A stretch of DNA of 64,000 bases from the NCBI RefSeq assembly GCF_014696925.1, contig NZ_JACJQY010000006.1:62001-126000 (forward strand), given 5' to 3'. Both the position numbers and the translations under genes were made by a program. Of the stretch, positions 1 to 64,000 are shown piece by piece. Positions within the stretch are counted from its first letter, which is position 1. Each line of letters starts with the position of its first letter. Origin of the DNA: Phormidium tenue FACHB-1050. Its GTDB lineage: Bacteria > Cyanobacteriota > Cyanobacteriia > Pseudanabaenales > Pseudanabaenaceae. The notes below the pieces were generated by a model. It saw nothing but the letters and a program-made list of their open reading frames with translations, had not been told where the DNA came from and did not search any database.

Positions 1-1499
1 CGCTTGAGCAAACCAATACTAGCTAGACGACGCTCCAACCTCAGCGCATTTGCCGTAAAATCTTCGCGATCGGCTTCACCTGAGTCGATGAAACTCTGTG
101 CCTGCTTTTCACCAATGACAAAACCATATGTTTCATAAAGCTTTGCCAGAAACTCCTGAAATTCCATACGACGAGGTACACAAGTAAGTACAAGCGTTTT
201 TAAAAGAGCATCTGTAGGTGCATACCTTGTACGTCTACTACTCCGTCTTGAGGAAAGTCCAATTTCTTTTGACCATGTGCCATGAAATTTGGCGAGGTGT
301 TGTTTATGTCTTGAAACAGCCTCATCTCGAAGATTGAGTAATAGTTCATCGGGAGAATTTGCTGAGGTTTTTGTCCAAACAAAGCGTTTTTCTAAAAGCT
401 CTTTTGCCCCTTCAAGGGGGTTAAACGATTCAAGACACTGTTGCCATTCTTCGAGTTTAGTTGTACCAAGAATGTATTCCTCGATTGCTTGCTTGGGCAG
501 GCTGTTATTCTTTTCATACTCATTTGCCGCCATATCTCGAATGCTTGTTTTTTTCGGTGCAACGATTTCAAGGACAAAGAGCGGCTTTTGGACATCTTGA
601 AGTACAGATTTTGCACGCTTTAACAAATAGATAATAAGGTGCAAGCCTGTAATCGTGACAATGTGGGGTAATGCATCGTAGTCAGGTAAGTTGCAACGTA
701 AAATGCTGAGCCAATCATCTGCTAAGGATTCATATTCTGGCAGGAAGGCATAAGGCAAAAAGGGAGGACTACTACTCAATCGTTTGTCTTCACGATCTTG
801 ATCGGGTTGAAGAGCAAGAACGAGTTGATTCCACTTCGATCCTTTATAGCTAGTAGCATATTCACTGCTAATAATACCCATTTTTTGCAAATAGGAGTGG
901 ATTTCTGCTCCCCTGCCGCTACGACATAGCATTAAATACGCTAGTTCTCCTGTTCTGCCAAAAAATCGTCGGTCATTAGTTTTATTCGAGCCACTGATTC
1001 GTAAATCTTCGTAAAGACAATCAGGTCCATATGGGAAGACAAACTTTGAACTCCACCGTTTGTTACTATCTCCTTCAATGGCACTTGCTTGAAAAAACTT
1101 TACAATCTCAGCAAAGGTATCGAATGAAGGAAAACGACTCTTTAAGTAACTGAAATCGACAGAGTCAATACCACCCACGCTCTTCGACATTTCCTCTATC
1201 CAAGCCTCCCATCGCTCCACATCGTCAAAAAACTCTGAAGTTATTGCTTCAATATGAGGATTATTAAATAAAATATTGCGAAGATGAAGGCGAAAATATA
1301 TTGAGTATTGAAGTTTATTTTTTTCCTCTTCAATAAAGGCTTTGCCACTTACCGATTCTGATTGAACAATACATAACATTTCCAAAATGCAAAGCCAAGG
1401 GGTCTGCTCGTCATATAGTCGATGCCCCCAGATCGATTCATCAACCCACATGTTGAGTTGAGACTTTTCGATATGTGGGCGTGGTAGTGACTCTAACAT
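1..1499 (-). CDS. Large uncharacterised protein of the defence island, 3' end beyond the window
   Basis: An open frame runs leftward from ATG at 1499 to the window edge without a stop, giving about 499 residues, so the gene is partial. The start overlaps the stop of the upstream ATPase gene by one base (TAATG), which indicates translational coupling and a shared function. The protein is soluble-looking, with no signal peptide or membrane segment. It is rich in charged and aromatic residues, with an Arg-rich stretch (SSRRSRRTR) near residue 430. I recognise no catalytic motif. Its position after a P-loop ATPase and near a DndC/BrxP-like enzyme suggests a partner in DNA modification or restriction; that is inference from context only. 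Confidence 0.75.
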   Translation of the reverse strand, partial: MLESLPRPHIEKSQLNMWVDESIWGHRLYDEQTPWLCILEMLCIVQSESVSGKAFIEEEKNKLQYSIYFRLHLRNILFNNPHIEAITSEFFDDVERWEAWIEEMSKSVGGIDSVDFSYLKSRFPSFDTFAEIVKFFQASAIEGDSNKRWSSKFVFPYGPDCLYEDLRISGSNKTNDRRFFGRTGELAYLMLCRSGRGAEIHSYLQKMGIISSEYATSYKGSKWNQLVLALQPDQDREDKRLSSSPPFLPYAFLPEYESLADDWLSILRCNLPDYDALPHIVTITGLHLIIYLLKRAKSVLQDVQKPLFVLEIVAPKKTSIRDMAANEYEKNNSLPKQAIEEYILGTTKLEEWQQCLESFNPLEGAKELLEKRFVWTKTSANSPDELLLNLRDEAVSRHKQHLAKFHGTWSKEIGLSSRRSSRRTRYAPTDALLKTLVLTCVPRRMEFQEFLAKLYETYGFVIGEKQAQSFIDSGEADREDFTANALRLERRLASIGLLK

Positions 1500-3331
1500 T
1501 AGACATTCACCTCAAAGGTACGAGGACTTGCTATACCATCATTATTAACTTTCAAAAGACGAAGACTCATAGACTCTTCTACATCTTCTACATTCTCAGC
1601 TTTTTTTCTAATTGCCAGATGCTTGAGTACCTGTGTCTTAAAAGCAAGAACATCTTCATAACACTCTTGAGAAAAACTGCTAGGTAGAGCACCTTCTGCT
1701 ACCCTACTAAGATACTCATATCGAGTTACCGTTAGATTAAAACTTACAGGTTCAATATCTTGTGAGAGGCGAACAACTAAAAAAGGGATTACTCTATTGA
1801 CATTGAGTTCCACAGAGACACTTTCACCTCGATCTTTCGCCACAGATATAGATTTCTCATACACCCGACTAATCTTTGCTTGAGAGTAACTCCCAGAAGT
1901 TGCAAGAATTAAATCGTCTTCATTGTTAACAAGTAGACCCGTAAAAATACGGTTAAGACCCCGCACTAGGCGGGTAACAATAAATTTAGGAAGCTTCTTT
2001 CCCTGTTTCAGAACTTTACAGACATCATTTAAATACTCGCCTGCATACTGGAAGACTGTGAGGTTCCATAGTTTTAAGTCAATGGGATAGTTATTAGGTA
2101 GCATGAAGAATAACCTTTGTCTCTGAGTTTGTAGAGCTTTTAGGAAATCATCCTCTCGATTACCCGTTCCGCGACCTTCTAAATATGTACTTTGTTGTAT
2201 CTGGTAACTAAGACTTGCGCCATAGTAAGAATCAGAACTCACTAGTGTATTGTAGTGTGAACGCAGATCGGGATCATCAGCTCCAAAAATCAAAATATTG
2301 TCGATCTGGTTACTTGTTTCAGTACCGATACTAAAACTGCGTAAGACCTTAAAGACTTCTGTAGTTTCGCGTTTGCGATCGCCCAAATTCTCTCCAAAAA
2401 TGTTGCGATAGAGGCTGGCAAGCGGCGCTTTCCTTTTTTCGCAAATAGAGGGAATTTCTTTGCAAGATAGCAGCTTTTCCCTAGCCTCAGGATGACCGAG
2501 TAGCGCATTTGCCACTAATAAGAGCAACTGACGCACAGGCAAGTGCATTTCATTGAGTTCGCTCAATTCTAATAAGTTAGTAAGACGTTCTCGGGTAGTT
2601 CTATTAGTCGCTGTTCCTTCAAGGCGAGATTTATTTTGCCAAATTGGACAATCAAGCTGATAGGTGCAGCGATCGCAAGCCCATCCTGAATGTTTCAACA
2701 CAGCATCAAGGATACGGGGAAAAATTTCTGCTGCCTTCTGACGACTGAGATTATAGAGCTTTATGTTATAGCCTTCTTCCTCTTGTCTATCTTCTACAAG
2801 CAAATTTTCGATGACTTGACCTATCTTTTTAACATCTTTGTTGTCTTTGATTCTTGACCAGGCTTCTACCAATTGCCCATCATTAGCAGCTATCAAGTAA
2901 ATTTTTTCCCTGATTTCACTAGTAATTGCTAAAGCCATTTGAGGTAAATATTCATTTTGCTGTTCGGGAGTTAAACTACTAAGATCTTTGATAATCACTA
3001 ATTCATAGCTAGCACAAATCAACGTATATACTTTTTCATTACGATCCCACTCTTCAGATGAACCACCTAATGTTTCCCAAATCTCTCTACATTGGTAGGT
3101 TTTGCCATCTCCAGCAGTTCCAGTTAAAATGATCGACTTTGGATTTTCGGATTGAAAATTTTTTAGAATATCAGAAAGGTAGGCTGTTTCAAAAATAGGC
3201 GGCTGAATTTTTTTACGCTTTAATGCTCTTTGAATTGACTCATCATACATATTGTCGTTACGGGGAATTGGCCCGTAGTTTCTTAAGAAACTGATCCATT
3301 CTGAAGATGGATAAATTGTTGATCTAGCCAT
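1499..3331 (-). CDS. P-loop ATPase with CxxC cluster, DptF-like candidate
   Basis: 610 residues. A Walker A motif GTAGDGKT lies at residues 71-78, and a sensor-like LIAANDGQL at about 147-155. A Cys cluster (ACDRCTYQLDCPI, C219/C222/C228) may bind zinc. There is no membrane segment. The overall plan, an N-terminal ATPase followed by a Cys cluster and a long helical C-terminus, recalls NTPases associated with DNA phosphorothioation restriction such as DptF. I cannot confirm that family without a profile search. The gene follows the Uma2 gene by 62 bp and overlaps the next gene by one base, so the two are probably co-expressed. The likely role is energy-dependent assembly or translocation in a DNA-targeting complex. 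Confidence 0.7.
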   Translation of the reverse strand: MARSTIYPSSEWISFLRNYGPIPRNDNMYDESIQRALKRKKIQPPIFETAYLSDILKNFQSENPKSIILTGTAGDGKTYQCREIWETLGGSSEEWDRNEKVYTLICASYELVIIKDLSSLTPEQQNEYLPQMALAITSEIREKIYLIAANDGQLVEAWSRIKDNKDVKKIGQVIENLLVEDRQEEEGYNIKLYNLSRQKAAEIFPRILDAVLKHSGWACDRCTYQLDCPIWQNKSRLEGTATNRTTRERLTNLLELSELNEMHLPVRQLLLLVANALLGHPEAREKLLSCKEIPSICEKRKAPLASLYRNIFGENLGDRKRETTEVFKVLRSFSIGTETSNQIDNILIFGADDPDLRSHYNTLVSSDSYYGASLSYQIQQSTYLEGRGTGNREDDFLKALQTQRQRLFFMLPNNYPIDLKLWNLTVFQYAGEYLNDVCKVLKQGKKLPKFIVTRLVRGLNRIFTGLLVNNEDDLILATSGSYSQAKISRVYEKSISVAKDRGESVSVELNVNRVIPFLVVRLSQDIEPVSFNLTVTRYEYLSRVAEGALPSSFSQECYEDVLAFKTQVLKHLAIRKKAENVEDVEESMSLRLLKVNNDGIASPRTFEVNV

Positions 3332-3393
3332 AAAATCAAGACCTCAAAGTGTGCATTTTTTGAAAAATATTATGCTGTACTCCTAGTACAGGT

Positions 3394-3999
3394 TTAGATT
3401 GGAAAAAAAGATGTGGGCGTTAGCTCAAGTTCTGGGAAAGTTGGTGAAATGATACGATCGCTATCAAAGAACTCAGTTATGTCATACCAACCATCGGAAT
3501 TAATTAAGACAGTGACTTTTGCCTCTAGCGGATCGATGATCCAATATTCAGGAATATCACGGGCTGCATATTCAGTACGTTTGGCTCGGTAGTCAATGTT
3601 TTTTGTGGAAGGGCTGATTACTTCGATGACAAGTAATGGTGCGGATAGATCAAAATCAATCACAGCTTCACGCTCCTGCAAAGCTTGCCAATCATTTCTC
3701 TGCATCACCACCACATCAGGAATCCTGACTGTATCTAGTCCGATGCCACGAGGACAACGTACACCTATTTGTCCTTGTCGAACAATCCACGGTTGAGCAG
3801 TACGATTTATCTCGGCATTAATTGCTTGATATGTACGATCAATTGTTTCCCCATGCAAACCAGTTCCTAACGACATTGCTACAAGCTCTCCGTCAACTAA
3901 TTCATATTTCGTGTCAGACCCGTCAAAGTAAGTCAGGTAGTCAGTAAAGGTGATTCTGGGCTTAGCGTTTTTGGTGGTTTTGGCGATCGCGATGGTCAT
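3394..3999 (-). CDS. Uma2 family (DUF820) PD-(D/E)XK-type nuclease
   Basis: 201 residues, typical length for Uma2/DUF820, a very expanded cyanobacterial family with a restriction-endonuclease fold. Visible hallmarks are the N-terminal KYELVDGELVAMS, the central IPDVVVM, the LLVIEVISPSTKN strand carrying the acidic catalytic residue, and EYAARDIPEYWIIDP. Members are mostly unstudied, and many copies per genome sit in intergenic or mobile contexts. The start is ATG at 3999, 25 bp after the PAPS-reductase-like gene. The same orientation and short spacing could place it in the defence operon, but Uma2 genes insert widely, so it may be a passenger. Confidence 0.88.
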   Translation of the reverse strand: MTIAIAKTTKNAKPRITFTDYLTYFDGSDTKYELVDGELVAMSLGTGLHGETIDRTYQAINAEINRTAQPWIVRQGQIGVRCPRGIGLDTVRIPDVVVMQRNDWQALQEREAVIDFDLSAPLLVIEVISPSTKNIDYRAKRTEYAARDIPEYWIIDPLEAKVTVLINSDGWYDITEFFDSDRIISPTFPELELTPTSFFPI

Positions 4000-4024
4000 A
4001 AAACTGTCCTCTCAAGAGATTTAG

Positions 4025-4813
4025 TTACAAATGGCAAGCTAAACAAGGCATTTCGTCATCTTCATCGTCTAGTACTGATTCTAATACTTCGGCAAGGCTA
4101 AGTTGTGGGGATATTTTCTTTTCTTTAGTTAAAGCTTTTTCGTGTTCAGCAATGATTTCATTTTTACGAGCAATAAGTTCTAATAATGTTTCTCCTTGTG
4201 TCCATGTATACGTTCTTCCATCTTTGTGATCTCTTTCATAAGCGACAGCTTGAGCAAATTCTTCAGGATGTTTTTCAGCGAGTTTTACCCATTCATATTT
4301 ACGCTGAAAAAAACAAAAAGAACAGCCTGATCGACTTCGCCATTCATAGTAACTAGGTAATCCAATTCCACTTTCATCAAGAATCTGAAGAATATCAGCC
4401 TTGATTAAGCTTCTTTCTTTAAATGGATAGATCGGATAAATATTTGGTTGTGCAGATACATAACCTTCACGATTTTCATCTGCTCTTATACCAATATAAC
4501 TAATAGCTTTGTCGTCCCCTACAAATTTTTCTAGAGGTTCTATTTTAAGCTTGCGGGTACACCATCTAACTCTTGGCGATGGTAGAACACCGTTAAATAC
4601 TTCCAACCAATGATCAAAATCTCTTTCAGCATTTAGATACTCGATTTTGATTCCCAATCGTGCCTTGATCCTTTCTAAATACTCGTATGTTTCAGGAAGT
4701 TCTTTGCCTGTATCACAAAAGAAATACTCCATTTGTGGGACTTCTTTGTGCATCAAAATTGCTAATGCTGTACTATCTTTCCCTCCTGATAAGCCTAAAA
4801 TATGTCTAGTCAT
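4025..4813 (-). CDS. PAPS-reductase-family enzyme, DndC/BrxP-like
   Basis: 262 residues of the PP-loop adenosine nucleotide alpha-hydrolase superfamily. The ATP-binding loop SGGKDST is at residues 9-15. Cys85 lies in RWCTRKLKI, and Cys164 and Cys167 in SGCSFCFFQ. A terminal CLAC (257 and 260) adds more thiols, so an iron-sulphur cluster is plausible, as in DndC. DndC and relatives activate a substrate with ATP for sulphur insertion into DNA; BrxP is the related BREX type 4 component. Assimilatory PAPS reductase is unlikely because of the Cys pattern and the neighbours. The start at 4813 lies 2 bp after the stop of the HARE-HTH gene. No cysteine desulphurase is visible nearby. Confidence 0.82.
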   Translation of the reverse strand: MTRHILGLSGGKDSTALAILMHKEVPQMEYFFCDTGKELPETYEYLERIKARLGIKIEYLNAERDFDHWLEVFNGVLPSPRVRWCTRKLKIEPLEKFVGDDKAISYIGIRADENREGYVSAQPNIYPIYPFKERSLIKADILQILDESGIGLPSYYEWRSRSGCSFCFFQRKYEWVKLAEKHPEEFAQAVAYERDHKDGRTYTWTQGETLLELIARKNEIIAEHEKALTKEKKISPQLSLAEVLESVLDDEDDEMPCLACHL

Positions 4814-4815
4814 AA

Positions 4816-5115
4816 TTAGTTGTTTTCTAAATCTTCCAAGTCGAATAGGTAATCATATAAAGATGCTTCAAAATCAATCATCTGTAGATTTGATTCTGTA
4901 TTATTTGAATTATTTTGTTCTAATAGAGTCCATTTATTGCCATCTTTATAGAAGTATTTATTAGGAGATGAATGATCTTTTGTTTTGCTGCTATGTCTCC
5001 ACAGAGCGTTATACACCATTCCTTGGGTATCATTTGTATTAAAATGATAGAGATTTCTCTCTAGGATCAATTGACAAATCTCTTGGGAAGTCATTGGGCG
5101 ATTTGTCTCACCCAT
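4816..5115 (-). CDS. Small HARE-HTH domain protein
   Basis: 99 residues. Residues about 7-65 match the HARE-HTH pattern: MTSQEICQLILE, then a predicted helix, MVYNALWRHS and YFYKDGNKWTLLE. This winged-helix module occurs in bacterial restriction enzymes, helicases and RNA polymerase delta. The C-terminal 30 residues are acidic (FEASLYDYLFDLEDLE). The gene lies 2 bp upstream of the PAPS-reductase-like gene and is the first leftward gene after the toxin-antitoxin pair. It probably supplies DNA binding or substrate recognition to the neighbouring modification enzyme, or regulates the operon; both are inference. The start is ATG at 5115. Confidence 0.72.
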   Translation of the reverse strand: MGETNRPMTSQEICQLILERNLYHFNTNDTQGMVYNALWRHSSKTKDHSSPNKYFYKDGNKWTLLEQNNSNNTESNLQMIDFEASLYDYLFDLEDLENN

Positions 5116-5208
5116 TACCTCTAAAATTGCCTGAGCTATAGTTTTTTATTTTATTTTTTTATCGTTACCCCCAGATATATCACTCATAAATCAGAAAAAA
5201 CTTTTAGA

Positions 5209-5237
5209 CACTAATAGTATGATACATATAGTTAGTG
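5209..5237. promoter_or_regulatory. Candidate operator of the toxin-antitoxin pair
   Basis: An imperfect 29-bp palindrome whose outer arms are CACTAA and TTAGTG, with inner TATG/CATA symmetry. It lies 13 bp before the antitoxin ATG, where an autoregulated toxin-antitoxin operon would carry its operator. The ribbon-helix-helix antitoxin downstream is the expected binder. No binding evidence exists beyond symmetry and position. Confidence 0.45.
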
Positions 5238-5250
5238 AGTATTGGTAATT

Positions 5251-5496
5251 ATGTATCAACGAATTAATATTACGCTGCCTAATGAAACCTTACAGTTACT
5301 CGATCGCATAGCCCCAAAAGGCGATCGTAGTCATTTTATTGATCAAGCAGTAAAGTACTACATTAATGCCGAAGCAAAAGAAAATCTTAGGGAAAAGCTC
5401 AAACAAGGTGCAGTCCGATGGGCCGAAAGAGATCTAGGCATTACCCAAGACTGGTTTAATATTGATGAGGAATCATGGCAAAACGCCAACAGGTAA
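5251..5496 (+). CDS. Ribbon-helix-helix antitoxin
   Basis: 81 residues from ATG at 5251; an in-frame TTG at 5242 is a less likely start. The N-terminus (YQRINITLPNETLQLLDR) is a ribbon-helix-helix beta strand and first helix, followed by GDRSHFIDQAVKYYI. The acidic C-terminus ends in DWFNIDEESW, typical of a toxin-neutralising tail. The gene overlaps the MazF-family toxin gene by 22 bp, the usual antitoxin-first arrangement. It should repress the shared promoter and bind the toxin. It is transcribed opposite to all its defence-island neighbours. Confidence 0.85.
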   Translation: MYQRINITLPNETLQLLDRIAPKGDRSHFIDQAVKYYINAEAKENLREKLKQGAVRWAERDLGITQDWFNIDEESWQNANR

Positions 5497-5846
5497 TATT
5501 TCCCAAGAGAGGTGAAATTTACCTAGTAAACTTTGACCTCATAGTTGGCTCAGAAATTCAAAAAACTCGTCCAGCACTTGTTCTCCAAAATAATATTTCT
5601 AATCAACATAGTCCGATTACTATTGTTGCTGCCCTCTCATCTCAATTTGATGCTGAGATATATCCCATAGAAGTTTTAATCACGCCACCTGAAGGGGGAC
5701 TGAGCCATCCATCAGTAGTTTTACTCAATCAAATCCGATCTATTGATAGACAACGCCTAGTTAAGCGACTAGGGGCTGTCTCCGATCAGCTAATGGACTG
5801 CGTAAACAATGCAATTCTAATTAGCTTAGGCTTAATCGATCTATGA
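5475..5846 (+). CDS. MazF/PemK family mRNA interferase toxin
   Basis: 123 residues with the MazF/PemK fold signatures: RGEIYLVNFD at the N-terminus, then KTRPALVLQNN, SPITIVAALSS, and LLNQIRSIDRQRLVKRLG. Family members are ribosome-independent endoribonucleases that cleave mRNA at short sites. The start is ATG at 5475, overlapping the antitoxin gene. The 3' end overlaps the stop of the convergent 1172-residue ATPase gene by 6 bp. The pair may stabilise the island or act as an abortive module beside the modification system; the linkage is suggestive only. Confidence 0.9.
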   Translation: MAKRQQVIFPKRGEIYLVNFDLIVGSEIQKTRPALVLQNNISNQHSPITIVAALSSQFDAEIYPIEVLITPPEGGLSHPSVVLLNQIRSIDRQRLVKRLGAVSDQLMDCVNNAILISLGLIDL

Positions 5847-8800
5847 GCTTTTTGGGGATCTCTTTTGACTTGATACCTTTGTAGAAATTAGATTGACATC
5901 TTCTAGTTGTTGCTCTCCCAAGACTTTCTCAGCCAATTTGGCAATTAAAGCTTGTTGTAAACGATCGTTACCTTGCACGAGCGCTCCATTCAAGATTTTT
6001 TCTACTAGTGGTTCGAGGCGATCGCTATCTTCGCGATCGAGCCAAACCAAGCGATGAACCTCCTGACCATCAGGACGAGCGATCGTGATTCTACGAGCAT
6101 CAAATCCTTTGTTTTTTGAGGCGACCATCCCTTTTTGCAAGGCTTCAAGATTAATAAAGCGACGTGCTAAATCGCTAAGCTTTGGTTCAAAACTAGTCAT
6201 GTCTGCATCAGTCCAAGATTCCGCAGGCTTGTCCACCACAATCATCAGCAAAGACTCCAACCATCGTTGATCGTCCGCAGTTTCATCGGCAGCCGCCAAA
6301 ACAAATCGGCGCAATGTCCTTTCCAAACAAGATTCAACCAAATAACTCGCCCTAACCTGCAAGTCTTCCCGCAACTTTTCACTACTTCGCCGTACTCCAA
6401 AAGCCTCATGCAAAAGGCTTTGACAATCGGCAAGTAAGCGATCGTAAGTAGTTTGAACTTCATGTAAAACCTGAACTAACTTACTTTTAAACTGTTTTGC
6501 AGTTGTACCGTCATCAGCCTGACCCGCAATGATCGCCGCTAGTCCACAAGCAACAGGCAAAGATTGGAATAGGAGTAAATCGGGTTCTTGAGCCTTTTGG
6601 AGGGTTTGGACAACTGCTTGTGCTTCAGTGCTCATGCGCGTCGTTTTTGTGGTGTAAGTAGGCAGCTTCTTTACAAATTGGAACAATGGCTTGACTACTG
6701 ATAGCATCGTGACATTGCGAACGTTTGATGGGATCTTTTTCTCGCTCGATTTGGCACTAGACGATCGCAATACATTTTCTAACTCACGGAAGACCTGCGA
6801 TCTCAAGCCCGCTATTTCAAAATGCTTCACCGCAAAGCGCTGCGGATGCTTCACCAACAATTCAAAATGTTCGCTTCCCAATACTGGGATAAAAGTTCCA
6901 TCTTTATAGACGCTGACATCATCAACGTGATCTAACAACACCGCTGTCAACAAAATCGGAATCACACCGCGCTTCACCCCATAGGGCGGCGCATCTAAGA
7001 TTGCATAAAGCTGATCGACAGTTCGCGGCTTTTCCAAAGATTCTAGGCAGAAATTTTCGACTGCTTCCCAAACTGATTTCATCAAGGGATAATTTGGTGG
7101 ATGAAATCCCAAAAGCCCATCTTCTTTTCGATGAATTCCCGTTGTCTGTAATACCGAGGTGTAAATACTTACTTCGGGACCATTTCCACTTAGTCCTAAT
7201 CCTTCACGATCGCCATGATCTAACATCGCTTGAATTAGCGTCCGTAAAGCTCTGACCATCTGCGAACTGAGTTCACGGCGGTTAATCAACTCATTCCAGA
7301 GAGTCATGCCCTTGTGATAAACGCGATCGCAAACTTCTGACAGCTTAGAATTAAAGTCAATTGCTCGACTAATCACAACGCGATCGCCTTGTATCCAACA
7401 GACATTTTGATGCTGTCCGACTGCAAAAGCCTGACTTAAAGCCTCATCTAATAGTCTTTCTGCTTGCACCATGCGATGACGAATTTCCAAAGCAGCCACT
7501 TTATCCCGCTCTATTTCAGGATACTTAGCACGGATTTGCTGAAGTGCTGTATATTCTAAAGCCGATATTTCTAAAAGTTTGAGATTAGTAGAATTAACCA
7601 CAATCAAAGGTTTTTTATCCGCAGTCTCGACTGGTACGGACTGTGGCGGCTCTGCACCTACCCAATAACCAATTAATCCATCAAAACTATGATTTGAGCA
7701 ACACAATTCATTCCAATTAACATCGTTATCTAGATAGATTCTCTCAAAATAGCGAGTTGTGCCTGTTGTATAGCTATGGCGTTGAGCAACTACAGGCTTA
7801 AGCTTAGATACATCAGCTAATATTTTGGCTAAAGGCGATCTCTCATTCTCAATGTAAGTAGTAATCGCACTTTCTACATCAAAATCTGAGCCTTCCCAAA
7901 TTCTTAACTCATCAATTTTCTTTCGATGATGCAAAATCCCTTTTTGATTGAGAAATTCATCAATTAAACGGCTAATTGATGTTCGTGATGTGCGATCGTT
8001 AGGGTGATCACACATTGCCCACATTACCAAGTCTCGTGATGCTCTTAGTCCGCCTGTGGAGGTGACTAGATTGAGGATACCCACTGTCTTGAGCAATTTC
8101 AAACTCTCTGGATCAGAATTCCTAGCATCACTCACTAAAGTCTGAATTTCCACCCATTTTTGTAATTGTGGACGGCTCGCTAATCCTATCCCTGCTGCTT
8201 CTATAAAATAATCGTAGACACGATCTAACTTTAAAGTGGGAATACAATCTTTATCTAGACAAAACTCATCTAGATGACTCCTTAATGCGTATGGTTCGGA
8301 GCTAGTTAGGAATGTAAATAATGAGCGATCATTCTGGGCGTATCGAGTGCAAAGAATTGGTAACACCAAAGCCGTTATCGGATGTAGTGGATACGCTGCC
8401 GCCAATAGTTCAGGCGAAATATCATCAACTTGCGATCGCAAAGTTTCGCACCATTCTTCTGCTTGACTATCTATAAGCGCGTCATATTTTTTAGTATTAG
8501 ATTTATCCCCAGAACGGGAGATCGCCTGTCCAATCAACCTCGTCATTTGTCGTGCTGATTCAGTGAAAGGAATATCTTGAAACCTCCCTTGAATCTTTGC
8601 CCATTCATTACGTTGTAATGAAGCTAATCTATCACCATAGTCAGCAAAGGACTGATGTAATAAACCAATTAGATAAAACTTCTGTCCATTAGTTTGTTTT
8701 AATTCTGCTAATTGCTGCAAAAGATAAAGATCTGCCTCATTTGGATGTAGAGATGCGTATTCTAAGTTCTTGCCCAACTCATCGACAATTAACAGCACAT

Positions 8801-9359
8801 CAGTTTTGGCTGTCGCAATTACTTCTCGCACTAGCTGTAATGCAGTTTTACTATCGACTTTATGACCAGCCCTAACTTCCACAGCGAGATCTACAAGCTG
8901 AGTTGCGATCTCAGGCTTACTCTTCTTCTTCCAAAAATGACTTGCGCCATAATCCAAAGCTCGGATAATTGTATGTGCTAGAGGTTCTCTTTGCGCCGTA
9001 GCGATCGCCCTAAAGCAACCCTTTTCAGGCAAATTATGATTTAATTTTTGAAATTCCGCTTCTGTGATTGCTTTTTGAGTGATCGCTAAAGCATCTTGCT
9101 TAACTACCGTTTCGCCAGCACATAGACAAGCCAAAAAATGGGCAAACGCTGATTTCCCCGTACCATATACCCCTGTTAGTGTAATCGCTTGAGTTTGCTC
9201 AGATTCAGGCACATCTACCAAAATTTGTTTGAGCGCATATAAAGAGCGATCGGTTAAGACATAACCATTTACTGAATTAGGGTTATCAAGATCTCGCTCT
9301 AGATTTATCGATCTCGCATAGCGGCGATTTAAATGAAAATATTCTGACAGCTTAAGCAT
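5841..9359 (-). CDS. Giant P-loop ATPase of the DUF4007/PAPS-reductase defence locus
   Basis: 1172 residues. Walker A GVYGTGKS sits at residues 63-70 and Walker B DVLLIVDE at about 187-194, so the ATPase module is N-terminal. About 950 residues of mainly helical sequence follow, with no membrane segment and no recognisable nuclease motif. The size and plan recall BrxC/PglY-like ATPases of BREX and other large defence NTPases, but the N-terminal sequence does not look like classical BrxC. The ATG at 9359 directly follows the TAA of the DUF4007 gene with no gap, so the products are probably translationally coupled and may form a complex. The 3' end overlaps mazF by 6 bp. Confidence 0.75.
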   Translation of the reverse strand: MLKLSEYFHLNRRYARSINLERDLDNPNSVNGYVLTDRSLYALKQILVDVPESEQTQAITLTGVYGTGKSAFAHFLACLCAGETVVKQDALAITQKAITEAEFQKLNHNLPEKGCFRAIATAQREPLAHTIIRALDYGASHFWKKKSKPEIATQLVDLAVEVRAGHKVDSKTALQLVREVIATAKTDVLLIVDELGKNLEYASLHPNEADLYLLQQLAELKQTNGQKFYLIGLLHQSFADYGDRLASLQRNEWAKIQGRFQDIPFTESARQMTRLIGQAISRSGDKSNTKKYDALIDSQAEEWCETLRSQVDDISPELLAAAYPLHPITALVLPILCTRYAQNDRSLFTFLTSSEPYALRSHLDEFCLDKDCIPTLKLDRVYDYFIEAAGIGLASRPQLQKWVEIQTLVSDARNSDPESLKLLKTVGILNLVTSTGGLRASRDLVMWAMCDHPNDRTSRTSISRLIDEFLNQKGILHHRKKIDELRIWEGSDFDVESAITTYIENERSPLAKILADVSKLKPVVAQRHSYTTGTTRYFERIYLDNDVNWNELCCSNHSFDGLIGYWVGAEPPQSVPVETADKKPLIVVNSTNLKLLEISALEYTALQQIRAKYPEIERDKVAALEIRHRMVQAERLLDEALSQAFAVGQHQNVCWIQGDRVVISRAIDFNSKLSEVCDRVYHKGMTLWNELINRRELSSQMVRALRTLIQAMLDHGDREGLGLSGNGPEVSIYTSVLQTTGIHRKEDGLLGFHPPNYPLMKSVWEAVENFCLESLEKPRTVDQLYAILDAPPYGVKRGVIPILLTAVLLDHVDDVSVYKDGTFIPVLGSEHFELLVKHPQRFAVKHFEIAGLRSQVFRELENVLRSSSAKSSEKKIPSNVRNVTMLSVVKPLFQFVKKLPTYTTKTTRMSTEAQAVVQTLQKAQEPDLLLFQSLPVACGLAAIIAGQADDGTTAKQFKSKLVQVLHEVQTTYDRLLADCQSLLHEAFGVRRSSEKLREDLQVRASYLVESCLERTLRRFVLAAADETADDQRWLESLLMIVVDKPAESWTDADMTSFEPKLSDLARRFINLEALQKGMVASKNKGFDARRITIARPDGQEVHRLVWLDREDSDRLEPLVEKILNGALVQGNDRLQQALIAKLAEKVLGEQQLEDVNLISTKVSSQKRSPKSS

Positions 9360-10271
9360 TTAATGTTTGTAGTATTTATTCAAGATTGTTTGACTGACTT
9401 TGGTTGGCGCTTGGGTGAATGCCATCTGAATTGAGCCTGCACTTTCCGATAATGCGATCGCATTACACCACCTTGCTACTTGCTCGATCGCATCACAAAG
9501 CGCACTCTCAGACAGTTTAAACACCATCCCTGGACTGCCTTCATCAAATAACAATCGTGATAAGGAGATTGTTCTTTGACCACTACTAAGAGACTCAGCA
9601 AAATCTAGACAAGTCGCAACGACAATTTCGGCATGGAGACTTGGTTTCGCCCCAATCCGAAATGCGTAATGTAATGAGTCACCTGCCCTTTGAATCAAGC
9701 CTAACTCTGCGAAAGGACAATCCAAATTGTCTTCGTTCAGACTAATAACATCGCCCTGTTTAACGTACATTCTCAATAAACAAGTCACATCTTTTTTTAG
9801 TGAGGCTTCAACAGTTCGATTTCCCAAAGCATCTCGATACTTTACCAATGCTAATTTCAAATCCTCAGACGTAAATTCAGCTTGACGTAAAGCATTAAAG
9901 GCAGCATACCAAGCCGTGGCTCTACATGGTTGCTTTAACAAATGCCAATGTAACAACCACAACGAAGCAGGATCTTCTAAAAAAGGATCATAACCATCAT
10001 CATCCAGTAACATCCTCCCAAATTGTGATGGTTGACAATCGCGATCGTCCTCAATCAACTTAAACGCCCCACACCAATAGCGAATTGCCTTCGCCATGTT
10101 TTTGCCTACCCCTAGCTGAATGTGAGCATCTTCTTCTAGGAAAATCCCCGAATTTTCGTTGACTGCCTGAAATCCTTTTTTCAACCAGCTATACCGAGGA
10201 TAAAACGTTTCATGCCGGGCAAAAATTAATTCCGTGCCGCTAGAAGTATTGCTGTTGATAGTCTGAACCAT
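9360..10271 (-). CDS. DUF4007 family protein
   Basis: 303 residues. The N-terminal FARHETFYPRYSWLKKGF and the following LGVGKNMAKAIRYWC, GRMLLDDDGYDPFLEDP and SLWLLHWHLL are the DUF4007 signature. Members are known from genomic islands together with PAPS-reductase-like (DndC/BrxP) genes and are thought to be DNA-associated, possibly winged-helix; no biochemical role is established that I know of. The gene lies 2 bp after the M15-like gene and abuts the giant ATPase gene, so three genes form one leftward transcription unit. The start is ATG at 10271. Confidence 0.85.
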   Translation of the reverse strand: MVQTINSNTSSGTELIFARHETFYPRYSWLKKGFQAVNENSGIFLEEDAHIQLGVGKNMAKAIRYWCGAFKLIEDDRDCQPSQFGRMLLDDDGYDPFLEDPASLWLLHWHLLKQPCRATAWYAAFNALRQAEFTSEDLKLALVKYRDALGNRTVEASLKKDVTCLLRMYVKQGDVISLNEDNLDCPFAELGLIQRAGDSLHYAFRIGAKPSLHAEIVVATCLDFAESLSSGQRTISLSRLLFDEGSPGMVFKLSESALCDAIEQVARWCNAIALSESAGSIQMAFTQAPTKVSQTILNKYYKH

Positions 10272-10273
10272 AT

Positions 10274-10858
10274 TTACTCTTTAGTTTGCTTTGCCAGTTT
10301 AACCCAACTCTCAATACCCTTTTGGGTTGGAACACCGCGATCATTAAATGCCCGAATATCTCGCTTATGCTGAAACCCATAGCTAATATGCAGCGATCGC
10401 TCTAAGCCATAAAAGTATAGCGAATCAAAGGGCAATCGGTTCGCCAAAATCCAATCTACAATTATATTACTGGTAATGTTTGTGATTTTAAAATCGCAGG
10501 CTGCTCCTAAACGGGAACAGTAGTAATTGCCTTTTTTATTAATTTCATGAGCCATGTGTTGATCGATTTCTGGAGCAACACGTCCGTTTTTTTGCCCTGT
10601 TACAGGATCTTTCTTCGATAACCACTTTTTTAAGTCAGGGGAGCAAAATCCATAGGTCAAGCAAAATTTATCCTTCCCAAAATAGTCAATGACTGGATCA
10701 ATAATCCATTGATGTAAATTTTTCAGAGCTAATATGGTTTCTTCGATATTGGTTTGTGGATAGGGATTAATTTTGTCATAATATCTGCGATATGTCTGTG
10801 TACAAGTACAAAAATCTTTTAGTGTTAGATATTTGCCAAGGGAGTATTCTGGATACAT
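10274..10858 (-). CDS. Peptidase-M15-like protein with altered metal site
   Basis: About 194 residues from ATG at 10858; a TTG at 10888 would add 10 residues but collides with the start of the divergent gene. The C-terminal half has the M15 (D-Ala-D-Ala peptidase-like) layout: LTYGFCSP, then SRLGAACDFKI in place of the usual SxHxxGxAxDF, then LHISYG for the distal His. The first zinc-ligand His is replaced by Ser, so metal-dependent catalysis is doubtful. It lies 2 bp upstream of DUF4007 and heads the operon. An intracellular role in the defence complex is more likely than a cell-wall role, since there is no signal peptide. Confidence 0.6.
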   Translation of the reverse strand: MYPEYSLGKYLTLKDFCTCTQTYRRYYDKINPYPQTNIEETILALKNLHQWIIDPVIDYFGKDKFCLTYGFCSPDLKKWLSKKDPVTGQKNGRVAPEIDQHMAHEINKKGNYYCSRLGAACDFKITNITSNIIVDWILANRLPFDSLYFYGLERSLHISYGFQHKRDIRAFNDRGVPTQKGIESWVKLAKQTKE

Positions 10859-10887
10859 ACTATATGTTGGATTAGTTTGCTCCCACA

Positions 10888-12981
10888 ATGATTATAGGTT
10901 GTGATCACACTCAAATAATTAACCTGTGTCAACAAAGTAATATTGGCAAAAAGTTACCCAACGCGTTTTATGTCCATTTCTCGGTGATCGACTCTTTATC
11001 TCCACAATTACAAGAATGCGATCGTCAAGCCAGATTATTACTCTCCAAATCTACTCAATTCACCATCATCAAATTCAACTACGAACAACCGAAAATCTCC
11101 TACCTGTTCTATCCAGACTTTGATACTGACCCACATCCTGCATTGCATCAAAGTATTCAAGTTGACCTCCAAACCCAAACTACTCAACAGCGCGATTATC
11201 ATCAATCTCCCAATCCGCCAATCCTGCATCGCAAAGAAACCTTTGTAAATCAAGACTATTCGCTTTATCAGATATTCGCTCAACTAACCAAACAAGAAGA
11301 AGCGATCGGCTTATTTAATGAGACCCACACCATCGGCACTCGTAAAGGATGGGGGCAGCGTTTACAGGAATACAATGTTGAACTGAAAGATCATCAAGTC
11401 ATTTTGCTCCCCTCGTCCTCTGGGAGAGAGGCTGGGGTTGAAGGTCTAAAAGAAGATATCAAAATTGATCGACATAAAGCAGCAATTCATCGCCCCGATC
11501 TATCTAAACCCGTTCGACTTGCCCTAGAAGCAGGACTATTTACAGAAAACTCAACCTTCTTTGATTATGGCTGTGGTCATGGTGAAGATATCAAAAGAAT
11601 TAGCGATCGCGGCTTTACCAGTAATGGTTGGGACCCATACTATCGACCACAATGTGATCGTGTCAGCGCCGAAATCGTCAACCTCGGCTATATCATCAAC
11701 GTCATCGAATCACAGAACGAAAGACGAGAAGCCCTTATCAAAGCATGGGAATTAACGCAAAAAGTTTTAATTGTCTCGGCACAAGTTTTAATCGGTGATG
11801 TGGGCAAAGGACAAATCGCCTACAGTGATGGTGTGGTGAGTAGCCGTAACACTTTCCAGAAGTATTACGAACAAGAAGAACTCAAACTCTATATCGATCA
11901 AGTGTTAGGCGTAGATTCTGTGCCTGTCGCTCTCGGCATTTATTTTGTATTTCGTGACGACATGCAAGCGCAAAGCTTCAGAGCATCACGTTTTCGTTCG
12001 AGAGCCACCACACCCAGACTCCGCCTTGTCTCCAAACGTTTTGAAGACTATCGCGAATTACTTACTCCCCTCATGGATTTCTTCACAGAGCGAGGCAGAC
12101 TACCCGTCGGCGAAGAACTGTCAAACTTTGAGCCGTTGCTGACAGAATTTGGAACAGTGCGCCGCGCCTTTAACTTGATTGTCAGTGCCACAAATCAAGA
12201 TGAATGGGATGCGATCGCCGATAAGCGTCGCCAAGATATTTTGGTATTCCTAGCCCTCAGCAATTTTGATAATCCCTACAAACGACTCAAATTAAGCCAA
12301 CTTTCAACACAATACCAAACCGATATCAAATCTCTATTTGGCTCTTATCAAGGCGCAAGTACTACTGCTGACCTGATGTTATTTAATTTAGGTAGGGAAG
12401 GATTTATCGCTACCTGTTGTCGAAACAGCAGAATTGGCAGACTAGATAATCAAGCCCTCTATGTTCACATTTCGGCTTTAGAACATCTTGATACTATGCT
12501 TAGACTCTATGAAGGGTGTGCCAGTCGCACCATTGGTAGAATGGATGGAGCCACGCTGATCAAATTCCATCTTCATAAACCGAAAATCAGCTATCTTTTT
12601 TATCCCGACTTTGATCAAGATCCCCACCCAAAAATGCAAGCCTCAATGCAAATTGACCTGAGAGATTTACAGGTTCGTTATCGTGACTATCACAACTCCG
12701 ATAATCCCCCCGTACTTCATTGCAAAGATGCTTATATCCTTCCCGACTACCTACAGTATGAAAAATTTGCCAAATTAACTAAACAAGAAGAAAGTTGGGG
12801 ATTGCTAGAAAACATGAAAGATATTTCACATTGGCAAGGCTGGCAACAAAAATTAAAAGAATACTGTGCAGAACTTCAAGGGCATCGTCTTGTCTGGAGC
12901 AAAGACGCTGACCCAGAGACGATTAAGTGCGTGAAAGCACAACGCAAATCCAAGAAATTAGAAGAAATACATTCTAGCTAA
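10888..12981 (+). CDS. DNA phosphorothioation-associated putative methyltransferase
   Basis: 697 residues. The centre (about 195-430) matches the family annotated as DNA phosphorothioation-associated putative methyltransferase: HRPDLSKPVRLALEAGLF, SAM motif I FDYGCGHGEDI (225-235), NGWDPYYRP, NLGYIINVIE and RREALIKAWELTQKVLIVSA. A module at residues about 17-172 (IGKKLPNAFYVH, KPKISYLFYPDFD type) recurs at about 510-665, so the methyltransferase core is flanked by two copies of one domain. The target, DNA or nucleotide, is unknown. It is divergent from the M15-like gene, and its 3' end overlaps the next convergent gene by 8 bp. Confidence 0.82.
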   Translation: MIIGCDHTQIINLCQQSNIGKKLPNAFYVHFSVIDSLSPQLQECDRQARLLLSKSTQFTIIKFNYEQPKISYLFYPDFDTDPHPALHQSIQVDLQTQTTQQRDYHQSPNPPILHRKETFVNQDYSLYQIFAQLTKQEEAIGLFNETHTIGTRKGWGQRLQEYNVELKDHQVILLPSSSGREAGVEGLKEDIKIDRHKAAIHRPDLSKPVRLALEAGLFTENSTFFDYGCGHGEDIKRISDRGFTSNGWDPYYRPQCDRVSAEIVNLGYIINVIESQNERREALIKAWELTQKVLIVSAQVLIGDVGKGQIAYSDGVVSSRNTFQKYYEQEELKLYIDQVLGVDSVPVALGIYFVFRDDMQAQSFRASRFRSRATTPRLRLVSKRFEDYRELLTPLMDFFTERGRLPVGEELSNFEPLLTEFGTVRRAFNLIVSATNQDEWDAIADKRRQDILVFLALSNFDNPYKRLKLSQLSTQYQTDIKSLFGSYQGASTTADLMLFNLGREGFIATCCRNSRIGRLDNQALYVHISALEHLDTMLRLYEGCASRTIGRMDGATLIKFHLHKPKISYLFYPDFDQDPHPKMQASMQIDLRDLQVRYRDYHNSDNPPVLHCKDAYILPDYLQYEKFAKLTKQEESWGLLENMKDISHWQGWQQKLKEYCAELQGHRLVWSKDADPETIKCVKAQRKSKKLEEIHSS

Positions 12982-13636
12982 TCCAAATCTCCCTTGAATC
13001 ATAAAAGCGTCCTCGTTGCTCAAGTTTAAAATCACCCAAAAGTAAACCTAGCCAAGTTTCAACGATTGGCAATTTCAAAGCCTTTTGCAAATCTATCAAA
13101 CGCATAGGAGAAGAATTATTGGTAATACAATGCGAGATCGCCTCAATCCAACTCGATACATCCTCAGCATGGGCAGTACTAATCGCCCGTTCAAACTTTT
13201 CCTCCAAACTAAGCAAACTTTCCTGTTCTAAAGCTTGAATCAAGACCTCCTTATCAATTTCGCCAACAATCGAATTACCAGTTTTTGCTTGTTCGGAAAT
13301 CTTCCTAGGTAAACTCTGCAAAGGCTCAATAAACTGTTCAAAATCGACCACCATAGACTGACGCACATAACGCTCAAAAGCATCATCAGCCATGATCGGC
13401 TCACCCTTTACCGCACGAGAATGTAACTCCTCAAATAAAAAATTAGAGCGATCGCAAAACAAATCTGCAATCTGACAAACTGCATCCCCTGCTATTCGTA
13501 ACTGAGATCGCGTATCAAGATCAACCAGAGTCAAATCCAAAAGCTTAAACACCATTGGCAAATTCGCATCTTCAGGAGTCTGTCTTGCGGTCGAAATGAC
13601 ATCCCATAAATCCAACTCAAGCTGTTTAAGTTTCAT
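12974..13636 (-). CDS. Uncharacterised helical protein
   Basis: 220 residues from ATG at 13636 (MKLKQLELDLWDVI). An upstream in-frame start at 13693 would add a spurious hydrophobic leader overlapping the preceding gene. The sequence is largely helical and acidic, with no recognised catalytic motif or membrane segment. The C-terminal 60 residues (MRLIDLQKALKLPIVETWLGLLLG, in part) look like a small winged-helix module, typical of DNA-associated proteins. It is last of three leftward genes with tight spacing (14 bp gap, then an 8-bp overlap) and converges on the phosphorothioation-associated methyltransferase gene. It is probably an island component of unknown function. Confidence 0.6.
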   Translation of the reverse strand: MKLKQLELDLWDVISTARQTPEDANLPMVFKLLDLTLVDLDTRSQLRIAGDAVCQIADLFCDRSNFLFEELHSRAVKGEPIMADDAFERYVRQSMVVDFEQFIEPLQSLPRKISEQAKTGNSIVGEIDKEVLIQALEQESLLSLEEKFERAISTAHAEDVSSWIEAISHCITNNSSPMRLIDLQKALKLPIVETWLGLLLGDFKLEQRGRFYDSREIWIS

Positions 13637-13650
13637 GGTCACACTGAAAA

Positions 13651-14142
13651 TTAATTGGAATGACAAGGACAGGGGCGCAAAGGACAAAGCCAAGGATCAA
13701 GACGTTCTTGGCTAGCAAATTTCTTAATCTCATAACTTGACTCCAGCAAAACCAATACTTTCTGCACATAAGTATGTACTTGTGTCGCAACCATTCCCGC
13801 ACAATGAATCGGTGAAATCGCTGCGAACTTTTCTTGTCCTTGCCAAACTTGAACAGCGATCGCATGAATTGGTGTATCAGTTCCCGACTGCCGATAAACC
13901 ACTAACACCGCCCAAAAAATTGAGGCGAACTCATCAGCATTCACAACTAAATTTGTTTCGGAATCACCACGTTGACGATAGCGAATCAAATTACGGCGAT
14001 CGCGATGACGGGCATAGGATCGGCGACTATAGCAAACCGCAGGGTTCCAACAGCGATCGCCCAAATCACCATGAAGTTCTTGAGCCTGAGCCGCTGAAAG
14101 CATCGCACACTTTTTACACTTTTCGGGAATACCTTTAGCCAT
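13651..14142 (-). CDS. Uncharacterised protein with N-terminal Cys pair and Arg-rich segment
   Basis: 163 residues if translation starts at ATG 14142 (MAKGIPEKCKKC), which overlaps the TAA of the preceding gene by 8 bp. A longer frame to 14220 reads antisense-like hydrophobic sequence and is unlikely. The N-terminus has CKKC, then CWNPAVCYSRRS and an Arg-rich tract ending NLIRYRQRG, suggesting a zinc-binding nucleic-acid contact. The rest contains FASIFWAVLVVYR and a C-terminus with several Cys residues. The pattern looks like a conserved cyanobacterial family, but I cannot name it. It sits in a three-gene leftward set next to the defence island. Confidence 0.6.
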   Translation of the reverse strand: MAKGIPEKCKKCAMLSAAQAQELHGDLGDRCWNPAVCYSRRSYARHRDRRNLIRYRQRGDSETNLVVNADEFASIFWAVLVVYRQSGTDTPIHAIAVQVWQGQEKFAAISPIHCAGMVATQVHTYVQKVLVLLESSYEIKKFASQERLDPWLCPLRPCPCHSN

Positions 14143-14449
14143 CAGCATTCTTTTGGCAACAATTACCCAAACAATTACGCGAACTGCGAATACAGCCAGA
14201 CTCAGCAAATCTGTGGCCATGTTTCTCCACCGTTGGTTTAGCCAACCAAAACAGAGGAATACCCGTTAACTTCCAAGTTAAGCGACCAAAGGAATGTAAA
14301 ACATCCCAAGCCTCATCTTGCGAAGGTTCCGCATAGAACTCGTACAATTCAGAACGAAACGCATCCCATAGAGATCGTGTAGTTTGTGGATGACATTGAT
14401 CGTAAGCCTGCATACCTTGCTTGTAAGCCGCTATTAGATTGCTACGCAT
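14135..14449 (-). CDS. Small uncharacterised protein
   Basis: 104 residues from ATG at 14449. The first 60 residues (YKQGMQAYDQCHPQTTRSLW, then FRSELYEFYAEP and EAWDVLHSFGRL) look like a real helical domain. The last 35 are Cys/His-rich (GHRFAESGCIRSSRNCLGNC). The downstream start ATGGCTAAAGG overlaps its stop, so the two products are probably coupled. The set of three small leftward genes (this one and the two downstream) is not recognisable to me. Distance from the methyltransferase gene and shared tight packing suggest island membership. Confidence 0.55.
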   Translation of the reverse strand: MRSNLIAAYKQGMQAYDQCHPQTTRSLWDAFRSELYEFYAEPSQDEAWDVLHSFGRLTWKLTGIPLFWLAKPTVEKHGHRFAESGCIRSSRNCLGNCCQKNADG

Positions 14450-14666
14450 TGGTAAAACTTTGTAAACGATACTAGTAAACCTAACACAATTGACTAAATT
14501 GTCTCAGAATAGTCTTAGAACAAATAATCATCAATTATTTGCCATTAAATTTAAGTGAATAAGTATTTATACTTAGTTTTGTTGACGTAGTCTCAAGGTT
14601 TCAGGGCTTTGCTTAGCGCGTTGTTATATATTGAAGGGGTATCTGCTTTGTTAGTTAGCTGTCGTC

Positions 14667-14771
14667 ATGCAAAAATGGTTTAATACCGCTGGTCCTTGTA
14701 AGGCTGACATTCACTACATGCTGTCATCCACTGAGCGTTTGCCTGAAATAAAGCAACTAATTCGGGTATGA
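14667..14771 (+). pseudogene. N-terminal fragment of AAA-like/PD-(D/E)XK family protein
   Basis: The 34-codon reading frame (MQKWFNTAGPCKADIHYML, then STERLPEIKQLI) matches the conserved N-terminus of a large cyanobacterial family with an AAA ATPase domain and a C-terminal PD-(D/E)XK nuclease. It stops with TGA before the Walker A region, so only the tip of the gene remains. A C-terminal fragment of the same family lies at about 23,490. Confidence 0.65.
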
Positions 14772-14881
14772 CAACCAAGGCTGCAAAAAGTAAATCTCTG
14801 AAAACATTACTATATCTACATCTTAAGCTTATCGTGGTACAGTTTTACACGAATCGTTGCCATACCTGATTATGGGCAATC

Positions 14882-15137
14882 GTTGGTGCATGGCAATGTT
14901 ATTTCTATGTCACTGATGGTTGGACTGTGTATCCTAGTTTTATCCCTGATGAAGATTCAGATTATTAGCAAGACTTACATGACGCGAGTTGAGGGAGAAA
15001 ACTCGCGGTTACGACACTACTTGGCAAGATTGCACCGTAAAACCTTCTGTTATTCCAAGTCATTGGATATGCTGCGTTATTCTGTGCGATTGCTGATTCA
15101 CTATCTTCATGACCCTTCTATTCTTTCTTCTCTCTAA
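14882..15137 (+). pseudogene. IS1-family transposase C-terminal remnant
   Basis: Two frames together restore an IS1-type transposase C-terminus: YVTDGWTVYPSFIPDED in one frame, then QIISKTYMTRVEGEN and RLRHYLARLHRKTFCYSKS in the next. A single inserted T at about 14,957 separates them. Only the last 80 or so residues remain; the catalytic N-terminal part is gone. No intact terminal repeats were seen. Confidence 0.75.
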
Positions 15138-15252
15138 TTCATCCCTTTGTCTGCAACGCTGGATTTGCTGAAGGCGATCGCTATTTTCTGAATTATCTTT
15201 TGACAAAATCCAATTGGTGAAGTAATTTTGGATTTTCTTGTGCAGTCGTTTG

Positions 15253-15870
15253 TTAGGCTTTCACAATAACATATGCTCCAGCACCTATCAATAAGCCACC
15301 AGCGATTTTTCTGGTTCCTAAATGAACTCTCTGAGAATTCCATCGAGATAAAATCTTCTTTGCTGCATATGCATAAGTTAACTTCACTCCCCCCACTGTA
15401 ACAATCGTTATGGAGACGATGATTATGACATCAAAGATGGAGAGTAAACGCAAGTCAAAAAGCGTTGGGAAAAGGCTCGCATAGAAAAAGATCGCCTTAA
15501 TATCTCCAAAAGTGAGAAGAAGCCCTGATACAAAGCTAGTGAAAATAGCTGATGGTCTATCATCGTGCAAACTTTGCAGCATATTTGCTTTAGAGAATAG
15601 CAAACTGAACCCTATCCAGATAAGATATGCACCTGCCATGAAACGAACAATGAAGAAAAGACTACCCATCGTTTCTGCAAGGCTACTCATACCGAAAATC
15701 GACAAGGCAACTAATATCAGATCTCCGAGGACGATCCCTGCTGCAACTGCTGCACCATTGCGGAACCCAAAGGTCGCCGATCTGGATACTACAAGCGCAA
15801 CGCTTGCACTCGGCATGGCTGCTAAGGTCAGCATGATTGAGAAAAACATTAATGTGGATAAAAGATTCAT
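15253..15870 (-). CDS. LysE/RhtB family amino-acid exporter
   Basis: 205 residues with about six hydrophobic segments and the LysE/RhtB pattern: an N-terminal helix ending AMPSASVALVVSRSATFGFRNG, in part, then AAVAAGIVLGDL, MAGAYLIWIGFSLL and FVSGLLLTFGDIKAIFFYAS. Family members export amino acids or homoserine lactones through the inner membrane. The usual GP in the first loop is replaced by MPSAS, so the substrate is uncertain. Start is ATG at 15870. Flanking sequence holds decayed genes, so this may be a single-gene transcription unit. An inverted repeat AAAATCCAA...TTGGATTTT just downstream could terminate it. Confidence 0.85.
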   Translation of the reverse strand: MNLLSTLMFFSIMLTLAAMPSASVALVVSRSATFGFRNGAAVAAGIVLGDLILVALSIFGMSSLAETMGSLFFIVRFMAGAYLIWIGFSLLFSKANMLQSLHDDRPSAIFTSFVSGLLLTFGDIKAIFFYASLFPTLFDLRLLSIFDVIIIVSITIVTVGGVKLTYAYAAKKILSRWNSQRVHLGTRKIAGGLLIGAGAYVIVKA

Positions 15871-15891
15871 ATGTTTGACTAAACAGTCAGA

Positions 15892-16190
15892 TTAAGAGCT
15901 TTGATGCTTCAGAGAAGGTACTAAATGCATCATAAAGTCGCGCTTACCTATTGGTAATCCTGCCATACGCAGGATATTGTACGCCGTTGTTATATGGAAA
16001 TAGAAGTTAGGCATCAGAAAATCATCTACATAGGAAAGACCAGATAATTCTGCGTATAGCCCTTGCCCAAGATCGAGCCGATTGATTTCTGACAGCTTAG
16101 AATCGGCAACATTGATACTCGCCAACAACTCCTTAGTCGATGAAATAAGACCACGTATCCTGTAGCTATGCCAGATACAGGCAATCCGAA
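15892..16190 (-). pseudogene. DUF1993 family C-terminal fragment
   Basis: The frame reading ISSTKELLASINVADSKL and then FYFHITTAYNILRMAG and GKRDFMMHL is the C-terminal third of DUF1993 proteins. Upstream the frame meets a TAG at about 16,190 and there is no homologous N-terminal half. An internal ATG at 16128 gives 78 codons, too short for the fold. I call it a truncated, probably non-functional gene. Confidence 0.6.
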
Positions 16191-16390
16191 ACTAACATCA
16201 ACATAATCCATTCTGACTTCAACTAGGTCGCCTACTAGCATCACACATATTCAGGAAAATCACATCTTTCCTTGCTTTTTTGCATTTGTTAAGCTAGAGT
16301 TCCTTCTTATCAAAGTGTGTAATCTCAATTACATTGCTCTCAAGGCTAAGTTCTACTTCAATTCAATAACAATAATCAAAATTATTACTC

Positions 16391-17746
16391 ATGGACAATT
16401 GGCAAGCTATTTTTACAGGAGTGACCTTTGTAGTGGTAATTATTCTAATTGTTACTGAGAGAGTCCATTTAACGATCGCTGCTTTTTTGGGAGCGCTATT
16501 ACTAGTCGCTGCTAGAATCCTGAGCTTAGAAGAGGCAACAAGGTATATCAGTAAAAGTTATGCCACTATCAGTTTGCTATTTGGCGTAATGGTTATGGTG
16601 CGAGCATTTGAGCCGACAAAAGTATTTGATTACTTAGCTGTGCAGATCGTGCTGATTTCTAAAGGTAAAGGTAGTCGGCTACTACTAGCGATCGTGGGGA
16701 TTACGTCGCTTGTATGTGCAGTACTGCCGAATGCCACAACCGTAATGCTCTTGGCTCCGATGATTCCACCTTTGGCAAAAATTATAGGCGTAAATTTTGT
16801 GCCATTAATAATTTTAATGGTAATGGTATCGAATAGTGCGGGACTCTTAACACTAGTGGGTGATCCTGCAACATTTATTGTCGGCAATGGTATCAATCTT
16901 AGTTTTGCTGACTACCTTACCCGATTAAGTTTTGGCGGATTTATCTCTATTGCAATCATTGTATGTACTTTGCCATTTTTGTTTGGCACAATCTGGCGAA
17001 AGAATATAGAAGTTAGCGATCAGATTGAGATACCTGTGATCAATCATCCTAGGACGTTAATTATCGGCGGCGTAATTTCTGTATTTGTTTTAGTCCTATT
17101 CGTGATTGGCGAATCCTTGCCAACACCAGTCTCCCCTGGGGCAGTTGCCCTAATGGGTGCAGGTTTATCGCTATTTCTTTCTCACCATAACGGTATTGAT
17201 CCCATTAACAAGGTTTTAAAAGATGTCGATTGGAGTACGTTGCTGTTTTTTATGTCAACTTTCGTTTTGATTGGAGGATTACAAAAAACAGGTTTAATTT
17301 CTCAGGCTTCTAATTTATTGGCATCAGCCTTAGGAACAAATATTGCGCTAGGAACGATAGTTGTTTTGATAGCTATGGCTGTGATTTCTAGTGTTATTCC
17401 AAATATTCCCCTTGTGGTAGCAATGGTTCCGATGATGAAGGAATATCTTGTAAATGTCGATCTAGCGCCACCCTTGATTCTGATTCCAGGCTTTGACAGA
17501 CAACTTCCCGCTGAGGTTTTACCGCTTTTCTACGCCATGATGTTTGGGGCAACTTTAGGTGGTAATGCAACTATTGTAGGAGCCTCTGCAAATATCGTTG
17601 GTGCAGGGATTTCTGAAATTCATGGCAAACCAATTTCTTTTAGTAAATTCGCTAAATATGGTATCCCTATTGCGTCTTTACAAATTTTGGGAGCCTTGAT
17701 TTTTATTAGTCTTAGATTTTTAGTCTTCCAAAATAGTAGTAACTAG
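16391..17746 (+). CDS. SLC13/ArsB-NhaD type permease
   Basis: 451 residues, with about ten to twelve hydrophobic segments in two halves. Features include TERVHLTIAAFLGALLLV at the N-terminus, LPNATTVMLLAPMIPPLA (about 112-130), LVGDPATFIVGNGI and, in the second half, VIPNIPLVVAMVPMM with GATLGGNATIVGASANIVG. These match the ion transporter superfamily of ArsB, NhaD and the tyrosine permease-like P protein. Substrates in this group range from arsenite and sodium to dicarboxylates and cannot be assigned here. The start is ATG at 16391; no partner genes flank it. It is followed by an IS982 remnant. Confidence 0.85.
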   Translation: MDNWQAIFTGVTFVVVIILIVTERVHLTIAAFLGALLLVAARILSLEEATRYISKSYATISLLFGVMVMVRAFEPTKVFDYLAVQIVLISKGKGSRLLLAIVGITSLVCAVLPNATTVMLLAPMIPPLAKIIGVNFVPLIILMVMVSNSAGLLTLVGDPATFIVGNGINLSFADYLTRLSFGGFISIAIIVCTLPFLFGTIWRKNIEVSDQIEIPVINHPRTLIIGGVISVFVLVLFVIGESLPTPVSPGAVALMGAGLSLFLSHHNGIDPINKVLKDVDWSTLLFFMSTFVLIGGLQKTGLISQASNLLASALGTNIALGTIVVLIAMAVISSVIPNIPLVVAMVPMMKEYLVNVDLAPPLILIPGFDRQLPAEVLPLFYAMMFGATLGGNATIVGASANIVGAGISEIHGKPISFSKFAKYGIPIASLQILGALIFISLRFLVFQNSSN

Positions 17747-17878
17747 AAGGTTCGTTATGAATGCTTCTAACAAGGTGAAATGGGAGATCTAAGTTGTTTA
17801 ATCTAACCCAAGTTACGACCTAAGGGATAAAGCAAAAAAACTGCTACAAAAGTCAAAAGACAAGTAGCAGTCATAAAA

Positions 17879-18570
17879 ATGAATGATGAAATTATAGCGA
17901 TTTATTGCCTATGTTATGACATCCTCAAAGCAATGAATCATCGGGGTGATGAACAACAGCAGATGAGTGATGGCGAAGTTATGACAACAGCGATAGTTGC
18001 AATGCTGTACTACTGCGGCAACTTTGAGAAAGCGAGAAAAGCCATGTCAGAGCCAAAGTATATTCCGAAGATGCTCAGTCGTAGTCGTTTCAATCGCAGA
18101 TTACATAGAACTGAAGCAATGCTGTTGACAGTATTTGAAACGTTGGGACAGGTATGGAAACAGCTAAACATTGCATCTATTTACAGTATTGATAGCTTCC
18201 TGTTTGTGACAATCTCCGTATCCCAAAGTCAAAGCTCTATGATTTCGATGATGTATACCGAGGATATCAAGTCAGTAAGAAACGATATTTTTACCGTATC
18301 AAGATTCATTTGATGATTACGGGAGACAGGAAAACCCGTAGAGTTTTTTCTAACTTCGGGTTCATTTGCTAATATTGGGGCTTTGAGAGTCTTCTATTTT
18401 GCTTTATCTGAAGGTAGCACTGTCTATGCAGATAAAGCTTACAACGACTATGAGATTGAAGACTGGCTGCTAGAGGCGAAAAACATTAAACTTTTGGCTA
18501 TGCGTAAGCAAAATTCTAAAAGACCTGAAGCTGTTTATCTCCAATTCCTTCTTAATATTGTCATATCTGT
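17879..18570 (+). pseudogene. Decayed IS982-family transposase
   Basis: Residues 1-110 are intact IS982 transposase sequence (IIAIYCLCYDILKAM, MSDGEVMTTAIVAMLYY, FEKARKAM and MLSRSRFNRRLHR). A frameshift at about 18,200 moves the sequence to VCDNLRIPKSKLYDFDDVY and a second near 18,325 to LSEGSTVYADKAYNDYEIE and MRKQNSKRP. The C-terminal 60 or so residues are missing, the homology ending near the convergent DUF202 gene. With two frameshifts and a 3' deletion, no active transposase is expected. Confidence 0.85.
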
Positions 18571-18945
18571 CTACAGCATGAATGCCAAGCTTAGAATTCC
18601 TAAAACTATTACCACCACTGTGGTTATCCAAATCATTAAGCGATTAGGTCGATAGTCACCACGTTCAATCTGCCAGTAACTGTGATCGTGGCTCCACAAT
18701 GCAGATGCAATTACCACAATGCCAAATACAACCAATGCTATGCCAAGATTTTCAGAGTTAACAAAGAAATGTCGGCGGGGTATTTTCGGAGTGACTGTAA
18801 TCTCTAATTGCCTAACCAAAATACCAAATCGGGCGATCGCAAATCCAAATCCAATTAGGGAAATAGAAGTGCGTAGCCAAGCTAGAAAAGTTCGTTCGTT
18901 GGCTTGATGTTCGCGCTGACGGTCAATTTTAGGCGGTCTGGACAT
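18571..18945 (-). CDS. DUF202 (YidH-like) membrane protein
   Basis: 124 residues. The N-terminus RQREHQANERTFLAWLRTSI is the DUF202 signature, followed by three predicted membrane helices (SLIGFGFAIARFGILV, LGIALVVFGIVVIASALW and the final WITTVVVIVLGILSLAFML). The function is unknown; family members are small inner-membrane proteins. Start is ATG at 18945, 2 bp after the small upstream gene ends. Its 3' end abuts the IS982 remnant, so the last codons may have been reshaped by the insertion. Confidence 0.85.
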   Translation of the reverse strand: MSRPPKIDRQREHQANERTFLAWLRTSISLIGFGFAIARFGILVRQLEITVTPKIPRRHFFVNSENLGIALVVFGIVVIASALWSHDHSYWQIERGDYRPNRLMIWITTVVVIVLGILSLAFML

Positions 18946-18947
18946 TT

Positions 18948-19130
18948 TTAGTTGAACCTTAATCTTAAGTCTTGCTGAAAAGCCCTTTCCAAAATCGCTT
19001 TGACCTCTTCAATTGGTTCTGAAAATAGCACAATCACTCGTACTGCACCATACATATCCACATCAATAAGTTGATCCAGTAATAAATGCGCTTGGCGATC
19101 AACCGTATCATTAACTTTCACTGCTCTCAT
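18948..19130 (-). CDS. Small protein upstream of the DUF202 gene
   Basis: 60 residues, not recognised. The sequence (MRAVKVNDTVDRQAHLLLDQ, then VRVIVLFSEPIEEVKAIL) has a plausible mixed alpha/beta pattern. It starts at ATG 19130 and ends 2 bp before the DUF202 start, which favours a real co-transcribed gene. Function cannot be stated. Confidence 0.5.
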   Translation of the reverse strand: MRAVKVNDTVDRQAHLLLDQLIDVDMYGAVRVIVLFSEPIEEVKAILERAFQQDLRLRFN

Positions 19131-19590
19131 TTAGATGATCTCTACTGTAATTTAGATGTAGTTAGAAATAAAACTATAGCAAGTTGGGGTCTAGCGAGGT
19201 ACACCTAATCTCATTGAAACTTATACTAAAATAGGATTTAAGCTACTCGCTTGTAACTCATTAGTGTAGGAACTGCTATATACCAGTCTAAATATATCCA
19301 AATCACCCGATTCTATTGCCTCTGACAGATTTCTAATTTTAGTATTTAGATTTTATCTGAGTTTCATCCTCACTCTCACCTCTAGGGCATCTCATTTCTA
19401 GTTCTCATTTCTTTTTTTTTCTCTCCCTTCTAGTCTATCCTTACCGCTAGATTACTACCATTTTACTTTCATTTCTTTCCACGTAACATCAGATAGTTTA
19501 TCCAAACTCTATTAGTTTTGCTGTTTTAGGAATGTGACTGTGATAATAATGCAGGTTTTACTCACGCTAAAGTTACGCAAGGAAATCATA
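19131..19590. other. Intergenic region without a recognisable gene
   Basis: The 460 bp contain no convincing open frame on either strand. A pyrimidine-rich stretch at about 19,360-19,440 on the plus strand includes a run of T. I see no RNA gene or clear promoter beyond what the leftward small gene at 19130 would need. Confidence 0.4.
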
Positions 19591-19774
19591 GTAACTGCTC
19601 TTAGTGGTGCAGAAAACTTTTTGAGGTCTTATTTGAGATTTTATTTAGGTAAAATAGCCTCTTGAAACAGCCTATTTACAAGGCTTTGAATAAAGGCTAT
19701 TAAAATTTGTCTTAGGTTAAGACTACGACATAATGCGGGTTTCCAGACTTTTCTGCACCACTAAGGTAACTGCT
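19591..19774. mobile_element. MITE-like element with 17-bp inverted repeats and 9-bp target duplication
   Basis: Perfect 17-bp terminal repeats CTTAGTGGTGCAGAAAA (19600-19616) and its complement (19749-19765) bound a 166-bp non-coding element. The flanks are identical 9-mers GTAACTGCT (19591-19599 and 19766-19774), a clear target-site duplication. The interior can fold on AAATAGCCT/AGGCTATT-type arms. It encodes nothing and must be mobilised by a transposase supplied elsewhere, whose family is not evident from the termini. Confidence 0.85.
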
Positions 19775-19792
19775 TTAAAGGTTGTCAGCTAA

Positions 19793-19817
19793 AGCCTTGC
19801 ACTGAAAGTGTAAGGCT
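19793..19817. repeat. Short hairpin
   Basis: AGCCTTGCACT and AGTGTAAGGCT are separated by GAA and pair with one G-T mismatch. There is no T-run on either side, so a terminator role is weak. It lies just beyond the MITE. Confidence 0.4.
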
Positions 19818-19937
19818 ATGAACTAGCGTGTTGGGACAATAAATCATGTAAAACTTAATCTTTCAAAAACCAATTAAATAAATCATGCGATGGAGAGCAC
19901 ATTTTGCGCTTCATCTATTTTTATAAGAAATGCTGAT

Positions 19938-20858
19938 TTATTTGGAGGTAAGCCTGTTACCTAGACTTCGGTAATAAATTGTCCCAACGATCACAAAAAA
20001 TAAGATGTAAGCGATCGCCTGAACTAAATAGAGTTTGTCGGTATAGCCAAACAGAGAACTTAGGATTACCCCAGGAAATTTCTCGGCAGGTAAAACTTTG
20101 CTGCTATTCCAGACCATTCCGCCAAGAATACAAGAGTGTTCTCTGGCAAAATGCTCGTAATAAAAACAAATTGCTTCAGACTTGCGATCGCTTTGAGAGA
20201 GAATCCGTAAGGCAGTATCAAAATGTCCGAGCGCAGAAATTACTAAGCCTGAGACAATTGATAAGAGCATGAAGCCCATAATTTTGAAGAAGGCGCGGAT
20301 ATTAATCTGAATACCAAATTTGAATAATGCGATCGCGATCAATGTTGCGGCGGCTATTCCACTTACGGCTCCTATGGCTGGCATAAATCCTTCTTGAAAT
20401 TTTGCCGAAATAAATAAAACGATCTCAAAGCCTTCACGCAAAATTGCAAATAAAATCAGTCCGAAAATTCCTAACCCAGCTTTTTTGCCTTTGTCTAATA
20501 CATTTGCTAAAGAGCCTTCGATTTCCCCTTTCATCGCCCGACTTTGTTTGGTCATCCAGAGCAACATCCATGTCAACATGGCGATCGCGGCAACACTAAA
20601 AATACCTTCCAGCAATGGCTCAAGAATCGGCGATAGCGAAGGGTTGCTAGTACCAACGCTCTGCATAAACCAATTAAATAGGATGCCAACTATGGCACTA
20701 ATCAAAATCCCCGCTCCAATTCCCGCAAATACCCATCGATTAAGATGCGATCGCTTAGCTCGTTTGATATATGCCATAACAATGCCGACCACTAAGGCGG
20801 CTTCAACACCTTCACGTAAAGTAATTACAAAAGTTGGAAGAGTTAAACTGAAGTCCAT
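19938..20858 (-). CDS. FTR1 family iron permease
   Basis: 306 residues with about seven membrane helices. Two REGxE motifs (LREGVEAALV at about 15 and LREGFEIVLF at about 138) are the signature of FTR1/EfeU ferric permeases, in which they bind iron in transit. A C-terminal cyanobacterial extension (CILGGMVWNSSKVLP, FPGVILSSLFGY) precedes the last helix. The gene lies 63 bp after a helix-hairpin-helix lipoprotein gene and near a multicopper oxidase gene, all leftward. By analogy with fungal Fet3-Ftr1 and bacterial EfeUOB-type systems, the oxidase could convert ferrous iron for this permease. The start is ATG at 20858. Confidence 0.92.
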   Translation of the reverse strand: MDFSLTLPTFVITLREGVEAALVVGIVMAYIKRAKRSHLNRWVFAGIGAGILISAIVGILFNWFMQSVGTSNPSLSPILEPLLEGIFSVAAIAMLTWMLLWMTKQSRAMKGEIEGSLANVLDKGKKAGLGIFGLILFAILREGFEIVLFISAKFQEGFMPAIGAVSGIAAATLIAIALFKFGIQINIRAFFKIMGFMLLSIVSGLVISALGHFDTALRILSQSDRKSEAICFYYEHFAREHSCILGGMVWNSSKVLPAEKFPGVILSSLFGYTDKLYLVQAIAYILFFVIVGTIYYRSLGNRLTSK

Positions 20859-20889
20859 AGGATTTTAGATTGTATTTAATAGAACGAAG

Positions 20890-20914
20890 AAGCGATGTGC
20901 AACGCACATCGCTT
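20890..20914 (-). terminator. Hairpin between the lipoprotein and FTR1 genes
   Basis: AAGCGATGTGC, loop AAC, GCACATCGCTT: a perfect 11-bp stem in the 63-bp gap. With no strong U-run it may attenuate rather than stop transcription, setting the ratio of the two products. Confidence 0.5.
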
Positions 20915-20921
20915 TGAATTT

Positions 20922-22004
20922 TTACGATTTTGTATAAACTTTGGCGGCAGCTTGTTCATTTCCTTTAATTAGAGCGGACATATCCGCAACGGAAAGAACA
21001 GGCTTCTCAGGGGCGATCGCACTAGGATAAGCGGATTTGAGTTTGTCTAAACTTGCTGTGAATTGTTTATGAGCATCAGGATGATCTTTTTGCATCATTG
21101 CCGAGATGCCTTTATACAATTGCTCAACATAGAGAGTAAACCCGCGTGAGTCCTGATATTCAATGATTTCTTTGATCTTATCATTAGAGATCGCTGCCAT
21201 ATACTCAGTACCTGCGGTATCAAGAATCGTATTAATCACTTGCAGCGCAAGCTTAGGTGATTGACGTTGAGTTTCTGGAATCGCCGCGATCGAGTTATCA
21301 ATATTAGCCATTGCTTCTTGATACTTAGTGGTTAGACTGGGATCATTAGGCTTGGATTTAACCAATTGTTGTAAATCCATTAACGACTGCTTAAATTCTT
21401 TAACATTACGCTCTTTAATTTGGTCTTCCACATCAGCATAAATTTCTTCTACTGGATGTTGAATGTGCGGAAGAGCTTGTTCTGGTTTTTGAAGATCAAG
21501 TAATTCTTTTGCCACAATCATGTGACCTTTCATCAAGCCCAACTTAGTCAAATAATCAACATCCTTCGCTTCCCCTGTCAGTACCACAGTTTCTATCCCA
21601 ACCATGTCTTTGATTTGTTCAAACTGGGGTGCGGTAACAACTTTCTTAGATACCAAGTCTTCAGTTTTTGTATATGGACGAGCTGCTTGAATCTTATTAG
21701 ACAAACCTGCAATTCCTAACTTTGCTTCAATCTTATCTAGCTCTGACAAAATCGCTTCGTTGATATTGATTTTTACTTTGCTATGACTTCCCATTACATC
21801 TTTCTGAGACTCGTTTTTAGATTCAATCTTAGATACACTTGTCGCATTGTTGACAGGTTGATTTGGACTTGTGGTAGGAGGTGTATTATTGCAAGCTGAA
21901 ATGGCGATCGCCCCAACTAAAGAGAGTGCAAATAGCTTTATAAATGCTTTGGTCTTAATTAATGCTTTAAATAATTTTTTTACGAAAAATATGATGGAAG
22001 ACAT
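20922..22004 (-). CDS. Helix-hairpin-helix lipoprotein linked to FTR1
   Basis: 360 residues. A hydrophobic leader ends in the lipobox-like AIAISAC (Cys38), so the protein is probably membrane-anchored outside the cytoplasm. Residues about 78-140 form a ComEA-type helix-hairpin-helix region (INEAILSELDKIEAKLGI, FEQIKDMVGIE). The rest is a helical domain with HIQHPVEEIYADVEDQI and EYQDSRGFTLYVEQLY, seen in cyanobacterial proteins next to FTR1 permeases. It has no obvious nuclease or DNA-binding context; a role in metal capture or delivery to the permease is inferred. Start is ATG at 22004. An inverted repeat AAGTTTA/TAAACTT lies about 75 bp upstream. Confidence 0.75.
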   Translation of the reverse strand: MSSIIFFVKKLFKALIKTKAFIKLFALSLVGAIAISACNNTPPTTSPNQPVNNATSVSKIESKNESQKDVMGSHSKVKININEAILSELDKIEAKLGIAGLSNKIQAARPYTKTEDLVSKKVVTAPQFEQIKDMVGIETVVLTGEAKDVDYLTKLGLMKGHMIVAKELLDLQKPEQALPHIQHPVEEIYADVEDQIKERNVKEFKQSLMDLQQLVKSKPNDPSLTTKYQEAMANIDNSIAAIPETQRQSPKLALQVINTILDTAGTEYMAAISNDKIKEIIEYQDSRGFTLYVEQLYKGISAMMQKDHPDAHKQFTASLDKLKSAYPSAIAPEKPVLSVADMSALIKGNEQAAAKVYTKS

Positions 22005-22134
22005 AGAGGTGACTAAAAATAACTAAAAAACAACTAAAAAACAACTACTTAATGCAATTAATATGCAATAAGTTACTTAAGTTTATTAGAACATAAACTT
22101 GCAAATAACTGTCAATAAAATATTTAATATGTCT

Positions 22135-22178
22135 CAAAGAGTAATGATGGCGCGAAGCTCTGCCTTCTTTACTCTTTG
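22135..22178. repeat. Imperfect palindrome of the GGCGCGAAGC family
   Basis: Arms CAAAGAGTAA and TTACTCTTTG enclose a core with GGCGCGAAGC. It ends 4 bp before the stop of the multicopper oxidase gene and may help terminate that leftward transcript. It is a degenerate relative of the palindromes near 51,200, 58,260 and 63,660. Confidence 0.6.
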
Positions 22179-22181
22179 GTT

Positions 22182-23177
22182 TTAGGCAACTACATCAAAT
22201 AAACCCATACAACCTGCTTCAGCGATCGCATCTTGGTGCGGATGAAACATATATTTGCCAGTGAACCCATACTTCAACTCCAAAATATGACGCTCGGCAG
22301 TCCCCATTGTGATCACATCGGTTTCTTCAGTCGGCGTCATGCTTCGCCCAGTGCGGTAAACCTGAAACATATTCGCATGGACATGAAAGGTGGCTACAGG
22401 GTCAAACTCAATCATATTAAGGACATATAAACGTAATAGCTGATTTTGTTGCACTGCGATCGGTTGCTGCATATAAAAATGAGGTAGTCCATTAAAGGCA
22501 TACATTTCATTGCGCCCATCACCATTAGTGTCATATCCCGCCATGATTAGAACGATCTCATCAGCAGGAGGTCGCGGTGTTGGTGGATCGACAATAAACA
22601 TTCCATATAAACCTTTACCAATATGACGTGTTACTGGTTCGATATGGCAATGATACAGATGCACTCCATAAGGCTTTGCGTCAAATTCATAAATAGTCGC
22701 CGCCCCATTGCGAATTGGTTTGATACCATCCATTTCTGAGGGATGTTCACCATGAAAATGCAATGAGTGAGAATGTCCAGCTTGATTAGAAAAAGCAATC
22801 CGCACGCGATCGCCTTCGGTAGCTCTCAGCGTTGGACCTGGTACGCGATCGTTAACATTCCAAGTAATAAAATCAGTCGCCGCATCTAACTTCACGGTCT
22901 TCGTTTTCGCGGTAAGTTCAAACTCACGCACTGTGCGCCCATTTTCTTGGGAGACTTTGCCATAATCAAATTCTCGTAAAGCCGCGATCGGATTCAGTCC
23001 ACTAGTCTTAATCCTCTCCTGTGATGCATCACTGAGTTTCATCGGCGGAACAACAATCTTTTTATCTGACTTATCTTGAGACTCCGAGAGTCTTATAGGA
23101 CTACAAGCGATCGCGCCCCCAAGTATCCCCATTCCACCAAGTCCCAACTCTAATATTTTTCTGCGCTGCCGATCCAT
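22182..23177 (-). CDS. Two-domain multicopper oxidase near FTR1
   Basis: 331 residues with a signal-like N-terminus (LGGMGILGGAIACSP), so probably exported or anchored. Copper ligands: HFHGEHPSEMDG and HLYHCHIEP in domain 1, FHVHANMFQ and YMFHPHQD in domain 2. The HCH with a downstream Met in the first domain places the type 1 copper there, as in two-domain laccases and nitrite reductases. The preceding genes in the region are an FTR1 permease and its lipoprotein, all leftward, so a ferroxidase role is the best inference. Start is ATG at 23177. It is a clear relative of the oxidase at 49,977. Confidence 0.88.
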   Translation of the reverse strand: MDRQRRKILELGLGGMGILGGAIACSPIRLSESQDKSDKKIVVPPMKLSDASQERIKTSGLNPIAALREFDYGKVSQENGRTVREFELTAKTKTVKLDAATDFITWNVNDRVPGPTLRATEGDRVRIAFSNQAGHSHSLHFHGEHPSEMDGIKPIRNGAATIYEFDAKPYGVHLYHCHIEPVTRHIGKGLYGMFIVDPPTPRPPADEIVLIMAGYDTNGDGRNEMYAFNGLPHFYMQQPIAVQQNQLLRLYVLNMIEFDPVATFHVHANMFQVYRTGRSMTPTEETDVITMGTAERHILELKYGFTGKYMFHPHQDAIAEAGCMGLFDVVA

Positions 23178-23351
23178 TAACTCTAGCTACTTGCGAATAC
23201 TTCCTATTTATCTTAACCAATCTTACAAGATTTATGATTTCAAAATACGGTCTGAAGTAAGTAGTCGATAGACCTGTTGGGAAATAAAGGATAAGATATA
23301 GAAGTGTAGCAAAAGCGAAATATAGATGATAAATATAGAACGTATCCTCAA

Positions 23352-23489
23352 GGCACTGGTTCCGCCTGACAGGGTTATTCGGCTAAAACTCTTGTCAAGC
23401 AAGAGTTTTAGCCATTTTAAGGTCAAATCGTCAAAATTCAGAGATCAAAAGGGTTTCAGAGCTTTTCCCCATAGTGCGGAACCAGTGCC
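23352..23489. mobile_element. Fold-back MITE-like element
   Basis: Perfect 14-bp inverted termini GGCACTGGTTCCGC (23352-23365) and GCGGAACCAGTGCC (23476-23489) enclose 138 bp. Inside is a 13-bp perfect stem GGCTAAAACTCTT/AAGAGTTTTAGCC with a 7-base loop. No obvious target duplication is seen. The element borders the remaining coding fragment of a PD-(D/E)XK gene and may have truncated it. Confidence 0.75.
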
Positions 23490-23873
23490 GCGACAACATA
23501 GTGAGCTATTATTCAGGAGCGCTAACTATCCAAAAGTTTTACCACATCTAGTGATGATGGCATTTCTGTATCGGTTGGTTAATGGTAGTACTTTGGAAAG
23601 AGAATATGCAATTGGTTCGGGAAGAATGGATATTTGCTTGCGCTATGGCAAGACAACTTTAGGGATGGAGTTGAAAGTATGAAGTGACAGAAGACCCGAT
23701 CCAATTAAGGAAGGATTGCCTCAGCTAGATAAATATTTATCAGTGTTGAGTTTTGATACAGGATAGTTGGTGATCTTTGATCGCTGTTTTGGGCTGTCTC
23801 CGTTAAGCGATCGCACTACGACTGAGAATGTCACCAGCCTCGCAGGGCGAGAGATTATCGTCATTCGGGGCTA
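23490..23873 (+). pseudogene. C-terminal PD-(D/E)XK fragment with two stop mutations
   Basis: The frame reads PRQHSELLFRSANYPKVLPH, then EREYAIGSGRMDICLRYG and LGMELKV, the nuclease-like C-terminus of the AAA/PD-(D/E)XK family whose N-terminal tip survives at 14667. The same frame continues past TGA as DRRPDPIKEGLPQLDKYLS and past TAG as LVIFDRCFGLS, ending in REIIVIRG. Both stops sit where family members have Trp, so each is a one-base TGG change. Confidence 0.7.
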
Positions 23874-23898
23874 AACAACTAATTCAAGTGATGCTGCT

Positions 23899-24219
23899 AT
23901 GTCGATTCCAGAGCCAACTTTAGTTAAAAGTCCTTTGTTTGTGTCTTGCTCTAATCGTAGTCAGGGTAAGAGGTTGACTTGTTGGGGAATTTGGCATGTG
24001 ATGGATGATTTGGCTGAGAAGACGGGGATTGATTTGCATTCGCATCTGGGCAGGCATACGTTTGCAACGAATCTGATTGTGAAGTATGAGTTAGATCCAT
24101 CTTTGGCGATGGAGTTGAATCGGCATCGTGATGTCAGAAGTTTTAGACGCTATACTAATCGCAAGAACAAGATTGCAGCGAAACGTGCCTTCCTAAAAGC
24201 ATCCGAAAAATTTGATTAA
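23899..24219 (+). pseudogene. Tyrosine recombinase C-terminal remnant
   Basis: About 106 codons. The catalytic C-terminal pattern is visible: HLGRHTFATNL (HxxR box), LNRHRDVRSFRRYTN with the nucleophile-like Tyr. The N-terminal and core-binding domains are absent, so it is a piece of an integrase of a lost mobile element. An ATG at 23899 gives a readable frame, but activity is not expected. Confidence 0.7.
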
Positions 24220-24309
24220 AAGGGAGAGATTTACTGAAGTTTGTGCAATACAACAGTAGATATGTCACGATTTTATTCGATTAGTTTAATTTTGACGAAT
24301 TGACTTACT

Positions 24310-24993
24310 ATGAAAATTTTACTAGTAGAAGATGATGATCGCATTGCTCGACCTTTAATTGAAGATCTACGAGCGCAAAAGCACAGCATCGACTATGCTC
24401 AAGATGGTTTAGAAGGTTGGGAGTGGGCGCAATTAATCGTCTATGACTTAATTCTATTGGATGTGATGTTGCCGAAGCTGGACGGAGTGAGTCTTTGTCG
24501 GCGATTGCGCTCTAATGGCTGTAAATCACAAATATTGATGCTTACGGCTCGTGACAGCATTTCTGATAAGGTTGTAGGCTTAGATGCTGGGGCTGACGAC
24601 TATTTAGTTAAGCCATTCGATCTAGAAGAACTATCAGCTCGTATGCGAGCATTGGCACGTCGTACTCCCGATCTAAAGCCCGAAATTTTCCACTACGGAG
24701 CATTAAGTCTTGATTCTGGTAGTCAAATTGTTAGTTATAGCGGACAGCCTCTCTCGCTCACATCAAAAGAGTTCATGATTTTAGACTATTTGTTGCGAAA
24801 TCCGACGCAAGTATTTACGCGAACTGCTCTAATGGATCGGATATGGGAATTTGACAAGCAGTCAGGTGAAGATACGATTAGAACGCATATTACTAATTTG
24901 CGACGCAAATTGAGAGCGGCTGGGAGTTCAGACTCATTTATTGAAACAGTTTATGGGGTTGGGTATCGACTTGCGTCTGTAGATCGGGACTAG
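24310..24993 (+). CDS. OmpR-type response regulator
   Basis: 227 residues: receiver domain (about 1-115) with phosphoacceptor D51 in LILLDVMLPKLDG and the KPF lysine at 101, then an OmpR winged helix (about 130-225) ending ETVYGVGYRL. The kinase gene follows 2 bp downstream, so they form a cognate pair. The acidic pocket is EDDD at the N-terminus. No TTTCAT-type box lies upstream. It is less similar to the other two regulators here than they are to each other, and resembles the broad Rpp/ManR-like group. Its targets are unknown. Confidence 0.93.
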   Translation: MKILLVEDDDRIARPLIEDLRAQKHSIDYAQDGLEGWEWAQLIVYDLILLDVMLPKLDGVSLCRRLRSNGCKSQILMLTARDSISDKVVGLDAGADDYLVKPFDLEELSARMRALARRTPDLKPEIFHYGALSLDSGSQIVSYSGQPLSLTSKEFMILDYLLRNPTQVFTRTALMDRIWEFDKQSGEDTIRTHITNLRRKLRAAGSSDSFIETVYGVGYRLASVDRD

Positions 24994-24995
24994 TT

Positions 24996-26237
24996 ATGTT
25001 TACAAAAATTCGTTACCGGTTACTGTTGTCTTTTCTGCTCGTATTGATGGCAATATTAACTTCGCTTGGTGTAATTGTGCGATTTCTGTTTGTACATAGC
25101 TTAAGTCAACAGGCGACTGAAAAACTCACTACGTTAGGACATGGAGCTTCTAGTAGTCTGGAGTCAGAGAATGGTCAAATTAAATTTAAAAGTGACTTTC
25201 CTCAGCAAGCTCTTTTATCCAAAGATCAAGCATTAGAATGGTTTGATATTCAAGGAAAGCCGATTTCTCATCAGGGACAATTAATTATAAGTCTTCCATT
25301 TGCTGGTGTAAATACAGTACAAATCCAATCAGGGAATCCTCGTGTGCAATCAGTAACTTTGCCTGTGGTTAGCAATGATGATGGAATGCTGATCGGATAT
25401 GTGCGTGCTAGTCAGTCGTTAGTGGAATTTGATGAGTCTGTGCGACATCTAGACTGGGGGATGTCAGGTGGTGCGTTTGTGGCTCTTTTATTAAGTGGTA
25501 TTGGAGGACTCTGGCTGACTCGACAATTTATGCAGCCCATTGAGCGCAATTTTGAGCTTTTAAAGCAGTTTACTGCCGATGCATCCCATGAGTTACGCAG
25601 TCCGTTGATGGTTATTTCCAGTAATGCTCAGGTGGCGTTGCGATACCCAGAGGGCATCCGTATAGGAGACATCGCAAAGTTTGAGGCGATCGCGGATGCA
25701 ACTAAACAAATGACTCGTTTAACAGAAGATTTATTACTGTTGGCGAGAACTGACAATTTACTTAAAGAGCATTATCAGGAAGTGAATTTAAGCGAGTTAC
25801 TAGCCGAACTTATCCAATTTTATAGCCCTCAAGCTGAAGCAAAATCAATTGAATTACAATTTTTAGCAAATAAGCCGATTTATACTTTTGGCGATCGCGC
25901 CCAGTTGCGAAGATTGTTTACTAATTTGATAGCAAACGCTATTCAGTACACATTAGCGGACGGTAGGATTGAACTAGATTGTCAAATAACTGGACAGCGA
26001 GTACTAACTTCAGTGCATGATAATGGAATTGGAATTGCGCCAGATCAGGTTGATAAAGTTTTTGAGCGCTTTTGGCGATCGGAATGCTCACGAACTTATC
26101 ATGCGGGTAGCTTTGGATTGGGATTAACGATCGCCCAAGCGATCGCTAATCAGCATGGCGGTGAAATTTTTGTCACCAGCAAACTAGGAGTTGGTAGTTG
26201 CTTTACCGTTTCTCTGCCGCTTTTGGTTAAGGGTTAA
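24996..26237 (+). CDS. Sensor histidine kinase partner of the preceding regulator
   Basis: 413 residues. Two membrane helices (about 10-33 and 155-175) flank a periplasmic sensor of about 120 residues. The H-box FTADASHELRSPL has H198; the N-box is FTNLIANAIQYT, and G-boxes are NGIGIAPDQV and FGLGLTIAQAIA. It is a HisKA/HATPase_c kinase without an obvious HAMP. The stimulus is unknown; the DUF347 gene that follows in the opposite direction may be a target. The 3' end overlaps that gene by 54 bp. Start is ATG at 24996, 2 bp after the regulator stop. Confidence 0.92.
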   Translation: MFTKIRYRLLLSFLLVLMAILTSLGVIVRFLFVHSLSQQATEKLTTLGHGASSSLESENGQIKFKSDFPQQALLSKDQALEWFDIQGKPISHQGQLIISLPFAGVNTVQIQSGNPRVQSVTLPVVSNDDGMLIGYVRASQSLVEFDESVRHLDWGMSGGAFVALLLSGIGGLWLTRQFMQPIERNFELLKQFTADASHELRSPLMVISSNAQVALRYPEGIRIGDIAKFEAIADATKQMTRLTEDLLLLARTDNLLKEHYQEVNLSELLAELIQFYSPQAEAKSIELQFLANKPIYTFGDRAQLRRLFTNLIANAIQYTLADGRIELDCQITGQRVLTSVHDNGIGIAPDQVDKVFERFWRSECSRTYHAGSFGLGLTIAQAIANQHGGEIFVTSKLGVGSCFTVSLPLLVKG

Positions 26238-26957
26238 TAAAGTCACAAAAGTCACAATTACAACCAGAAAAATTATGCTGGTTATAGTAGTACCTAAACC
26301 AAAGCCCCCATTTGCAGTAGGTTGGGATAACAGATCGCCGATGGATGCGCCGAGGGGACGAGTCAAGATATAAGCTAACCAAAAGGCTAAGATTCCATTC
26401 ATGCGAAAGTATTGATAACTTATGGTGATAATAGCGATCGCAGTGCCAAATATTAGTGCTGCTTGGGTATAACCTAGCTTCAAAGTCTCAGCAAGAAGAT
26501 CTCCTGTTGCTGTACCCAAGGCAAATGTAAATAAAATAGCTGCCCAGTAGAAGAGCTCTCGTTTAGCTGTATTGATAGAATGCATGGCTAAAGTCTTTTC
26601 GGTGAAATACCAGAAACCAAAAATCACGGATAGTACGACACTAAATGAGATCGTAGTTGTCACCAAACTAATACTAAAGATATCTATCAAACTATCTGTA
26701 ATTAATGTACCAGTCACGCTCATAAAAACGACTACAATCCAATAGCTCACGGGTATATAGCGTTTAAGTCTAAACTGATTCAAAAGTAACATTAGTAATA
26801 TGCCGCTCATAATATAGGATGTATTGACTAAGCCAAGTTTCATCTCCATATTCAAATAATCAGCCGCAGTTTCACCTACCGTAGTTGCCAAAATCTTAAT
26901 AATCCAGAAAGCAACTGTAACCTCTGGAACTCTGTTTAACACTTTTTGCATAATCAT
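26184..26957 (-). CDS. DUF347-repeat membrane protein (COG4705-like)
   Basis: 257 residues, eight or so hydrophobic segments in four repeats. Each repeat carries a motif like KILATTVGETAADYLN, TGTLITDSL, LGTATGDLL and TRPLGASIGDLL: a pattern of Thr/Gly then Asp within the membrane. This is the DUF347 repeat family, of unknown substrate. The gene is tail-to-tail with the kinase gene and overlaps it by 54 bp. A paralogue is at 29106. Start is ATG at 26957, or 26951. A transport or stress role beside two-component genes is inferred. Confidence 0.82.
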   Translation of the reverse strand: MIMQKVLNRVPEVTVAFWIIKILATTVGETAADYLNMEMKLGLVNTSYIMSGILLMLLLNQFRLKRYIPVSYWIVVVFMSVTGTLITDSLIDIFSISLVTTTISFSVVLSVIFGFWYFTEKTLAMHSINTAKRELFYWAAILFTFALGTATGDLLAETLKLGYTQAALIFGTAIAIITISYQYFRMNGILAFWLAYILTRPLGASIGDLLSQPTANGGFGLGTTITSIIFLVVIVTFVTLLTLNQKRQRNGKATTNS

Positions 26958-27049
26958 AGTATTTTTTCTGGTTGATTTTTAAAATTGCCTAAGTATTGAG
27001 TTTTAATTAGGAATAAATAGAGTAATTTCTTATTCACCCCAAGTGAAAT

Positions 27050-28228
27050 TTAAATTGCAAACCTTTTACTTGCCCAGAGTAATAGAAACGTTGCTATTAG
27101 AGAGCAACTAGAAGAGAAACCAAAGGCACTTGTAGCGCCAAATCTCTCATAGAGCCAACCAAAGATAATCGAAGCTGGTAACAGCATTAAACCACTCACT
27201 AAATTAAACCAACCATAGGCTGTTCCCAACAAGGATGTAGGAGCTAGATCGGCGACCAGTGCTTTTTCTACACCTTCAGTAGCTGCTAGAAATATTCCAT
27301 AAAATGCGAACAATCCAAAAATTACTATGGGAGTAGATGAACTTAATAGTCCTAAGCAAATGTAAAATAAGCCATAAGATAACCATCCCATCGTAATTAG
27401 GCGAATACGACCAAATCGATCAGATAGTGCTGAAAGTGGTGTGGAAAATAAGGCGGCAATTGCCGAAATAGTCGCCCAAGCCAAAGGTACTTGCACTTCT
27501 GATAAACCTAACTCTTTGGCTCTAAGAAGCAAAAACATATTAGATGAGTTGCCAAGAGTGAAGATTGCCACAGCTAAAAGATAGCGTTTAAAGTTAACTG
27601 GTAGTTCCTTAAAGTTCCAACTAAATCTTCTATTTCCTGATTGAACTACTGTTGCCTGAGGCTCTTGAATCAGTAGAGACATTCCGAAACAGAGTGTGGC
27701 AGGAATAATCGAAATCAGAAATAGGTCTTTAATTTTGTAACCAAATCCTAGAAGTAAAGCGGCTAAGATTGGACCGATTACAGCTCCCGCATTATCCATG
27801 CCACGATGCAGACCAAAAGCTAAACCACGGTTTTCTGGAGAAACACTTGCCGCTAACATGGCATCTCTAGGAGAACTTCGTAAACCTTTGCCCACACGGT
27901 CAATCATGCGAATAAACAAGACTCCCACCCAATTGTTAGCAATTAAGACCAATGGGCGGCTAAACCCAGCTAAGCTGTAGCCGAGAATTATCCAAGGCTT
28001 GGCAGAATTAGTGAGATCCATGATTATTCCAGACAACAGCTTTAGAAAGCTACTGGTGGCTTCAGCAATACCCTCAATGATCCCTAAAGATTTTGGACCA
28101 ACCATAAATACTGATGCCAAATACACAGGAATCAGTGGATAGAGCATATCGCTGGCGGTATCGTTTAAAAGACTGATTAATCCGATCAGCCACACATTAG
28201 GAGGCAGTCGTCGTAACGTAGTGAGCAA
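27050..28228 (-). CDS. MFS transporter
   Basis: 392 residues with about twelve membrane helices. The N-terminal half has the MFS loop DRVGKGLRSSPRDAM and the second half SALSDRFGRIRLITMG. NDTASDMLYPLIPVYL at the N-terminus is typical of bacterial drug or metal MFS exporters. The start is TTG at 28228, supported by an AGGA ribosome-binding sequence 8 bp upstream; no ATG is available near. The gene follows the PepSY gene by about 130 bp, with a hairpin between them. The substrate is unknown. Confidence 0.85.
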   Translation of the reverse strand: MLTTLRRLPPNVWLIGLISLLNDTASDMLYPLIPVYLASVFMVGPKSLGIIEGIAEATSSFLKLLSGIIMDLTNSAKPWIILGYSLAGFSRPLVLIANNWVGVLFIRMIDRVGKGLRSSPRDAMLAASVSPENRGLAFGLHRGMDNAGAVIGPILAALLLGFGYKIKDLFLISIIPATLCFGMSLLIQEPQATVVQSGNRRFSWNFKELPVNFKRYLLAVAIFTLGNSSNMFLLLRAKELGLSEVQVPLAWATISAIAALFSTPLSALSDRFGRIRLITMGWLSYGLFYICLGLLSSSTPIVIFGLFAFYGIFLAATEGVEKALVADLAPTSLLGTAYGWFNLVSGLMLLPASIIFGWLYERFGATSAFGFSSSCSLIATFLLLWASKRFAI

Positions 28229-28271
28229 AATTAAATTCCTAGATGATTCACTAAATCATGATAAGAGTTTC

Positions 28272-28308
28272 TAACTTATTAACGTTAGGCAGAAACGTTA
28301 ATAAGTTA
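28272..28308 (-). terminator. Hairpin after the PepSY gene
   Basis: TAACTTATTAACGTT and its exact complement AACGTTAATAAGTTA are separated by 7 bases, a perfect 15-bp stem. It lies downstream of the leftward PepSY gene and upstream of the MFS gene, probably terminating the former. Confidence 0.6.
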
Positions 28309-28359
28309 TTCTCATATTCAACAATCTAGACTGGATTTGTGAAGTGTCAACCTAACTTG

Positions 28360-28851
28360 CTATTTAGCCATATCATCATTGGTTTCGCCATCACCATCGC
28401 CCATCCCAGTTTCGGAAACTTGAATGCTACTGCGAATGTGATTACTTTCACTTCCCTCATTGTTCAGACTGTCGGTATACAGAACACGACCGTTACCAGC
28501 ATCGACTTTAACTTCCTGCTGAGCGATCGCAACAGAATAAACAAGACTGCCATCCTCATTTTCCAACTTCACAGAAGTTGCCTTGCCAGCGACAGTAGCT
28601 TCTGCGGCTTGTTGTGCTTGCTGAGGTGTGATTTTTGCCAAAGCGCGAAGTTTGGCTGACTGATTTGCATCGATTAGATCGTCTCTCGATTCACCAGTCT
28701 CGCGAGTTTCAGACATTTCGCGTTCGGCAACTTCTATAGCTGCTGGTTTGGTGGCTTGCATGGGGATAGCACGAGCAGCTTTTGCCAAACCACCAATACC
28801 GACTAGTCCGACTAGAGTCGCAACTAGAATTGCCTTTGTCGAAGTTTTCAT
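28360..28851 (-). CDS. Exported PepSY-domain protein
   Basis: 163 residues from ATG at 28851; a GTG one codon earlier is possible. The signal peptide is ILVATLVGLVGIGGLAKAA. Residues about 70-135 form one PepSY unit: ITPQQAQQAAEATVAGKAT, then NEDGSLVYSVAI and VKVDAGNGRVLY. PepSY domains modulate secreted enzymes or bind metals or other ligands; the function here is not known. The C-terminus is acidic and low complexity (GMGDGDGETNDDM). It is divergent from the DUF347 gene, across a long inverted repeat. Confidence 0.85.
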   Translation of the reverse strand: MKTSTKAILVATLVGLVGIGGLAKAARAIPMQATKPAAIEVAEREMSETRETGESRDDLIDANQSAKLRALAKITPQQAQQAAEATVAGKATSVKLENEDGSLVYSVAIAQQEVKVDAGNGRVLYTDSLNNEGSESNHIRSSIQVSETGMGDGDGETNDDMAK

Positions 28852-28883
28852 CACAAGTAACCTTGATTTATTGGTTTACGTTT

Positions 28884-29039
28884 CAAACTATAGAGATAAA
28901 TAATCAAGAAGTTTGAAAGTTCGTATTCAAAACGCAAAAAGGAAATGTCTTGGTTGGAATAGTGATTGCTAAGCTATGAAATGAAATCAATAAATATGGG
29001 ACTCTTTCTAAGTTCTTGATTATTTATCTCTATAGTTTG
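28884..29039. repeat. 27-bp perfect inverted repeat in a divergent promoter region
   Basis: Bases 28884-28910 (starting CAAACTATAGAGATAAATAA) recur exactly as the reverse complement at 29013-29039, with 102 bp between. Beyond the core, an imperfect GTTTGAAAG/CTTAGAAAG extension continues inwards. The pepSY and DUF347 genes thus read out of mirror-image sequence, which could give identical promoters or operators to both. It could also be the termini of a small insertion; no target duplication is visible. Confidence 0.7.
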
Positions 29040-29105
29040 TCTCATCACACAATATGAAGTTCAATTTGATGAGTGATTGTTCCAGATGAGACGAAATATG
29101 AAAAG

Positions 29106-29864
29106 ATGAATAGGAAACAGAAAGATATTCTCAGTAAGGTTCCAGAAGTAATTTTGATCTTTTGGGTTATAAAAATCCTCGCTACAACCCTTGGCGAGAC
29201 TGGAGGAGATTTTGTCTCAATGTCAATGAACCTTGGCTATCTCGTCAGTACGGTCATCTTTACAGCCATATTTATCGTTGCGGTAATCGCTCAGGTTTTT
29301 GCAAAAAAATTCCATCCTATCCTTTACTGGGTAACGATTATTGCAACAACAACAGTGGGAACGACATTAGCGGATTTCGTGGATCGTTCCCTTGGTATCG
29401 GTTATGCGGGTGGGACGACAATATTGCTTATCTTGCTCTTTAGCTCGTTATTTATTTGGTATCGCACGCTTGGTTCGATCGCTGTTGATACTGTAAGTAC
29501 GCCTAGATCTGAAATGTTCTATTGGGTCACAATCATGTTTTCTCAAACCTTGGGTACTGCGCTTGGTGATTGGACAGCCGATACCGCAGGGCTTGGGTAT
29601 AGTGGTGGAGCTATATTGTTTGGGTCAATGTTGGTTGCGATCGCGATCATGTATTACCGAACAAATATATCGCGAACCATGTTGTTTTGGGCAGGATTCA
29701 TCCTTACCAGACCCCTTGGCGCGGTTGTCGGCGACTTTCTAGACAAACCTATAAGCAAAGGTGGTTTGGAGTTAAGCCGCTCCACAGCGTCAGTCACGCT
29801 TCTCGTGTTAATTGTGGCGTGTATCTTTATCTTTCCGCAGAAACCAGCAAAACAAAGACATTGA
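29106..29864 (+). CDS. DUF347-repeat membrane protein, second copy
   Basis: 252 residues from ATG at 29106; a GTG at 29073 would add 11 residues. Repeated motifs KILATTLGETGGDF, TTVGTTLADFVD, QTLGTALGDWTA and TRPLGAVVGDFLD mark four DUF347 repeats with about eight membrane helices. It is clearly related to the protein at 26184. It is divergent from a PepSY gene across a 27-bp inverted repeat and followed by uppP in the same direction. Function is unknown; the pair flanking MFS and PepSY genes suggests an envelope or metal stress set. Confidence 0.82.
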   Translation: MNRKQKDILSKVPEVILIFWVIKILATTLGETGGDFVSMSMNLGYLVSTVIFTAIFIVAVIAQVFAKKFHPILYWVTIIATTTVGTTLADFVDRSLGIGYAGGTTILLILLFSSLFIWYRTLGSIAVDTVSTPRSEMFYWVTIMFSQTLGTALGDWTADTAGLGYSGGAILFGSMLVAIAIMYYRTNISRTMLFWAGFILTRPLGAVVGDFLDKPISKGGLELSRSTASVTLLVLIVACIFIFPQKPAKQRH

Positions 29865-29939
29865 GTTCTGAATGAATGTGATTCGGTTAATGTTGACACC
29901 TAATGCTTTTCTACTTATTAAATACTCTCTTTAAAAATT

Positions 29940-30821
29940 ATGTTATTGACTGCGATCGCTTCTTCTGAGACTGTAGACCTTGGATTCGTGCAATTAGGTT
30001 ATCTTAAAGTAATTTTCTTGGGAATTGTGCAGGGAATTACCGAACTATTACCCATTAGTAGCACTGCTCACCTCCGCATTGTCCCCAGTTTACTCGGATG
30101 GCAAGACCCTGGTTCCGTATTTTCCGCAGCTATGCAGCTTGCTAGTTTAGGTGCAGTTTTAGCTTATTTTTGGCAAGATATTAAAAGCTTAGTTGGTAGT
30201 TCGATCCGCGCGATCGCACATCAAGATTATCAATCTAAATCTTTCCGCTTAACTTTAGGACTATTGATTGGTACTATTCCCATTGGTATCGCAGGACTAT
30301 TACTAAAAAAGACCCTAAATGCCCCTAATTCTCCTTTGCGTAGTCTTATAGTTATTGGCTGTGCATCTATTTTTATGGCTTTATTACTAGCGATCGCTGA
30401 GTTGCGAGGTAAAAGAGAAAGGAATTTTGAGAAACTTACATTTTTAGATGGACTATGGGTAGGAATTGCTCAAGCCTTTGCCTTAATCCCTGGAGTATCT
30501 CGTTCTGGTTCTACCTTAACGGCAGGATTATTTTTGAATATGGAAAGAGAAACTGCGGCTCGATTCTCATTTCTGTTAGGACTACCTGCAATTATTCTGG
30601 CAGGAGCAGTAGAGTTACACGCTTTAAGCAAAGCTGGATTAGACCTAAATGGCTGGTTAATTCTTGGGGCAGGTTTAACCTCTGCTAGCATATCCGCATT
30701 TCTGGCTATTTTTGGACTGCTCCGATACTTAGAGAAGCGAAGTACTTGGTTCTTTGTTTGGTATCGCCTAGTAATGGGATTATTTTTATTGATTGGTTCA
30801 GTAATGGGCTTTCTTCGCTGA
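29940..30821 (+). CDS. uppP: Undecaprenyl-diphosphate phosphatase
   Basis: 293 residues, typical BacA/UppP. The conserved QGITELLPISSTAHLRI (about 31-47) and PGVSRSGSTLTAGLF (about 185-199) form the active site in the membrane. Enzymes of this family dephosphorylate undecaprenyl diphosphate on the periplasmic side, recycling the carrier for peptidoglycan and other glycans, and give bacitracin resistance when abundant. Start is ATG at 29940. It lies 75 bp after the DUF347 gene and is followed by a small gene and a PAP2 phosphatase, also able in principle to act on this lipid. Confidence 0.93.
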   Translation: MLLTAIASSETVDLGFVQLGYLKVIFLGIVQGITELLPISSTAHLRIVPSLLGWQDPGSVFSAAMQLASLGAVLAYFWQDIKSLVGSSIRAIAHQDYQSKSFRLTLGLLIGTIPIGIAGLLLKKTLNAPNSPLRSLIVIGCASIFMALLLAIAELRGKRERNFEKLTFLDGLWVGIAQAFALIPGVSRSGSTLTAGLFLNMERETAARFSFLLGLPAIILAGAVELHALSKAGLDLNGWLILGAGLTSASISAFLAIFGLLRYLEKRSTWFFVWYRLVMGLFLLIGSVMGFLR

Positions 30822-30919
30822 AATGTATATGAAAACCATGAGATATTCAATGTCTTGCAGTCTATCGGAGAATCAGGATTTCTTGTAAAAAGATTTTATT
30901 AAAACAGGTGAATTTAACT

Positions 30920-31156
30920 ATGTGCAGTCGAGACAGTTTAGTGCGTAAAAATATTTCAGTCCACATGAAAACATCTAATACTGAAATTGATCAATTAGCA
31001 GAGACTCTAGAAGGCTATTGCTATAGGAACCAAGTTCGTGAATATGGCTTATATCAATCGTTTTTCTTTGAGAAGGAAGCAAATGCCAAGCAATTTTTTA
31101 TTAATGTCTTTCGATTCCCTGAAGTCATCAGCGTTGGTTATGATAAATCCCTATAA
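30920..31156 (+). CDS. Small uncharacterised protein
   Basis: 78 residues from ATG at 30920, with AGGTG about 9 bp upstream; an in-frame GTG at 30908 is the alternative. The sequence is soluble (VREYGLYQSFFFEKEANAK, then FFINVFRFPEVISVGY), with no signal peptide. I do not recognise it. Its position between uppP and a PAP2 phosphatase gene, same strand, suggests co-expression. Confidence 0.5.
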   Translation: MCSRDSLVRKNISVHMKTSNTEIDQLAETLEGYCYRNQVREYGLYQSFFFEKEANAKQFFINVFRFPEVISVGYDKSL

Positions 31157-31278
31157 AAAATCTCCAGATTTATACATAAGAGAAACGGAATTTACAGCAT
31201 TTTCCTGAATTATGGATTTTGGGAAATATTACTTTCCAGTCATTTTTACTTATCAAATAATCAGTCTAAATATTTTCT

Positions 31279-31968
31279 ATGCAGCAATTAGTTAAGGTAT
31301 GGATTAATCGCTTAAATTCTTGGAGCAGTTTTCGCGGTTCTAGTATTGGTCTAGTTAGTTTTGTTGGTTGTCTTGCACTATTAATGGTCTTGGGGTGGCT
31401 GTGTCAAGAGGTCTGGGAAAAAGAAGCTTTTAATTTTGACACTAATATTTTACTTTGGATTCATCAATCAGCAACCCCAATTTTAGATTCAATAATGCTC
31501 AATATTACAGGTTTAGCAGATCCACCAATGGTGGCTGCAATCTTCTTTGGTACTACATTCTGGCTTTGGAGAAAGCGAAAATATTCACAAATAAAAGTAT
31601 TTGCGATCGCCTGTATAGGAGGGCTAGCTCTTAATGTGGGGTTGAAACTCTTTTTTGCTAAACCACGACCTCAACTATGGCATCAACTAATTGTAGAGAC
31701 ATCTTCTAGTTTCCCAAGTGGTCATGCTCTTGGAGCAATGGTTGTATATGGATTTTTAGCATATCTATTAGCAACGGAATTCCCTCGATCTTCTCGATTA
31801 ATTTATGCTGTAATGACTGGATTAATTTTATTGATTGGCTTAAGCCGTCTATATTTGGGAGTTCACTGGTTGACAGATGTGATTGCAGGTTATTTGGTCG
31901 GATTTTTGTGGGTGATTACTTGTATCTCGATCCTGAAATGTAATTTATCATCTCATGATGAAAATTAA
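31279..31968 (+). CDS. PAP2-family lipid phosphatase
   Basis: 229 residues with about six membrane helices. The three PAP2 motifs are present: KLFFAKPRPQ, SSFPSGHALG and SRLYLGVHWLTDVIAG, with the catalytic His residues of motifs 2 and 3. Such enzymes hydrolyse phosphatidate, phosphatidylglycerophosphate or undecaprenyl diphosphate. Proximity to uppP suggests carrier-lipid recycling, but phospholipid turnover is equally possible. Start is ATG at 31279. Confidence 0.9.
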   Translation: MQQLVKVWINRLNSWSSFRGSSIGLVSFVGCLALLMVLGWLCQEVWEKEAFNFDTNILLWIHQSATPILDSIMLNITGLADPPMVAAIFFGTTFWLWRKRKYSQIKVFAIACIGGLALNVGLKLFFAKPRPQLWHQLIVETSSSFPSGHALGAMVVYGFLAYLLATEFPRSSRLIYAVMTGLILLIGLSRLYLGVHWLTDVIAGYLVGFLWVITCISILKCNLSSHDEN

Positions 31969-32097
31969 TTTTGCTTATTGCATTGGATTAATTGCCAGCC
32001 AATGTTTGGCTTACTGCTGTAATTAGTTTTTTGACAGATATTGTTAGCTTTATGCTTGAGCCACAACTTTATATATGTGAAACTGCATAATATTGAA
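31969..32097. other. Intergenic stretch before the 2OG-oxygenase gene
   Basis: No gene seen. The gap as a whole extends to 32219 and includes a TTTCAT direct repeat at 32098-32114 and a possible TAGAAT -10 box about 10 bp after it. Confidence 0.4.
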
Positions 32098-32114
32098 TTT
32101 CATCCTGATTTCAT
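32098..32114 (+). promoter_or_regulatory. TTTCAT-N5-TTTCAT box before the 2OG-oxygenase gene
   Basis: TTTCAT CCTGA TTTCAT, both half-sites exact, 11-bp period as expected for an OmpR-type regulator. TAGAAT follows 10 bp after the box. The box is 105 bp before the ATG at 32220. Confidence 0.6.
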
Positions 32115-32219
32115 TTTCTTGATCTAGAATACAATCATTAATTTAAGACCCATATTAGAAAAGCTATCAATCACACGCAAGGTATATAAATACGAATGAA
32201 TGTGAGACTTGTATAAACA

Positions 32220-32828
32220 ATGACAACGCAGAGAGATGACTGGTTTCCTACTCCGATTTGGCACTTTGATATTCCAAATTATGAGCAGTTAAACAAAAAA
32301 TTACTTCAAGCAATTTATGTTGAAAAGCAAAAAGACAATCAAGGTGTCAGTTGGTCAAATGGAATAGGATGGCATAGCAAAGACTATTTACATCAACGTC
32401 CAGAATTTCAAGATATTGCCCAAATCATCGTAAATAATGCACTAGAGTCTGGAGAAGAAATTGGCTTTGACCTGAAAAGGTTCACAATGATCCTTGGGAA
32501 TTGTTGGGCAGTTGTAAATCCAAAGTTTGCCTTTAATTTTGTACACAATCACCCTAACTCAGTACTTAGTGGAGTCTATTATGTGAAAGCTGCCGAAAAC
32601 TGCGGCGGTATTTTCTTTAAAGATTCTCGTGATGTTGCTCATATGTTTATGCCAGCACTTACCGAACTGACTCCTTGGACGCTCCAAAAAATTACTTATA
32701 AAGCAACAGAAGGTAAGATGATAATTTTTCCAAGTTGGTTAAATCATGGTGTAGAACCAAATCTCAGCGATGAAGAGCGTGTTTGCATTAGCTTTAATAT
32801 CAGTATGACTTATTTGACATCAGTATAA
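32220..32828 (+). CDS. Putative 2OG-Fe(II) oxygenase
   Basis: 202 residues resembling the small putative 2OG-Fe(II) oxygenase family (TIGR02466 type). The N-terminal FPTPIWHFDIP is characteristic; then NCWAVVNPKF, the iron-binding HNHPNSVLSGVYYV and GGIFFKD, and distal FPSWLNHGVEPN with the last His, and ERVCISFNI with the possible 2OG-binding Arg. The substrate is unknown. The gene is monocistronic-looking, has a TTTCAT box upstream and lies before a two-component pair. Confidence 0.8.
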   Translation: MTTQRDDWFPTPIWHFDIPNYEQLNKKLLQAIYVEKQKDNQGVSWSNGIGWHSKDYLHQRPEFQDIAQIIVNNALESGEEIGFDLKRFTMILGNCWAVVNPKFAFNFVHNHPNSVLSGVYYVKAAENCGGIFFKDSRDVAHMFMPALTELTPWTLQKITYKATEGKMIIFPSWLNHGVEPNLSDEERVCISFNISMTYLTSV

Positions 32829-32887
32829 ATTTAGGGTTTTAGGATGGTTAGAACGAAGATCTACTCATTCTAAAAATTAAAAATCAT

Positions 32888-33577
32888 ATGAGAATTTTGC
32901 TAGTTGAAGATGAAGAGGATCTTGGTAAGGCTCTACAACGGAGCTTGAAGCAAGAAAAATATGTTGTTGATTGGGTACAGGATGGTACGGAAGCATGGAG
33001 ATATCTTTCAAGTCCTGAAGTAGATTATGTGTTAGCAATTGTAGATTGGATGTTGCCAAGTTTATCAGGGCTGGAAATATGTAAGCGCTTGAGAGCGCAG
33101 GGTAATTCACTGCCAGTTTTAATGTTGACCGCGAAAGATCAGATGGAAGATCGCGTGATGGGTTTGGATTCAGGGGCGGATGATTACCTCGTTAAGCCGT
33201 TTGGTATGGTTGAACTGATGGCGCGGCTGAGAGCATTGCTACGGAGACCCACTCAAGTTCAGCCGCAAATCTTACAGGTAGGAAATTTGATTCTTGATTA
33301 TGGGAAGTCAACAATTGCGATCGCCAATCAGAGTGCGATCGCTGAAGCAATCATGCTTACAACTAAAGAATTTCAATTATTAGAATACTTTATGCAGCAT
33401 CCTAATCAGATTCTTACCCGTGACCAGATTATGAATCGGCTATGGGAATTTCAATCCGAACCTGCTAGTAATGTCGTAGCAGCACAGATTCGTCTATTAA
33501 GAAAGAAATTAGCAGAATATAGTTGTGATATCGGGATTGAGACAATCTATGGTTGGGGATATCGATTGAATTCATGA
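32888..33577 (+). CDS. OmpR-type response regulator, NrsR/RppA-like
   Basis: 229 residues. Receiver with D53 (IVDWMLPSLSG) and KPF lysine about 103; OmpR-type winged helix from about 130, ending ETIYGWGYRLNS. The beginning (RILLVEDEEDLGKAL) is close to the regulator at 46747, so the two are paralogues, probably both of the Ni/Cu/redox-responsive NrsR/RppA/CopR group. The kinase gene overlaps by four bases (ATGA). DUF2808 genes and an RND adaptor with TTTCAT boxes follow downstream and are candidate targets. Confidence 0.92.
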   Translation: MRILLVEDEEDLGKALQRSLKQEKYVVDWVQDGTEAWRYLSSPEVDYVLAIVDWMLPSLSGLEICKRLRAQGNSLPVLMLTAKDQMEDRVMGLDSGADDYLVKPFGMVELMARLRALLRRPTQVQPQILQVGNLILDYGKSTIAIANQSAIAEAIMLTTKEFQLLEYFMQHPNQILTRDQIMNRLWEFQSEPASNVVAAQIRLLRKKLAEYSCDIGIETIYGWGYRLNS

Positions 33578-34920
33578 ATCACAATAAAATCTTTTTTGGG
33601 GCGCGTTTACATCTTGCAGGTTGGTATGCAGGAGTGATGGGAATCATTTTGACTCTATCAGGAATCGGGATTTATCAGGTGATGGCTCATGCCCATTGGC
33701 AAGCAGTCGATCGCGAGTTAGAGTCCGTAGCGGGGACATTGCATGATAGTTTAGAACCTTTACTAATAGAAATTGATCGCATTTCTCCCAGCGTCCAGCA
33801 AATCCTCCCTAATCTTTGTGTAATTGCTGAAAAATGCGATCGCGAATCGGCTACGCAGCATATTCTAGGAGCAATCCAACAAGAAAGTTTCTATGTATTA
33901 TTCCTTACTCGTTCTGGAACCTTGATTGCCACAGTCGGAAAACCACCCATTGGAATTGTCCCTCGGACTGAACAAAATACTTGGCAAACAATTGAGGATC
34001 GAGAGGGAAATCGCTATCATCAAATCTCCCTTTTACTTAAAAATAATCGTGGGAAATCATGGGGATATCTACAAGTAGGGCGATCGCTGGCTGACTATGA
34101 CCATCATCTCGAACAATCAAAACTGATATTGATCGTGAGTTTACCGATCGCTTTTTTGATTGTTAGTATCGCCAGTTGGTGTTTAGCAGGTATGGCAATG
34201 CGACCTGTATATGCCTCTTATAGTCAAATCCAGCAATTTACGGCTGATGCTGCCCATGAACTGCGGACTCCGCTTGCAGCAATTCGAGCTACAGTTGAAT
34301 CTACTCTTAGTAGTGATGCAATTTCCGAACTAGAGTCAAGAGATGTTCTCCAAACTATCAATCGCCAAGCGGTGCGGCTTTCAGAACTGGTTCAAGATTT
34401 ACTTCTGCTTTCGCGGATGGACTTACAACTAATTACTTTACAAAAGCAGGCTTGTTGTTTAAATGAAATTGTTAGTGATTTAGTTGAAGAAGTCTCGGCA
34501 CTTGCCATCCAGTCAAATATTGATCTAAAACTGAAAATTCCTAATGAATCTGCAATTTATGTCAATGGTAACGAAGATCAACTCTATCGACTAATTCTCA
34601 ATATTCTGATCAATGCGATTCATTACACGCCTGAGCATGGCAAAGTTGAAGTATCTCTTGAGCAAATCGAACACCATGCGATCATCCAAATTCAGGATAA
34701 TGGAATTGGTATAAGTTCCACTGATTTGCCCAATATTTTTGATCGCTTCTATCGTGTAAGTAACGATCGCTCGCGCAAAAAAGGCGGATCGGGACTAGGA
34801 CTGGCGATCGCAGTTGCGATCGCCAAATCTCATGATGGTGATATTCAAGCTAAGAGTGAGCTTACCCAAGGTAGTACATTTACGATCAGGCTTCCTTTGA
34901 TAGAGAAGTTTATAAAATAG
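33574..34920 (+). CDS. Sensor histidine kinase, NrsS/RppB-like
   Basis: 448 residues from ATG at 33574, which overlaps the regulator stop. Membrane helices at about 15-37 and 183-206 bracket a periplasmic sensor containing two Cys (LCVIAEKCD), a feature shared with the other kinase at 47439. H-box FTADAAHELRTPL has H228; N-box LNILINAIHYT, G-boxes NGIGISSTDL and SGLGLAIAVAIA. A repeat of its last about 45 codons occurs downstream at 35500, part of a 713-bp duplication. Confidence 0.92.
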   Translation: MNHNKIFFGARLHLAGWYAGVMGIILTLSGIGIYQVMAHAHWQAVDRELESVAGTLHDSLEPLLIEIDRISPSVQQILPNLCVIAEKCDRESATQHILGAIQQESFYVLFLTRSGTLIATVGKPPIGIVPRTEQNTWQTIEDREGNRYHQISLLLKNNRGKSWGYLQVGRSLADYDHHLEQSKLILIVSLPIAFLIVSIASWCLAGMAMRPVYASYSQIQQFTADAAHELRTPLAAIRATVESTLSSDAISELESRDVLQTINRQAVRLSELVQDLLLLSRMDLQLITLQKQACCLNEIVSDLVEEVSALAIQSNIDLKLKIPNESAIYVNGNEDQLYRLILNILINAIHYTPEHGKVEVSLEQIEHHAIIQIQDNGIGISSTDLPNIFDRFYRVSNDRSRKKGGSGLGLAIAVAIAKSHDGDIQAKSELTQGSTFTIRLPLIEKFIK

Positions 34921-34928
34921 ATTTTGTA

Positions 34929-34945
34929 TTTCATTCCCATTTCAT
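34929..34945 (+). promoter_or_regulatory. TTTCAT-N5-TTTCAT box before the first DUF2808 gene
   Basis: TTTCAT TCCCA TTTCAT, both half-sites exact, 51 bp before the ATG at 34996. CATAGT lies about 10 bp after the second half-site and could be the -10 element, so a regulator here would sit where the -35 should be. Confidence 0.6.
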
Positions 34946-34995
34946 TCTGCTCTGTCATAGTTGAAATGTAAGCATTTGAATTTAAAGAGTCAATC

Positions 34996-35478
34996 ATGAA
35001 AAAATTAACGTTTTTTGGCACACTATTAGCCGCAACATTTGCATCTGTGTCCGCGACTTTGGCTACTCCTTCATTGCCTAATCTATCTGCACCACATATT
35101 GATGCATCTGAAGCGATGCCTAATAATGTAAGTGCCTCAAGACCCACCTATCTCTTTAAAGTTCATGTCCAAGGACATACCCTTTCGAGTGTGACCATTG
35201 ACCTGCCTGAAGGGATTACGGTTGGTGGAACTATTGATGTAGTCGATCAACTTAATCGTTCATTAGGAGCAACGATTACTTCACAAGGTAATAAATCTGT
35301 AATCTCCTTTGCCCAGCCAATTGCTGTTGGCACAACTCTAAAATTTTCCATGCGTGACATGAATATTGATAGAAATAAAACAAACTTTACTCATCTAATT
35401 CCTGTGTCTGGGAAATTCGCAAATCTAGATGCAAATATTCCTCTTGGACTTGTTCGCATTCAAACCTATTCAAACTAA
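34996..35478 (+). CDS. Exported DUF2808 protein, copy 1
   Basis: 160 residues. Signal peptide KKLTFFGTLLAATFASVSA. The mature part has DUF2808 hallmarks: YLFKVHVQGHTLSSVTIDLP, then IDVVDQLNRSLGATIT and ANIPLGLVRIQTY. DUF2808 proteins are cyanobacterial, secreted or surface proteins of unknown function. About three quarters of residues are identical to copy 2. It has its own upstream TTTCAT box and follows a two-component pair, so metal- or stress-regulated expression is likely. Confidence 0.85.
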   Translation: MKKLTFFGTLLAATFASVSATLATPSLPNLSAPHIDASEAMPNNVSASRPTYLFKVHVQGHTLSSVTIDLPEGITVGGTIDVVDQLNRSLGATITSQGNKSVISFAQPIAVGTTLKFSMRDMNIDRNKTNFTHLIPVSGKFANLDANIPLGLVRIQTYSN

Positions 35479-35499
35479 TGGATTGATTTTTTTGAGAAA

Positions 35500-35633
35500 A
35501 GCTAAATTGGTTTTGGATTTGGTGATCAAAGCAGCGATCGCTAAATCCCATGACATCTCTATTCAAATCAAGAGTGAGTTGGGACAAGGTAGTACATTCA
35601 CAATTAAAATTCTTTCTGTTTTTTGTTGGAATA
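35500..35633 (+). pseudogene. Duplicated C-terminal relic of the histidine kinase
   Basis: The frame AAIAKSHDISIQIKSELGQG followed by STFTIKI matches the end of the kinase at 33574 (AIAKSHDGDIQAKSELTQG, STFTIRL). No kinase body precedes it; it is the 5' part of the second duplication unit and carries no independent start. Confidence 0.8.
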
Positions 35634-35650
35634 TTTCATCATCATTTCAT
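35634..35650 (+). promoter_or_regulatory. TTTCAT-N5-TTTCAT box before the second DUF2808 gene
   Basis: TTTCAT CATCA TTTCAT, exact half-sites retained although the spacer differs from the first unit. It lies 59 bp before the ATG at 35709, with the same CATAGTTGAAATGTAAGC downstream. Conservation of half-sites in the diverged duplicate supports function. Confidence 0.65.
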
Positions 35651-35708
35651 AACAATCCGTCATAGTTGAAATGTAAGCATTTAAACATTCAATTTAATAG
35701 AGTCAATC

Positions 35709-36191
35709 ATGAAAAAATTAATGTTTCTCGGCACACTATTAGCAGCAACATTTGCATCTGTGTCCGCCACTTTTGCTACTCCTTCATTACCTAATCTATC
35801 TGCACCGCATATTGATACATCTGCGGCGATACCTAATAATAGAGGTGCATCACGATCCACTTATTTCTTCCAAGTTCATGTACAAGGACATACACTTTCA
35901 AGTGTGACTATTGACTTACCTGAAGAGGTTAAGGTTGGTGGGACTATTAGTGTAGTCGATCAACTCAATCGTTCTGTAGAAGCAACCGTCACGCCGCAGG
36001 GTAATAAAGCAACCGTCTCTTTTGCTCAGCCAATTGCCATTGGTACAACTCTAAACTTTTATATGCGTGACATTTCAATTGCTTGGAACAAAAAAGACTT
36101 GATCCATCAAATCCCTGTTTCTGCAAAATTCGCAAATTTAGATGCAGATATTCCACTTGGACTTGTTCGCATTCAAACCTACGGTAAGTAA
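35709..36191 (+). CDS. Exported DUF2808 protein, copy 2
   Basis: 160 residues with signal peptide KKLMFLGTLLAATFASVSA and the same DUF2808 pattern as copy 1 (FFQVHVQGHTLSSVTIDLP, DVVDQLNRS-like VVDQLNRSVEATVT, ADIPLGLVRIQTY). Differences are spread through the protein without frameshifts, so both copies seem maintained. A terminator hairpin follows 24 bp after the stop, and the RND adaptor gene begins 171 bp downstream. Confidence 0.85.
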   Translation: MKKLMFLGTLLAATFASVSATFATPSLPNLSAPHIDTSAAIPNNRGASRSTYFFQVHVQGHTLSSVTIDLPEEVKVGGTISVVDQLNRSVEATVTPQGNKATVSFAQPIAIGTTLNFYMRDISIAWNKKDLIHQIPVSAKFANLDADIPLGLVRIQTYGK

Positions 36192-36215
36192 CAGATTATC
36201 TCACGCCAGATTGTG

Positions 36216-36254
36216 AGGTAAAGCGACAATAGCTTTGCTGTTGTCGCTTTACCT
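36216..36254 (+). terminator. Terminator hairpin after the second DUF2808 gene
   Basis: AGGTAAAGCGACAA and TTGTCGCTTTACCT form a perfect 14-bp stem with an 11-base loop, followed by TTGG. It separates DUF2808 transcription from the adaptor gene. Confidence 0.65.
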
Positions 36255-36277
36255 TTGGCAAAATTGAAATATTAAGA

Positions 36278-36294
36278 TTTCATACCTATTTCAT
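36278..36294 (+). promoter_or_regulatory. TTTCAT-N5-TTTCAT box before the RND adaptor gene
   Basis: TTTCAT ACCTA TTTCAT, exact half-sites, 69 bp before the ATG at 36363. It lies just beyond the terminator hairpin, so it belongs to the adaptor gene's own promoter. Confidence 0.6.
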
Positions 36295-36362
36295 TTTGTT
36301 GTGAGATGCTTGGTACAAAAGCAACTGCAATAAATTTTGAGTGTAAAAATTAGATTAAGCAA

Positions 36363-37928
36363 ATGAGCATATCCCCAAAACTTCGCACTCCCATTGTTAA
36401 AGTACTTCTTAGTTTGATTTTGCTATCTAATCCTGCGATCGCATTGGCTCATGCTGGACATGGAGATGAATTTAAGGGAAATAACACAACTCAGATTACG
36501 GGAATAACTGTAGAGGATGAAGTTGCTAAATCTCTGGGAATTAAAGTCGAAACTGTAAAGCAACAGCCCCTAAAATTTGGTATTCAAACCACAGGGCAGA
36601 TTGAGACTTTACCGAACCAACAAGTAAAAGTGACCACTCCGATCAAAGGAACAATTGTTAATTTGCTAGTAGAGCCGGGGGCTTTAGTTCGGGCAGGTCA
36701 ACCTGTTGCAATTCTATCTAGTCCAGAACTAGCAGATTTACGAGTTAGTGCGCTGGAGAAAAAAGCAGATGCAAGTGGAAATGTGCTAACTTCTGAATCA
36801 AATTTACGTTTAGCTAGACAAAATCTCGAACGTCAGAAGCTACTTGTTGAATCAGATATCCGTCAGGCTCAGACTGAGTTAAATTTAGATAAGGAACGTT
36901 ATGAGCGCGACAAAGAATTATTAGAGAAAGGTGCGATCGCCAGACGACAGTTACAAGAATCGGAAGCAAAATTGGTTGCTGCAAGAGCCTCTCTAGCCAA
37001 GGCAGAAAGCCGCTTACCTTTGCTAGAAGCCCAAGCACAATTAGAAAGAGCAGAGGCTGATGTACAAGTATCTTCGATTAGAGTAGATCTAAGTACAGCA
37101 GCTTATTCAGCTCGATTAAATCAGCTAGAGGCAAGTGCAAACTCTAATGGCACTATTACGATCGCTGCACCAATTGATGGAGTTGTCAGCGATCGCGAAG
37201 CGACAATTGGCGAGTCCGTTGATGCAGCAGGAAAGCCATTGATGACCATCGTTAATGATGAAAGGGTTCTCGCCAGTGCGAATATTTACGAAAAAGACAT
37301 AAGTAAAATCCGTATTGGTCAACCCGTTCAGGTGAAAATCGCAGGACAGCCCTCGACTACAGTTTTTCAAGGTAAGGTGACAGTGATTGGTACTACTGTA
37401 GAAGGACAAAGCCGTATTGTTCCAGTGAAAGCTGAGATTGGCAATGTGAAGGGACAGTTAAAGGCAGGGATGTTTACCAATATCGAAATCCTCACAGATA
37501 GTGTTTCTGTCCCAACCTTAGCGATTCCTGCTGCGTCAGTAGTAGAAGCAAATGGGAAGCAGTTAGTATTTGTCCAAAATGGCAAGTCTTATCAGCCCGT
37601 TGATGTGACTTTGGGAAGAACTTCGGGTGAGTTAGTGGAAATTAAAAGCGGATTGTTTGAAGGCGATCGTATTGTCACTCAACGTGCTAGTCAACTATAT
37701 GCTCAATCTCTACGTGGTGACAGTAAACCTAAAGATGAGAAAGTTGATGCTGTAGTATCTGCACCTAATTCTGCAAATGGACAGATTGCTTGGTGGGCAA
37801 TTATCTTAGCAGGAGGTATTGGCGGCGGTGGGATTGTTGCGGCTTCGTTTTGGCTAGGAAGGCGATCAGGTACAAAAATGGTGATTTTGCGTGAGCCTTT
37901 AAGTACAAGCGATCGCATTGATAGATAA
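36363..37928 (+). CDS. RND efflux periplasmic adaptor (CzcB/NrsB family)
   Basis: 521 residues. Signal peptide up to about 28, then a metal-binding-like HAGHGDEF. The lipoyl half-motifs (VKVTTPIKGTIVNLLVEPG and ITIAAPIDGVVSDREATIG) flank a long alpha-hairpin (about 135-245), followed by beta-barrel and membrane-proximal domains (SVVEANGKQLVFVQNGKSY) and a C-terminal membrane helix. It links an inner-membrane RND pump to an outer-membrane channel. No pump gene is adjacent on this strand; the nrsA-like gene at 42764 or the pumps at 60520 and 63824 are possible partners. Confidence 0.9.
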   Translation: MSISPKLRTPIVKVLLSLILLSNPAIALAHAGHGDEFKGNNTTQITGITVEDEVAKSLGIKVETVKQQPLKFGIQTTGQIETLPNQQVKVTTPIKGTIVNLLVEPGALVRAGQPVAILSSPELADLRVSALEKKADASGNVLTSESNLRLARQNLERQKLLVESDIRQAQTELNLDKERYERDKELLEKGAIARRQLQESEAKLVAARASLAKAESRLPLLEAQAQLERAEADVQVSSIRVDLSTAAYSARLNQLEASANSNGTITIAAPIDGVVSDREATIGESVDAAGKPLMTIVNDERVLASANIYEKDISKIRIGQPVQVKIAGQPSTTVFQGKVTVIGTTVEGQSRIVPVKAEIGNVKGQLKAGMFTNIEILTDSVSVPTLAIPAASVVEANGKQLVFVQNGKSYQPVDVTLGRTSGELVEIKSGLFEGDRIVTQRASQLYAQSLRGDSKPKDEKVDAVVSAPNSANGQIAWWAIILAGGIGGGGIVAASFWLGRRSGTKMVILREPLSTSDRIDR

Positions 37929-38048
37929 GCTCCTGTTGTTAAATATTGAGTTAGAGATTTGATTATGAGTTTAGTTATTGCTTTTTGACTCAAACAAGCT
38001 TGAATAATCACGAAGTTCTAACGAATAAGTGTTGAATCTAATCAAGTT

Positions 38049-39359
38049 TTAAGATATCCACGTCAAAAATGTTTGGATCAGTAGCCAAATATTAAGCCCA
38101 ATGATGATAGCGGAAACTAGCCATGCTAAACCTTTTAACCATTTAGGATTAGCAAATTCACCCATTAAGGAGTGATCGCTAGTAAACATTACCAAAGGAA
38201 TCACTGCAAAGGGCAGTTGCAAACTCAAAGTTACTTGACTGAGAACAATTAGGTTACTGGTGCTATGCTCACCAAAGAATATAATCGCAATTAGGGCAGG
38301 AATCACTGCCAGAAGTCTTGTTGCCAATCGGCGTAACCAAGGAGGCAAATGCAAATCTAGGAAACCTTCCATAACAATCTGTCCTGCTAAGGTAGCGGTC
38401 AAAGTAGAACTTTGTCCAGAAGCAAGCAGAGCTAAACCAAAAATAGCACTAGCAGCACTGACACCCAGTAGTGGTGAGAGCAATTGGTAAGCTTCTTGAA
38501 TTTCAGCAACTTTCTGATAGCCTGAAAAATGGAATGTGGCAGCAGCGACGATTAAAATTGCGGAGTTGATAAACAAAGCAAAAGAGAGAGCCACAGTGGA
38601 ATCAATCGTGCCAAATTTGATTGCTTCCCATTTCTTTTTAGGAGTTTCTTCCCAAGCACGGGTTTGCACAATTGCTGAATGCAGATAGAGGTTGTGTGGC
38701 ATAACAGTTGCACCTAAAATGCCGATTGCAATGTAAAGCATTTCAGGATTCTGTAAAATTTCTAATTTCGGCACATATCCCCATAGAATACCGCCTACAT
38801 CTGGTTTGGCAAATAGAATCTCGGTGGCAAAGCAAACCCCAATTGTAGCTATCAGCATGATTACTAAAGCTTCGACATAACGAAATCCTTTATGTTGCAG
38901 CATTAACAGAACGATTACATCCAAGGCGGTGATACATACTCCCCACACCAAAGGTAAACCAAATAGCAATTGAATAGCGATCGCACTTCCTAGTAACTCT
39001 GCTAAATCACAGGCAGCGATCGCAATCTCACACAGTACCCATAGACAGAAATTAACTCTAGGACTAAAGCGATCTCGGCACAACTGGGCTAAATCTCGCC
39101 CAGTAGCTACACCCAAACGCACACATAAAGATTGCAACAAGATTGCCATTAAGTTTGAGATCAGAATGACACTTAAGAGGGCATAGCCAAACTTAGAACC
39201 ACCCGCAAGATCGGTTGCCCAATTGCCTGGGTCCATGTATCCCACCGAAACTAAATATCCCGGTCCTGCATAAGCAAGCATCTTGCGCCAGAAATTACCA
39301 ATCTTGGGAACAGCAATTGTACGATGGACTTCAGACAAGCTAGGTTTACGAATAGTCAT
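38049..39359 (-). CDS. mntH: Nramp-family divalent metal transporter
   Basis: 436 residues with about eleven membrane helices. The helix-1 metal site DPGNWATDLAGG and helix-6 MPHNLYLHSAI are conserved, so a proton-coupled importer of Mn(II) and possibly Fe(II) is expected. CDLAELLGSAIAIQLLF is also typical. A 17-bp TTTCAT repeat lies 20 bp upstream of the start, in opposite orientation to the gene, so a repressor arrangement is likely. Start is ATG at 39359. Confidence 0.92.
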   Translation of the reverse strand: MTIRKPSLSEVHRTIAVPKIGNFWRKMLAYAGPGYLVSVGYMDPGNWATDLAGGSKFGYALLSVILISNLMAILLQSLCVRLGVATGRDLAQLCRDRFSPRVNFCLWVLCEIAIAACDLAELLGSAIAIQLLFGLPLVWGVCITALDVIVLLMLQHKGFRYVEALVIMLIATIGVCFATEILFAKPDVGGILWGYVPKLEILQNPEMLYIAIGILGATVMPHNLYLHSAIVQTRAWEETPKKKWEAIKFGTIDSTVALSFALFINSAILIVAAATFHFSGYQKVAEIQEAYQLLSPLLGVSAASAIFGLALLASGQSSTLTATLAGQIVMEGFLDLHLPPWLRRLATRLLAVIPALIAIIFFGEHSTSNLIVLSQVTLSLQLPFAVIPLVMFTSDHSLMGEFANPKWLKGLAWLVSAIIIGLNIWLLIQTFLTWIS

Positions 39360-39378
39360 AGAAATATTACTAAGATAT

Positions 39379-39395
39379 TTTCATAATCGTTTCAT
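39379..39395 (+). promoter_or_regulatory. Reverse-oriented TTTCAT box in the mntH promoter
   Basis: TTTCAT AATCG TTTCAT on the plus strand, 20 bp upstream of the leftward mntH start. The same 17-mer occurs twice before the multicopper oxidase at 49977. The close, reversed placement would block rather than recruit polymerase. Confidence 0.6.
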
Positions 39396-39446
39396 AATCC
39401 CATGAATACATCCAGAATTGCTATAGATAAATTTACTATTGCGCCA

Positions 39447-39776
39447 CTATTTTCTAGGGGCATACATGATTACCAAAACTCCTAGAAGTGCAATCCAGCC
39501 GCCTAGCATATCAAACTTATCTGGCACAACTTTATCCACTTGCCATCCCCAAAGTAAGGATAGAACGATGAATATACCTCCATAGGCAGCATAGACGCGC
39601 CCAAAGTTTGATGGTTGTAGAGTTGGGATTACACCATAAATGACCAGTAGCAAAATGCCCAAAGCTCCTAACCAAATGCTTTTACCTTCTTTTAGCCATA
39701 GCCAAATTGAGTAGCCGCCGCCAATTTCACATAGCCCAGCGATCAAAAAATAGAATAGCGATTGTAAGAATGACAT
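39447..39776 (-). CDS. YnfA family small membrane protein
   Basis: 109 residues with four membrane helices. The N-terminus [21 protein letters not shown] and the central [20 protein letters not shown] match YnfA, a member of the small multidrug resistance-like superfamily of unknown substrate. Start is ATG at 39776, 61 bp after the methyltransferase gene ends. It belongs to the leftward run that begins with the nrs-like operon, though a role in metal export is not shown. Confidence 0.88.
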
Positions 39777-39837
39777 TAAACCTATCCGAATATGCTGTTT
39801 AGTCTATTGCGAAAATCCACCTCTAACTTCTGGACTT

Positions 39838-40467
39838 CTAACTGCGGAAACCTATAGCAACCATAATCCCCCAGAAAGCTCCTAGTTTCTGTTTCTTTTC
39901 CTGTATGACATCAAATCCTGCCTTAGTCATAAGATCGCGTAATTCCTTTTGGCTATAACAGTCTTTGTGAGAAGGATCGAATATTTTCAGAAATAAATCC
40001 AACGCCTGACAGATCCAATAATCTCGACACCAATCCATAATGATTAGCTTTCCTTGAGGTTTAAGAATGCGGCGTATTTCTTCTAAGGTATCTAGAGGAT
40101 GATCGAAGTAATGAAAGGCACTGACTGTAACTACCATGTCAAATTTGTGATCTGGGAATGGCAAGGCGATCGCACTAGCTTTGACAAATTCTAGGTTAGG
40201 CAGTTTTAACCGTGCCACATCTAACATTTTTTCAGAAATATCAACACCGACAATTTTTAAATCAGGATGTACATTAAGGAGCATTCGTTCTAGTTCTCCA
40301 GTCCCGCAAGCGAGATCTAAAACATGCTCATTGCCTGAAATTTGTCTTGATCCTTGTAAATAGTCGATCAGGAAATTAAGTGTATCGCTAACGTATCTTC
40401 TCCATCGGCGATCATAAATCTCGGCAAATTGATCATATTGATTTTTAACTGTTGATTCGATTGACAT
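39838..40467 (-). CDS. Class I SAM-dependent methyltransferase
   Basis: 209 residues. Motif I HVLDLACGTGELE (about 49-61), acidic IVGVDISEKML, FVKASAIALPFPDHKFDMVV and RRILKPQGKLIIMDW are typical of the UbiE/Methyltransf_11 group. The C-terminal residues form a small helical cap. The substrate is unknown. The start is ATG at 40467, 11 bp after the nrsD-like stop, so it may be the last gene of the nickel-type operon, which is unusual for that operon. Confidence 0.88.
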   Translation of the reverse strand: MSIESTVKNQYDQFAEIYDRRWRRYVSDTLNFLIDYLQGSRQISGNEHVLDLACGTGELERMLLNVHPDLKIVGVDISEKMLDVARLKLPNLEFVKASAIALPFPDHKFDMVVTVSAFHYFDHPLDTLEEIRRILKPQGKLIIMDWCRDYWICQALDLFLKIFDPSHKDCYSQKELRDLMTKAGFDVIQEKKQKLGAFWGIMVAIGFRS

Positions 40468-40478
40468 GAATAAAACTC

Positions 40479-41873
40479 CTAATGACTATGTAAGTGATGA
40501 ATATCAGTGTAGTGAGCATGACGATGGTTTATTGGTAGATGCTCATGAGTATGTGTATGTGGTTCAGTTAGTAATACACCTTCAGGGTGATCATGTTGAT
40601 GATGTGGATCGTGAGTATGTTCGTGTTCATGCCAGAGGTATTCATGCTGATGTTCATGAGTTTTAGGAGCTAGCAAGATCTGAACTACTGCGAGAAGAGT
40701 AAACCCAATCAAGCTTCCGTAAAGAAACGAAGTATTACTTTGACTTCCCAACCAACCTGCAATTGGATAGGAAACTGCCCACCATAGATGGCTCCAAGCA
40801 AAATGTGCGCCATAAACCCGCCCCTGAAGGTTAGATGGAATCTGATCAGCGATGAGAGTCTGGGTAGGTAAATTTACGAAAACTTGACCCATCCCAGCGA
40901 TCGCCCAAAGAAATATCAATGGCACTAAACCGACATAATTCGCGGGTAAAATTGCCAACGTAATCAAAACTGCGCCAAACAGAACTACAATTGTGCGCTC
41001 CCATTGCTTATTAGTCGCTCCTACCATTACCGCCGCTATAGTTGCGCCAATGCCAAAAGCAGCCATTACCCAGCCATATTCTAAACTGCTTAGTTTGAGA
41101 GTTCCTTTTATGTAGCCTACGGTATTTACTAAAATCTGCGCTCCTGCGATTGATGCTACAAATTGGAGCATCAGAGCATAGCGAATAAAAGCATTAGCAA
41201 ATAAACGTGTGGTTCCTTCTTTAACATCACCAATAATTGTAACGATCGTTCCTTTTGTCGATTTTTCTGAGTTCTCATTTCGCTCTACTCTCAGTTGATT
41301 TGGAAGTGTGAAAATCAGAATTGCGGCGAGAAAGAAAGAAATTGCATCCAGAAAAAATATCTGTCTTGCACCAATCCATGCCGATACACTGCCAGCAATG
41401 CCAGGGCCTAAAACGCCTAATAATTGATAAGTAGCAGCAGAAAGGGCGATCGCTTGAGCATATTCACGGTTACCTGTGACTAAAGGAATCGTAGCTTGAT
41501 AGGTAGGCGTAAAGAAGGCATTGAATATATTTAGGGCAAAGACTAGAACATAAATCTGCCAAACTGCATTCACAAAGGGCATAGTTCCCACAATTACCAT
41601 TCGTGCGATATGAGTTATGACGAGAATTAGTTTGCGATCTAGGCGATCGGCGATCGCACCTGCAATGGGAGAGAGGATTACAAAAGCTGTTACACGCAAG
41701 GTCAAAGCTACAGAAAGCACTACAGCACTATCTTTTCCTGCTAGTTCAAAAGCTAGTAAAGCCAATCCTAACCACGTTAGAGCATCACCAAATAAGCTGA
41801 TAGTCTGAGCAGTATAGAGTCTGGCAAAAGTTGAGTTATTGAGGCATCGTAATGATGAGGGAACCTGTGACAT
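40479..41873 (-). CDS. nrsD: MFS metal exporter with His-rich tail (NrsD-like)
   Basis: 464 residues. Twelve membrane helices of MFS type, with the loop DRLDRKLILVITH after helix 2, are followed by a 60-residue C-terminal tail packed with His (HEHQHEYLWHEHEHTHDPHH and further clusters). In Synechocystis, NrsD is an MFS nickel exporter with a His-rich C-terminus encoded in nrsBACD, which matches both the architecture and the neighbours here. The tail probably binds Ni or Co in the cytosol. Start is ATG at 41873, 38 bp after the nrsC-like stop. Confidence 0.85.
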   Translation of the reverse strand: MSQVPSSLRCLNNSTFARLYTAQTISLFGDALTWLGLALLAFELAGKDSAVVLSVALTLRVTAFVILSPIAGAIADRLDRKLILVITHIARMVIVGTMPFVNAVWQIYVLVFALNIFNAFFTPTYQATIPLVTGNREYAQAIALSAATYQLLGVLGPGIAGSVSAWIGARQIFFLDAISFFLAAILIFTLPNQLRVERNENSEKSTKGTIVTIIGDVKEGTTRLFANAFIRYALMLQFVASIAGAQILVNTVGYIKGTLKLSSLEYGWVMAAFGIGATIAAVMVGATNKQWERTIVVLFGAVLITLAILPANYVGLVPLIFLWAIAGMGQVFVNLPTQTLIADQIPSNLQGRVYGAHFAWSHLWWAVSYPIAGWLGSQSNTSFLYGSLIGFTLLAVVQILLAPKTHEHQHEYLWHEHEHTHDPHHQHDHPEGVLLTEPHTHTHEHLPINHRHAHYTDIHHLHSH

Positions 41874-41911
41874 TTTGGTTGGGCTGAGATAGGTATCGAT
41901 AGTTTTTAGGT

Positions 41912-42652
41912 TTAGAAAGACTCAATTTTGTTAATCATTTGAGATCCACTCATTTTACTTGTAGAGGCAAGTTCTTCAGCTAGAAATTTACGATAAAGCT
42001 TGGGTAAAAATGGTGTCATCAAATTATCTTCAAGCCCACTGCCTAGACTAGTCCAAACATCAGACAACTCACCCAAAGCATCTTCAACCCGATCTTTTTT
42101 GAGCAAAGTTAAAATATCCACATTCCATTGATGATGATCTTTGAGCCATCGATAGACAACGATATCTTGGTACTCAGGCTCAAAGCTATAGGTTATGCCA
42201 TTTGGGGTTTCAGATGGATTGGGATGATATTTAGAAGCTTTTTCCATCCAAGTAGAGGTAAGAAATTGATACCTCCCAGAGGCGGTGGAGCATTTTCCTT
42301 TATTTACGTCAGTTTTAATCGGAATGCATTGATTAGGATGTTGACTTAAATCGTGAACATGATCTCCACCATATAAAAGCGCATAGGAGTTCTTACCACT
42401 GGACTCGCTTGCAGAAATAGTTCTCATCAAAGCTCGAATATAGGGATCGCCATTAGACATAGCTAGTGGTGGCACATCTTCAGATACTTTCAGATAGTTA
42501 ACGTGTCTTATGACGTTCTGGGCATTTTGGAGAAACCAGAGTAAGGCAAATAGGCTCAGAATTGAAGCGATATCCCAAATCTTTTGCTTTCTACTGTATA
42601 CCTTATCTTCGCCTTCCTTATTGTGTTTTTGTTTTGAACGATAAAAGAACAT
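41912..42652 (-). CDS. nrsC: Membrane-anchored lysozyme-like protein (NrsC-like)
   Basis: 246 residues from ATG at 42652; an upstream TTG at 42694 is less likely. One N-terminal membrane helix (IWDIASILSLFALLWFL) is followed by a phage-lambda-type muramidase domain (about 75-190): MRTISASESSGKNSYALLYG with the catalytic-type Glu, then CSTASGRYQFLTSTW and YQDIVVYRWLKDH. NrsC in Synechocystis sits between nrsA and nrsD as here, and is likewise recalled as lysozyme-like. It may open peptidoglycan for assembly of the efflux complex; this is inference. Confidence 0.78.
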   Translation of the reverse strand: MFFYRSKQKHNKEGEDKVYSRKQKIWDIASILSLFALLWFLQNAQNVIRHVNYLKVSEDVPPLAMSNGDPYIRALMRTISASESSGKNSYALLYGGDHVHDLSQHPNQCIPIKTDVNKGKCSTASGRYQFLTSTWMEKASKYHPNPSETPNGITYSFEPEYQDIVVYRWLKDHHQWNVDILTLLKKDRVEDALGELSDVWTSLGSGLEDNLMTPFLPKLYRKFLAEELASTSKMSGSQMINKIESF

Positions 42653-42763
42653 AGAGATAATTTTTAAACAGTCGCAATAGAATCTTAAAATCAAAAAATT
42701 TTGACTTTAAGAACTAAATTAAGGCGAATTTGTTCCTTATTCTAATTCTTAAAGTCTTTATGG

Positions 42764-45700
42764 CTATGATTTAACTAATACTTGTGGGTTCTCATTCACC
42801 TCAAATTGCTTCTCAAGGATGGCAGATTTTTGTTTGGGAACTAACCACTTACCAAACTTGGCGTAGATAGCAGGAATTACCAATAGGGTCAAAATCGTAG
42901 AGGTAATCAAGCCACCTAAAACCACGATCGCTAGAGGTTGTAAGATTTCATTCCCAGCGCTACTAGAAATTGCCAAGGGCAGCATTCCTAACGCAGAAGT
43001 GAGTGCAGTCATCAAAATGGCATTAACTCGTTCCATAGAACCTTTAAAAATTACATCTTTAAGAGGCATTCCTTGAGCAAATTTATTGTTGTAGTTATCA
43101 ACTAGCAACAAGCCATTACGCACAGCAACTCCAAACAGGGTAATGAAACCGATGAGGGAGGCAATGGAAATGACACCACCAGTAAGCGCAACGGAAATAA
43201 TCCCACCGACTAAAGCTAGAGGTAAGTTGATCATGATCGCGATCGCCGCAGGGATAGAATTCACTGAGAAGAACATCAACACCGCGATCGCGATCGCGGC
43301 AAGAATACTGAACACTAACAGGTTATTAGTAGCTCGCTCCTCTGATTCAAACTGTCCGCCATATTGGATAAAGTAACCGTTGGGCAGTTTTACTTTTTGC
43401 TGAATCTGAGCTTGAATGTCTTTGACAACGCTATTGAGATCGCGACCAGCAACGTTGGTAGAAACCACGATTAGCCGTGAAACATCTTCACGATTGATCA
43501 CATTTGCACCCATACCGTAACCAATCTGAGCAATCTCACCGAGGGATATCTGTTGTCCTGTCGGAGCAATCAGAGGGATCGCACGCATATCATCGAGGCT
43601 ATTACGAGACGATTCTTGTAATAGAACTACAGTATCAACTAGCTGCTGATTTTCTGATAGTTGCGAAACAACACGACCATTCAGTGCAGTTTCGACAACA
43701 TTGGATACCTGTTCCATACTGAATCCATAGGTTGCTGCCGCCGTGCGATTGTATTCGATTTGAACTTGACGAATTGGTAATTGCGGTTCTAGTTGTAAAT
43801 CCACAAGCCCAGCAATAGGCTCGATCGCATCACGTACTTGTTCACCAATAGTTCGGAGTTGCGCTAGGTCAGAGCCATAGATTTTGACCGCGATCGCACT
43901 TCTGACCCCTGATAGCACTTCATCCATACGATGCGAAATAAATCCGCCAATATTCGGAGCCACCCCTGGTAATTTGTTGAAGGCTTCCCGCAATTGCTTG
44001 ATGCTTTCTTCCCGATTTTTCAGGGCGGCATCGCTTAATTCCACATCTACGTGCGCCATGCTTACGCCTGCACCATCTGCGTCACCAGGGGCGCGTCCTG
44101 ACCTCACTTGCACCCACTCATATAATGGATTGCCTTTGAGCGAGTTATATAGTGCCATCCCTGCGCGATTGGTCATATCTAGGGATACTCCAGGGAAAAG
44201 TACCATCGAGTTAACCATAGACTTTTCTCGAAATTCGGGCAGAAAAACTCGTCCGAGGGAGGGAACAATCACGCTCGTTGCAACTAGGGCGGCAAGGGCG
44301 AAACCGAGAATAATCATCGGCGATCGCATCGACAAACTTAGGAATGGACGATACAAGCGTTCTGCCCACCGTGAAACAAAAGTACCTTCTTGTGGCAAGG
44401 TTTGGTCTGCCAATAGGATTGCACAAAGGGCAGGTGAAACCGTCATTGCAACTAGAGTCGAAGCCGCAATTGACAGTAGATATGCTAATCCCATCGGCGC
44501 AAAAATGCGACCTTCCACACCCGTCAAACTAAAAATCGGGGCAAATACAACCACGATAATCACAGTGGAAAAAATCACCGCGAGACGAACTTCTACAGAA
44601 GTGTCATACACCACCTGAAAAGGATGTTTAGGATTACCCTGTGCTTGATTGGTTCTTAGTCCGCGATAACAGTTTTCCATGTCCACGATCGAGTCATCGA
44701 CAACCGAACCGATCGCTACGACTAAACCACCTAAGGTCATTGTGTTAATGCCTAAGCCAAAGGCTTTCATCAGCATCAACCCGATCAAAAGTGATAAAGG
44801 AATCGCAGTTAGAGTAATTACAGCAGTGCGCCAGTTCATCAAAAACAGCAGCATGATCACCGATACAATCACGATGCCTTCTAGTAGTGAACCACTGACA
44901 TTCTTAATCGCTGTATCGATAAAGTTAGCTTGGCGGAAGGTGCGAGCGACTTGCACATCGGCAGGGAATGTCGTTTGCAAAGACTGCATTACTGCTTCTA
45001 CGCCCTTGGTGACAGTGGGCGTATCCACATCAGGCTGCTTGTTAATCATCAGCACCACCGCAGGTTTACCGTTAAAGCTGCCATCGCCACGCTTTAAGGC
45101 TGTTCCCGTTTTTATTTCGGCGACATCTCTCAGCAGAATTGGTTTGCCATTATCAACCTTGACTACTGATTGCTGTAAGTCTTGAATTGATTTGACTTTG
45201 CCAATACCGCGTACAAGTAGTTCCTGACCACCACCAATCTGGAAGCCAGCAGGTGCGTTAGAATTTGCGCCTTTAGCTGCATCAGTAACTTCAGTCAGAG
45301 AAACATTCAGCGATCGCAATTTGGCAGGATTGACTAGCACCTGATTCTGACGTTCATCACCACCATAAATTGTCACCTGAGTCACCCCTGGGACTGACAA
45401 AATCTGGTTTCTCAGATTCCCCTCAACTAACTGGCGCAGATCCATTAGCGAAGTTCTGCCCTGACCATTCACCGTAAAGGCATATTGCAAAATAGTTCCT
45501 AGTGGCGAAACTAAAGGTGAAATTTCTGGCGGATGTACCCCTTCAGGAAGTTGATTTGTCACCTGCTGAAGTCGCTCTGTAACCGATTGTCTTGCTCGGT
45601 AAATATCCGCATTTTGATCAAATACCACATTCACCATCGACAGCCCCACCTTAGATGACGATCGCACAATCGTTACCCCTGGCAAGCCATTAACCGCACT

Positions 45701-45922
45701 TTCAATCGGGATTGTAATTTGTGACTCCACTTCATCGGGCGCAAGCCCAGAAGCTTCAGTGTGAATATCGACTTGAGGTGGTGCAAATTCAGGAAATACA
45801 TCCAGAGGCATCTGCGTCACAGTAAAGACTCCCCACAAGGTGATTAAAATCGCACAAACGACAATCAGCCATCGCTGCACGATTGAGCCTTTAAGAATCT
45901 GGTTCAAAATTGAGTTAGACAT
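42764..45922 (-). CDS. nrsA: Heavy-metal RND efflux pump (NrsA/CzcA family)
   Basis: 1052 residues, typical RND layout of twelve membrane helices with two large periplasmic loops. N-terminal QMPLDVFPEFAPPQVDIHTE and LVVAIGSVVDDSIVDMEN in helix 4 mark the heavy-metal (HME) subfamily. Helix 4 has AIGSVVDDSIVDMEN rather than the classical DFG-start motif, so the metal cannot be read from it. Synteny with nrsB/C/D-like genes and divergent regulators suggests Ni or Co. Start is ATG at 45922, 5 bp after the adaptor stop. About 110 bp separate it from the nrsC-like gene. Confidence 0.9.
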   Translation of the reverse strand: MSNSILNQILKGSIVQRWLIVVCAILITLWGVFTVTQMPLDVFPEFAPPQVDIHTEASGLAPDEVESQITIPIESAVNGLPGVTIVRSSSKVGLSMVNVVFDQNADIYRARQSVTERLQQVTNQLPEGVHPPEISPLVSPLGTILQYAFTVNGQGRTSLMDLRQLVEGNLRNQILSVPGVTQVTIYGGDERQNQVLVNPAKLRSLNVSLTEVTDAAKGANSNAPAGFQIGGGQELLVRGIGKVKSIQDLQQSVVKVDNGKPILLRDVAEIKTGTALKRGDGSFNGKPAVVLMINKQPDVDTPTVTKGVEAVMQSLQTTFPADVQVARTFRQANFIDTAIKNVSGSLLEGIVIVSVIMLLFLMNWRTAVITLTAIPLSLLIGLMLMKAFGLGINTMTLGGLVVAIGSVVDDSIVDMENCYRGLRTNQAQGNPKHPFQVVYDTSVEVRLAVIFSTVIIVVVFAPIFSLTGVEGRIFAPMGLAYLLSIAASTLVAMTVSPALCAILLADQTLPQEGTFVSRWAERLYRPFLSLSMRSPMIILGFALAALVATSVIVPSLGRVFLPEFREKSMVNSMVLFPGVSLDMTNRAGMALYNSLKGNPLYEWVQVRSGRAPGDADGAGVSMAHVDVELSDAALKNREESIKQLREAFNKLPGVAPNIGGFISHRMDEVLSGVRSAIAVKIYGSDLAQLRTIGEQVRDAIEPIAGLVDLQLEPQLPIRQVQIEYNRTAAATYGFSMEQVSNVVETALNGRVVSQLSENQQLVDTVVLLQESSRNSLDDMRAIPLIAPTGQQISLGEIAQIGYGMGANVINREDVSRLIVVSTNVAGRDLNSVVKDIQAQIQQKVKLPNGYFIQYGGQFESEERATNNLLVFSILAAIAIAVLMFFSVNSIPAAIAIMINLPLALVGGIISVALTGGVISIASLIGFITLFGVAVRNGLLLVDNYNNKFAQGMPLKDVIFKGSMERVNAILMTALTSALGMLPLAISSSAGNEILQPLAIVVLGGLITSTILTLLVIPAIYAKFGKWLVPKQKSAILEKQFEVNENPQVLVKS

Positions 45923-45927
45923 CGAGC

Positions 45928-46620
45928 TTAAACGTCTCCTTGATCTTTGGAACGAGAGTTAAGCTTTAGTTTTTTGCGGCTGCTTTGACGATTTTTGAGT
46001 AGAAAAATTCCACCACCGAGCAATGCCAATGCACTACCGCCAACAACTACACCACCAACTAGCAAGTTGCTTTCTTGCGACAATACACCTTGATCGCTGT
46101 GAGCAATTCCTTTAACGTGGGCTTGATTATGTTCTGCTGTACTTTGGGGAGTGGCGATCGCGGTTGCAACTGCATTAGGACTAGCTACTGTACTGGGACT
46201 AGCTACTGGATCGGCTTTCTGAGTCTTGCGAGATTGGGCATAGAGAGACAAACTACCCTGAGTCACCAGTTTTTCGCCTACTGATAGACCATCAATAACT
46301 TCAATATTTTCCCCCTGAGTCTTACCAGTCTTGACTTCCACTGGCTCATAGAAGTTTTGGTACTGCACAAATACAAGCTGTTTACCATCGGCTTCAACCA
46401 GAGATGTTACTGGAACCATCACCCCTGCGGCACTTTTTGCAGTTTGAGCGATCGGTGTAACAATAATCCCAAACTGTTGATCGGTTTCGGAATTTATCTG
46501 CACGCGCTGAATCTTGCCTTTAGACTGAAATTCATCTCCATGTCCGACATGGGCAAATACAGGGCTGGCGACGGCTAAAATTGCTGCTAGAGCAGCACTA
46601 ACTAATGGCAATTTTTTCAT
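45928..46620 (-). CDS. nrsB: Short adaptor-like protein (NrsB position)
   Basis: 230 residues, less than half of a normal RND adaptor. After a signal peptide it has HVGHGDEF, as in the 521-residue adaptor at 36363, then jumps to the barrel/membrane-proximal part (TSLVEADGKQLVFVQYQ) and a C-terminal membrane helix (LLVGGVVVGGSALALL). The lipoyl domains and alpha-hairpin that contact the outer-membrane channel are missing. It could be a modulating subunit or metal donor, or depend on the full adaptor. Promoter faces the nrsRS-like genes, with a TTTCAT-type box 61 bp upstream. Confidence 0.75.
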   Translation of the reverse strand: MKKLPLVSAALAAILAVASPVFAHVGHGDEFQSKGKIQRVQINSETDQQFGIIVTPIAQTAKSAAGVMVPVTSLVEADGKQLVFVQYQNFYEPVEVKTGKTQGENIEVIDGLSVGEKLVTQGSLSLYAQSRKTQKADPVASPSTVASPNAVATAIATPQSTAEHNQAHVKGIAHSDQGVLSQESNLLVGGVVVGGSALALLGGGIFLLKNRQSSRKKLKLNSRSKDQGDV

Positions 46621-46680
46621 AGGATATCCTCACAATGGCAAAGGGCTTAATAAATTCTTAAGTAGCTTGCCAGAGGTGCG

Positions 46681-46697
46681 ATGAAATCGAGGTGAAA
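46681..46697 (-). promoter_or_regulatory. TTTCAT-type box in the nrs divergent promoter
   Basis: Read leftward: TTTCAC CTCGA TTTCAT, one mismatch in the first half-site, 61 bp before the nrsB-like ATG. It lies in the 126-bp region between the efflux operon and its regulator genes and is oriented towards the operon. Confidence 0.6.
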
Positions 46698-46746
46698 TGC
46701 TAATTGTTTCGCTACAATCAAGCTCGTGATTAATTTACTTAGATCC

Positions 46747-47442
46747 ATGCGAATTTTGCTTGTAGAAGATGAAATAGACTTAGGAACAGCGATTAAGCAG
46801 GTTTTAATTTGCGAAAAATATGTAGTGGATTGGGTAACTGATGGCGCTCAGGCTTGGTACTATCTCGAAAATCAATGGACAGACTATTCTGTGGCAATTT
46901 TTGATTTGCTCCTGCCCAAACTATCAGGACTAGAACTATGCCAAAAACTGCGATCGCACCAAAATCCATTGCCCGTACTCATGCTCACAGCCCTAGGACA
47001 GCCCGAAAATCGGATCGCAGGGCTAGATGCAGGAGCTGATGACTATTTGGTTAAACCCTTTGTGATGGAAGAACTTTTGGCAAGGTTACGCGCATTGCAG
47101 AGGCGATCTCCAAATTTGCAACCACAAATTCTCACCATCGGCAAATTTTCTCTGGATTATGCCAATAACTCACTATTAGTGACGGAATCTGATCAAGTAT
47201 CACAGGTTATTCCCTTAACAACAAAAGAGTTTCAGATTCTCACTTACCTCATGCAAAATGCTGATCGCATTATTTCAGGCAGCAAAATTCGCAATCAACT
47301 TTGGGATCTCAATGAAGAGCCAATCAGCAATGTAGTCGCAGCGCAAATGCGTTTATTACGTCGTAAATTATCAAGCTATGGCTGTGAATGTCCAATTGAA
47401 ACGATTCCCAGTCAAGGCTATCGGTTTAACACGCAGCCATGA
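46747..47442 (+). CDS. nrsR: OmpR-type response regulator (NrsR-like)
   Basis: 231 residues from ATG at 46747; a GTG at 46726 would add seven residues in front of MRILLVEDE. Receiver with D53 (IFDLLLPKLSG) and KPF lysine about 103, then an OmpR-type winged helix ending ETIPSQGYRFN. It is divergent from an nrsBACD-like operon, exactly as nrsR in Synechocystis, and should control it by the TTTCAT-type box. The kinase gene overlaps its stop (ATGA). Confidence 0.88.
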   Translation: MRILLVEDEIDLGTAIKQVLICEKYVVDWVTDGAQAWYYLENQWTDYSVAIFDLLLPKLSGLELCQKLRSHQNPLPVLMLTALGQPENRIAGLDAGADDYLVKPFVMEELLARLRALQRRSPNLQPQILTIGKFSLDYANNSLLVTESDQVSQVIPLTTKEFQILTYLMQNADRIISGSKIRNQLWDLNEEPISNVVAAQMRLLRRKLSSYGCECPIETIPSQGYRFNTQP

Positions 47443-48878
47443 ACACCCATCTATTATTTCGCCGTAGCCGTACTCGTCTTGCACTTTGGTATGCAGGAGT
47501 GATGGCAGTAATTTTGAGTTTGTCGGGATTCAGTATGTATCGCTTTCTGATTCAATCCAATTGGGAAGCGATGGAACGGGAAATGGAATCGATCGCAGGG
47601 ACTTTGCACGATAGTTTAGAACCTATGTTACCTGCTTCCGAAGAACCAACTTCTATTTTACGACGAATTTTGCCAGAACTCTGTTTAGTAGACCAGCCTT
47701 GTAATGTCAGTCCTACTCTAATTCAACGGCATACAACAGGAATTAGTGATCGCAGTACATACTACATTCGGCTCTTCAATTATCAAGGTAAACTTCTCGC
47801 CTTTTCACCCAGTCAAATACTTAAAGAATTACCTTCAAGTTTATCTGATCATCCTTGGCAAACTTTTCAAAGTGCTAATGGAGTCCGTTATCATCAGTTC
47901 ACGATTATTCTCCATAGCGATGATGCCAAGAGTCATCAGAGCCAGCAACATAAAGTCAAAACTTCTTGGGGCTATTTGCAAATTGGGCGCACCTTAGAAC
48001 CTTTTGATGCGGAAGTAAAGCGAATCAAAATAATTTTGGCGATTGGATTGCCGATCGCTTTGATTTTAATCGCGATTTCTAGTTGGTGGCTATCCAAATT
48101 AGCAATGCAACCGATTTACAAATCCTATCAACAACAGCAACAGTTCACCGCCAATGCTGCCCATGAATTGCGATCGCCCCTCGCCAGTCTCCTTGCTACT
48201 GTCGAAGCAATCTTACGAGTACCACAAGCTAATCTCGAAGATACGCAAACTATGCTCTACAAAGTAGAAAAGCAGGGAAGGCGCTTGAGTAATTTAATTG
48301 CTGACCTCCTCCTTTTGTCTAGTCTTGAGCAAAATTCATCTCCAAAAAAATTTCAACCCTGCTGTTTGAATGATTTAGTCAGCGACTTGACCGAAGAAAT
48401 GTCAGAACTTGCCACTGCATCGGATATTCACTTAACTAGTCAAGTTCCTTCTATAGAAATCTATGTACTTGGCAATGAATCACAACTTTATCGACTGGTA
48501 TCAAATCTGATTGCTAATGCCATTCAGTACAGTCTTGCTCAAGGATCTGTGCATATCAGTTTAGAAGTCCAAGACCACAATGCTGTTATCGCAGTAAAAG
48601 ATACAGGGATTGGCATTCCTAAGGCTGAGCAACATCGAATTTTTGATCGCTTCTATCGAGTTGATGGTGATCGCTCTCGCAAAACGGGGGGGACGGGTTT
48701 AGGCTTGGCGATCGCACAGGCGATCGTGCATCATCACCAAGGTCATCTCACTGTCAAAAGCGAGCAGGAACAAGGCAGTTTATTCATGATTCACTTACCC
48801 TGCCTTAAGCACTCACCAGCAGCGCTGTTCCATACATCACGGCTAGACCCAGACCAAATCCCGCCAAACTCGATTTAG
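47439..48878 (+). CDS. nrsS: Sensor histidine kinase (NrsS-like)
   Basis: 479 residues. Membrane helices at about 15-37 and 197-217; the periplasmic sensor has two Cys (LCLVDQPCN) and scattered His. H-box FTANAAHELRSPL has H242; N-box SNLIANAIQYS; G-boxes TGIGIPKAEQ and TGLGLAIAQAIV. The last about 25 residues (after IHLPCLKHSP) read over the convergent ZIP gene, so the natural C-terminus is longer than usual. It is the probable nickel or cobalt sensor for the divergent operon. Confidence 0.88.
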   Translation: MNTHLLFRRSRTRLALWYAGVMAVILSLSGFSMYRFLIQSNWEAMEREMESIAGTLHDSLEPMLPASEEPTSILRRILPELCLVDQPCNVSPTLIQRHTTGISDRSTYYIRLFNYQGKLLAFSPSQILKELPSSLSDHPWQTFQSANGVRYHQFTIILHSDDAKSHQSQQHKVKTSWGYLQIGRTLEPFDAEVKRIKIILAIGLPIALILIAISSWWLSKLAMQPIYKSYQQQQQFTANAAHELRSPLASLLATVEAILRVPQANLEDTQTMLYKVEKQGRRLSNLIADLLLLSSLEQNSSPKKFQPCCLNDLVSDLTEEMSELATASDIHLTSQVPSIEIYVLGNESQLYRLVSNLIANAIQYSLAQGSVHISLEVQDHNAVIAVKDTGIGIPKAEQHRIFDRFYRVDGDRSRKTGGTGLGLAIAQAIVHHHQGHLTVKSEQEQGSLFMIHLPCLKHSPAALFHTSRLDPDQIPPNSI

Positions 48879-49980
48879 ACAACCACGAACCGCCCTGCTT
48901 TTGGGCAGTGCGAGTTAGATATGACCCAACCTCGACAATTACTTGTAACACGGCTCCTGCGCCAATACTCAAAAACAGCACGGCAAAAATCGGCATAAAC
49001 GCGAATGCTCCGATCCAAGTGCCGATCACCGCAGGTAACCCCGCTAAAGCAACTAAACCAATCAGGGTTCTGAGTTTTGGGCGGAGGTCAATGAGCGGAG
49101 CCGCAATGCCAATTCCTTCAGTAATGTTGTGCAGCGTAAAACCTATGACAAGCAGAGATCCTAAAGCCGCTTCTCCAACCGCAAAAGCAGCCCCGATCGC
49201 CAATCCTTCTCCTAAATTGTGAATACCAATGCCTAAAGCCATGTATGTCGATAACTTAGTTCCTTCTGGAGCTTTACCAGATCGTCTACCAATCATAAAG
49301 ACTGTTAAGAAGCTAGCCGCAGTAATCAACCAAACCAGTGTACCGCCTGAAAAAACTGTCGCAACTTTCGCTGCTTTCTCGATTGCTTCTAGAAGGGTAT
49401 CCACAAACAAGAAACCTAGCATACCGAGAGTCAGCGCCAATAGAAATTTCATGCCCTGACCACTCAGCGCTTTTAAAGCTGGGTAGAACATCATTCCCAA
49501 CCCAACAGGGACAATACCGACATACAACCCTAATAAGGCAAAGCTCAACAAGCGATTACCCGAAACTGTGGGAGTTTGCACAGCGACTTCAATTTTATGT
49601 TCAAACGCCACGCCCGTATTCGTCAACAAACTAATATGATGAGATTCTCCCTCGACCCATTGATAAGGCAGTCGAATCCAAGCACTCGAAAGCCGAGGTA
49701 ACTCACCTGCTGGATCTTGCGTAAATTGCCAATATGCTCCATCGATTTGCACTTGAGCAATTTGCATGGGTTGTGAACCATCGGCACGAACCGAAAGAGA
49801 AATGCCTGTCTCATCTAAAATTGTCTGTTCTACGGTGAGTTTTTCTACGGGTGGTGCAGCACTCTTCAACAGTGCTAGTGGATTTGTCGTTAGAAAAATG
49901 CCAATTAATGCAGTAATCAAAACTAGGGGAAGAATCACCCAAAGCCAAGTATTTTGTTTGTGCAGTTTTTGCTCATTCAT
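48805..49980 (-). CDS. ZIP family metal transporter with N-terminal extension
   Basis: 391 residues. About 130 residues precede the ZIP core: one membrane helix then a soluble domain (IAQVQIDGAYWQFTQDP). The core has eight helices with the metal site in helices 4 and 5: HNLGEGLAIGAAF and HNITEGIGIAAPL. ZIP proteins move Zn, Fe or Mn into the cytosol. The ATG at 49980 overlaps the stop of the multicopper oxidase gene (ATGA), so the two are translationally coupled. The 3' end overlaps the kinase gene by 74 bp. Confidence 0.9.
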   Translation of the reverse strand: MNEQKLHKQNTWLWVILPLVLITALIGIFLTTNPLALLKSAAPPVEKLTVEQTILDETGISLSVRADGSQPMQIAQVQIDGAYWQFTQDPAGELPRLSSAWIRLPYQWVEGESHHISLLTNTGVAFEHKIEVAVQTPTVSGNRLLSFALLGLYVGIVPVGLGMMFYPALKALSGQGMKFLLALTLGMLGFLFVDTLLEAIEKAAKVATVFSGGTLVWLITAASFLTVFMIGRRSGKAPEGTKLSTYMALGIGIHNLGEGLAIGAAFAVGEAALGSLLVIGFTLHNITEGIGIAAPLIDLRPKLRTLIGLVALAGLPAVIGTWIGAFAFMPIFAVLFLSIGAGAVLQVIVEVGSYLTRTAQKQGGSWLSKSSLAGFGLGLAVMYGTALLVSA

Positions 49981-51074
49981 GCCATTACCTCAAAAGCAGC
50001 CATCCAACCTAATTCGAGAAATTCAGACTGATGGGCATGGAACATATAGTTTCCAGCCTCAAAGTCTTTAAAAGAAAACTCTAAAATGCCGCGCTGGGCT
50101 TGGATCATCGATACGGTATCGATTATGCGATGGGTCGGGGTGAGCGTTGTGCCGTGATCGTAGAAATCAAAGAAATTAGCGTGGAGATGAAAAGAATTGA
50201 GCGGGTCAAATTCAACTACATTGATCAGATAAATCCGAATTGGGCGATCGCGTTCAACCCGAATCGGACGCTTCATAAACTCGAAGGGAATCGTATTAAT
50301 CGCATAGACTTCATTCTTCTCGTCAAAATTAGTGTCAAAAGCATTCATCACCATGACAAACTCCTGCCACTTAGCATTTTCAGGTGTCCCTAGTTGACGA
50401 GATTTCGCCACCGAGTGCTGTTCAAGATGCTTTTGAGGATCGGGGTCAACAATAAATGCTCCATACATTCCTTTATGCATATGGCGTTTAAATGGAACCG
50501 AGTGGCAGTGATATAAATGACAACCAAATGGTTTTGCCTCAAACTCATAGGTGACTTCCATCTCAGGAAATGCTTCGAGTGTCCCCGCAATTCCATCTTG
50601 ACGCGCTGAATGAATGCCGTGAAAGTGAATTGTGTGTGGATGAGATCCAGAATTCTTAAAGTTGATCCGTACGCGATCGCCCTCTGTGACTCGGATTGTT
50701 GGTCCAGGTACTCGCCCGTTGTATGTCCAAGCTGGATACTTTATGCCAGGGGCAATTTCAATTTCTTTTTCTTTTACAACAATGTTGTATTCCCGCAGTG
50801 TTTGACCATTAGACAAGCGCGAGACTTTCCCTCCATCCCAATCGGTTAACATTTTGCGCGGATCAAATCCATTTTTAGTCGAATCTACGTCTCCGACCAT
50901 CATGTTGCCGCCATGCACCATGCCTGACTGGGACATATCCATCCCTTTCTGATTGCCCTTTGATAGGTCGGGGGATTGAGCAAAAGCATTGGCAGGGAAT
51001 AACTTACCGAAAAGAGTTCCAGCCCCTAGTAAGCCTGCTCCAAGGAGCGATCGCCGAATTGAATTGGGTTCCAT
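49977..51074 (-). CDS. Two-domain multicopper oxidase coupled to a ZIP transporter
   Basis: 365 residues. Tat-like or Sec leader (RRSLLGAGLLGAGTLFG), then a Met/Gly-rich segment. Copper ligands: TIHFHGIHSARQDG, HLYHCHSVPFKRHMHKGMYG, FHLHANFFDF and YMFHAHQSEF. It parallels the oxidase at 22182 throughout. Its stop overlaps the ZIP start, so a ferroxidase or manganese oxidase feeding or balancing ZIP import is inferred. Two TTTCAT boxes lie upstream, both reversed with respect to the gene. Confidence 0.88.
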   Translation of the reverse strand: MEPNSIRRSLLGAGLLGAGTLFGKLFPANAFAQSPDLSKGNQKGMDMSQSGMVHGGNMMVGDVDSTKNGFDPRKMLTDWDGGKVSRLSNGQTLREYNIVVKEKEIEIAPGIKYPAWTYNGRVPGPTIRVTEGDRVRINFKNSGSHPHTIHFHGIHSARQDGIAGTLEAFPEMEVTYEFEAKPFGCHLYHCHSVPFKRHMHKGMYGAFIVDPDPQKHLEQHSVAKSRQLGTPENAKWQEFVMVMNAFDTNFDEKNEVYAINTIPFEFMKRPIRVERDRPIRIYLINVVEFDPLNSFHLHANFFDFYDHGTTLTPTHRIIDTVSMIQAQRGILEFSFKDFEAGNYMFHAHQSEFLELGWMAAFEVMA

Positions 51075-51102
51075 AAAAAATACTACGGTTAAGCAGCCTT
51101 AA

Positions 51103-51178
51103 GCCATAAACAGTTTTCATAATCGTTTCATTATTTATGATATCACAGCCATAAATAGTTTTCATAATCGTTTCATTA
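51103..51178 (+). promoter_or_regulatory. Two tandem TTTCAT boxes before the multicopper oxidase-ZIP operon
   Basis: A segment of about 30 bp (GCCATAAA, then AGTTTTCATAATCGTTTCAT) occurs twice with a 45-bp period. Boxes are 51115-51131 and 51160-51176, each TTTCAT AATCG TTTCAT, identical to the mntH box. The period equals about four helical turns, so bound dimers would face the same side. Orientation is opposite to the gene. Confidence 0.65.
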
Positions 51179-51197
51179 TCAGTGTTAGTACAAAATC

Positions 51198-51250
51198 AAA
51201 CCCCAAAAGGGAATGGCGGCGCGAAGCGCCGCCATTCCCTTTTGGGGTTT
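51198..51250. repeat. 53-bp perfect palindrome with GGCGCGAAGCGCC apex
   Basis: The arms beginning AAACCCCAAAAGGGAATGGC pair exactly with their complement around GCGC GAA GCGC. It lies 50 bp after the stop of the leftward 394-residue protein gene, so it likely terminates the riboswitch-controlled transcript and isolates the downstream oxidase-ZIP operon. Confidence 0.8.
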
Positions 51251-51301
51251 ACGTTATGAGATTTGACTTTAGCCAATACTGAGTAGTCATTACGATCTGA
51301 T

Positions 51302-52486
51302 TTAGATTGATTCTGACTTCTGCTGTGACCATAATCCTCCAATCAACCCCAATGCCAAAATAGCAGTGAAGTAAAATAATCCGATAAATCGAACTAGCAT
51401 CGGCGGGGCAATCCCTTCTACATCAATTTCTTGAATCACTTGGAATGATTGGAATTGACGGTTGCTAGTTGGACTAGGCGATACTTTAACTTCAACTTTG
51501 TGAGGTGCACCATCAAAAAATTGCTCTTGCCATGTCAGTAAACCCTTAGAATCAGCAACACCTTGATAGCCAAAAGCTACCCAGTTATTTTCTAGTTGTG
51601 TGGACTTAATCGCAACAATGACATCACTGACAGGCTGATTAGTTTTGCTGTCAGTGATTTTTGCTTGAAAAGCTGCCATTTGTCCAACTGTAGTGGATTT
51701 ATCTCCAGTTAGCTCCAGTCTTAGTCCTTGAGACTCGATTAAACCAGAATTATTAGCAGTAGATGTCTCTGACTCCATGCCTGACTGTGCTTTGACTAAT
51801 TCGGCATTGATATTAAAGAACAACAGGGCGGCGATCGCTAAAACAGTCACACCACTGAGAAGTAATCGAACTGGTTGCGGGGCAATTTCTCCAGCTTGAA
51901 TCTTAGTCTTTTTCCCACCACCGATAATCCAACCACCACCAAACCCGATCGCTAACAATACTGCAATAAGAACAGGAAAGTAGCGAAACTTCAAGGGATT
52001 TTCAGGAACTGTGAGATTTAAGGTCTGCTCAATTGGGGTAAACGCATCAGCTACAGTTGGATTGACATTGATCTTCAACTGATACTCACCGCGAATTGGA
52101 AAAACCTGTTGCACCAAAAACTCACCTGTAGGAGCATCTCCAACAATGTCTAACAGTTTTGTCCCCTCGACAATTGGAAAGTCTGTGGTAAACCAAGGTG
52201 TTGGTGCAGGAGTGAGGATTTGTAGATGAAACTGTGCATTCTGTAATGACTTACCTGCGGCATCTCGCGCCTGTAATTTTAACTGGACAGGTGAATCATA
52301 TTGCCCAGAGCCTAAGTATTTTGTGGCTTCTGCTTCTAATGGAGTCACTTGCGCGATCGGCGGCGCGGTCACTAATTGCACAGAGGGTTGGGATGATTGA
52401 GAAACCCCAATGAATGCGGTACTTGCGATAATGATGAAGCAGGTGAAGCCCATCAAAAATGTTGATAATTTAAACTTTGATAACAC
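51302..52486 (-). CDS. Uncharacterised membrane protein after CbtB
   Basis: 394 residues. GTG start at 52486, preceded by a perfect AGGAGG eight bases upstream. Layout: signal/TM (about 10-28), an extracytoplasmic beta-sandwich-like domain (LQARDAAGKSLQNAQFHLQI, YQLKINVNP), two central helices (FRYFPVLIAVLLAIGFGGGW and LLLSGVTVLAIAALLFF), a second beta domain (FQAKITDSKTNQPVSDVIVA) and a last TM. The family is not known to me. It follows CbtB by 34 bp under the same cobalamin riboswitch, so a role in cobalt uptake, perhaps replacing CbtA, is a reasonable inference. Confidence 0.7.
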   Translation of the reverse strand: MLSKFKLSTFLMGFTCFIIIASTAFIGVSQSSQPSVQLVTAPPIAQVTPLEAEATKYLGSGQYDSPVQLKLQARDAAGKSLQNAQFHLQILTPAPTPWFTTDFPIVEGTKLLDIVGDAPTGEFLVQQVFPIRGEYQLKINVNPTVADAFTPIEQTLNLTVPENPLKFRYFPVLIAVLLAIGFGGGWIIGGGKKTKIQAGEIAPQPVRLLLSGVTVLAIAALLFFNINAELVKAQSGMESETSTANNSGLIESQGLRLELTGDKSTTVGQMAAFQAKITDSKTNQPVSDVIVAIKSTQLENNWVAFGYQGVADSKGLLTWQEQFFDGAPHKVEVKVSPSPTSNRQFQSFQVIQEIDVEGIAPPMLVRFIGLFYFTAILALGLIGGLWSQQKSESI

Positions 52487-52520
52487 GATTAAAACCTCCT
52501 GTAAGTGCTGAACTCGAACA

Positions 52521-52709
52521 TTAATGACAACTCACTCCAAGTGTGTGATGTCGAAGCGAATGAACGGAGTCATGCACCGCAGGATAAGTTGTAAAGTAAA
52601 CCGACCAGATTATTAGCGCCCACAATACAACATATAAAGCTGCTTGTACTTGCACTGACATAACGAACTGCTCAGTCCGCCACCATATTGTTTGAACGGA
52701 ATTTTTCAT
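52521..52709 (-). CDS. cbtB: CbtB-type cobalt transporter subunit
   Basis: 62 residues with one membrane helix (AALYVVLWALIIWSVYF) and the CbtB-type C-terminus VHDSVHSLRHHTLGVSCH, rich in His. CbtB proteins are small predicted cobalt transporter subunits often regulated by cobalamin. Start is ATG at 52709, with GAGG upstream. A cobalamin riboswitch precedes it. The usual CbtA partner is not visible; a different membrane protein follows. Confidence 0.8.
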   Translation of the reverse strand: MKNSVQTIWWRTEQFVMSVQVQAALYVVLWALIIWSVYFTTYPAVHDSVHSLRHHTLGVSCH

Positions 52710-52744
52710 TTTGTACCTCGCAAATGAAATAAGAGTTTGAGATT

Positions 52745-52870
52745 GCTCATTAGCGGGTATTCTGACTAAAAAAGCTGATTACTTTTATTACAGTTGCGGG
52801 ACAGCGTTGGATTTGCACCAAACTTTCCCCGTCTCTTCTAGTGACTGTTATTCACTAGAACTGATAAGCA
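52745..52870 (-). ncRNA. Cobalamin riboswitch
   Basis: Read leftward, the core is GGGGAAAGTTTGGTGCAAAT followed by CCAACGCTGTCCCGCAACTGTAA, in part, and later AGTCAGAATACCCGC. These match the conserved GGTGNNAATCC, GCNGNCCC, CACTGTA-like and AGTCAGGATACC elements of cobalamin riboswitches. The 5' side has the pairing arms CTAGTGA and TCACTAG. It ends about 36 bp before the cbtB start, so it probably regulates translation or transcription of cbtB and the next gene, repressing them when cobalamin is ample. Confidence 0.9.
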
Positions 52871-52951
52871 TTTCAAACTATACCAGCATGAGTAATGAGT
52901 ATTTTGTGGAAGGAAAAAACTTAATGCTGCGTCTAAGGTATATCTAAAGTT

Positions 52952-53003
52952 GCGATCGCTCTAAAAATAGCCTCATAAATCAAATGCTTTTTAGAGCGAT
53001 CGC
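52952..53003 (-). terminator. Hairpin after lgt built on two HIP1 sites
   Basis: GCGATCGCTCTAAAAA and its exact complement TTTTTAGAGCGATCGC form a 16-bp stem around a 20-base loop. It lies 21 bp after the lgt stop and probably ends that transcript before the riboswitch. Confidence 0.6.
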
Positions 53004-53023
53004 TATGCAAGAGTCAGTATTTT

Positions 53024-53878
53024 TTATATTTGACTATCTTTTTGAGAAACTTTTTTGGAAACTGTGTCGGGAAACCGTCGCCGCAATCCGTATAGCCAAA
53101 CTAAACCCGCAATACCTAATGCGATCGCCACAAGACTGATAATTTGAGCAGTACGCAGTGATCCAACCATTAGGCTATCTGTCCGCAACCCTTCAATCCA
53201 AAAGCGCCCTAGACTATAGGCGATCGCATAAGTCATGGTTAACGTCCCAGTTCTGATTTTGGGAAATCTGAAGAATAGAAACATCAGGATCGCAAACACA
53301 CCCATATTCCAGACTGATTCATATAGAAATGTGGGATGGAAGTATGACTCGCTTGCAAATTCAGGGGGACGGCGATCAATGGGAATAAATAATTTCCAAG
53401 GGAGATCGGTGGGTCGACCAAAAGCCTCAGAATTAAAGAAATTGCCCCAACGCCCGATCGCTTGACCTAAAATCAGCGCAGGCATAATAATATCCGCCAT
53501 TAACCATGCTGAGATTTTTTGACGTTGACAAAAAATAATTGTGGCAACTGCACCGCCAATAATTGCACCATGAATCGCGATGCCGCCTTCCCAAATTGCA
53601 AAAGCCTTATAAGGTTGATTTTGGAAACGTTGCCATTCAAATAAAACATAATATAGACGGGCGCAGGGAATAGCGCCAACTATTAGCCAAATTACGAGAT
53701 TGCCGACCACATCTGGCTCGATACCACGTTTTTTTGCAAGGTTTTGGGCTAATAATGTGCCGATAATAACTGCGGAGGCAATCAACATTCCGTACCAACG
53801 GATCGAAAGTGATCCGATTCCAAAAGCGATCGGACCTGGAGATGTAAACTCAAATGCAAATGGTAAGAAGTTAAGCAT
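53024..53878 (-). CDS. lgt: Prolipoprotein diacylglyceryl transferase
   Basis: 284 residues from ATG at 53878 ([11 protein letters not shown]); an in-frame start at 53926 would add an unlikely leader crossing a terminator. Seven membrane helices. [15 protein letters not shown] and [16 protein letters not shown] are Lgt hallmarks, and [13 protein letters not shown] and [15 protein letters not shown] also match. It transfers diacylglycerol from phosphatidylglycerol to the lipobox Cys of exported lipoproteins, an essential envelope step. It follows the VKOR gene but is separated by a terminator. Confidence 0.93.
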
Positions 53879-53925
53879 TAGAAATGATGTTGTGTGAAGT
53901 TGAAACAAGAATCTATTCAAAAACA

Positions 53926-53949
53926 AAAAATGCTATAAACAGCATTTTT
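53926..53949 (-). terminator. Intrinsic terminator after the VKOR gene
   Basis: Read leftward: AAAAATGCT, loop GTTTAT, AGCATTTTT, then TGTTTTTG. A short stem with a U-rich tail lies 6 bp after the VKOR stop and upstream of lgt. Confidence 0.7.
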
Positions 53950-53954
53950 GAGCG

Positions 53955-54995
53955 TTAATGATCAGGCAGCATATAAAGGAAGTTACGATCGCCTTGATAG
54001 CCTGACAAATCAGCAAGCTTTTGAAGTGTTTGCTCACCCTGATAAAACTTGCCATTGATATCCCATGTAGGTACTGTCTGAATTTTGGCTGCTTCACATA
54101 ATTGAGGTTGAGCATTCTTTCCATCGGGTAAGCATTCAATCCAATTCAATTCAGCTAAAGCTTCTTTGCCAAATAATTGCTTTTGCTTGTAGCAATGAGG
54201 ACAGGTATAGAGGACATACATCTTTGCGCCTATTTGCTTGAGATGCTTTGCTAGGGCAATTTCGGCAGCACCTGAAGTTGTCGTAACTTCCCATCCTATT
54301 CCCCGTTTAGGTCTTGCTGTTGGTGATTGGATGATTTGTTTCCCTGTGACGGCATCAACGGGTAAAGTCGCACTAGCGATCGGTTTATTCACACTTCCAT
54401 AAACAACAAATGTACCAACAATAGTAAGAGTGGCGATGAGCGCACCTGTGAAGAATAATTTTCCGATGTCTTCCCATTTGCGACCAATGACCGATAACAC
54501 AAATAGACTGGTAGATAGAAGCGCAGAAGCGATGCAATAAACACAAGCTGCCTGAATTACCGTAACTAACAAATAAATCAAGTAGCCACTAAATATCATC
54601 ATGGCAGTACCACCCATAAAGAGTAGTAATCCTGTCCAGTTATCTAGCTTAGTACGAAGTTCTTTTTGTTCCTGCTTAACCAATAAGGGCGCGATCGCAA
54701 AAGCAATCATACTGGCATATCCCAAGCAACCAAACAGAGATAGCGGCAAGCCAAAAATTTTGGCATAGGGAGAAGTAAGCACGACATCGCAGGCATTGGT
54801 CGGGCAGGCGACCGATGATTGGGAAAAACTGACAAAGGTTAGATAGGCAGTAATAACCACTCCTAACGTGGAAATACCGGCCATAATCGGGCGTTGATAT
54901 CGCTGTAACCAACTATGCGATCGCTGTTGCTTGCGGAGTTCTTTGACTTTTTGAGCGGTGGATGAGATGGTCTCTTCAGGAATGTTTTCGTTCAT
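53955..54995 (-). CDS. VKOR-thioredoxin fusion for disulphide formation
   Basis: 346 residues. About five membrane helices make a VKOR domain (residues 35-185) with ACPTNACDVV (loop Cys pair) and the active-site AACVYCIASA. After a linker, a thioredoxin-like domain (about 250-346) has MYVLYTCPHCYKQK and QTVPTWDIN. Cyanobacterial VKOR-Trx fusions oxidise periplasmic or lumenal cysteines using quinone. The TPR gene lies 32 bp upstream, same strand. Start is ATG at 54995. Confidence 0.92.
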   Translation of the reverse strand: MNENIPEETISSTAQKVKELRKQQRSHSWLQRYQRPIMAGISTLGVVITAYLTFVSFSQSSVACPTNACDVVLTSPYAKIFGLPLSLFGCLGYASMIAFAIAPLLVKQEQKELRTKLDNWTGLLLFMGGTAMMIFSGYLIYLLVTVIQAACVYCIASALLSTSLFVLSVIGRKWEDIGKLFFTGALIATLTIVGTFVVYGSVNKPIASATLPVDAVTGKQIIQSPTARPKRGIGWEVTTTSGAAEIALAKHLKQIGAKMYVLYTCPHCYKQKQLFGKEALAELNWIECLPDGKNAQPQLCEAAKIQTVPTWDINGKFYQGEQTLQKLADLSGYQGDRNFLYMLPDH

Positions 54996-55027
54996 AATTT
55001 CTAATTCAGATTTGATTAATAAATTGA

Positions 55028-56098
55028 CTATTTGAGATCTTTAATGGCTGCTTGGACTTCGTTTATAGCTTTAAGATCACCTAGGCGGGTATATAGTTCT
55101 TCTGCCCGTTGAAATGACATCACAGCCTCTTGGTTACGCTTTTGTTGTGCCAAGATTTTACCCATATTAAAGTGGGCAAGGGCATCTTCAGGATTGTTTT
55201 TGATGATTTCACGGTAGGTAATGATTGCCATAGAAAGTCTGTTTTGCCCAGTATATAAAGTTGCGATTACTTGTTGTATAAGGGGATTGGGTCTAAGTTT
55301 GGCAGCAGTCTGATAAAAACCAATAGCTTCATCTAATTTGCCTTGTGTAGTTAGAGCTTGGGCGAGCATTAAATTTGTTTCAAGATGACGAGGATTAATT
55401 TTAAGAATCTGCTGATACCTTGCGATCGCCTCTTCTGTTGTAATCTTTGCGCGGTCTAAACTTACGCTAGTAAATAGAACATCTGGATTTGTGGGGGCAA
55501 GGCGCACAGCTTTGGCATAAATATCTGAGGCAGCTTGGATGTTCTGCTGCTTTTCAAAAACATGACCTAGATCAAGATATGCTTTCACATTGCTTGGAGC
55601 AATGGTAATCAGTTGTTGATATGCTCTAGCCGCATTTGCAAGATCATTTTGACTATCGAAAATATAGCCAATACTTTGATAAGCATCAATATTTTTAGGA
55701 TCGATGGCGATCACCCGCTGATAAAATCCCAATGCTTCTGTAAAGTTTTTCTGCTGTGTGTATATGAAACCTAGACCAATTAGAGATTTTACATCTTTGT
55801 TATCTAAACGGATGGCTTGTTGAAATGCGGCGATCGCCTCTGGAAACTTACTTTGTTGGGTAAACAGAAAGCCAATACTTGCTTGAATTTTGGCATTTTT
55901 AGATTCGATGGTGGCGGCTAGTTGATAGTCAGCTAATGCACTGGCTATATCCTTTTTATCCCACAACTCTTTACCATGTTTGACTAAATCTGTAACCCTA
56001 GGCTTAGTTTTGTCTGATGGCGAGATTACGTGGGAAAACGCTGCCGTATTCCCAGACATTAAAAACACAAAAAAAGTAATGAATATCTTTTTGAACAT
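55028..56098 (-). CDS. Exported TPR-repeat protein
   Basis: 356 residues. Signal peptide ITFFVFLMSGNTAAFSHV-like, then eight or so tetratricopeptide repeats (AIAAFQQAIRLDNKDVKSLI, ALGFYQRVIAIDPKNIDAYQ, and similar) up to the C-terminus. TPR proteins are scaffolds; the partner here is unknown. It precedes the VKOR gene by 32 bp and may be co-transcribed, which would suit periplasmic assembly of cysteine-containing metal proteins. Start is ATG at 56098. Confidence 0.85.
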   Translation of the reverse strand: MFKKIFITFFVFLMSGNTAAFSHVISPSDKTKPRVTDLVKHGKELWDKKDIASALADYQLAATIESKNAKIQASIGFLFTQQSKFPEAIAAFQQAIRLDNKDVKSLIGLGFIYTQQKNFTEALGFYQRVIAIDPKNIDAYQSIGYIFDSQNDLANAARAYQQLITIAPSNVKAYLDLGHVFEKQQNIQAASDIYAKAVRLAPTNPDVLFTSVSLDRAKITTEEAIARYQQILKINPRHLETNLMLAQALTTQGKLDEAIGFYQTAAKLRPNPLIQQVIATLYTGQNRLSMAIITYREIIKNNPEDALAHFNMGKILAQQKRNQEAVMSFQRAEELYTRLGDLKAINEVQAAIKDLK

Positions 56099-56217
56099 AA
56101 ATTAGATGAAATTTATTTAAGAACTTTAGTTAATAAGTAGATACGCCAAAGAGAAGTTAACACTTTTAATAAAAGTTTTTAACAAACATCAATTGGCTCA
56201 TACAAGAGTAATAGGTA

Positions 56218-58164
56218 CTATTTTAAAACTCTGGACGCATTGGCGATCGCCAACAAAGCCATACCGACATCGGCAAAAATCGCTTCCCACATATTCGCCA
56301 CACCAAAGGAGCCAAGGACAATGAATAATCCCTTGATTCCCATAGCTAGGTAGATATTTTGAAGGACGATGCGGTGCGTTTTTTGTCCGATGGCGATCGC
56401 TTCAGATACCTTAGAAGGAGCATCAGTCATAAGCACCACATCCGCAGTCTCAATCGCTGCATCAGAACCCAATCCACCCATAGCAATCCCAACATCAGAT
56501 CTAGCGAGAACAGGAGCGTCATTGATGCCATCACCGACAAAGGCAACTTTCTCTCCCTTTTTGACATTTTTTAAGAGCTTGTTGAGGACATCAACTTTCC
56601 CTTCAGGTAAGAGATCAGCGTAGTAGCTATTTACGCCTAAACGTTCGGCAATAATCTTTGCCACACTGTCGCGATCGCCTGTGAGCATGACTGTATGAAT
56701 GCCCTGTTGTTTTAGTGATCGGATTGCCTGATCTGCATCATCTTTGAGTTCGTCAGCAATCTGAATATAGCCAGCATAAACATGGTCAATTGCTAGATGT
56801 ACAATTGTGCCTTTATTGGAAGGAATTGTGTAAGCAATTTTTTCGCGTTGTAAAAAGCGTTCATTACCCGCAAAGATAGTTTGATTGTTAATCTGCGATC
56901 GAACACCATGACCAGCAATCTCTTCAAACTCACCAATATCAGACAGATCAGGAGCTTTCCCGTATGCTTCCAGAATCGACTTGGCAACAGGATGATTCGA
57001 TCTCGCTTCTACTTTTGCGGCAATCTCTAGTAGTTCTGATTCTGTAAATCCATTGCTAGGAGCAATCTTAGCCACCTTAAAGTTGCCTTGAGTTAAAGTT
57101 CCTGTTTTATCAAAAGCAACTACCTTCACCGCCGCTAAGGTATCTAGGAAGGTTGACCCCTTAACCAAAATGCCACGCTTCGCTGCACCACCAACACCCC
57201 CGAAATATCCTAATGGAATACTAATCACCAAACCACAAGGACAGGAAATCACCAGAATAACTAAGGCTCGATAGAACCATTCGGCTTGCGTCGCCCCTTG
57301 CATTACCAATGGTGGAATCGTTGCCACTGCTAAAGAGATAAACACCACAATCGGCGTATAGATTCGAGCAAACTGCGTGATAAATTTCTCGGTTTCCGCC
57401 TTCTGACTACTGGCATTTTCGACTAAATCGAGAATCTTGGAAATTGAAGACTCACCATAAACCTTGGTCACGCGCACAGTGAGATATCCTGTCTCATTGA
57501 TCATGCCCGATAAAACCGTATCGCCAATGCCAACAGCACGAGGGACAGATTCTCCCGTCAGCGCCGCCGTATTTAGTTGAGCATTACCTGCAATGACTTC
57601 ACCATCAAGGGGGATTTTCTCTCCTGCTTTGACGATGATTACTTCACCTACAGATACAGATTCTGGAGAAATTTGCTCCACACCTGACTCGGTTTGACGA
57701 AAAGCGACATCGGGACGAACTTCTAAAAGAGACTTGATTGATCGCCGCGAATTGCCGATCGCCATGTCTTGAAACAATTCACCGATTTTGTAAAACAGCA
57801 TGACCGCAACTGCTTCAGGTAATTTGTGAATGGCAAATGCGCCTACTGTAGCGATCGTCATTAAGAAATTCTCATCAAAGAAGCGACCACGCAGAATATT
57901 TCTTCCCGCAATTTTGAGAACGCTCCATCCACTCAGTAAGTAGGCAACTGTGAATATCGCATGATCTACTACCCAATAGTTCATCTCATGTAATCGCTCT
58001 TCAAAAATGAGACCAATTGCGAATAGCACAATTGTCGCTCCAACTGCGATCACTTCTCTCTTGATTCCTGAAGAGTCATCACCATGACTATGATCATGGT
58101 CGTGATCATGATCAGACTTCTTAGAATTTTTAGGCTCATTATCACCGCAACAACTTTTTGCCAT
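56218..58164 (-). CDS. P1B-type Zn/Cd-exporting ATPase
   Basis: 648 residues from ATG at 58164 (MAKSCCGDNEP); an upstream TTG at 58188 would overlap the operator. N-terminus with CC and a His/Asp cluster (DHDHDHDHSHGDD) for metal capture. Transport site ISCPCGLVISIPLG, phosphorylation DKTGTLTQG, hinge VAFVGDGINDAPVL and terminal DVGMALLAIANASRVLK with the Asp of Zn/Cd pumps. It exports Zn, Cd or Co to the periplasm. An SmtB-type palindrome at 58180 precedes it and an ArsR-family regulator gene is upstream, same strand. Confidence 0.9.
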   Translation of the reverse strand: MAKSCCGDNEPKNSKKSDHDHDHDHSHGDDSSGIKREVIAVGATIVLFAIGLIFEERLHEMNYWVVDHAIFTVAYLLSGWSVLKIAGRNILRGRFFDENFLMTIATVGAFAIHKLPEAVAVMLFYKIGELFQDMAIGNSRRSIKSLLEVRPDVAFRQTESGVEQISPESVSVGEVIIVKAGEKIPLDGEVIAGNAQLNTAALTGESVPRAVGIGDTVLSGMINETGYLTVRVTKVYGESSISKILDLVENASSQKAETEKFITQFARIYTPIVVFISLAVATIPPLVMQGATQAEWFYRALVILVISCPCGLVISIPLGYFGGVGGAAKRGILVKGSTFLDTLAAVKVVAFDKTGTLTQGNFKVAKIAPSNGFTESELLEIAAKVEARSNHPVAKSILEAYGKAPDLSDIGEFEEIAGHGVRSQINNQTIFAGNERFLQREKIAYTIPSNKGTIVHLAIDHVYAGYIQIADELKDDADQAIRSLKQQGIHTVMLTGDRDSVAKIIAERLGVNSYYADLLPEGKVDVLNKLLKNVKKGEKVAFVGDGINDAPVLARSDVGIAMGGLGSDAAIETADVVLMTDAPSKVSEAIAIGQKTHRIVLQNIYLAMGIKGLFIVLGSFGVANMWEAIFADVGMALLAIANASRVLK

Positions 58165-58179
58165 GCATACCTCTGAATG

Positions 58180-58197
58180 ATTGAACAACTATTCAAT
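58180..58197. promoter_or_regulatory. SmtB/ZiaR-type operator before the P-ATPase gene
   Basis: ATTGAA CAACTA TTCAAT, a perfect 6-bp-arm palindrome with the TGAACA...TTCA look of SmtB/ZiaR sites. It begins 16 bp before the ATG, where a bound repressor would block transcription or initiation. The regulator at 58312 is the expected binder. Confidence 0.6.
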
Positions 58198-58241
58198 AGA
58201 TTAGCAAAGAATTTAATTTATAGCCAGTATTGTTAAAATAT

Positions 58242-58290
58242 AAAGCCCAGAAGAGAAACGGCGCGAAGCGCCGTTTCTCTTCTGGGCTTT
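58242..58290. repeat. 49-bp perfect palindrome with GGCGCGAAGCGCC apex
   Basis: Arms AAAGCCCAGAAGAGAAAC and complement around GGCGC GAA GCGCC. It lies 21 bp after the regulator gene stop and probably terminates it. The arms are unrelated to those at 51,198, while the apex is identical. Confidence 0.8.
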
Positions 58291-58311
58291 TGGGCAAAAA
58301 ATCAATAAACT

Positions 58312-58707
58312 TTACAATTCGCCCTCTTTTAAATGGTCTGCGACTTCTCGATAAAGATTAACTATATGCTTGTCTGCAAGGCTGTAGTAAACATTACGCC
58401 CTTCCTTACGGTAAGTTACCAATCTAGCCGATCTCAAAATTCGCAGTTGATGAGACACCGCAGAATCGCTCATTTTCATAGCTATAGACAAATCACAAAC
58501 ACATAACTCTTGTCCTGCAAGAGCAGATATGAGACGCAATCGGTGAGGATCAGACAGCACTGCAAAAAAATCTGCCATTTGTTGTGCTTCTTTGGACGAG
58601 AATATCTCAGACTGACAAGCAACCACCTTATCTAAATGCACCAGATGAATCTCACAGTTTGGTGCATCATCAGTTGTTATAGGCTGTGTTTTCGACTTGG
58701 CTGGCAT
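58312..58707 (-). CDS. ArsR/SmtB-family metal sensor repressor
   Basis: 131 residues. Winged helix with recognition helix SDSAVSHQLRILRSARLV. Metal sites: ELCVCDL (CxC, alpha3-type site, with a further N-terminal Cys at VACQS) and DKHIVNLYREVADHLKE (alpha5 D-x-H...H-x-x-E). The combination resembles ZiaR, which senses zinc using both sites. It should repress the P-ATPase gene just downstream until Zn or Cd binds. Start is ATG at 58707, 11 bp after a palindrome resembling a Fur-family site. Confidence 0.9.
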   Translation of the reverse strand: MPAKSKTQPITTDDAPNCEIHLVHLDKVVACQSEIFSSKEAQQMADFFAVLSDPHRLRLISALAGQELCVCDLSIAMKMSDSAVSHQLRILRSARLVTYRKEGRNVYYSLADKHIVNLYREVADHLKEGEL

Positions 58708-58718
58708 GGCAATAAAAA

Positions 58719-58735
58719 TTGATAATCATTTTCAA
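58719..58735. promoter_or_regulatory. Fur/Zur-like palindrome before the repressor gene
   Basis: TTGATAATCATTTTCAA, symmetric at seven of eight pairs, close to the TGATAAT-N-ATTATCA style of Fur-family boxes. It lies 11 bp upstream of the ArsR-family ATG. It might be bound by Zur, by Fur, or be an unusual self-operator. Confidence 0.4.
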
Positions 58736-58789
58736 CTTTAATCTTACCAGAGCCTTATTTTTACTTTGAACCTTAATTTAGTCCTTAAG

Positions 58790-60274
58790 CTATGCTTGCA
58801 TATCCACAAGCCCCATCATGCCAAGATCTTCATGGTCAAGTATATGACAGTGATATACTGTTTTTCCTACAAAATCGCGGAACGGAATCCGAATCCGTAC
58901 TGTTTCCTTAGCGCGAACACGCAGAGTATCTTCCCATGCTTGATAGGGATCGGGTTTGCCATTGCGATCGATTACTTGGAAAGGATTTGTATGCAAATGA
59001 AACGAGTGTTCCATCCCATCGGGATCTACGTTTGCAATCTCCCAATCTTCAGTAGTTCCCAATTTTACGGTGGCATCCACTCGATTCATATCAAAGGTTT
59101 TGCCATTAAATAGAAATGTCATTTGCATCCCCATTCCTGTCCCCATTGCCATCGACATTTCAATGCGGCGAGTTTTGACTGGTTGAGGTAATATTTCAAC
59201 GGGAATGAGTTTTTGTGGTAATGGGAGGGGCTTTGCTAGTGCGTCTTTATAGGTAATCGTAGCGATAACTTGAGTTGCATTAGCTTCTGTTATACGATTG
59301 CCCATCATCATGCCGCCGTTATTCATGCCTCCCATCATCGCTAATCCACCGCGATCGTAAGGTAAATTTAGCAATCGATATTGTTTGGGAGTGCGATCGC
59401 CCCGAACTAATACTTCTGCGCGTTCACCGGGGGATAACAGTAGTTCTTTTAGCTCGACAGGTTCGGCGATCGCACCACCGTCAGTAGCAATCAAATAAAA
59501 CGGATGATCTTCGAGACTGAGACGATAAAAACGAGATGTTGAAGCATTGATCATCCGCAAGCGCAACAAACCGCCAGAGGCTAAAGAGAATGTGGGATTT
59601 ACTTGTCCGTTAACGGTAAGAATTGAGCCTTCCCGTCCGCGCATAACGTCCATATGATTAGGGACAGGAATTTTGCCATTTGCATCAAGTGCAAAATCTT
59701 TCAAAAATAAAAACTCTTCTTTAGCGGCTCGGATTTCGGGAATATCATCCAATGCACCACGCACAATAAAGATACCTCCCAATCCGCCAAACACTTGTTC
59801 TGCAACCGTTTCATGTATGTGGGGATGATAGAAAAATGTTCCTGCAGGATGATTTTTTGGCAGAGTAAATTCATAAATCTCGGTTGCGCTGGGCGGAACG
59901 GAAAGAAAGATATTGTCAGCTTTTCCAGTCGGTGGAATGTGCAGCCCATGATAGTGGAGATTTGTAGCTTGGGATAGCTTGTTGGTAAAATGGATGCGTA
60001 CAGAGTCCCCAGCTTTTGCTTCTAATCTTGGTCCTGGAATTTGTCCGTTATAGGTCAATAAGTTGCCCTGCTGTTGCCCCAATTTGATGAGACTGGGACG
60101 TGCTTCTAAAGCCACATCTAATAAACCGTCGGGATTAGTTGTAAATACTTCAGCACCATTAGTTTTTTGAGTAAGTTGCCTTGAGGTACTAGCCCAACTG
60201 CATTGGGTTAATAGTACAGATCCAGTAGCACCAGCACTAAGGGAGAGAAACCTACGTCGATTAATGGAATTCAT
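58790..60274 (-). CDS. Three-domain multicopper oxidase (CueO-like)
   Basis: 494 residues. Tat signal NRRRFLSLSAGA. Copper ligands: LHYHGLHIPP, FFYHPHIHETV, HSFHLHTNPFQ and YHCHILDHEDLGMMG, the full set for type 1, 2 and 3 copper in the CueO/laccase layout. Met-rich stretches (MMGGMNNGGMMMG and MSMAMGTGMGMQM) recall the CueO copper-binding insert. It likely oxidises Cu(I) or other metal ions in the periplasm. It is divergent from an RND pump, across a 245-bp region with two TTTCAT-type boxes, one facing each gene. Confidence 0.92.
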   Translation of the reverse strand: MNSINRRRFLSLSAGATGSVLLTQCSWASTSRQLTQKTNGAEVFTTNPDGLLDVALEARPSLIKLGQQQGNLLTYNGQIPGPRLEAKAGDSVRIHFTNKLSQATNLHYHGLHIPPTGKADNIFLSVPPSATEIYEFTLPKNHPAGTFFYHPHIHETVAEQVFGGLGGIFIVRGALDDIPEIRAAKEEFLFLKDFALDANGKIPVPNHMDVMRGREGSILTVNGQVNPTFSLASGGLLRLRMINASTSRFYRLSLEDHPFYLIATDGGAIAEPVELKELLLSPGERAEVLVRGDRTPKQYRLLNLPYDRGGLAMMGGMNNGGMMMGNRITEANATQVIATITYKDALAKPLPLPQKLIPVEILPQPVKTRRIEMSMAMGTGMGMQMTFLFNGKTFDMNRVDATVKLGTTEDWEIANVDPDGMEHSFHLHTNPFQVIDRNGKPDPYQAWEDTLRVRAKETVRIRIPFRDFVGKTVYHCHILDHEDLGMMGLVDMQA

Positions 60275-60380
60275 ATACTTTTGTTCGGGCTATGAGCTAG
60301 GAACTAATGGCATAGAGACTTGATTGAAGAGGGTAATGTATCTCTAGTCATTACTTTTATATCTAGTTTGACTTGGCACA

Positions 60381-60397
60381 ATGAAATCAGTATGAAA
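60381..60397 (-). promoter_or_regulatory. TTTCAT-N5-TTTCAT box facing the CueO-like gene
   Basis: Read leftward: TTTCAT ACTGA TTTCAT, exact half-sites, 107 bp before the oxidase ATG. Confidence 0.6.
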
Positions 60398-60449
60398 TCT
60401 CCTGTTTGCTTACAAACCTTAATAAAGTGAAAGCTAATGATTCAGTTAA

Positions 60450-60466
60450 TTTCATAGTGGCTTCAT
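60450..60466 (+). promoter_or_regulatory. TTTCAT-type box facing the RND pump gene
   Basis: TTTCAT AGTGG CTTCAT, one mismatch, 54 bp before the ATG at 60520; TATGAT follows about 13 bp after it as a possible -10. Confidence 0.55.
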
Positions 60467-60519
60467 AATTCTATGAAAGTATGATTTGAGTTCTAATTTG
60501 CTGTAATAATTAAATCACC

Positions 60520-63500
60520 ATGCTAAGTTCCATCATTAAATGGGCGATCGCCCGCCGTTGGTTGGTGATTGTCGGTGCGATGATTCTTAGTATTTGGATA
60601 TTTCGTACTATTGTCCAAATGCCTTTGGATGTGTTTCCCCCCTTTGCACCACCGCAAGTTGAAATTCAAACCGAAGCACCAGGATTAGCGCCCGAAGAAG
60701 TGGAATCACTGGTAACTTTGCCCATTGAGAGTGCGATTAATGGTACTGCTGGAGTGAGTGCAGTGCGGTCTTCGAGTGCCGCTAGCATCTCAGTTGTGCG
60801 CGTAATTTTTAATTGGGGAACTGATATTTATCAGGCGAGGCAGTTGGTAACGGAGCGATTACAGTCTGCTCGGAGTAAATTGCCAGCATCGATCGAGACT
60901 CCGCAAATTGCTCCCATTAGTTCGCCAATCGGCACAATTCTTACCTATGCATTCACATCGAAAAATAATGACTTAATGGAAACTCGGCGACTTGTGGATT
61001 GGCAAGTCACTAACCGACTGTTGGCAGTACCAGGAGTAGCACAGGTAATTGTTTTTGGTGGGGATGTGCGTCAATATCAAGTGCTGGTTGCTCCTGAAAA
61101 ATTACAAGCTTTTAACGTCTCACTGCAAGATGTATCGGATGCAGTGGCGGCGGCAAATGTGAATGCTCCAGGGGGATATTTGATTACGCCCGATCGCGAA
61201 AAGTTGATACGTGGCATTGGGCGCATTGAGGATATTGAGGCTCTCAAACAATCAGTAATTAAAGCTCGTAATGGTGTGCCTGTAAGAATTAGCGATATTG
61301 CCGATGTAAAAATTGGGGCGGCGGTGAAACGTGGTGATGCCAGTGTCAACACGCAGAAAGCAGTGGTAGCAATCATCAATAAACAGCCGCAAGCGGATAC
61401 ACCCACTGTCACCCGTGCCGTAGAAGCTGCGATGAATGAGTTAAAAGTAGGATTGCCTGCTAGTATTCAAGTGGAAACTACTTTCCGTCAAGAAGCTTAC
61501 ATTGATGCATCAATTGAAAATGTTAAGGAAGCCTTAGTCGAAGGCAGTATTATTGTGGCTCTAGTTTTAATTCCATTTTTGATGAATTGGCGGAACTTAG
61601 CCGTATGTTTAGCAGCTTTGCCTTTGTCTTTGTTGATCGGCGTGTTAGCACTCAATTGGCTAGGACAAGGCTTAAACACAATGACCTTGGGTGGTTTAGC
61701 GGTGGCGATTGGTTCGGCAGTGGATGATGCGATCGTTGATGCCGAAAATGTGTACCGATGCCTCCGCGAAAATAAACATTCTGATCATCCCCGACCCGTT
61801 TTAGAGGTGGTTTTTGATGGCTGTCAGGAAGTGCGCGATTCCGTATTTGGAGCCACGATTATCACAATCGTTGTCTTTTCACCGATCTTTGCGCTCACGG
61901 GTGTGGAAGGCAGTATTTTTATTCCGATGGGTTTGGGGTACTTAGCCGCAGTATTAGCATCTAGCTTTGTGGCGCTCACGGTTACACCTGCTCTCTGTGC
62001 AATTTTGCTGCCTCACGGACATTTACCTGAACGGGAACCTTGGGTAGCGCGATTTTTCAAAAAACTATATTTACCGCTCATCAAATTTGCGATGCGCCGA
62101 TCGCAGATAATCATTGCGATCGCGGCGGCAAGCTTACTGATATCAGCGATCGTTGTGCCATCCTTTGGGCGCATCTTTTTACCAGAATTTCAGGAGCAGT
62201 CTCTAGTCAATACATTACTGCTCTACCCTGGCTCATCTCTAGAAGCAACTAATAGCGCAGGCTTAGTGCTAGAGAATAAGCTGAAAGACAATCCCAACTT
62301 CCGCAATATTCAAGTGCGTTCGGGAAGAGCAGAAGGTGATGCCGATGCCGCAGGGGTAAACTTGGCACATATTGATGTGGAGTTGAGTGAAGCTGGCATG
62401 AAAGATCGGAAGGCAAGTATCGATTTATTGCGTCAAGAGTTTGGGAAAGTGATCGGTGCGGCTCCCAATGTGGGTGGATTTATTTCGCACCGCATGGATG
62501 AAGTGTTGTCAGGAGTGAGAAGTGCGATCGCTGTCAAAATATTTGGTGCAGATTTAGCGCAACTGCGGATACTTGGACAGCAGGTAAATGATGTGATGCG
62601 ATCGGTTGAAGGTGTAGTCGATCTGCAACTAGAACCACAAATTCCTGTGGAGCAAGTGCAGATTCAGTTCGATCGCATGGCGGCAGCAAGGTATGGATTA
62701 ACTGTGGGTAAGCTTTCGGAAACCATTGAAATAGCGCTGAATGGGCTGGTGGTTTCTCAAGTTTTAGAGCAGCAGCAAACTTTTGATCTAGTCGTATGGC
62801 TGAAGCCTGAAGCCCGCAAGAGTATAGATACCATCGGTAATTTAATGGTTGATACATCTGATGGCAATAAAATTCCCCTAGCTCAAGTGGCAAAACTAAT
62901 CGATGGAAAGGGAGCAAATACAATTAACCGCGAGAATGTCTCTCGATTGCTAGTGGTCGCGGCTAATGCACAGGGGCGAGATTTACGTTCTGTAGTGAGT
63001 GATATTCAGGCAAAAGTCAAAGAACAGATCCAAATCCCTACGGGTTACTACATTCAATATGCAGGACAATTTGAAGCTGAAGGAAGAGCTTCTCAGAATA
63101 TTTTGCTGTTTAGCGCGATCGCCTTTGTTGCTATCACCGTAATCATGTATCTTTCGGTGAAATCCGTCGCATCTACAGTGATGATTATGATTAATTTACC
63201 TCTGGCATTAGTGGGCGGCGTGATTGCTGTCGCGCTAACGGGAGGAGTTTTGTCGATCGCTTCCCTAGTCGGATTTGTGACCTTGTTTGGGGTTGCTACT
63301 CGCAATGGTTTATTGTTAGTCGATAACTACAACACCAAATTTGCATCAGGAATGCCCCTAAGAGATTTGCTGATTCAAGGATCTATGGAACGACTCAACG
63401 CGATTCTGATGACCGCATTTACTTCAGCATTAGGATTAGCGCCGCTAGTAATAGCAGGTGGTGCTGGGAAGGAGTTATTACAACCATTATCAATTGTCGT

Positions 63501-63651
63501 TCTGGGTGGGCTGTTCACATCTACCGCCTTAACTTTGTTAGTATTACCAGCTTTGTACTCTCAATTTTGGAAGTACCTCATACCTACTCAAGTTCAATTA
63601 GATACTCAAGGTAAAACTGGTAGCGATCTAGATGGCAGGATTTTAGGGTAA
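60520..63651 (+). CDS. Heavy-metal RND efflux pump
   Basis: 1043 residues, CzcA/CusA-like. N-terminal QMPLDVFPPFAPPQVEIQTE, helix-4 LAVAIGSAVDDAIVDAEN, and the second-half helix set (ITVIMYLSVKSVASTVMIM, SLVGFVTLFGVATRNGLLLV). About half its residues match the nrsA-like pump by eye. The helix-4 motif again lacks the leading Asp of classic Zn/Co pumps. Its neighbour is a divergent CueO-like oxidase, so copper or silver is a reasonable guess. No adaptor is adjacent inside the window. The stop codon lies inside the hairpin that follows. Confidence 0.92.
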   Translation: MLSSIIKWAIARRWLVIVGAMILSIWIFRTIVQMPLDVFPPFAPPQVEIQTEAPGLAPEEVESLVTLPIESAINGTAGVSAVRSSSAASISVVRVIFNWGTDIYQARQLVTERLQSARSKLPASIETPQIAPISSPIGTILTYAFTSKNNDLMETRRLVDWQVTNRLLAVPGVAQVIVFGGDVRQYQVLVAPEKLQAFNVSLQDVSDAVAAANVNAPGGYLITPDREKLIRGIGRIEDIEALKQSVIKARNGVPVRISDIADVKIGAAVKRGDASVNTQKAVVAIINKQPQADTPTVTRAVEAAMNELKVGLPASIQVETTFRQEAYIDASIENVKEALVEGSIIVALVLIPFLMNWRNLAVCLAALPLSLLIGVLALNWLGQGLNTMTLGGLAVAIGSAVDDAIVDAENVYRCLRENKHSDHPRPVLEVVFDGCQEVRDSVFGATIITIVVFSPIFALTGVEGSIFIPMGLGYLAAVLASSFVALTVTPALCAILLPHGHLPEREPWVARFFKKLYLPLIKFAMRRSQIIIAIAAASLLISAIVVPSFGRIFLPEFQEQSLVNTLLLYPGSSLEATNSAGLVLENKLKDNPNFRNIQVRSGRAEGDADAAGVNLAHIDVELSEAGMKDRKASIDLLRQEFGKVIGAAPNVGGFISHRMDEVLSGVRSAIAVKIFGADLAQLRILGQQVNDVMRSVEGVVDLQLEPQIPVEQVQIQFDRMAAARYGLTVGKLSETIEIALNGLVVSQVLEQQQTFDLVVWLKPEARKSIDTIGNLMVDTSDGNKIPLAQVAKLIDGKGANTINRENVSRLLVVAANAQGRDLRSVVSDIQAKVKEQIQIPTGYYIQYAGQFEAEGRASQNILLFSAIAFVAITVIMYLSVKSVASTVMIMINLPLALVGGVIAVALTGGVLSIASLVGFVTLFGVATRNGLLLVDNYNTKFASGMPLRDLLIQGSMERLNAILMTAFTSALGLAPLVIAGGAGKELLQPLSIVVLGGLFTSTALTLLVLPALYSQFWKYLIPTQVQLDTQGKTGSDLDGRILG

Positions 63652-63681
63652 GGATGTGCGGCGCTTCGCGCCATCCTTACC
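63647..63681. terminator. Hairpin over the RND stop codon
   Basis: GGTAAGGAT and ATCCTTACC enclose GTGCGGCGCTTCGCGCC. The left arm overlaps the TAA stop. It is a member of the GGCGC-apex palindrome family (here in the reverse orientation) and separates two pump genes. Confidence 0.65.
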
Positions 63682-63762
63682 TCTAGATCACCACCGTAAA
63701 TCTCCAGTCTTGAAAAAGGCAAATGTTTGAATTTTTTATTTGTGATAGCTTGCTCCAGCTAG

Positions 63763-63779
63763 TTTCACAGTGTTTTCAT
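63763..63779 (+). promoter_or_regulatory. TTTCAT-type box before the second RND gene
   Basis: TTTCAC AGTGT TTTCAT, one mismatch, 45 bp before the ATG at 63824. The mismatch is the same C for T at half-site position six as in the nrs promoter. Confidence 0.55.
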
Positions 63780-63823
63780 AATTGTATGTAAGAATCATAA
63801 TTTAGTTCACCATAATTCAATTC

Positions 63824-64000
63824 ATGCTCAATGCCGTTGTCAAATGGTCGATCGCGCAGCGTTGGCTGGTAGTGATTGCCTCAATCTTAATCTTACTCTG
63901 GGGATTTCGGGTACTAACCCAAATGCCCCTAGATGTATTTCCTAACTTTGCGCCGCCACAAGTGGAGATTCAAACTGAGGCGACAGGGCTAGCTCCTGAA
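63824..64000 (+). CDS. Second heavy-metal RND pump, 5' end only
   Basis: The first 59 residues are present and run off the window: VVKWSIAQRWLVVIASILI, then TQMPLDVFPNFAPPQVEIQ. The N-terminus closely matches the pump at 60520 and the nrsA-like pump, so this is a tandem paralogue. It has its own TTTCAT-type box and is separated from the previous pump by a hairpin, so independent transcription is likely. Start is ATG at 63824. Confidence 0.88.
   Translation, partial: MLNAVVKWSIAQRWLVVIASILILLWGFRVLTQMPLDVFPNFAPPQVEIQTEATGLAPE

Follow-up and report, generated by a model that had tools for sequence, protein, structure and literature searches.

What is the 166-bp sequence that lies between repeats in an intergenic stretch of Phormidium tenue FACHB-1050, and which enzyme put it there? 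Inspection of the window (the whole stretch of 64,000 nucleotides that was analyzed) found perfect 17-bp inverted ends and 9-bp direct repeats bounding an element of 166 bp (Table 1). The preliminary description of this DNA, made from the letters alone, had the lengths and coordinates of both repeats exactly right (17/17 and 9/9 positions). No open reading frame of 30 aa or more is contained in the element; one (19534-19665) enters it from the left flank. The end of a gene for an FTR1-type iron permease (19938-20858, minus strand) lies on one side of this intergenic stretch, and a small ORF and a DUF202 gene lie on the other. Based on the analyses below, we think that the element is non-autonomous, that it very probably derives by internal deletion from an IS4-type IS of about 1300 bp found in Pseudanabaena and other cyanobacteria, and that it was moved in trans.

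Table 1. The element, its repeats, and neighboring features (positions in the window).
Feature	Position	Strand	Remarks
DUF202 gene	18571-18945	minus	neighbor of the MITE-bearing intergenic stretch
Small ORF	18948-19130	minus	neighbor of the MITE-bearing intergenic stretch
Host repeat receiving the MITE, ~170 bp without the MITE	19497-19843	+	uninterrupted copies in relatives
Target-site duplication, left copy	19591-19599		GTAACTGCT; 9/9 match to right copy; single in the G024 empty site
166-bp non-autonomous transposable element (MITE)	19600-19765	+	geneless
Left terminal inverted repeat, 17 bp	19600-19616	+	CTTAGTGGTGCAGAAAA; identical to IS ends in relatives
Left subterminal imperfect palindrome GTCTTA-TT-TGAGAT	19626-19639	+	27 bp from end; IS transposase-3' end has GTCTCA-n-TGAGAC or similar, 26-28 bp
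Right subterminal palindrome GTCTTA-ACC-TAAGAC	19709-19723	-	43 bp from end; IS transposase-5' end has a similar one, 43-46 bp
Right terminal inverted repeat, 17 bp	19749-19765	-	TTTTCTGCACCACTAAG; 17/17 complementary to left arm
Target-site duplication, right copy	19766-19774		GTAACTGCT; single copy in G024

The element is a real insertion. In a genome of the same genus (G024), the same intergenic region is 460/467 identical (98.5%) over the junction, has one GTAACTGCT, and lacks the element, so we conclude that the 166 bp were inserted. Farther to the left in G024, the match picks up again at 99.7% over 295 bp, beyond a 1.7-kb insert. Elsewhere, this genome has just pieces of the MITE family, including 53 bp identical to the right end of the window copy. 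Because its site is empty and it has only such pieces, the insertion most likely occurred after the lineages of the window strain and G024 had separated. The preliminary description had called the transposition recent. The absence from G024 and flanks that are 98.5-99.7% identical are in keeping with this, but the event is undatable and the closest sibling copy seen is 95% identical. Its identification of a MITE with a clean 9-bp target duplication is borne out by the empty site, by equally long relatives, some of which have 9-10 bp duplications of their own, and by full-length ISs with identical ends. Perfect 17-bp inverted pairs spanning 60-400 bp were found in none of 40 simulated 64-kb sequences built with the base-to-base transition frequencies of the window, and no such pair in the real window other than the element has a 9-bp duplication at its flanks.

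The MITE was found once in its own genome. No second copy was found there with a search using the whole element or with a search using its end at 0-1 mismatches. With up to 3 mismatches, the 17-bp end had 33 matches, two of which are the element itself and 31 of which have 2-3 mismatches. The reverse strand holds 24 of the 33, compared to 7 and 6 in two controls, an excess without explanation. Among the 31 weaker matches, 18 were inspected. Seventeen had no inverted partner at 4 or fewer mismatches, and the remaining one (L013) had a 4-mismatch partner 554 bp across that we took as chance. Five aligned weak matches had no sequence in common in their surroundings. After inspecting these 18 of 31, we rejected other copies in this genome. 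The element has the defining features of a MITE: it is shorter than about 500 bp, has no transposase gene, has terminal inverted repeats and a target duplication, and has ends in common with an autonomous element. It lacks a trait that is usual but optional, several copies per host genome, with one copy in this genome (G000).

Related genomes have the copies that its own genome lacks. The preliminary description had named a lack of other copies, in this and in related genomes, as what would tell against its reading; a single copy was found in the own genome, but related genomes carry copies. An element search of 97 genomes (its own included) found some match in 28, many at the ends alone. Besides the copy in the window, there are nine nearly full-length 166-bp copies, 87-95% identical, in eight genomes of the genus (G006, G007, G012 with two, G018, G019, G022, G023, and G025). 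The copies in G023 and G025 have common flanks and were counted as one site. A copy that is 93.4% identical is on plasmid5 of Calothrix sp. NIES-4101 (L110, AP018278.1, 8276-8441), a plasmid typed as mobilizable in a different cyanobacterial order, and has no exact duplication. As it is as similar as the copies within the genus, its sequence makes horizontal transfer likely.

More distant relatives have similar ends and different interiors. We searched a collection with one genome per species for the exact-end pattern and found 17 stretches in 11 assemblies, which is a lower bound given that the search covered lengths of 155-185 bp and perfect ends only. The assemblies include two Pseudanabaena, two Nodosilinea (seven stretches, five of which are of a 168-bp sister type in Nodosilinea LEGE 07298), Phormidium, Shackletoniella, and Nostoc, and the rest are two Leptolyngbyaceae (three stretches), one Synechococcales, and one Prochloraceae MAG. 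Outside Pseudanabaena, the stretches belong to sister types of 155 or 168 bp, which overall have about 61-64% identity with the window copy but have ends that are alike. Longer types of 177, 196, and 197 bp are in G060, G003, and G001. After removal of duplicate or orthologous entries (L113, L122, L116, and L027), an exact duplication of 9 or 10 bp was present at 17 of 29 nonredundant MITE copies and absent at the other 12. Carriage by phages or viruses was rejected: there was no match in phages and, by the exact-end pattern, none in viral contigs.

The same 17-bp ends bound full-length ISs in other genomes. They are on seven fetched elements of 1294-1308 bp (L066, L054, L055, L056, L051, L043, and L063), from G016, G022 (three), G077, G093, and G034. 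Six of the seven have no end mismatch, six have an open frame of 394-416 aa, and four have an exact 9-10 bp duplication; the IS of G034 is broken, its longest frames being 239 and 201 aa. In G022 there are seven near-full transposase matches of equal score and seven places with a matching end. The IS copies on two plasmids of G022 are identical over all 1299 bp, and this identity suggests recent activity of the IS. In other genomes, stops break up many of the transposase matches.

The partner IS encodes a transposase of the IS4 type. Two of two proteins had the Pfam domain DDE_Tnp_1 (38.8 and 41.6 bits, cut-off 23). The best NCBIfam family was NF033591 (IS4_2), with 96-107 bits in 4/4 proteins, yet these scores are below its curated cut-off of 152. 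No relative with a solved structure was found by sequence at E 1. In four aligned transposases, D120, D183, and E284 are invariant, and we take these, from the IS4 family pattern, to be the catalytic DDE residues. Also invariant in all four are Y276, R279, E284, and K291, with the spacing Y-(2)-R-(4)-E-(6)-K. The IS4 family signature is given as Y-(2)-R-(3)-E-(6)-K (PMC2266710), so the partner has four residues between R and E and not three. As in the IS4 family, there is a single-ORF DDE transposase and a duplication of about 10 bp (9 bp at 10 and 10 bp at 15 of 25 nonredundant MITE and IS sites, which were chosen for an exact duplication of one of these lengths). By comparison with these full-length ISs in relatives, the driving transposase, which had at first been left as unknown, can be assigned to the IS4 type. 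IS982 was rejected as the mover: the full-length ISs with the ends of the element carry an IS4-type transposase.

The MITEs and the ISs were inserted into similar targets. We compared 25 nonredundant insertions (17 MITE, 8 IS), all selected for an exact 9- or 10-bp duplication. There was an A before or a T after the duplication at 36/50 positions (binomial p from 4e-12 to 8e-9, with the frequency of A at 0.25-0.32) and a G or C at the ends of the duplication at 41/50 positions (p of 8e-8, with G+C at 0.45). The insertions of both kinds form one target pattern, as expected if one enzyme made them.

The two ends of the IS are different from each other, and the MITE resembles both. Inside the 17 bp, the transposase-5' end continues with GTC and the transposase-3' end with CT in 5/6. 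A palindrome like GTCTCA-n-TGAGAC is 43-46 bp in at the transposase-5' end and 26-28 bp in at the transposase-3' end, and was present in 12/12 ends of six ISs when up to two departures were allowed. These palindromes may be a second, putative binding site for the transposase. The left end of the MITE resembles the transposase-3' end, and the right end resembles the transposase-5' end. In end-anchored comparisons with the six ISs, 3 to 165 of 2000 shuffles, depending on the IS, did as well as the MITE right end against the IS 5' end, and 14 to 512 of 2000 did as well as the MITE left end against the IS 3' end. With the ends swapped, the matches were mostly at the level of chance, with the MITE right end and the 3' ends of L066 (38/2000) and L054 (13/2000) as exceptions. 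We adopted the end-anchored comparison after the result with free end gaps was in; that comparison, in which alignments can slip, gave no consistent signal. Averaged over 11 ISs, 29/29 nonredundant MITEs favored the same pairing, a count that is not fully independent because the MITEs had been oriented by their similarity to the window copy. Both the six and the 11 ISs include L060, a shortened copy of 966 bp. With the spacer fixed at 3, the palindrome of the window copy was equalled in 0/300 shuffles at the right end and 91/300 at the left, and the test was significant in part of the 29 copies only.

We considered other origins for the element. A fixed regulatory or RNA repeat (a REP/BIME-like palindrome or a small RNA gene) with no transposon and a coincidental duplication deserves almost no credence. 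As a single DNA strand, the element does fold into a long hairpin whose stability far exceeds that of shuffles (z -5.8), and 10 copies allow a consensus fold that has internal stems. However, the empty orthologous site with a single copy of the duplication contradicts a fixed repeat, as do the exact 9-10 bp duplications at more than half of the nonredundant copies, and among the 10 copies just 1 of 52 predicted pairs had a two-sided compensatory change, with an unfavorable covariation term (+0.73). An Rfam search of the element returned nothing at the gathering score; based on this and the little covariation, a regulatory RNA was rejected. Capture or convergence, in which unrelated intergenic DNA came to lie between two IS ends and was mobilized in trans with no internal deletion, is unlikely. 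Farther in than about 25-35 bp from each end, the MITE resembles the IS weakly, and the middle of the window element had no convincing match among the interiors of 11 ISs (best E 0.92, positions 38-56). These two results make an origin as a deletion derivative less certain than use of the same transposase. Against capture, the IS has a different subterminal sequence and a differently placed palindrome at each of its two ends, and the MITE reproduces each end on the corresponding side, a pairing that was also better on average throughout the 29 oriented copies.

It is also improbable that the mover is encoded in the same genome and was lost from the assembly by collapse of repeats at contig ends. 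The assembly is a draft of 89 contigs (estimated to be 99.98% complete), and in G019 the IS copies are indeed broken at contig ends. Those broken copies still leave end fragments with pieces of the gene, whereas the genome of the window has no such fragments: there was no match to an IS4-type transposase at E 0.001 with one protein query, the best profile match was at E 0.48, and there was no end with 0-1 mismatches outside the element. The weaker end matches that were inspected, partnerless except for L013, also argue against a hidden copy. The search for a transposase gene with the same ends, which the preliminary description had proposed as a check, thus found none in this draft assembly and found one in the ~1300-bp ISs of relatives. 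The same profile had matches in 31 of the 97 genomes at E 1e-20. Among the nine genomes with a nearly full-length MITE copy, G022 and G019 have strong matches to the close type of transposase (in G019 as pieces, at contig ends), G023 and G025 have transposase fragments, and the other five (G000, G006, G007, G012, and G018) have no match at E 1e-20 despite their copy. In the 11 assemblies with exact ends, eight have a transposase match at E 1e-10; five of these are strong and near-full, with stops inside in 4/5.

Based on the exact ends, the duplication, the empty site, the copies elsewhere, and the full-length ISs with the same ends, we conclude that the MITE was in all probability moved by an IS4-type transposase. 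We infer that it was mobilized in trans by cut-and-paste, that it arose by internal deletion, and that its mover was later lost or not passed on. A full-length IS, then present in the cell, would have supplied the transposase, which would recognize the retained 17-bp ends and the side-specific subterminal sequences of the geneless MITE. DDE cut-and-paste would have moved the MITE in trans into one target, and filling in of staggered cuts 9 bp apart would have left GTAACTGCT on both sides. The mover would later have been lost or not inherited in the lineage of the window. The cut-and-paste route is stated for the IS4 family (PMC2266710).

By size, ends, and duplication, the partner IS looks like a candidate member of the IS10 subgroup. 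In the table of 'IS4 family goes genomic' (2008), the IS10 subgroup has 1200-1350 bp, CT ends, and a 9-bp duplication (PMC2266710). The partner is likewise about 1300 bp with CT ends and a single-ORF DDE transposase; unlike the subgroup as given there, its sites and those of the MITEs have both 9- and 10-bp duplications. Size and ends fit in most copies, and one IS copy of 1354 bp (L169) is outside the range. A sister IS group in the same cyanobacteria (L171, L173, L174, L175, and L178) is also similar, with about 1290-1321 bp, CT ends, and 9-10 bp duplications, but has different ends (CTGATTGACTGACAAAAGT or similar); the transposase of L173 also scored best with IS4_2 (139 bits, under the cut-off of 152). 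Plasmid relatives with about 33-36% transposase identity probably belong to this sister group. The end-pair search found no ends for L170 and L172. We suggest tentatively, and with more doubt than belief, that the partner IS and the MITEs are an undescribed cyanobacterial IS4-type subgroup defined by CTTAGTGGTGCAGAAAA ends, asymmetric GTCTCA-n-TGAGAC palindromes, and Y-2-R-4-E-6-K, whose MITEs passed between orders (from Pseudanabaenales to Nostocales, with a mobilizable plasmid among the carriers) and survive as orphans in genomes with no mover.

The miniature element Nezha reportedly goes with a different IS family. Like the present element, it is a MITE of cyanobacteria (Zhou et al. 2008). 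A text search of the literature, mostly open-access journals, did not find CTTAGTGGTGCAG in print, and among the matches listed (titles and abstract openings, mostly open-access) none of the cyanobacterial MITE literature was on this element. Like bacterial MITEs generally, as described in PMC10969869, the element is short and geneless, has the very terminal inverted repeats of an IS, and has a target duplication; nothing essential differs from that description, with a single copy found in the genome and a partner not found in the assembly. The element is of an ordinary kind, and the general picture of transposition is unchanged. For a cyanobacterial MITE that would otherwise be unassigned, the comparison identifies the most likely transposase family, and it provides a clean case of an orphan MITE, with an empty site in a relative and an insertion into another repeat. 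For annotation, the 17-bp end and the palindrome positions can be used to locate related MITEs and partner ISs across cyanobacteria.

The DNA that received the MITE is itself repeated. The host repeat of the window (without the MITE) is also represented by loci L131:410-654, L130, L132, L133, and L134. Uninterrupted copies are in G019 (three), G009, and G010, the orthologous one is in G024, and a partial copy is on contig C87 of the same genome as the MITE. In total, 13 of the 97 genomes (its own included) have whole or partial matches to this dispersed repeat, which is up to about 245 bp long. The copy L131 folds far better than shuffles (z -7.9), and an Rfam search of seven loci found no family at the gathering score. 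This intergenic repeat of Pseudanabaena may be a structured RNA or a further non-autonomous element. Terminator-like hairpins of differing sequence were seen by eye after some of its copies. Pieces at about 19175-19281 and 19366-19461 (within 19140-19470) recur elsewhere in several Pseudanabaena genomes, and the intergenic stretch around the MITE looks like a nest of repeats. An 11-bp pair, GTTGGGACAAT/ATTGTCCCAAC (19830-19840 and 19978-19988), was judged to be chance; its right arm is within the FTR1 gene.

Other mobile DNA was found in and near this region. The 1.7-kb insert in G024 (L129:790-2523, equivalent to window 19289-19295) encodes an IS5-type transposase (531-aa ORF, 431 bits, cut-off 275) and has an apparent 7-bp duplication, CTAAATA. 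In the window, a nearby IS982-like remnant (17879-18313) has a broken transposase (35.5 bits, cut-off 130), and the ORF at 18383-18655 may be a continuation of this broken IS982-type transposase. A second perfect inverted pair in the window (28884-29039) has no 9-bp flanking duplication. It is part of an inverted repeat at 28869-29054 with 51-nt arms that are 82% complementary, 27 bp of which are perfect (28884-28910 and 29013-29039), and 84 nt between the arms; this repeat is possibly another miniature element.
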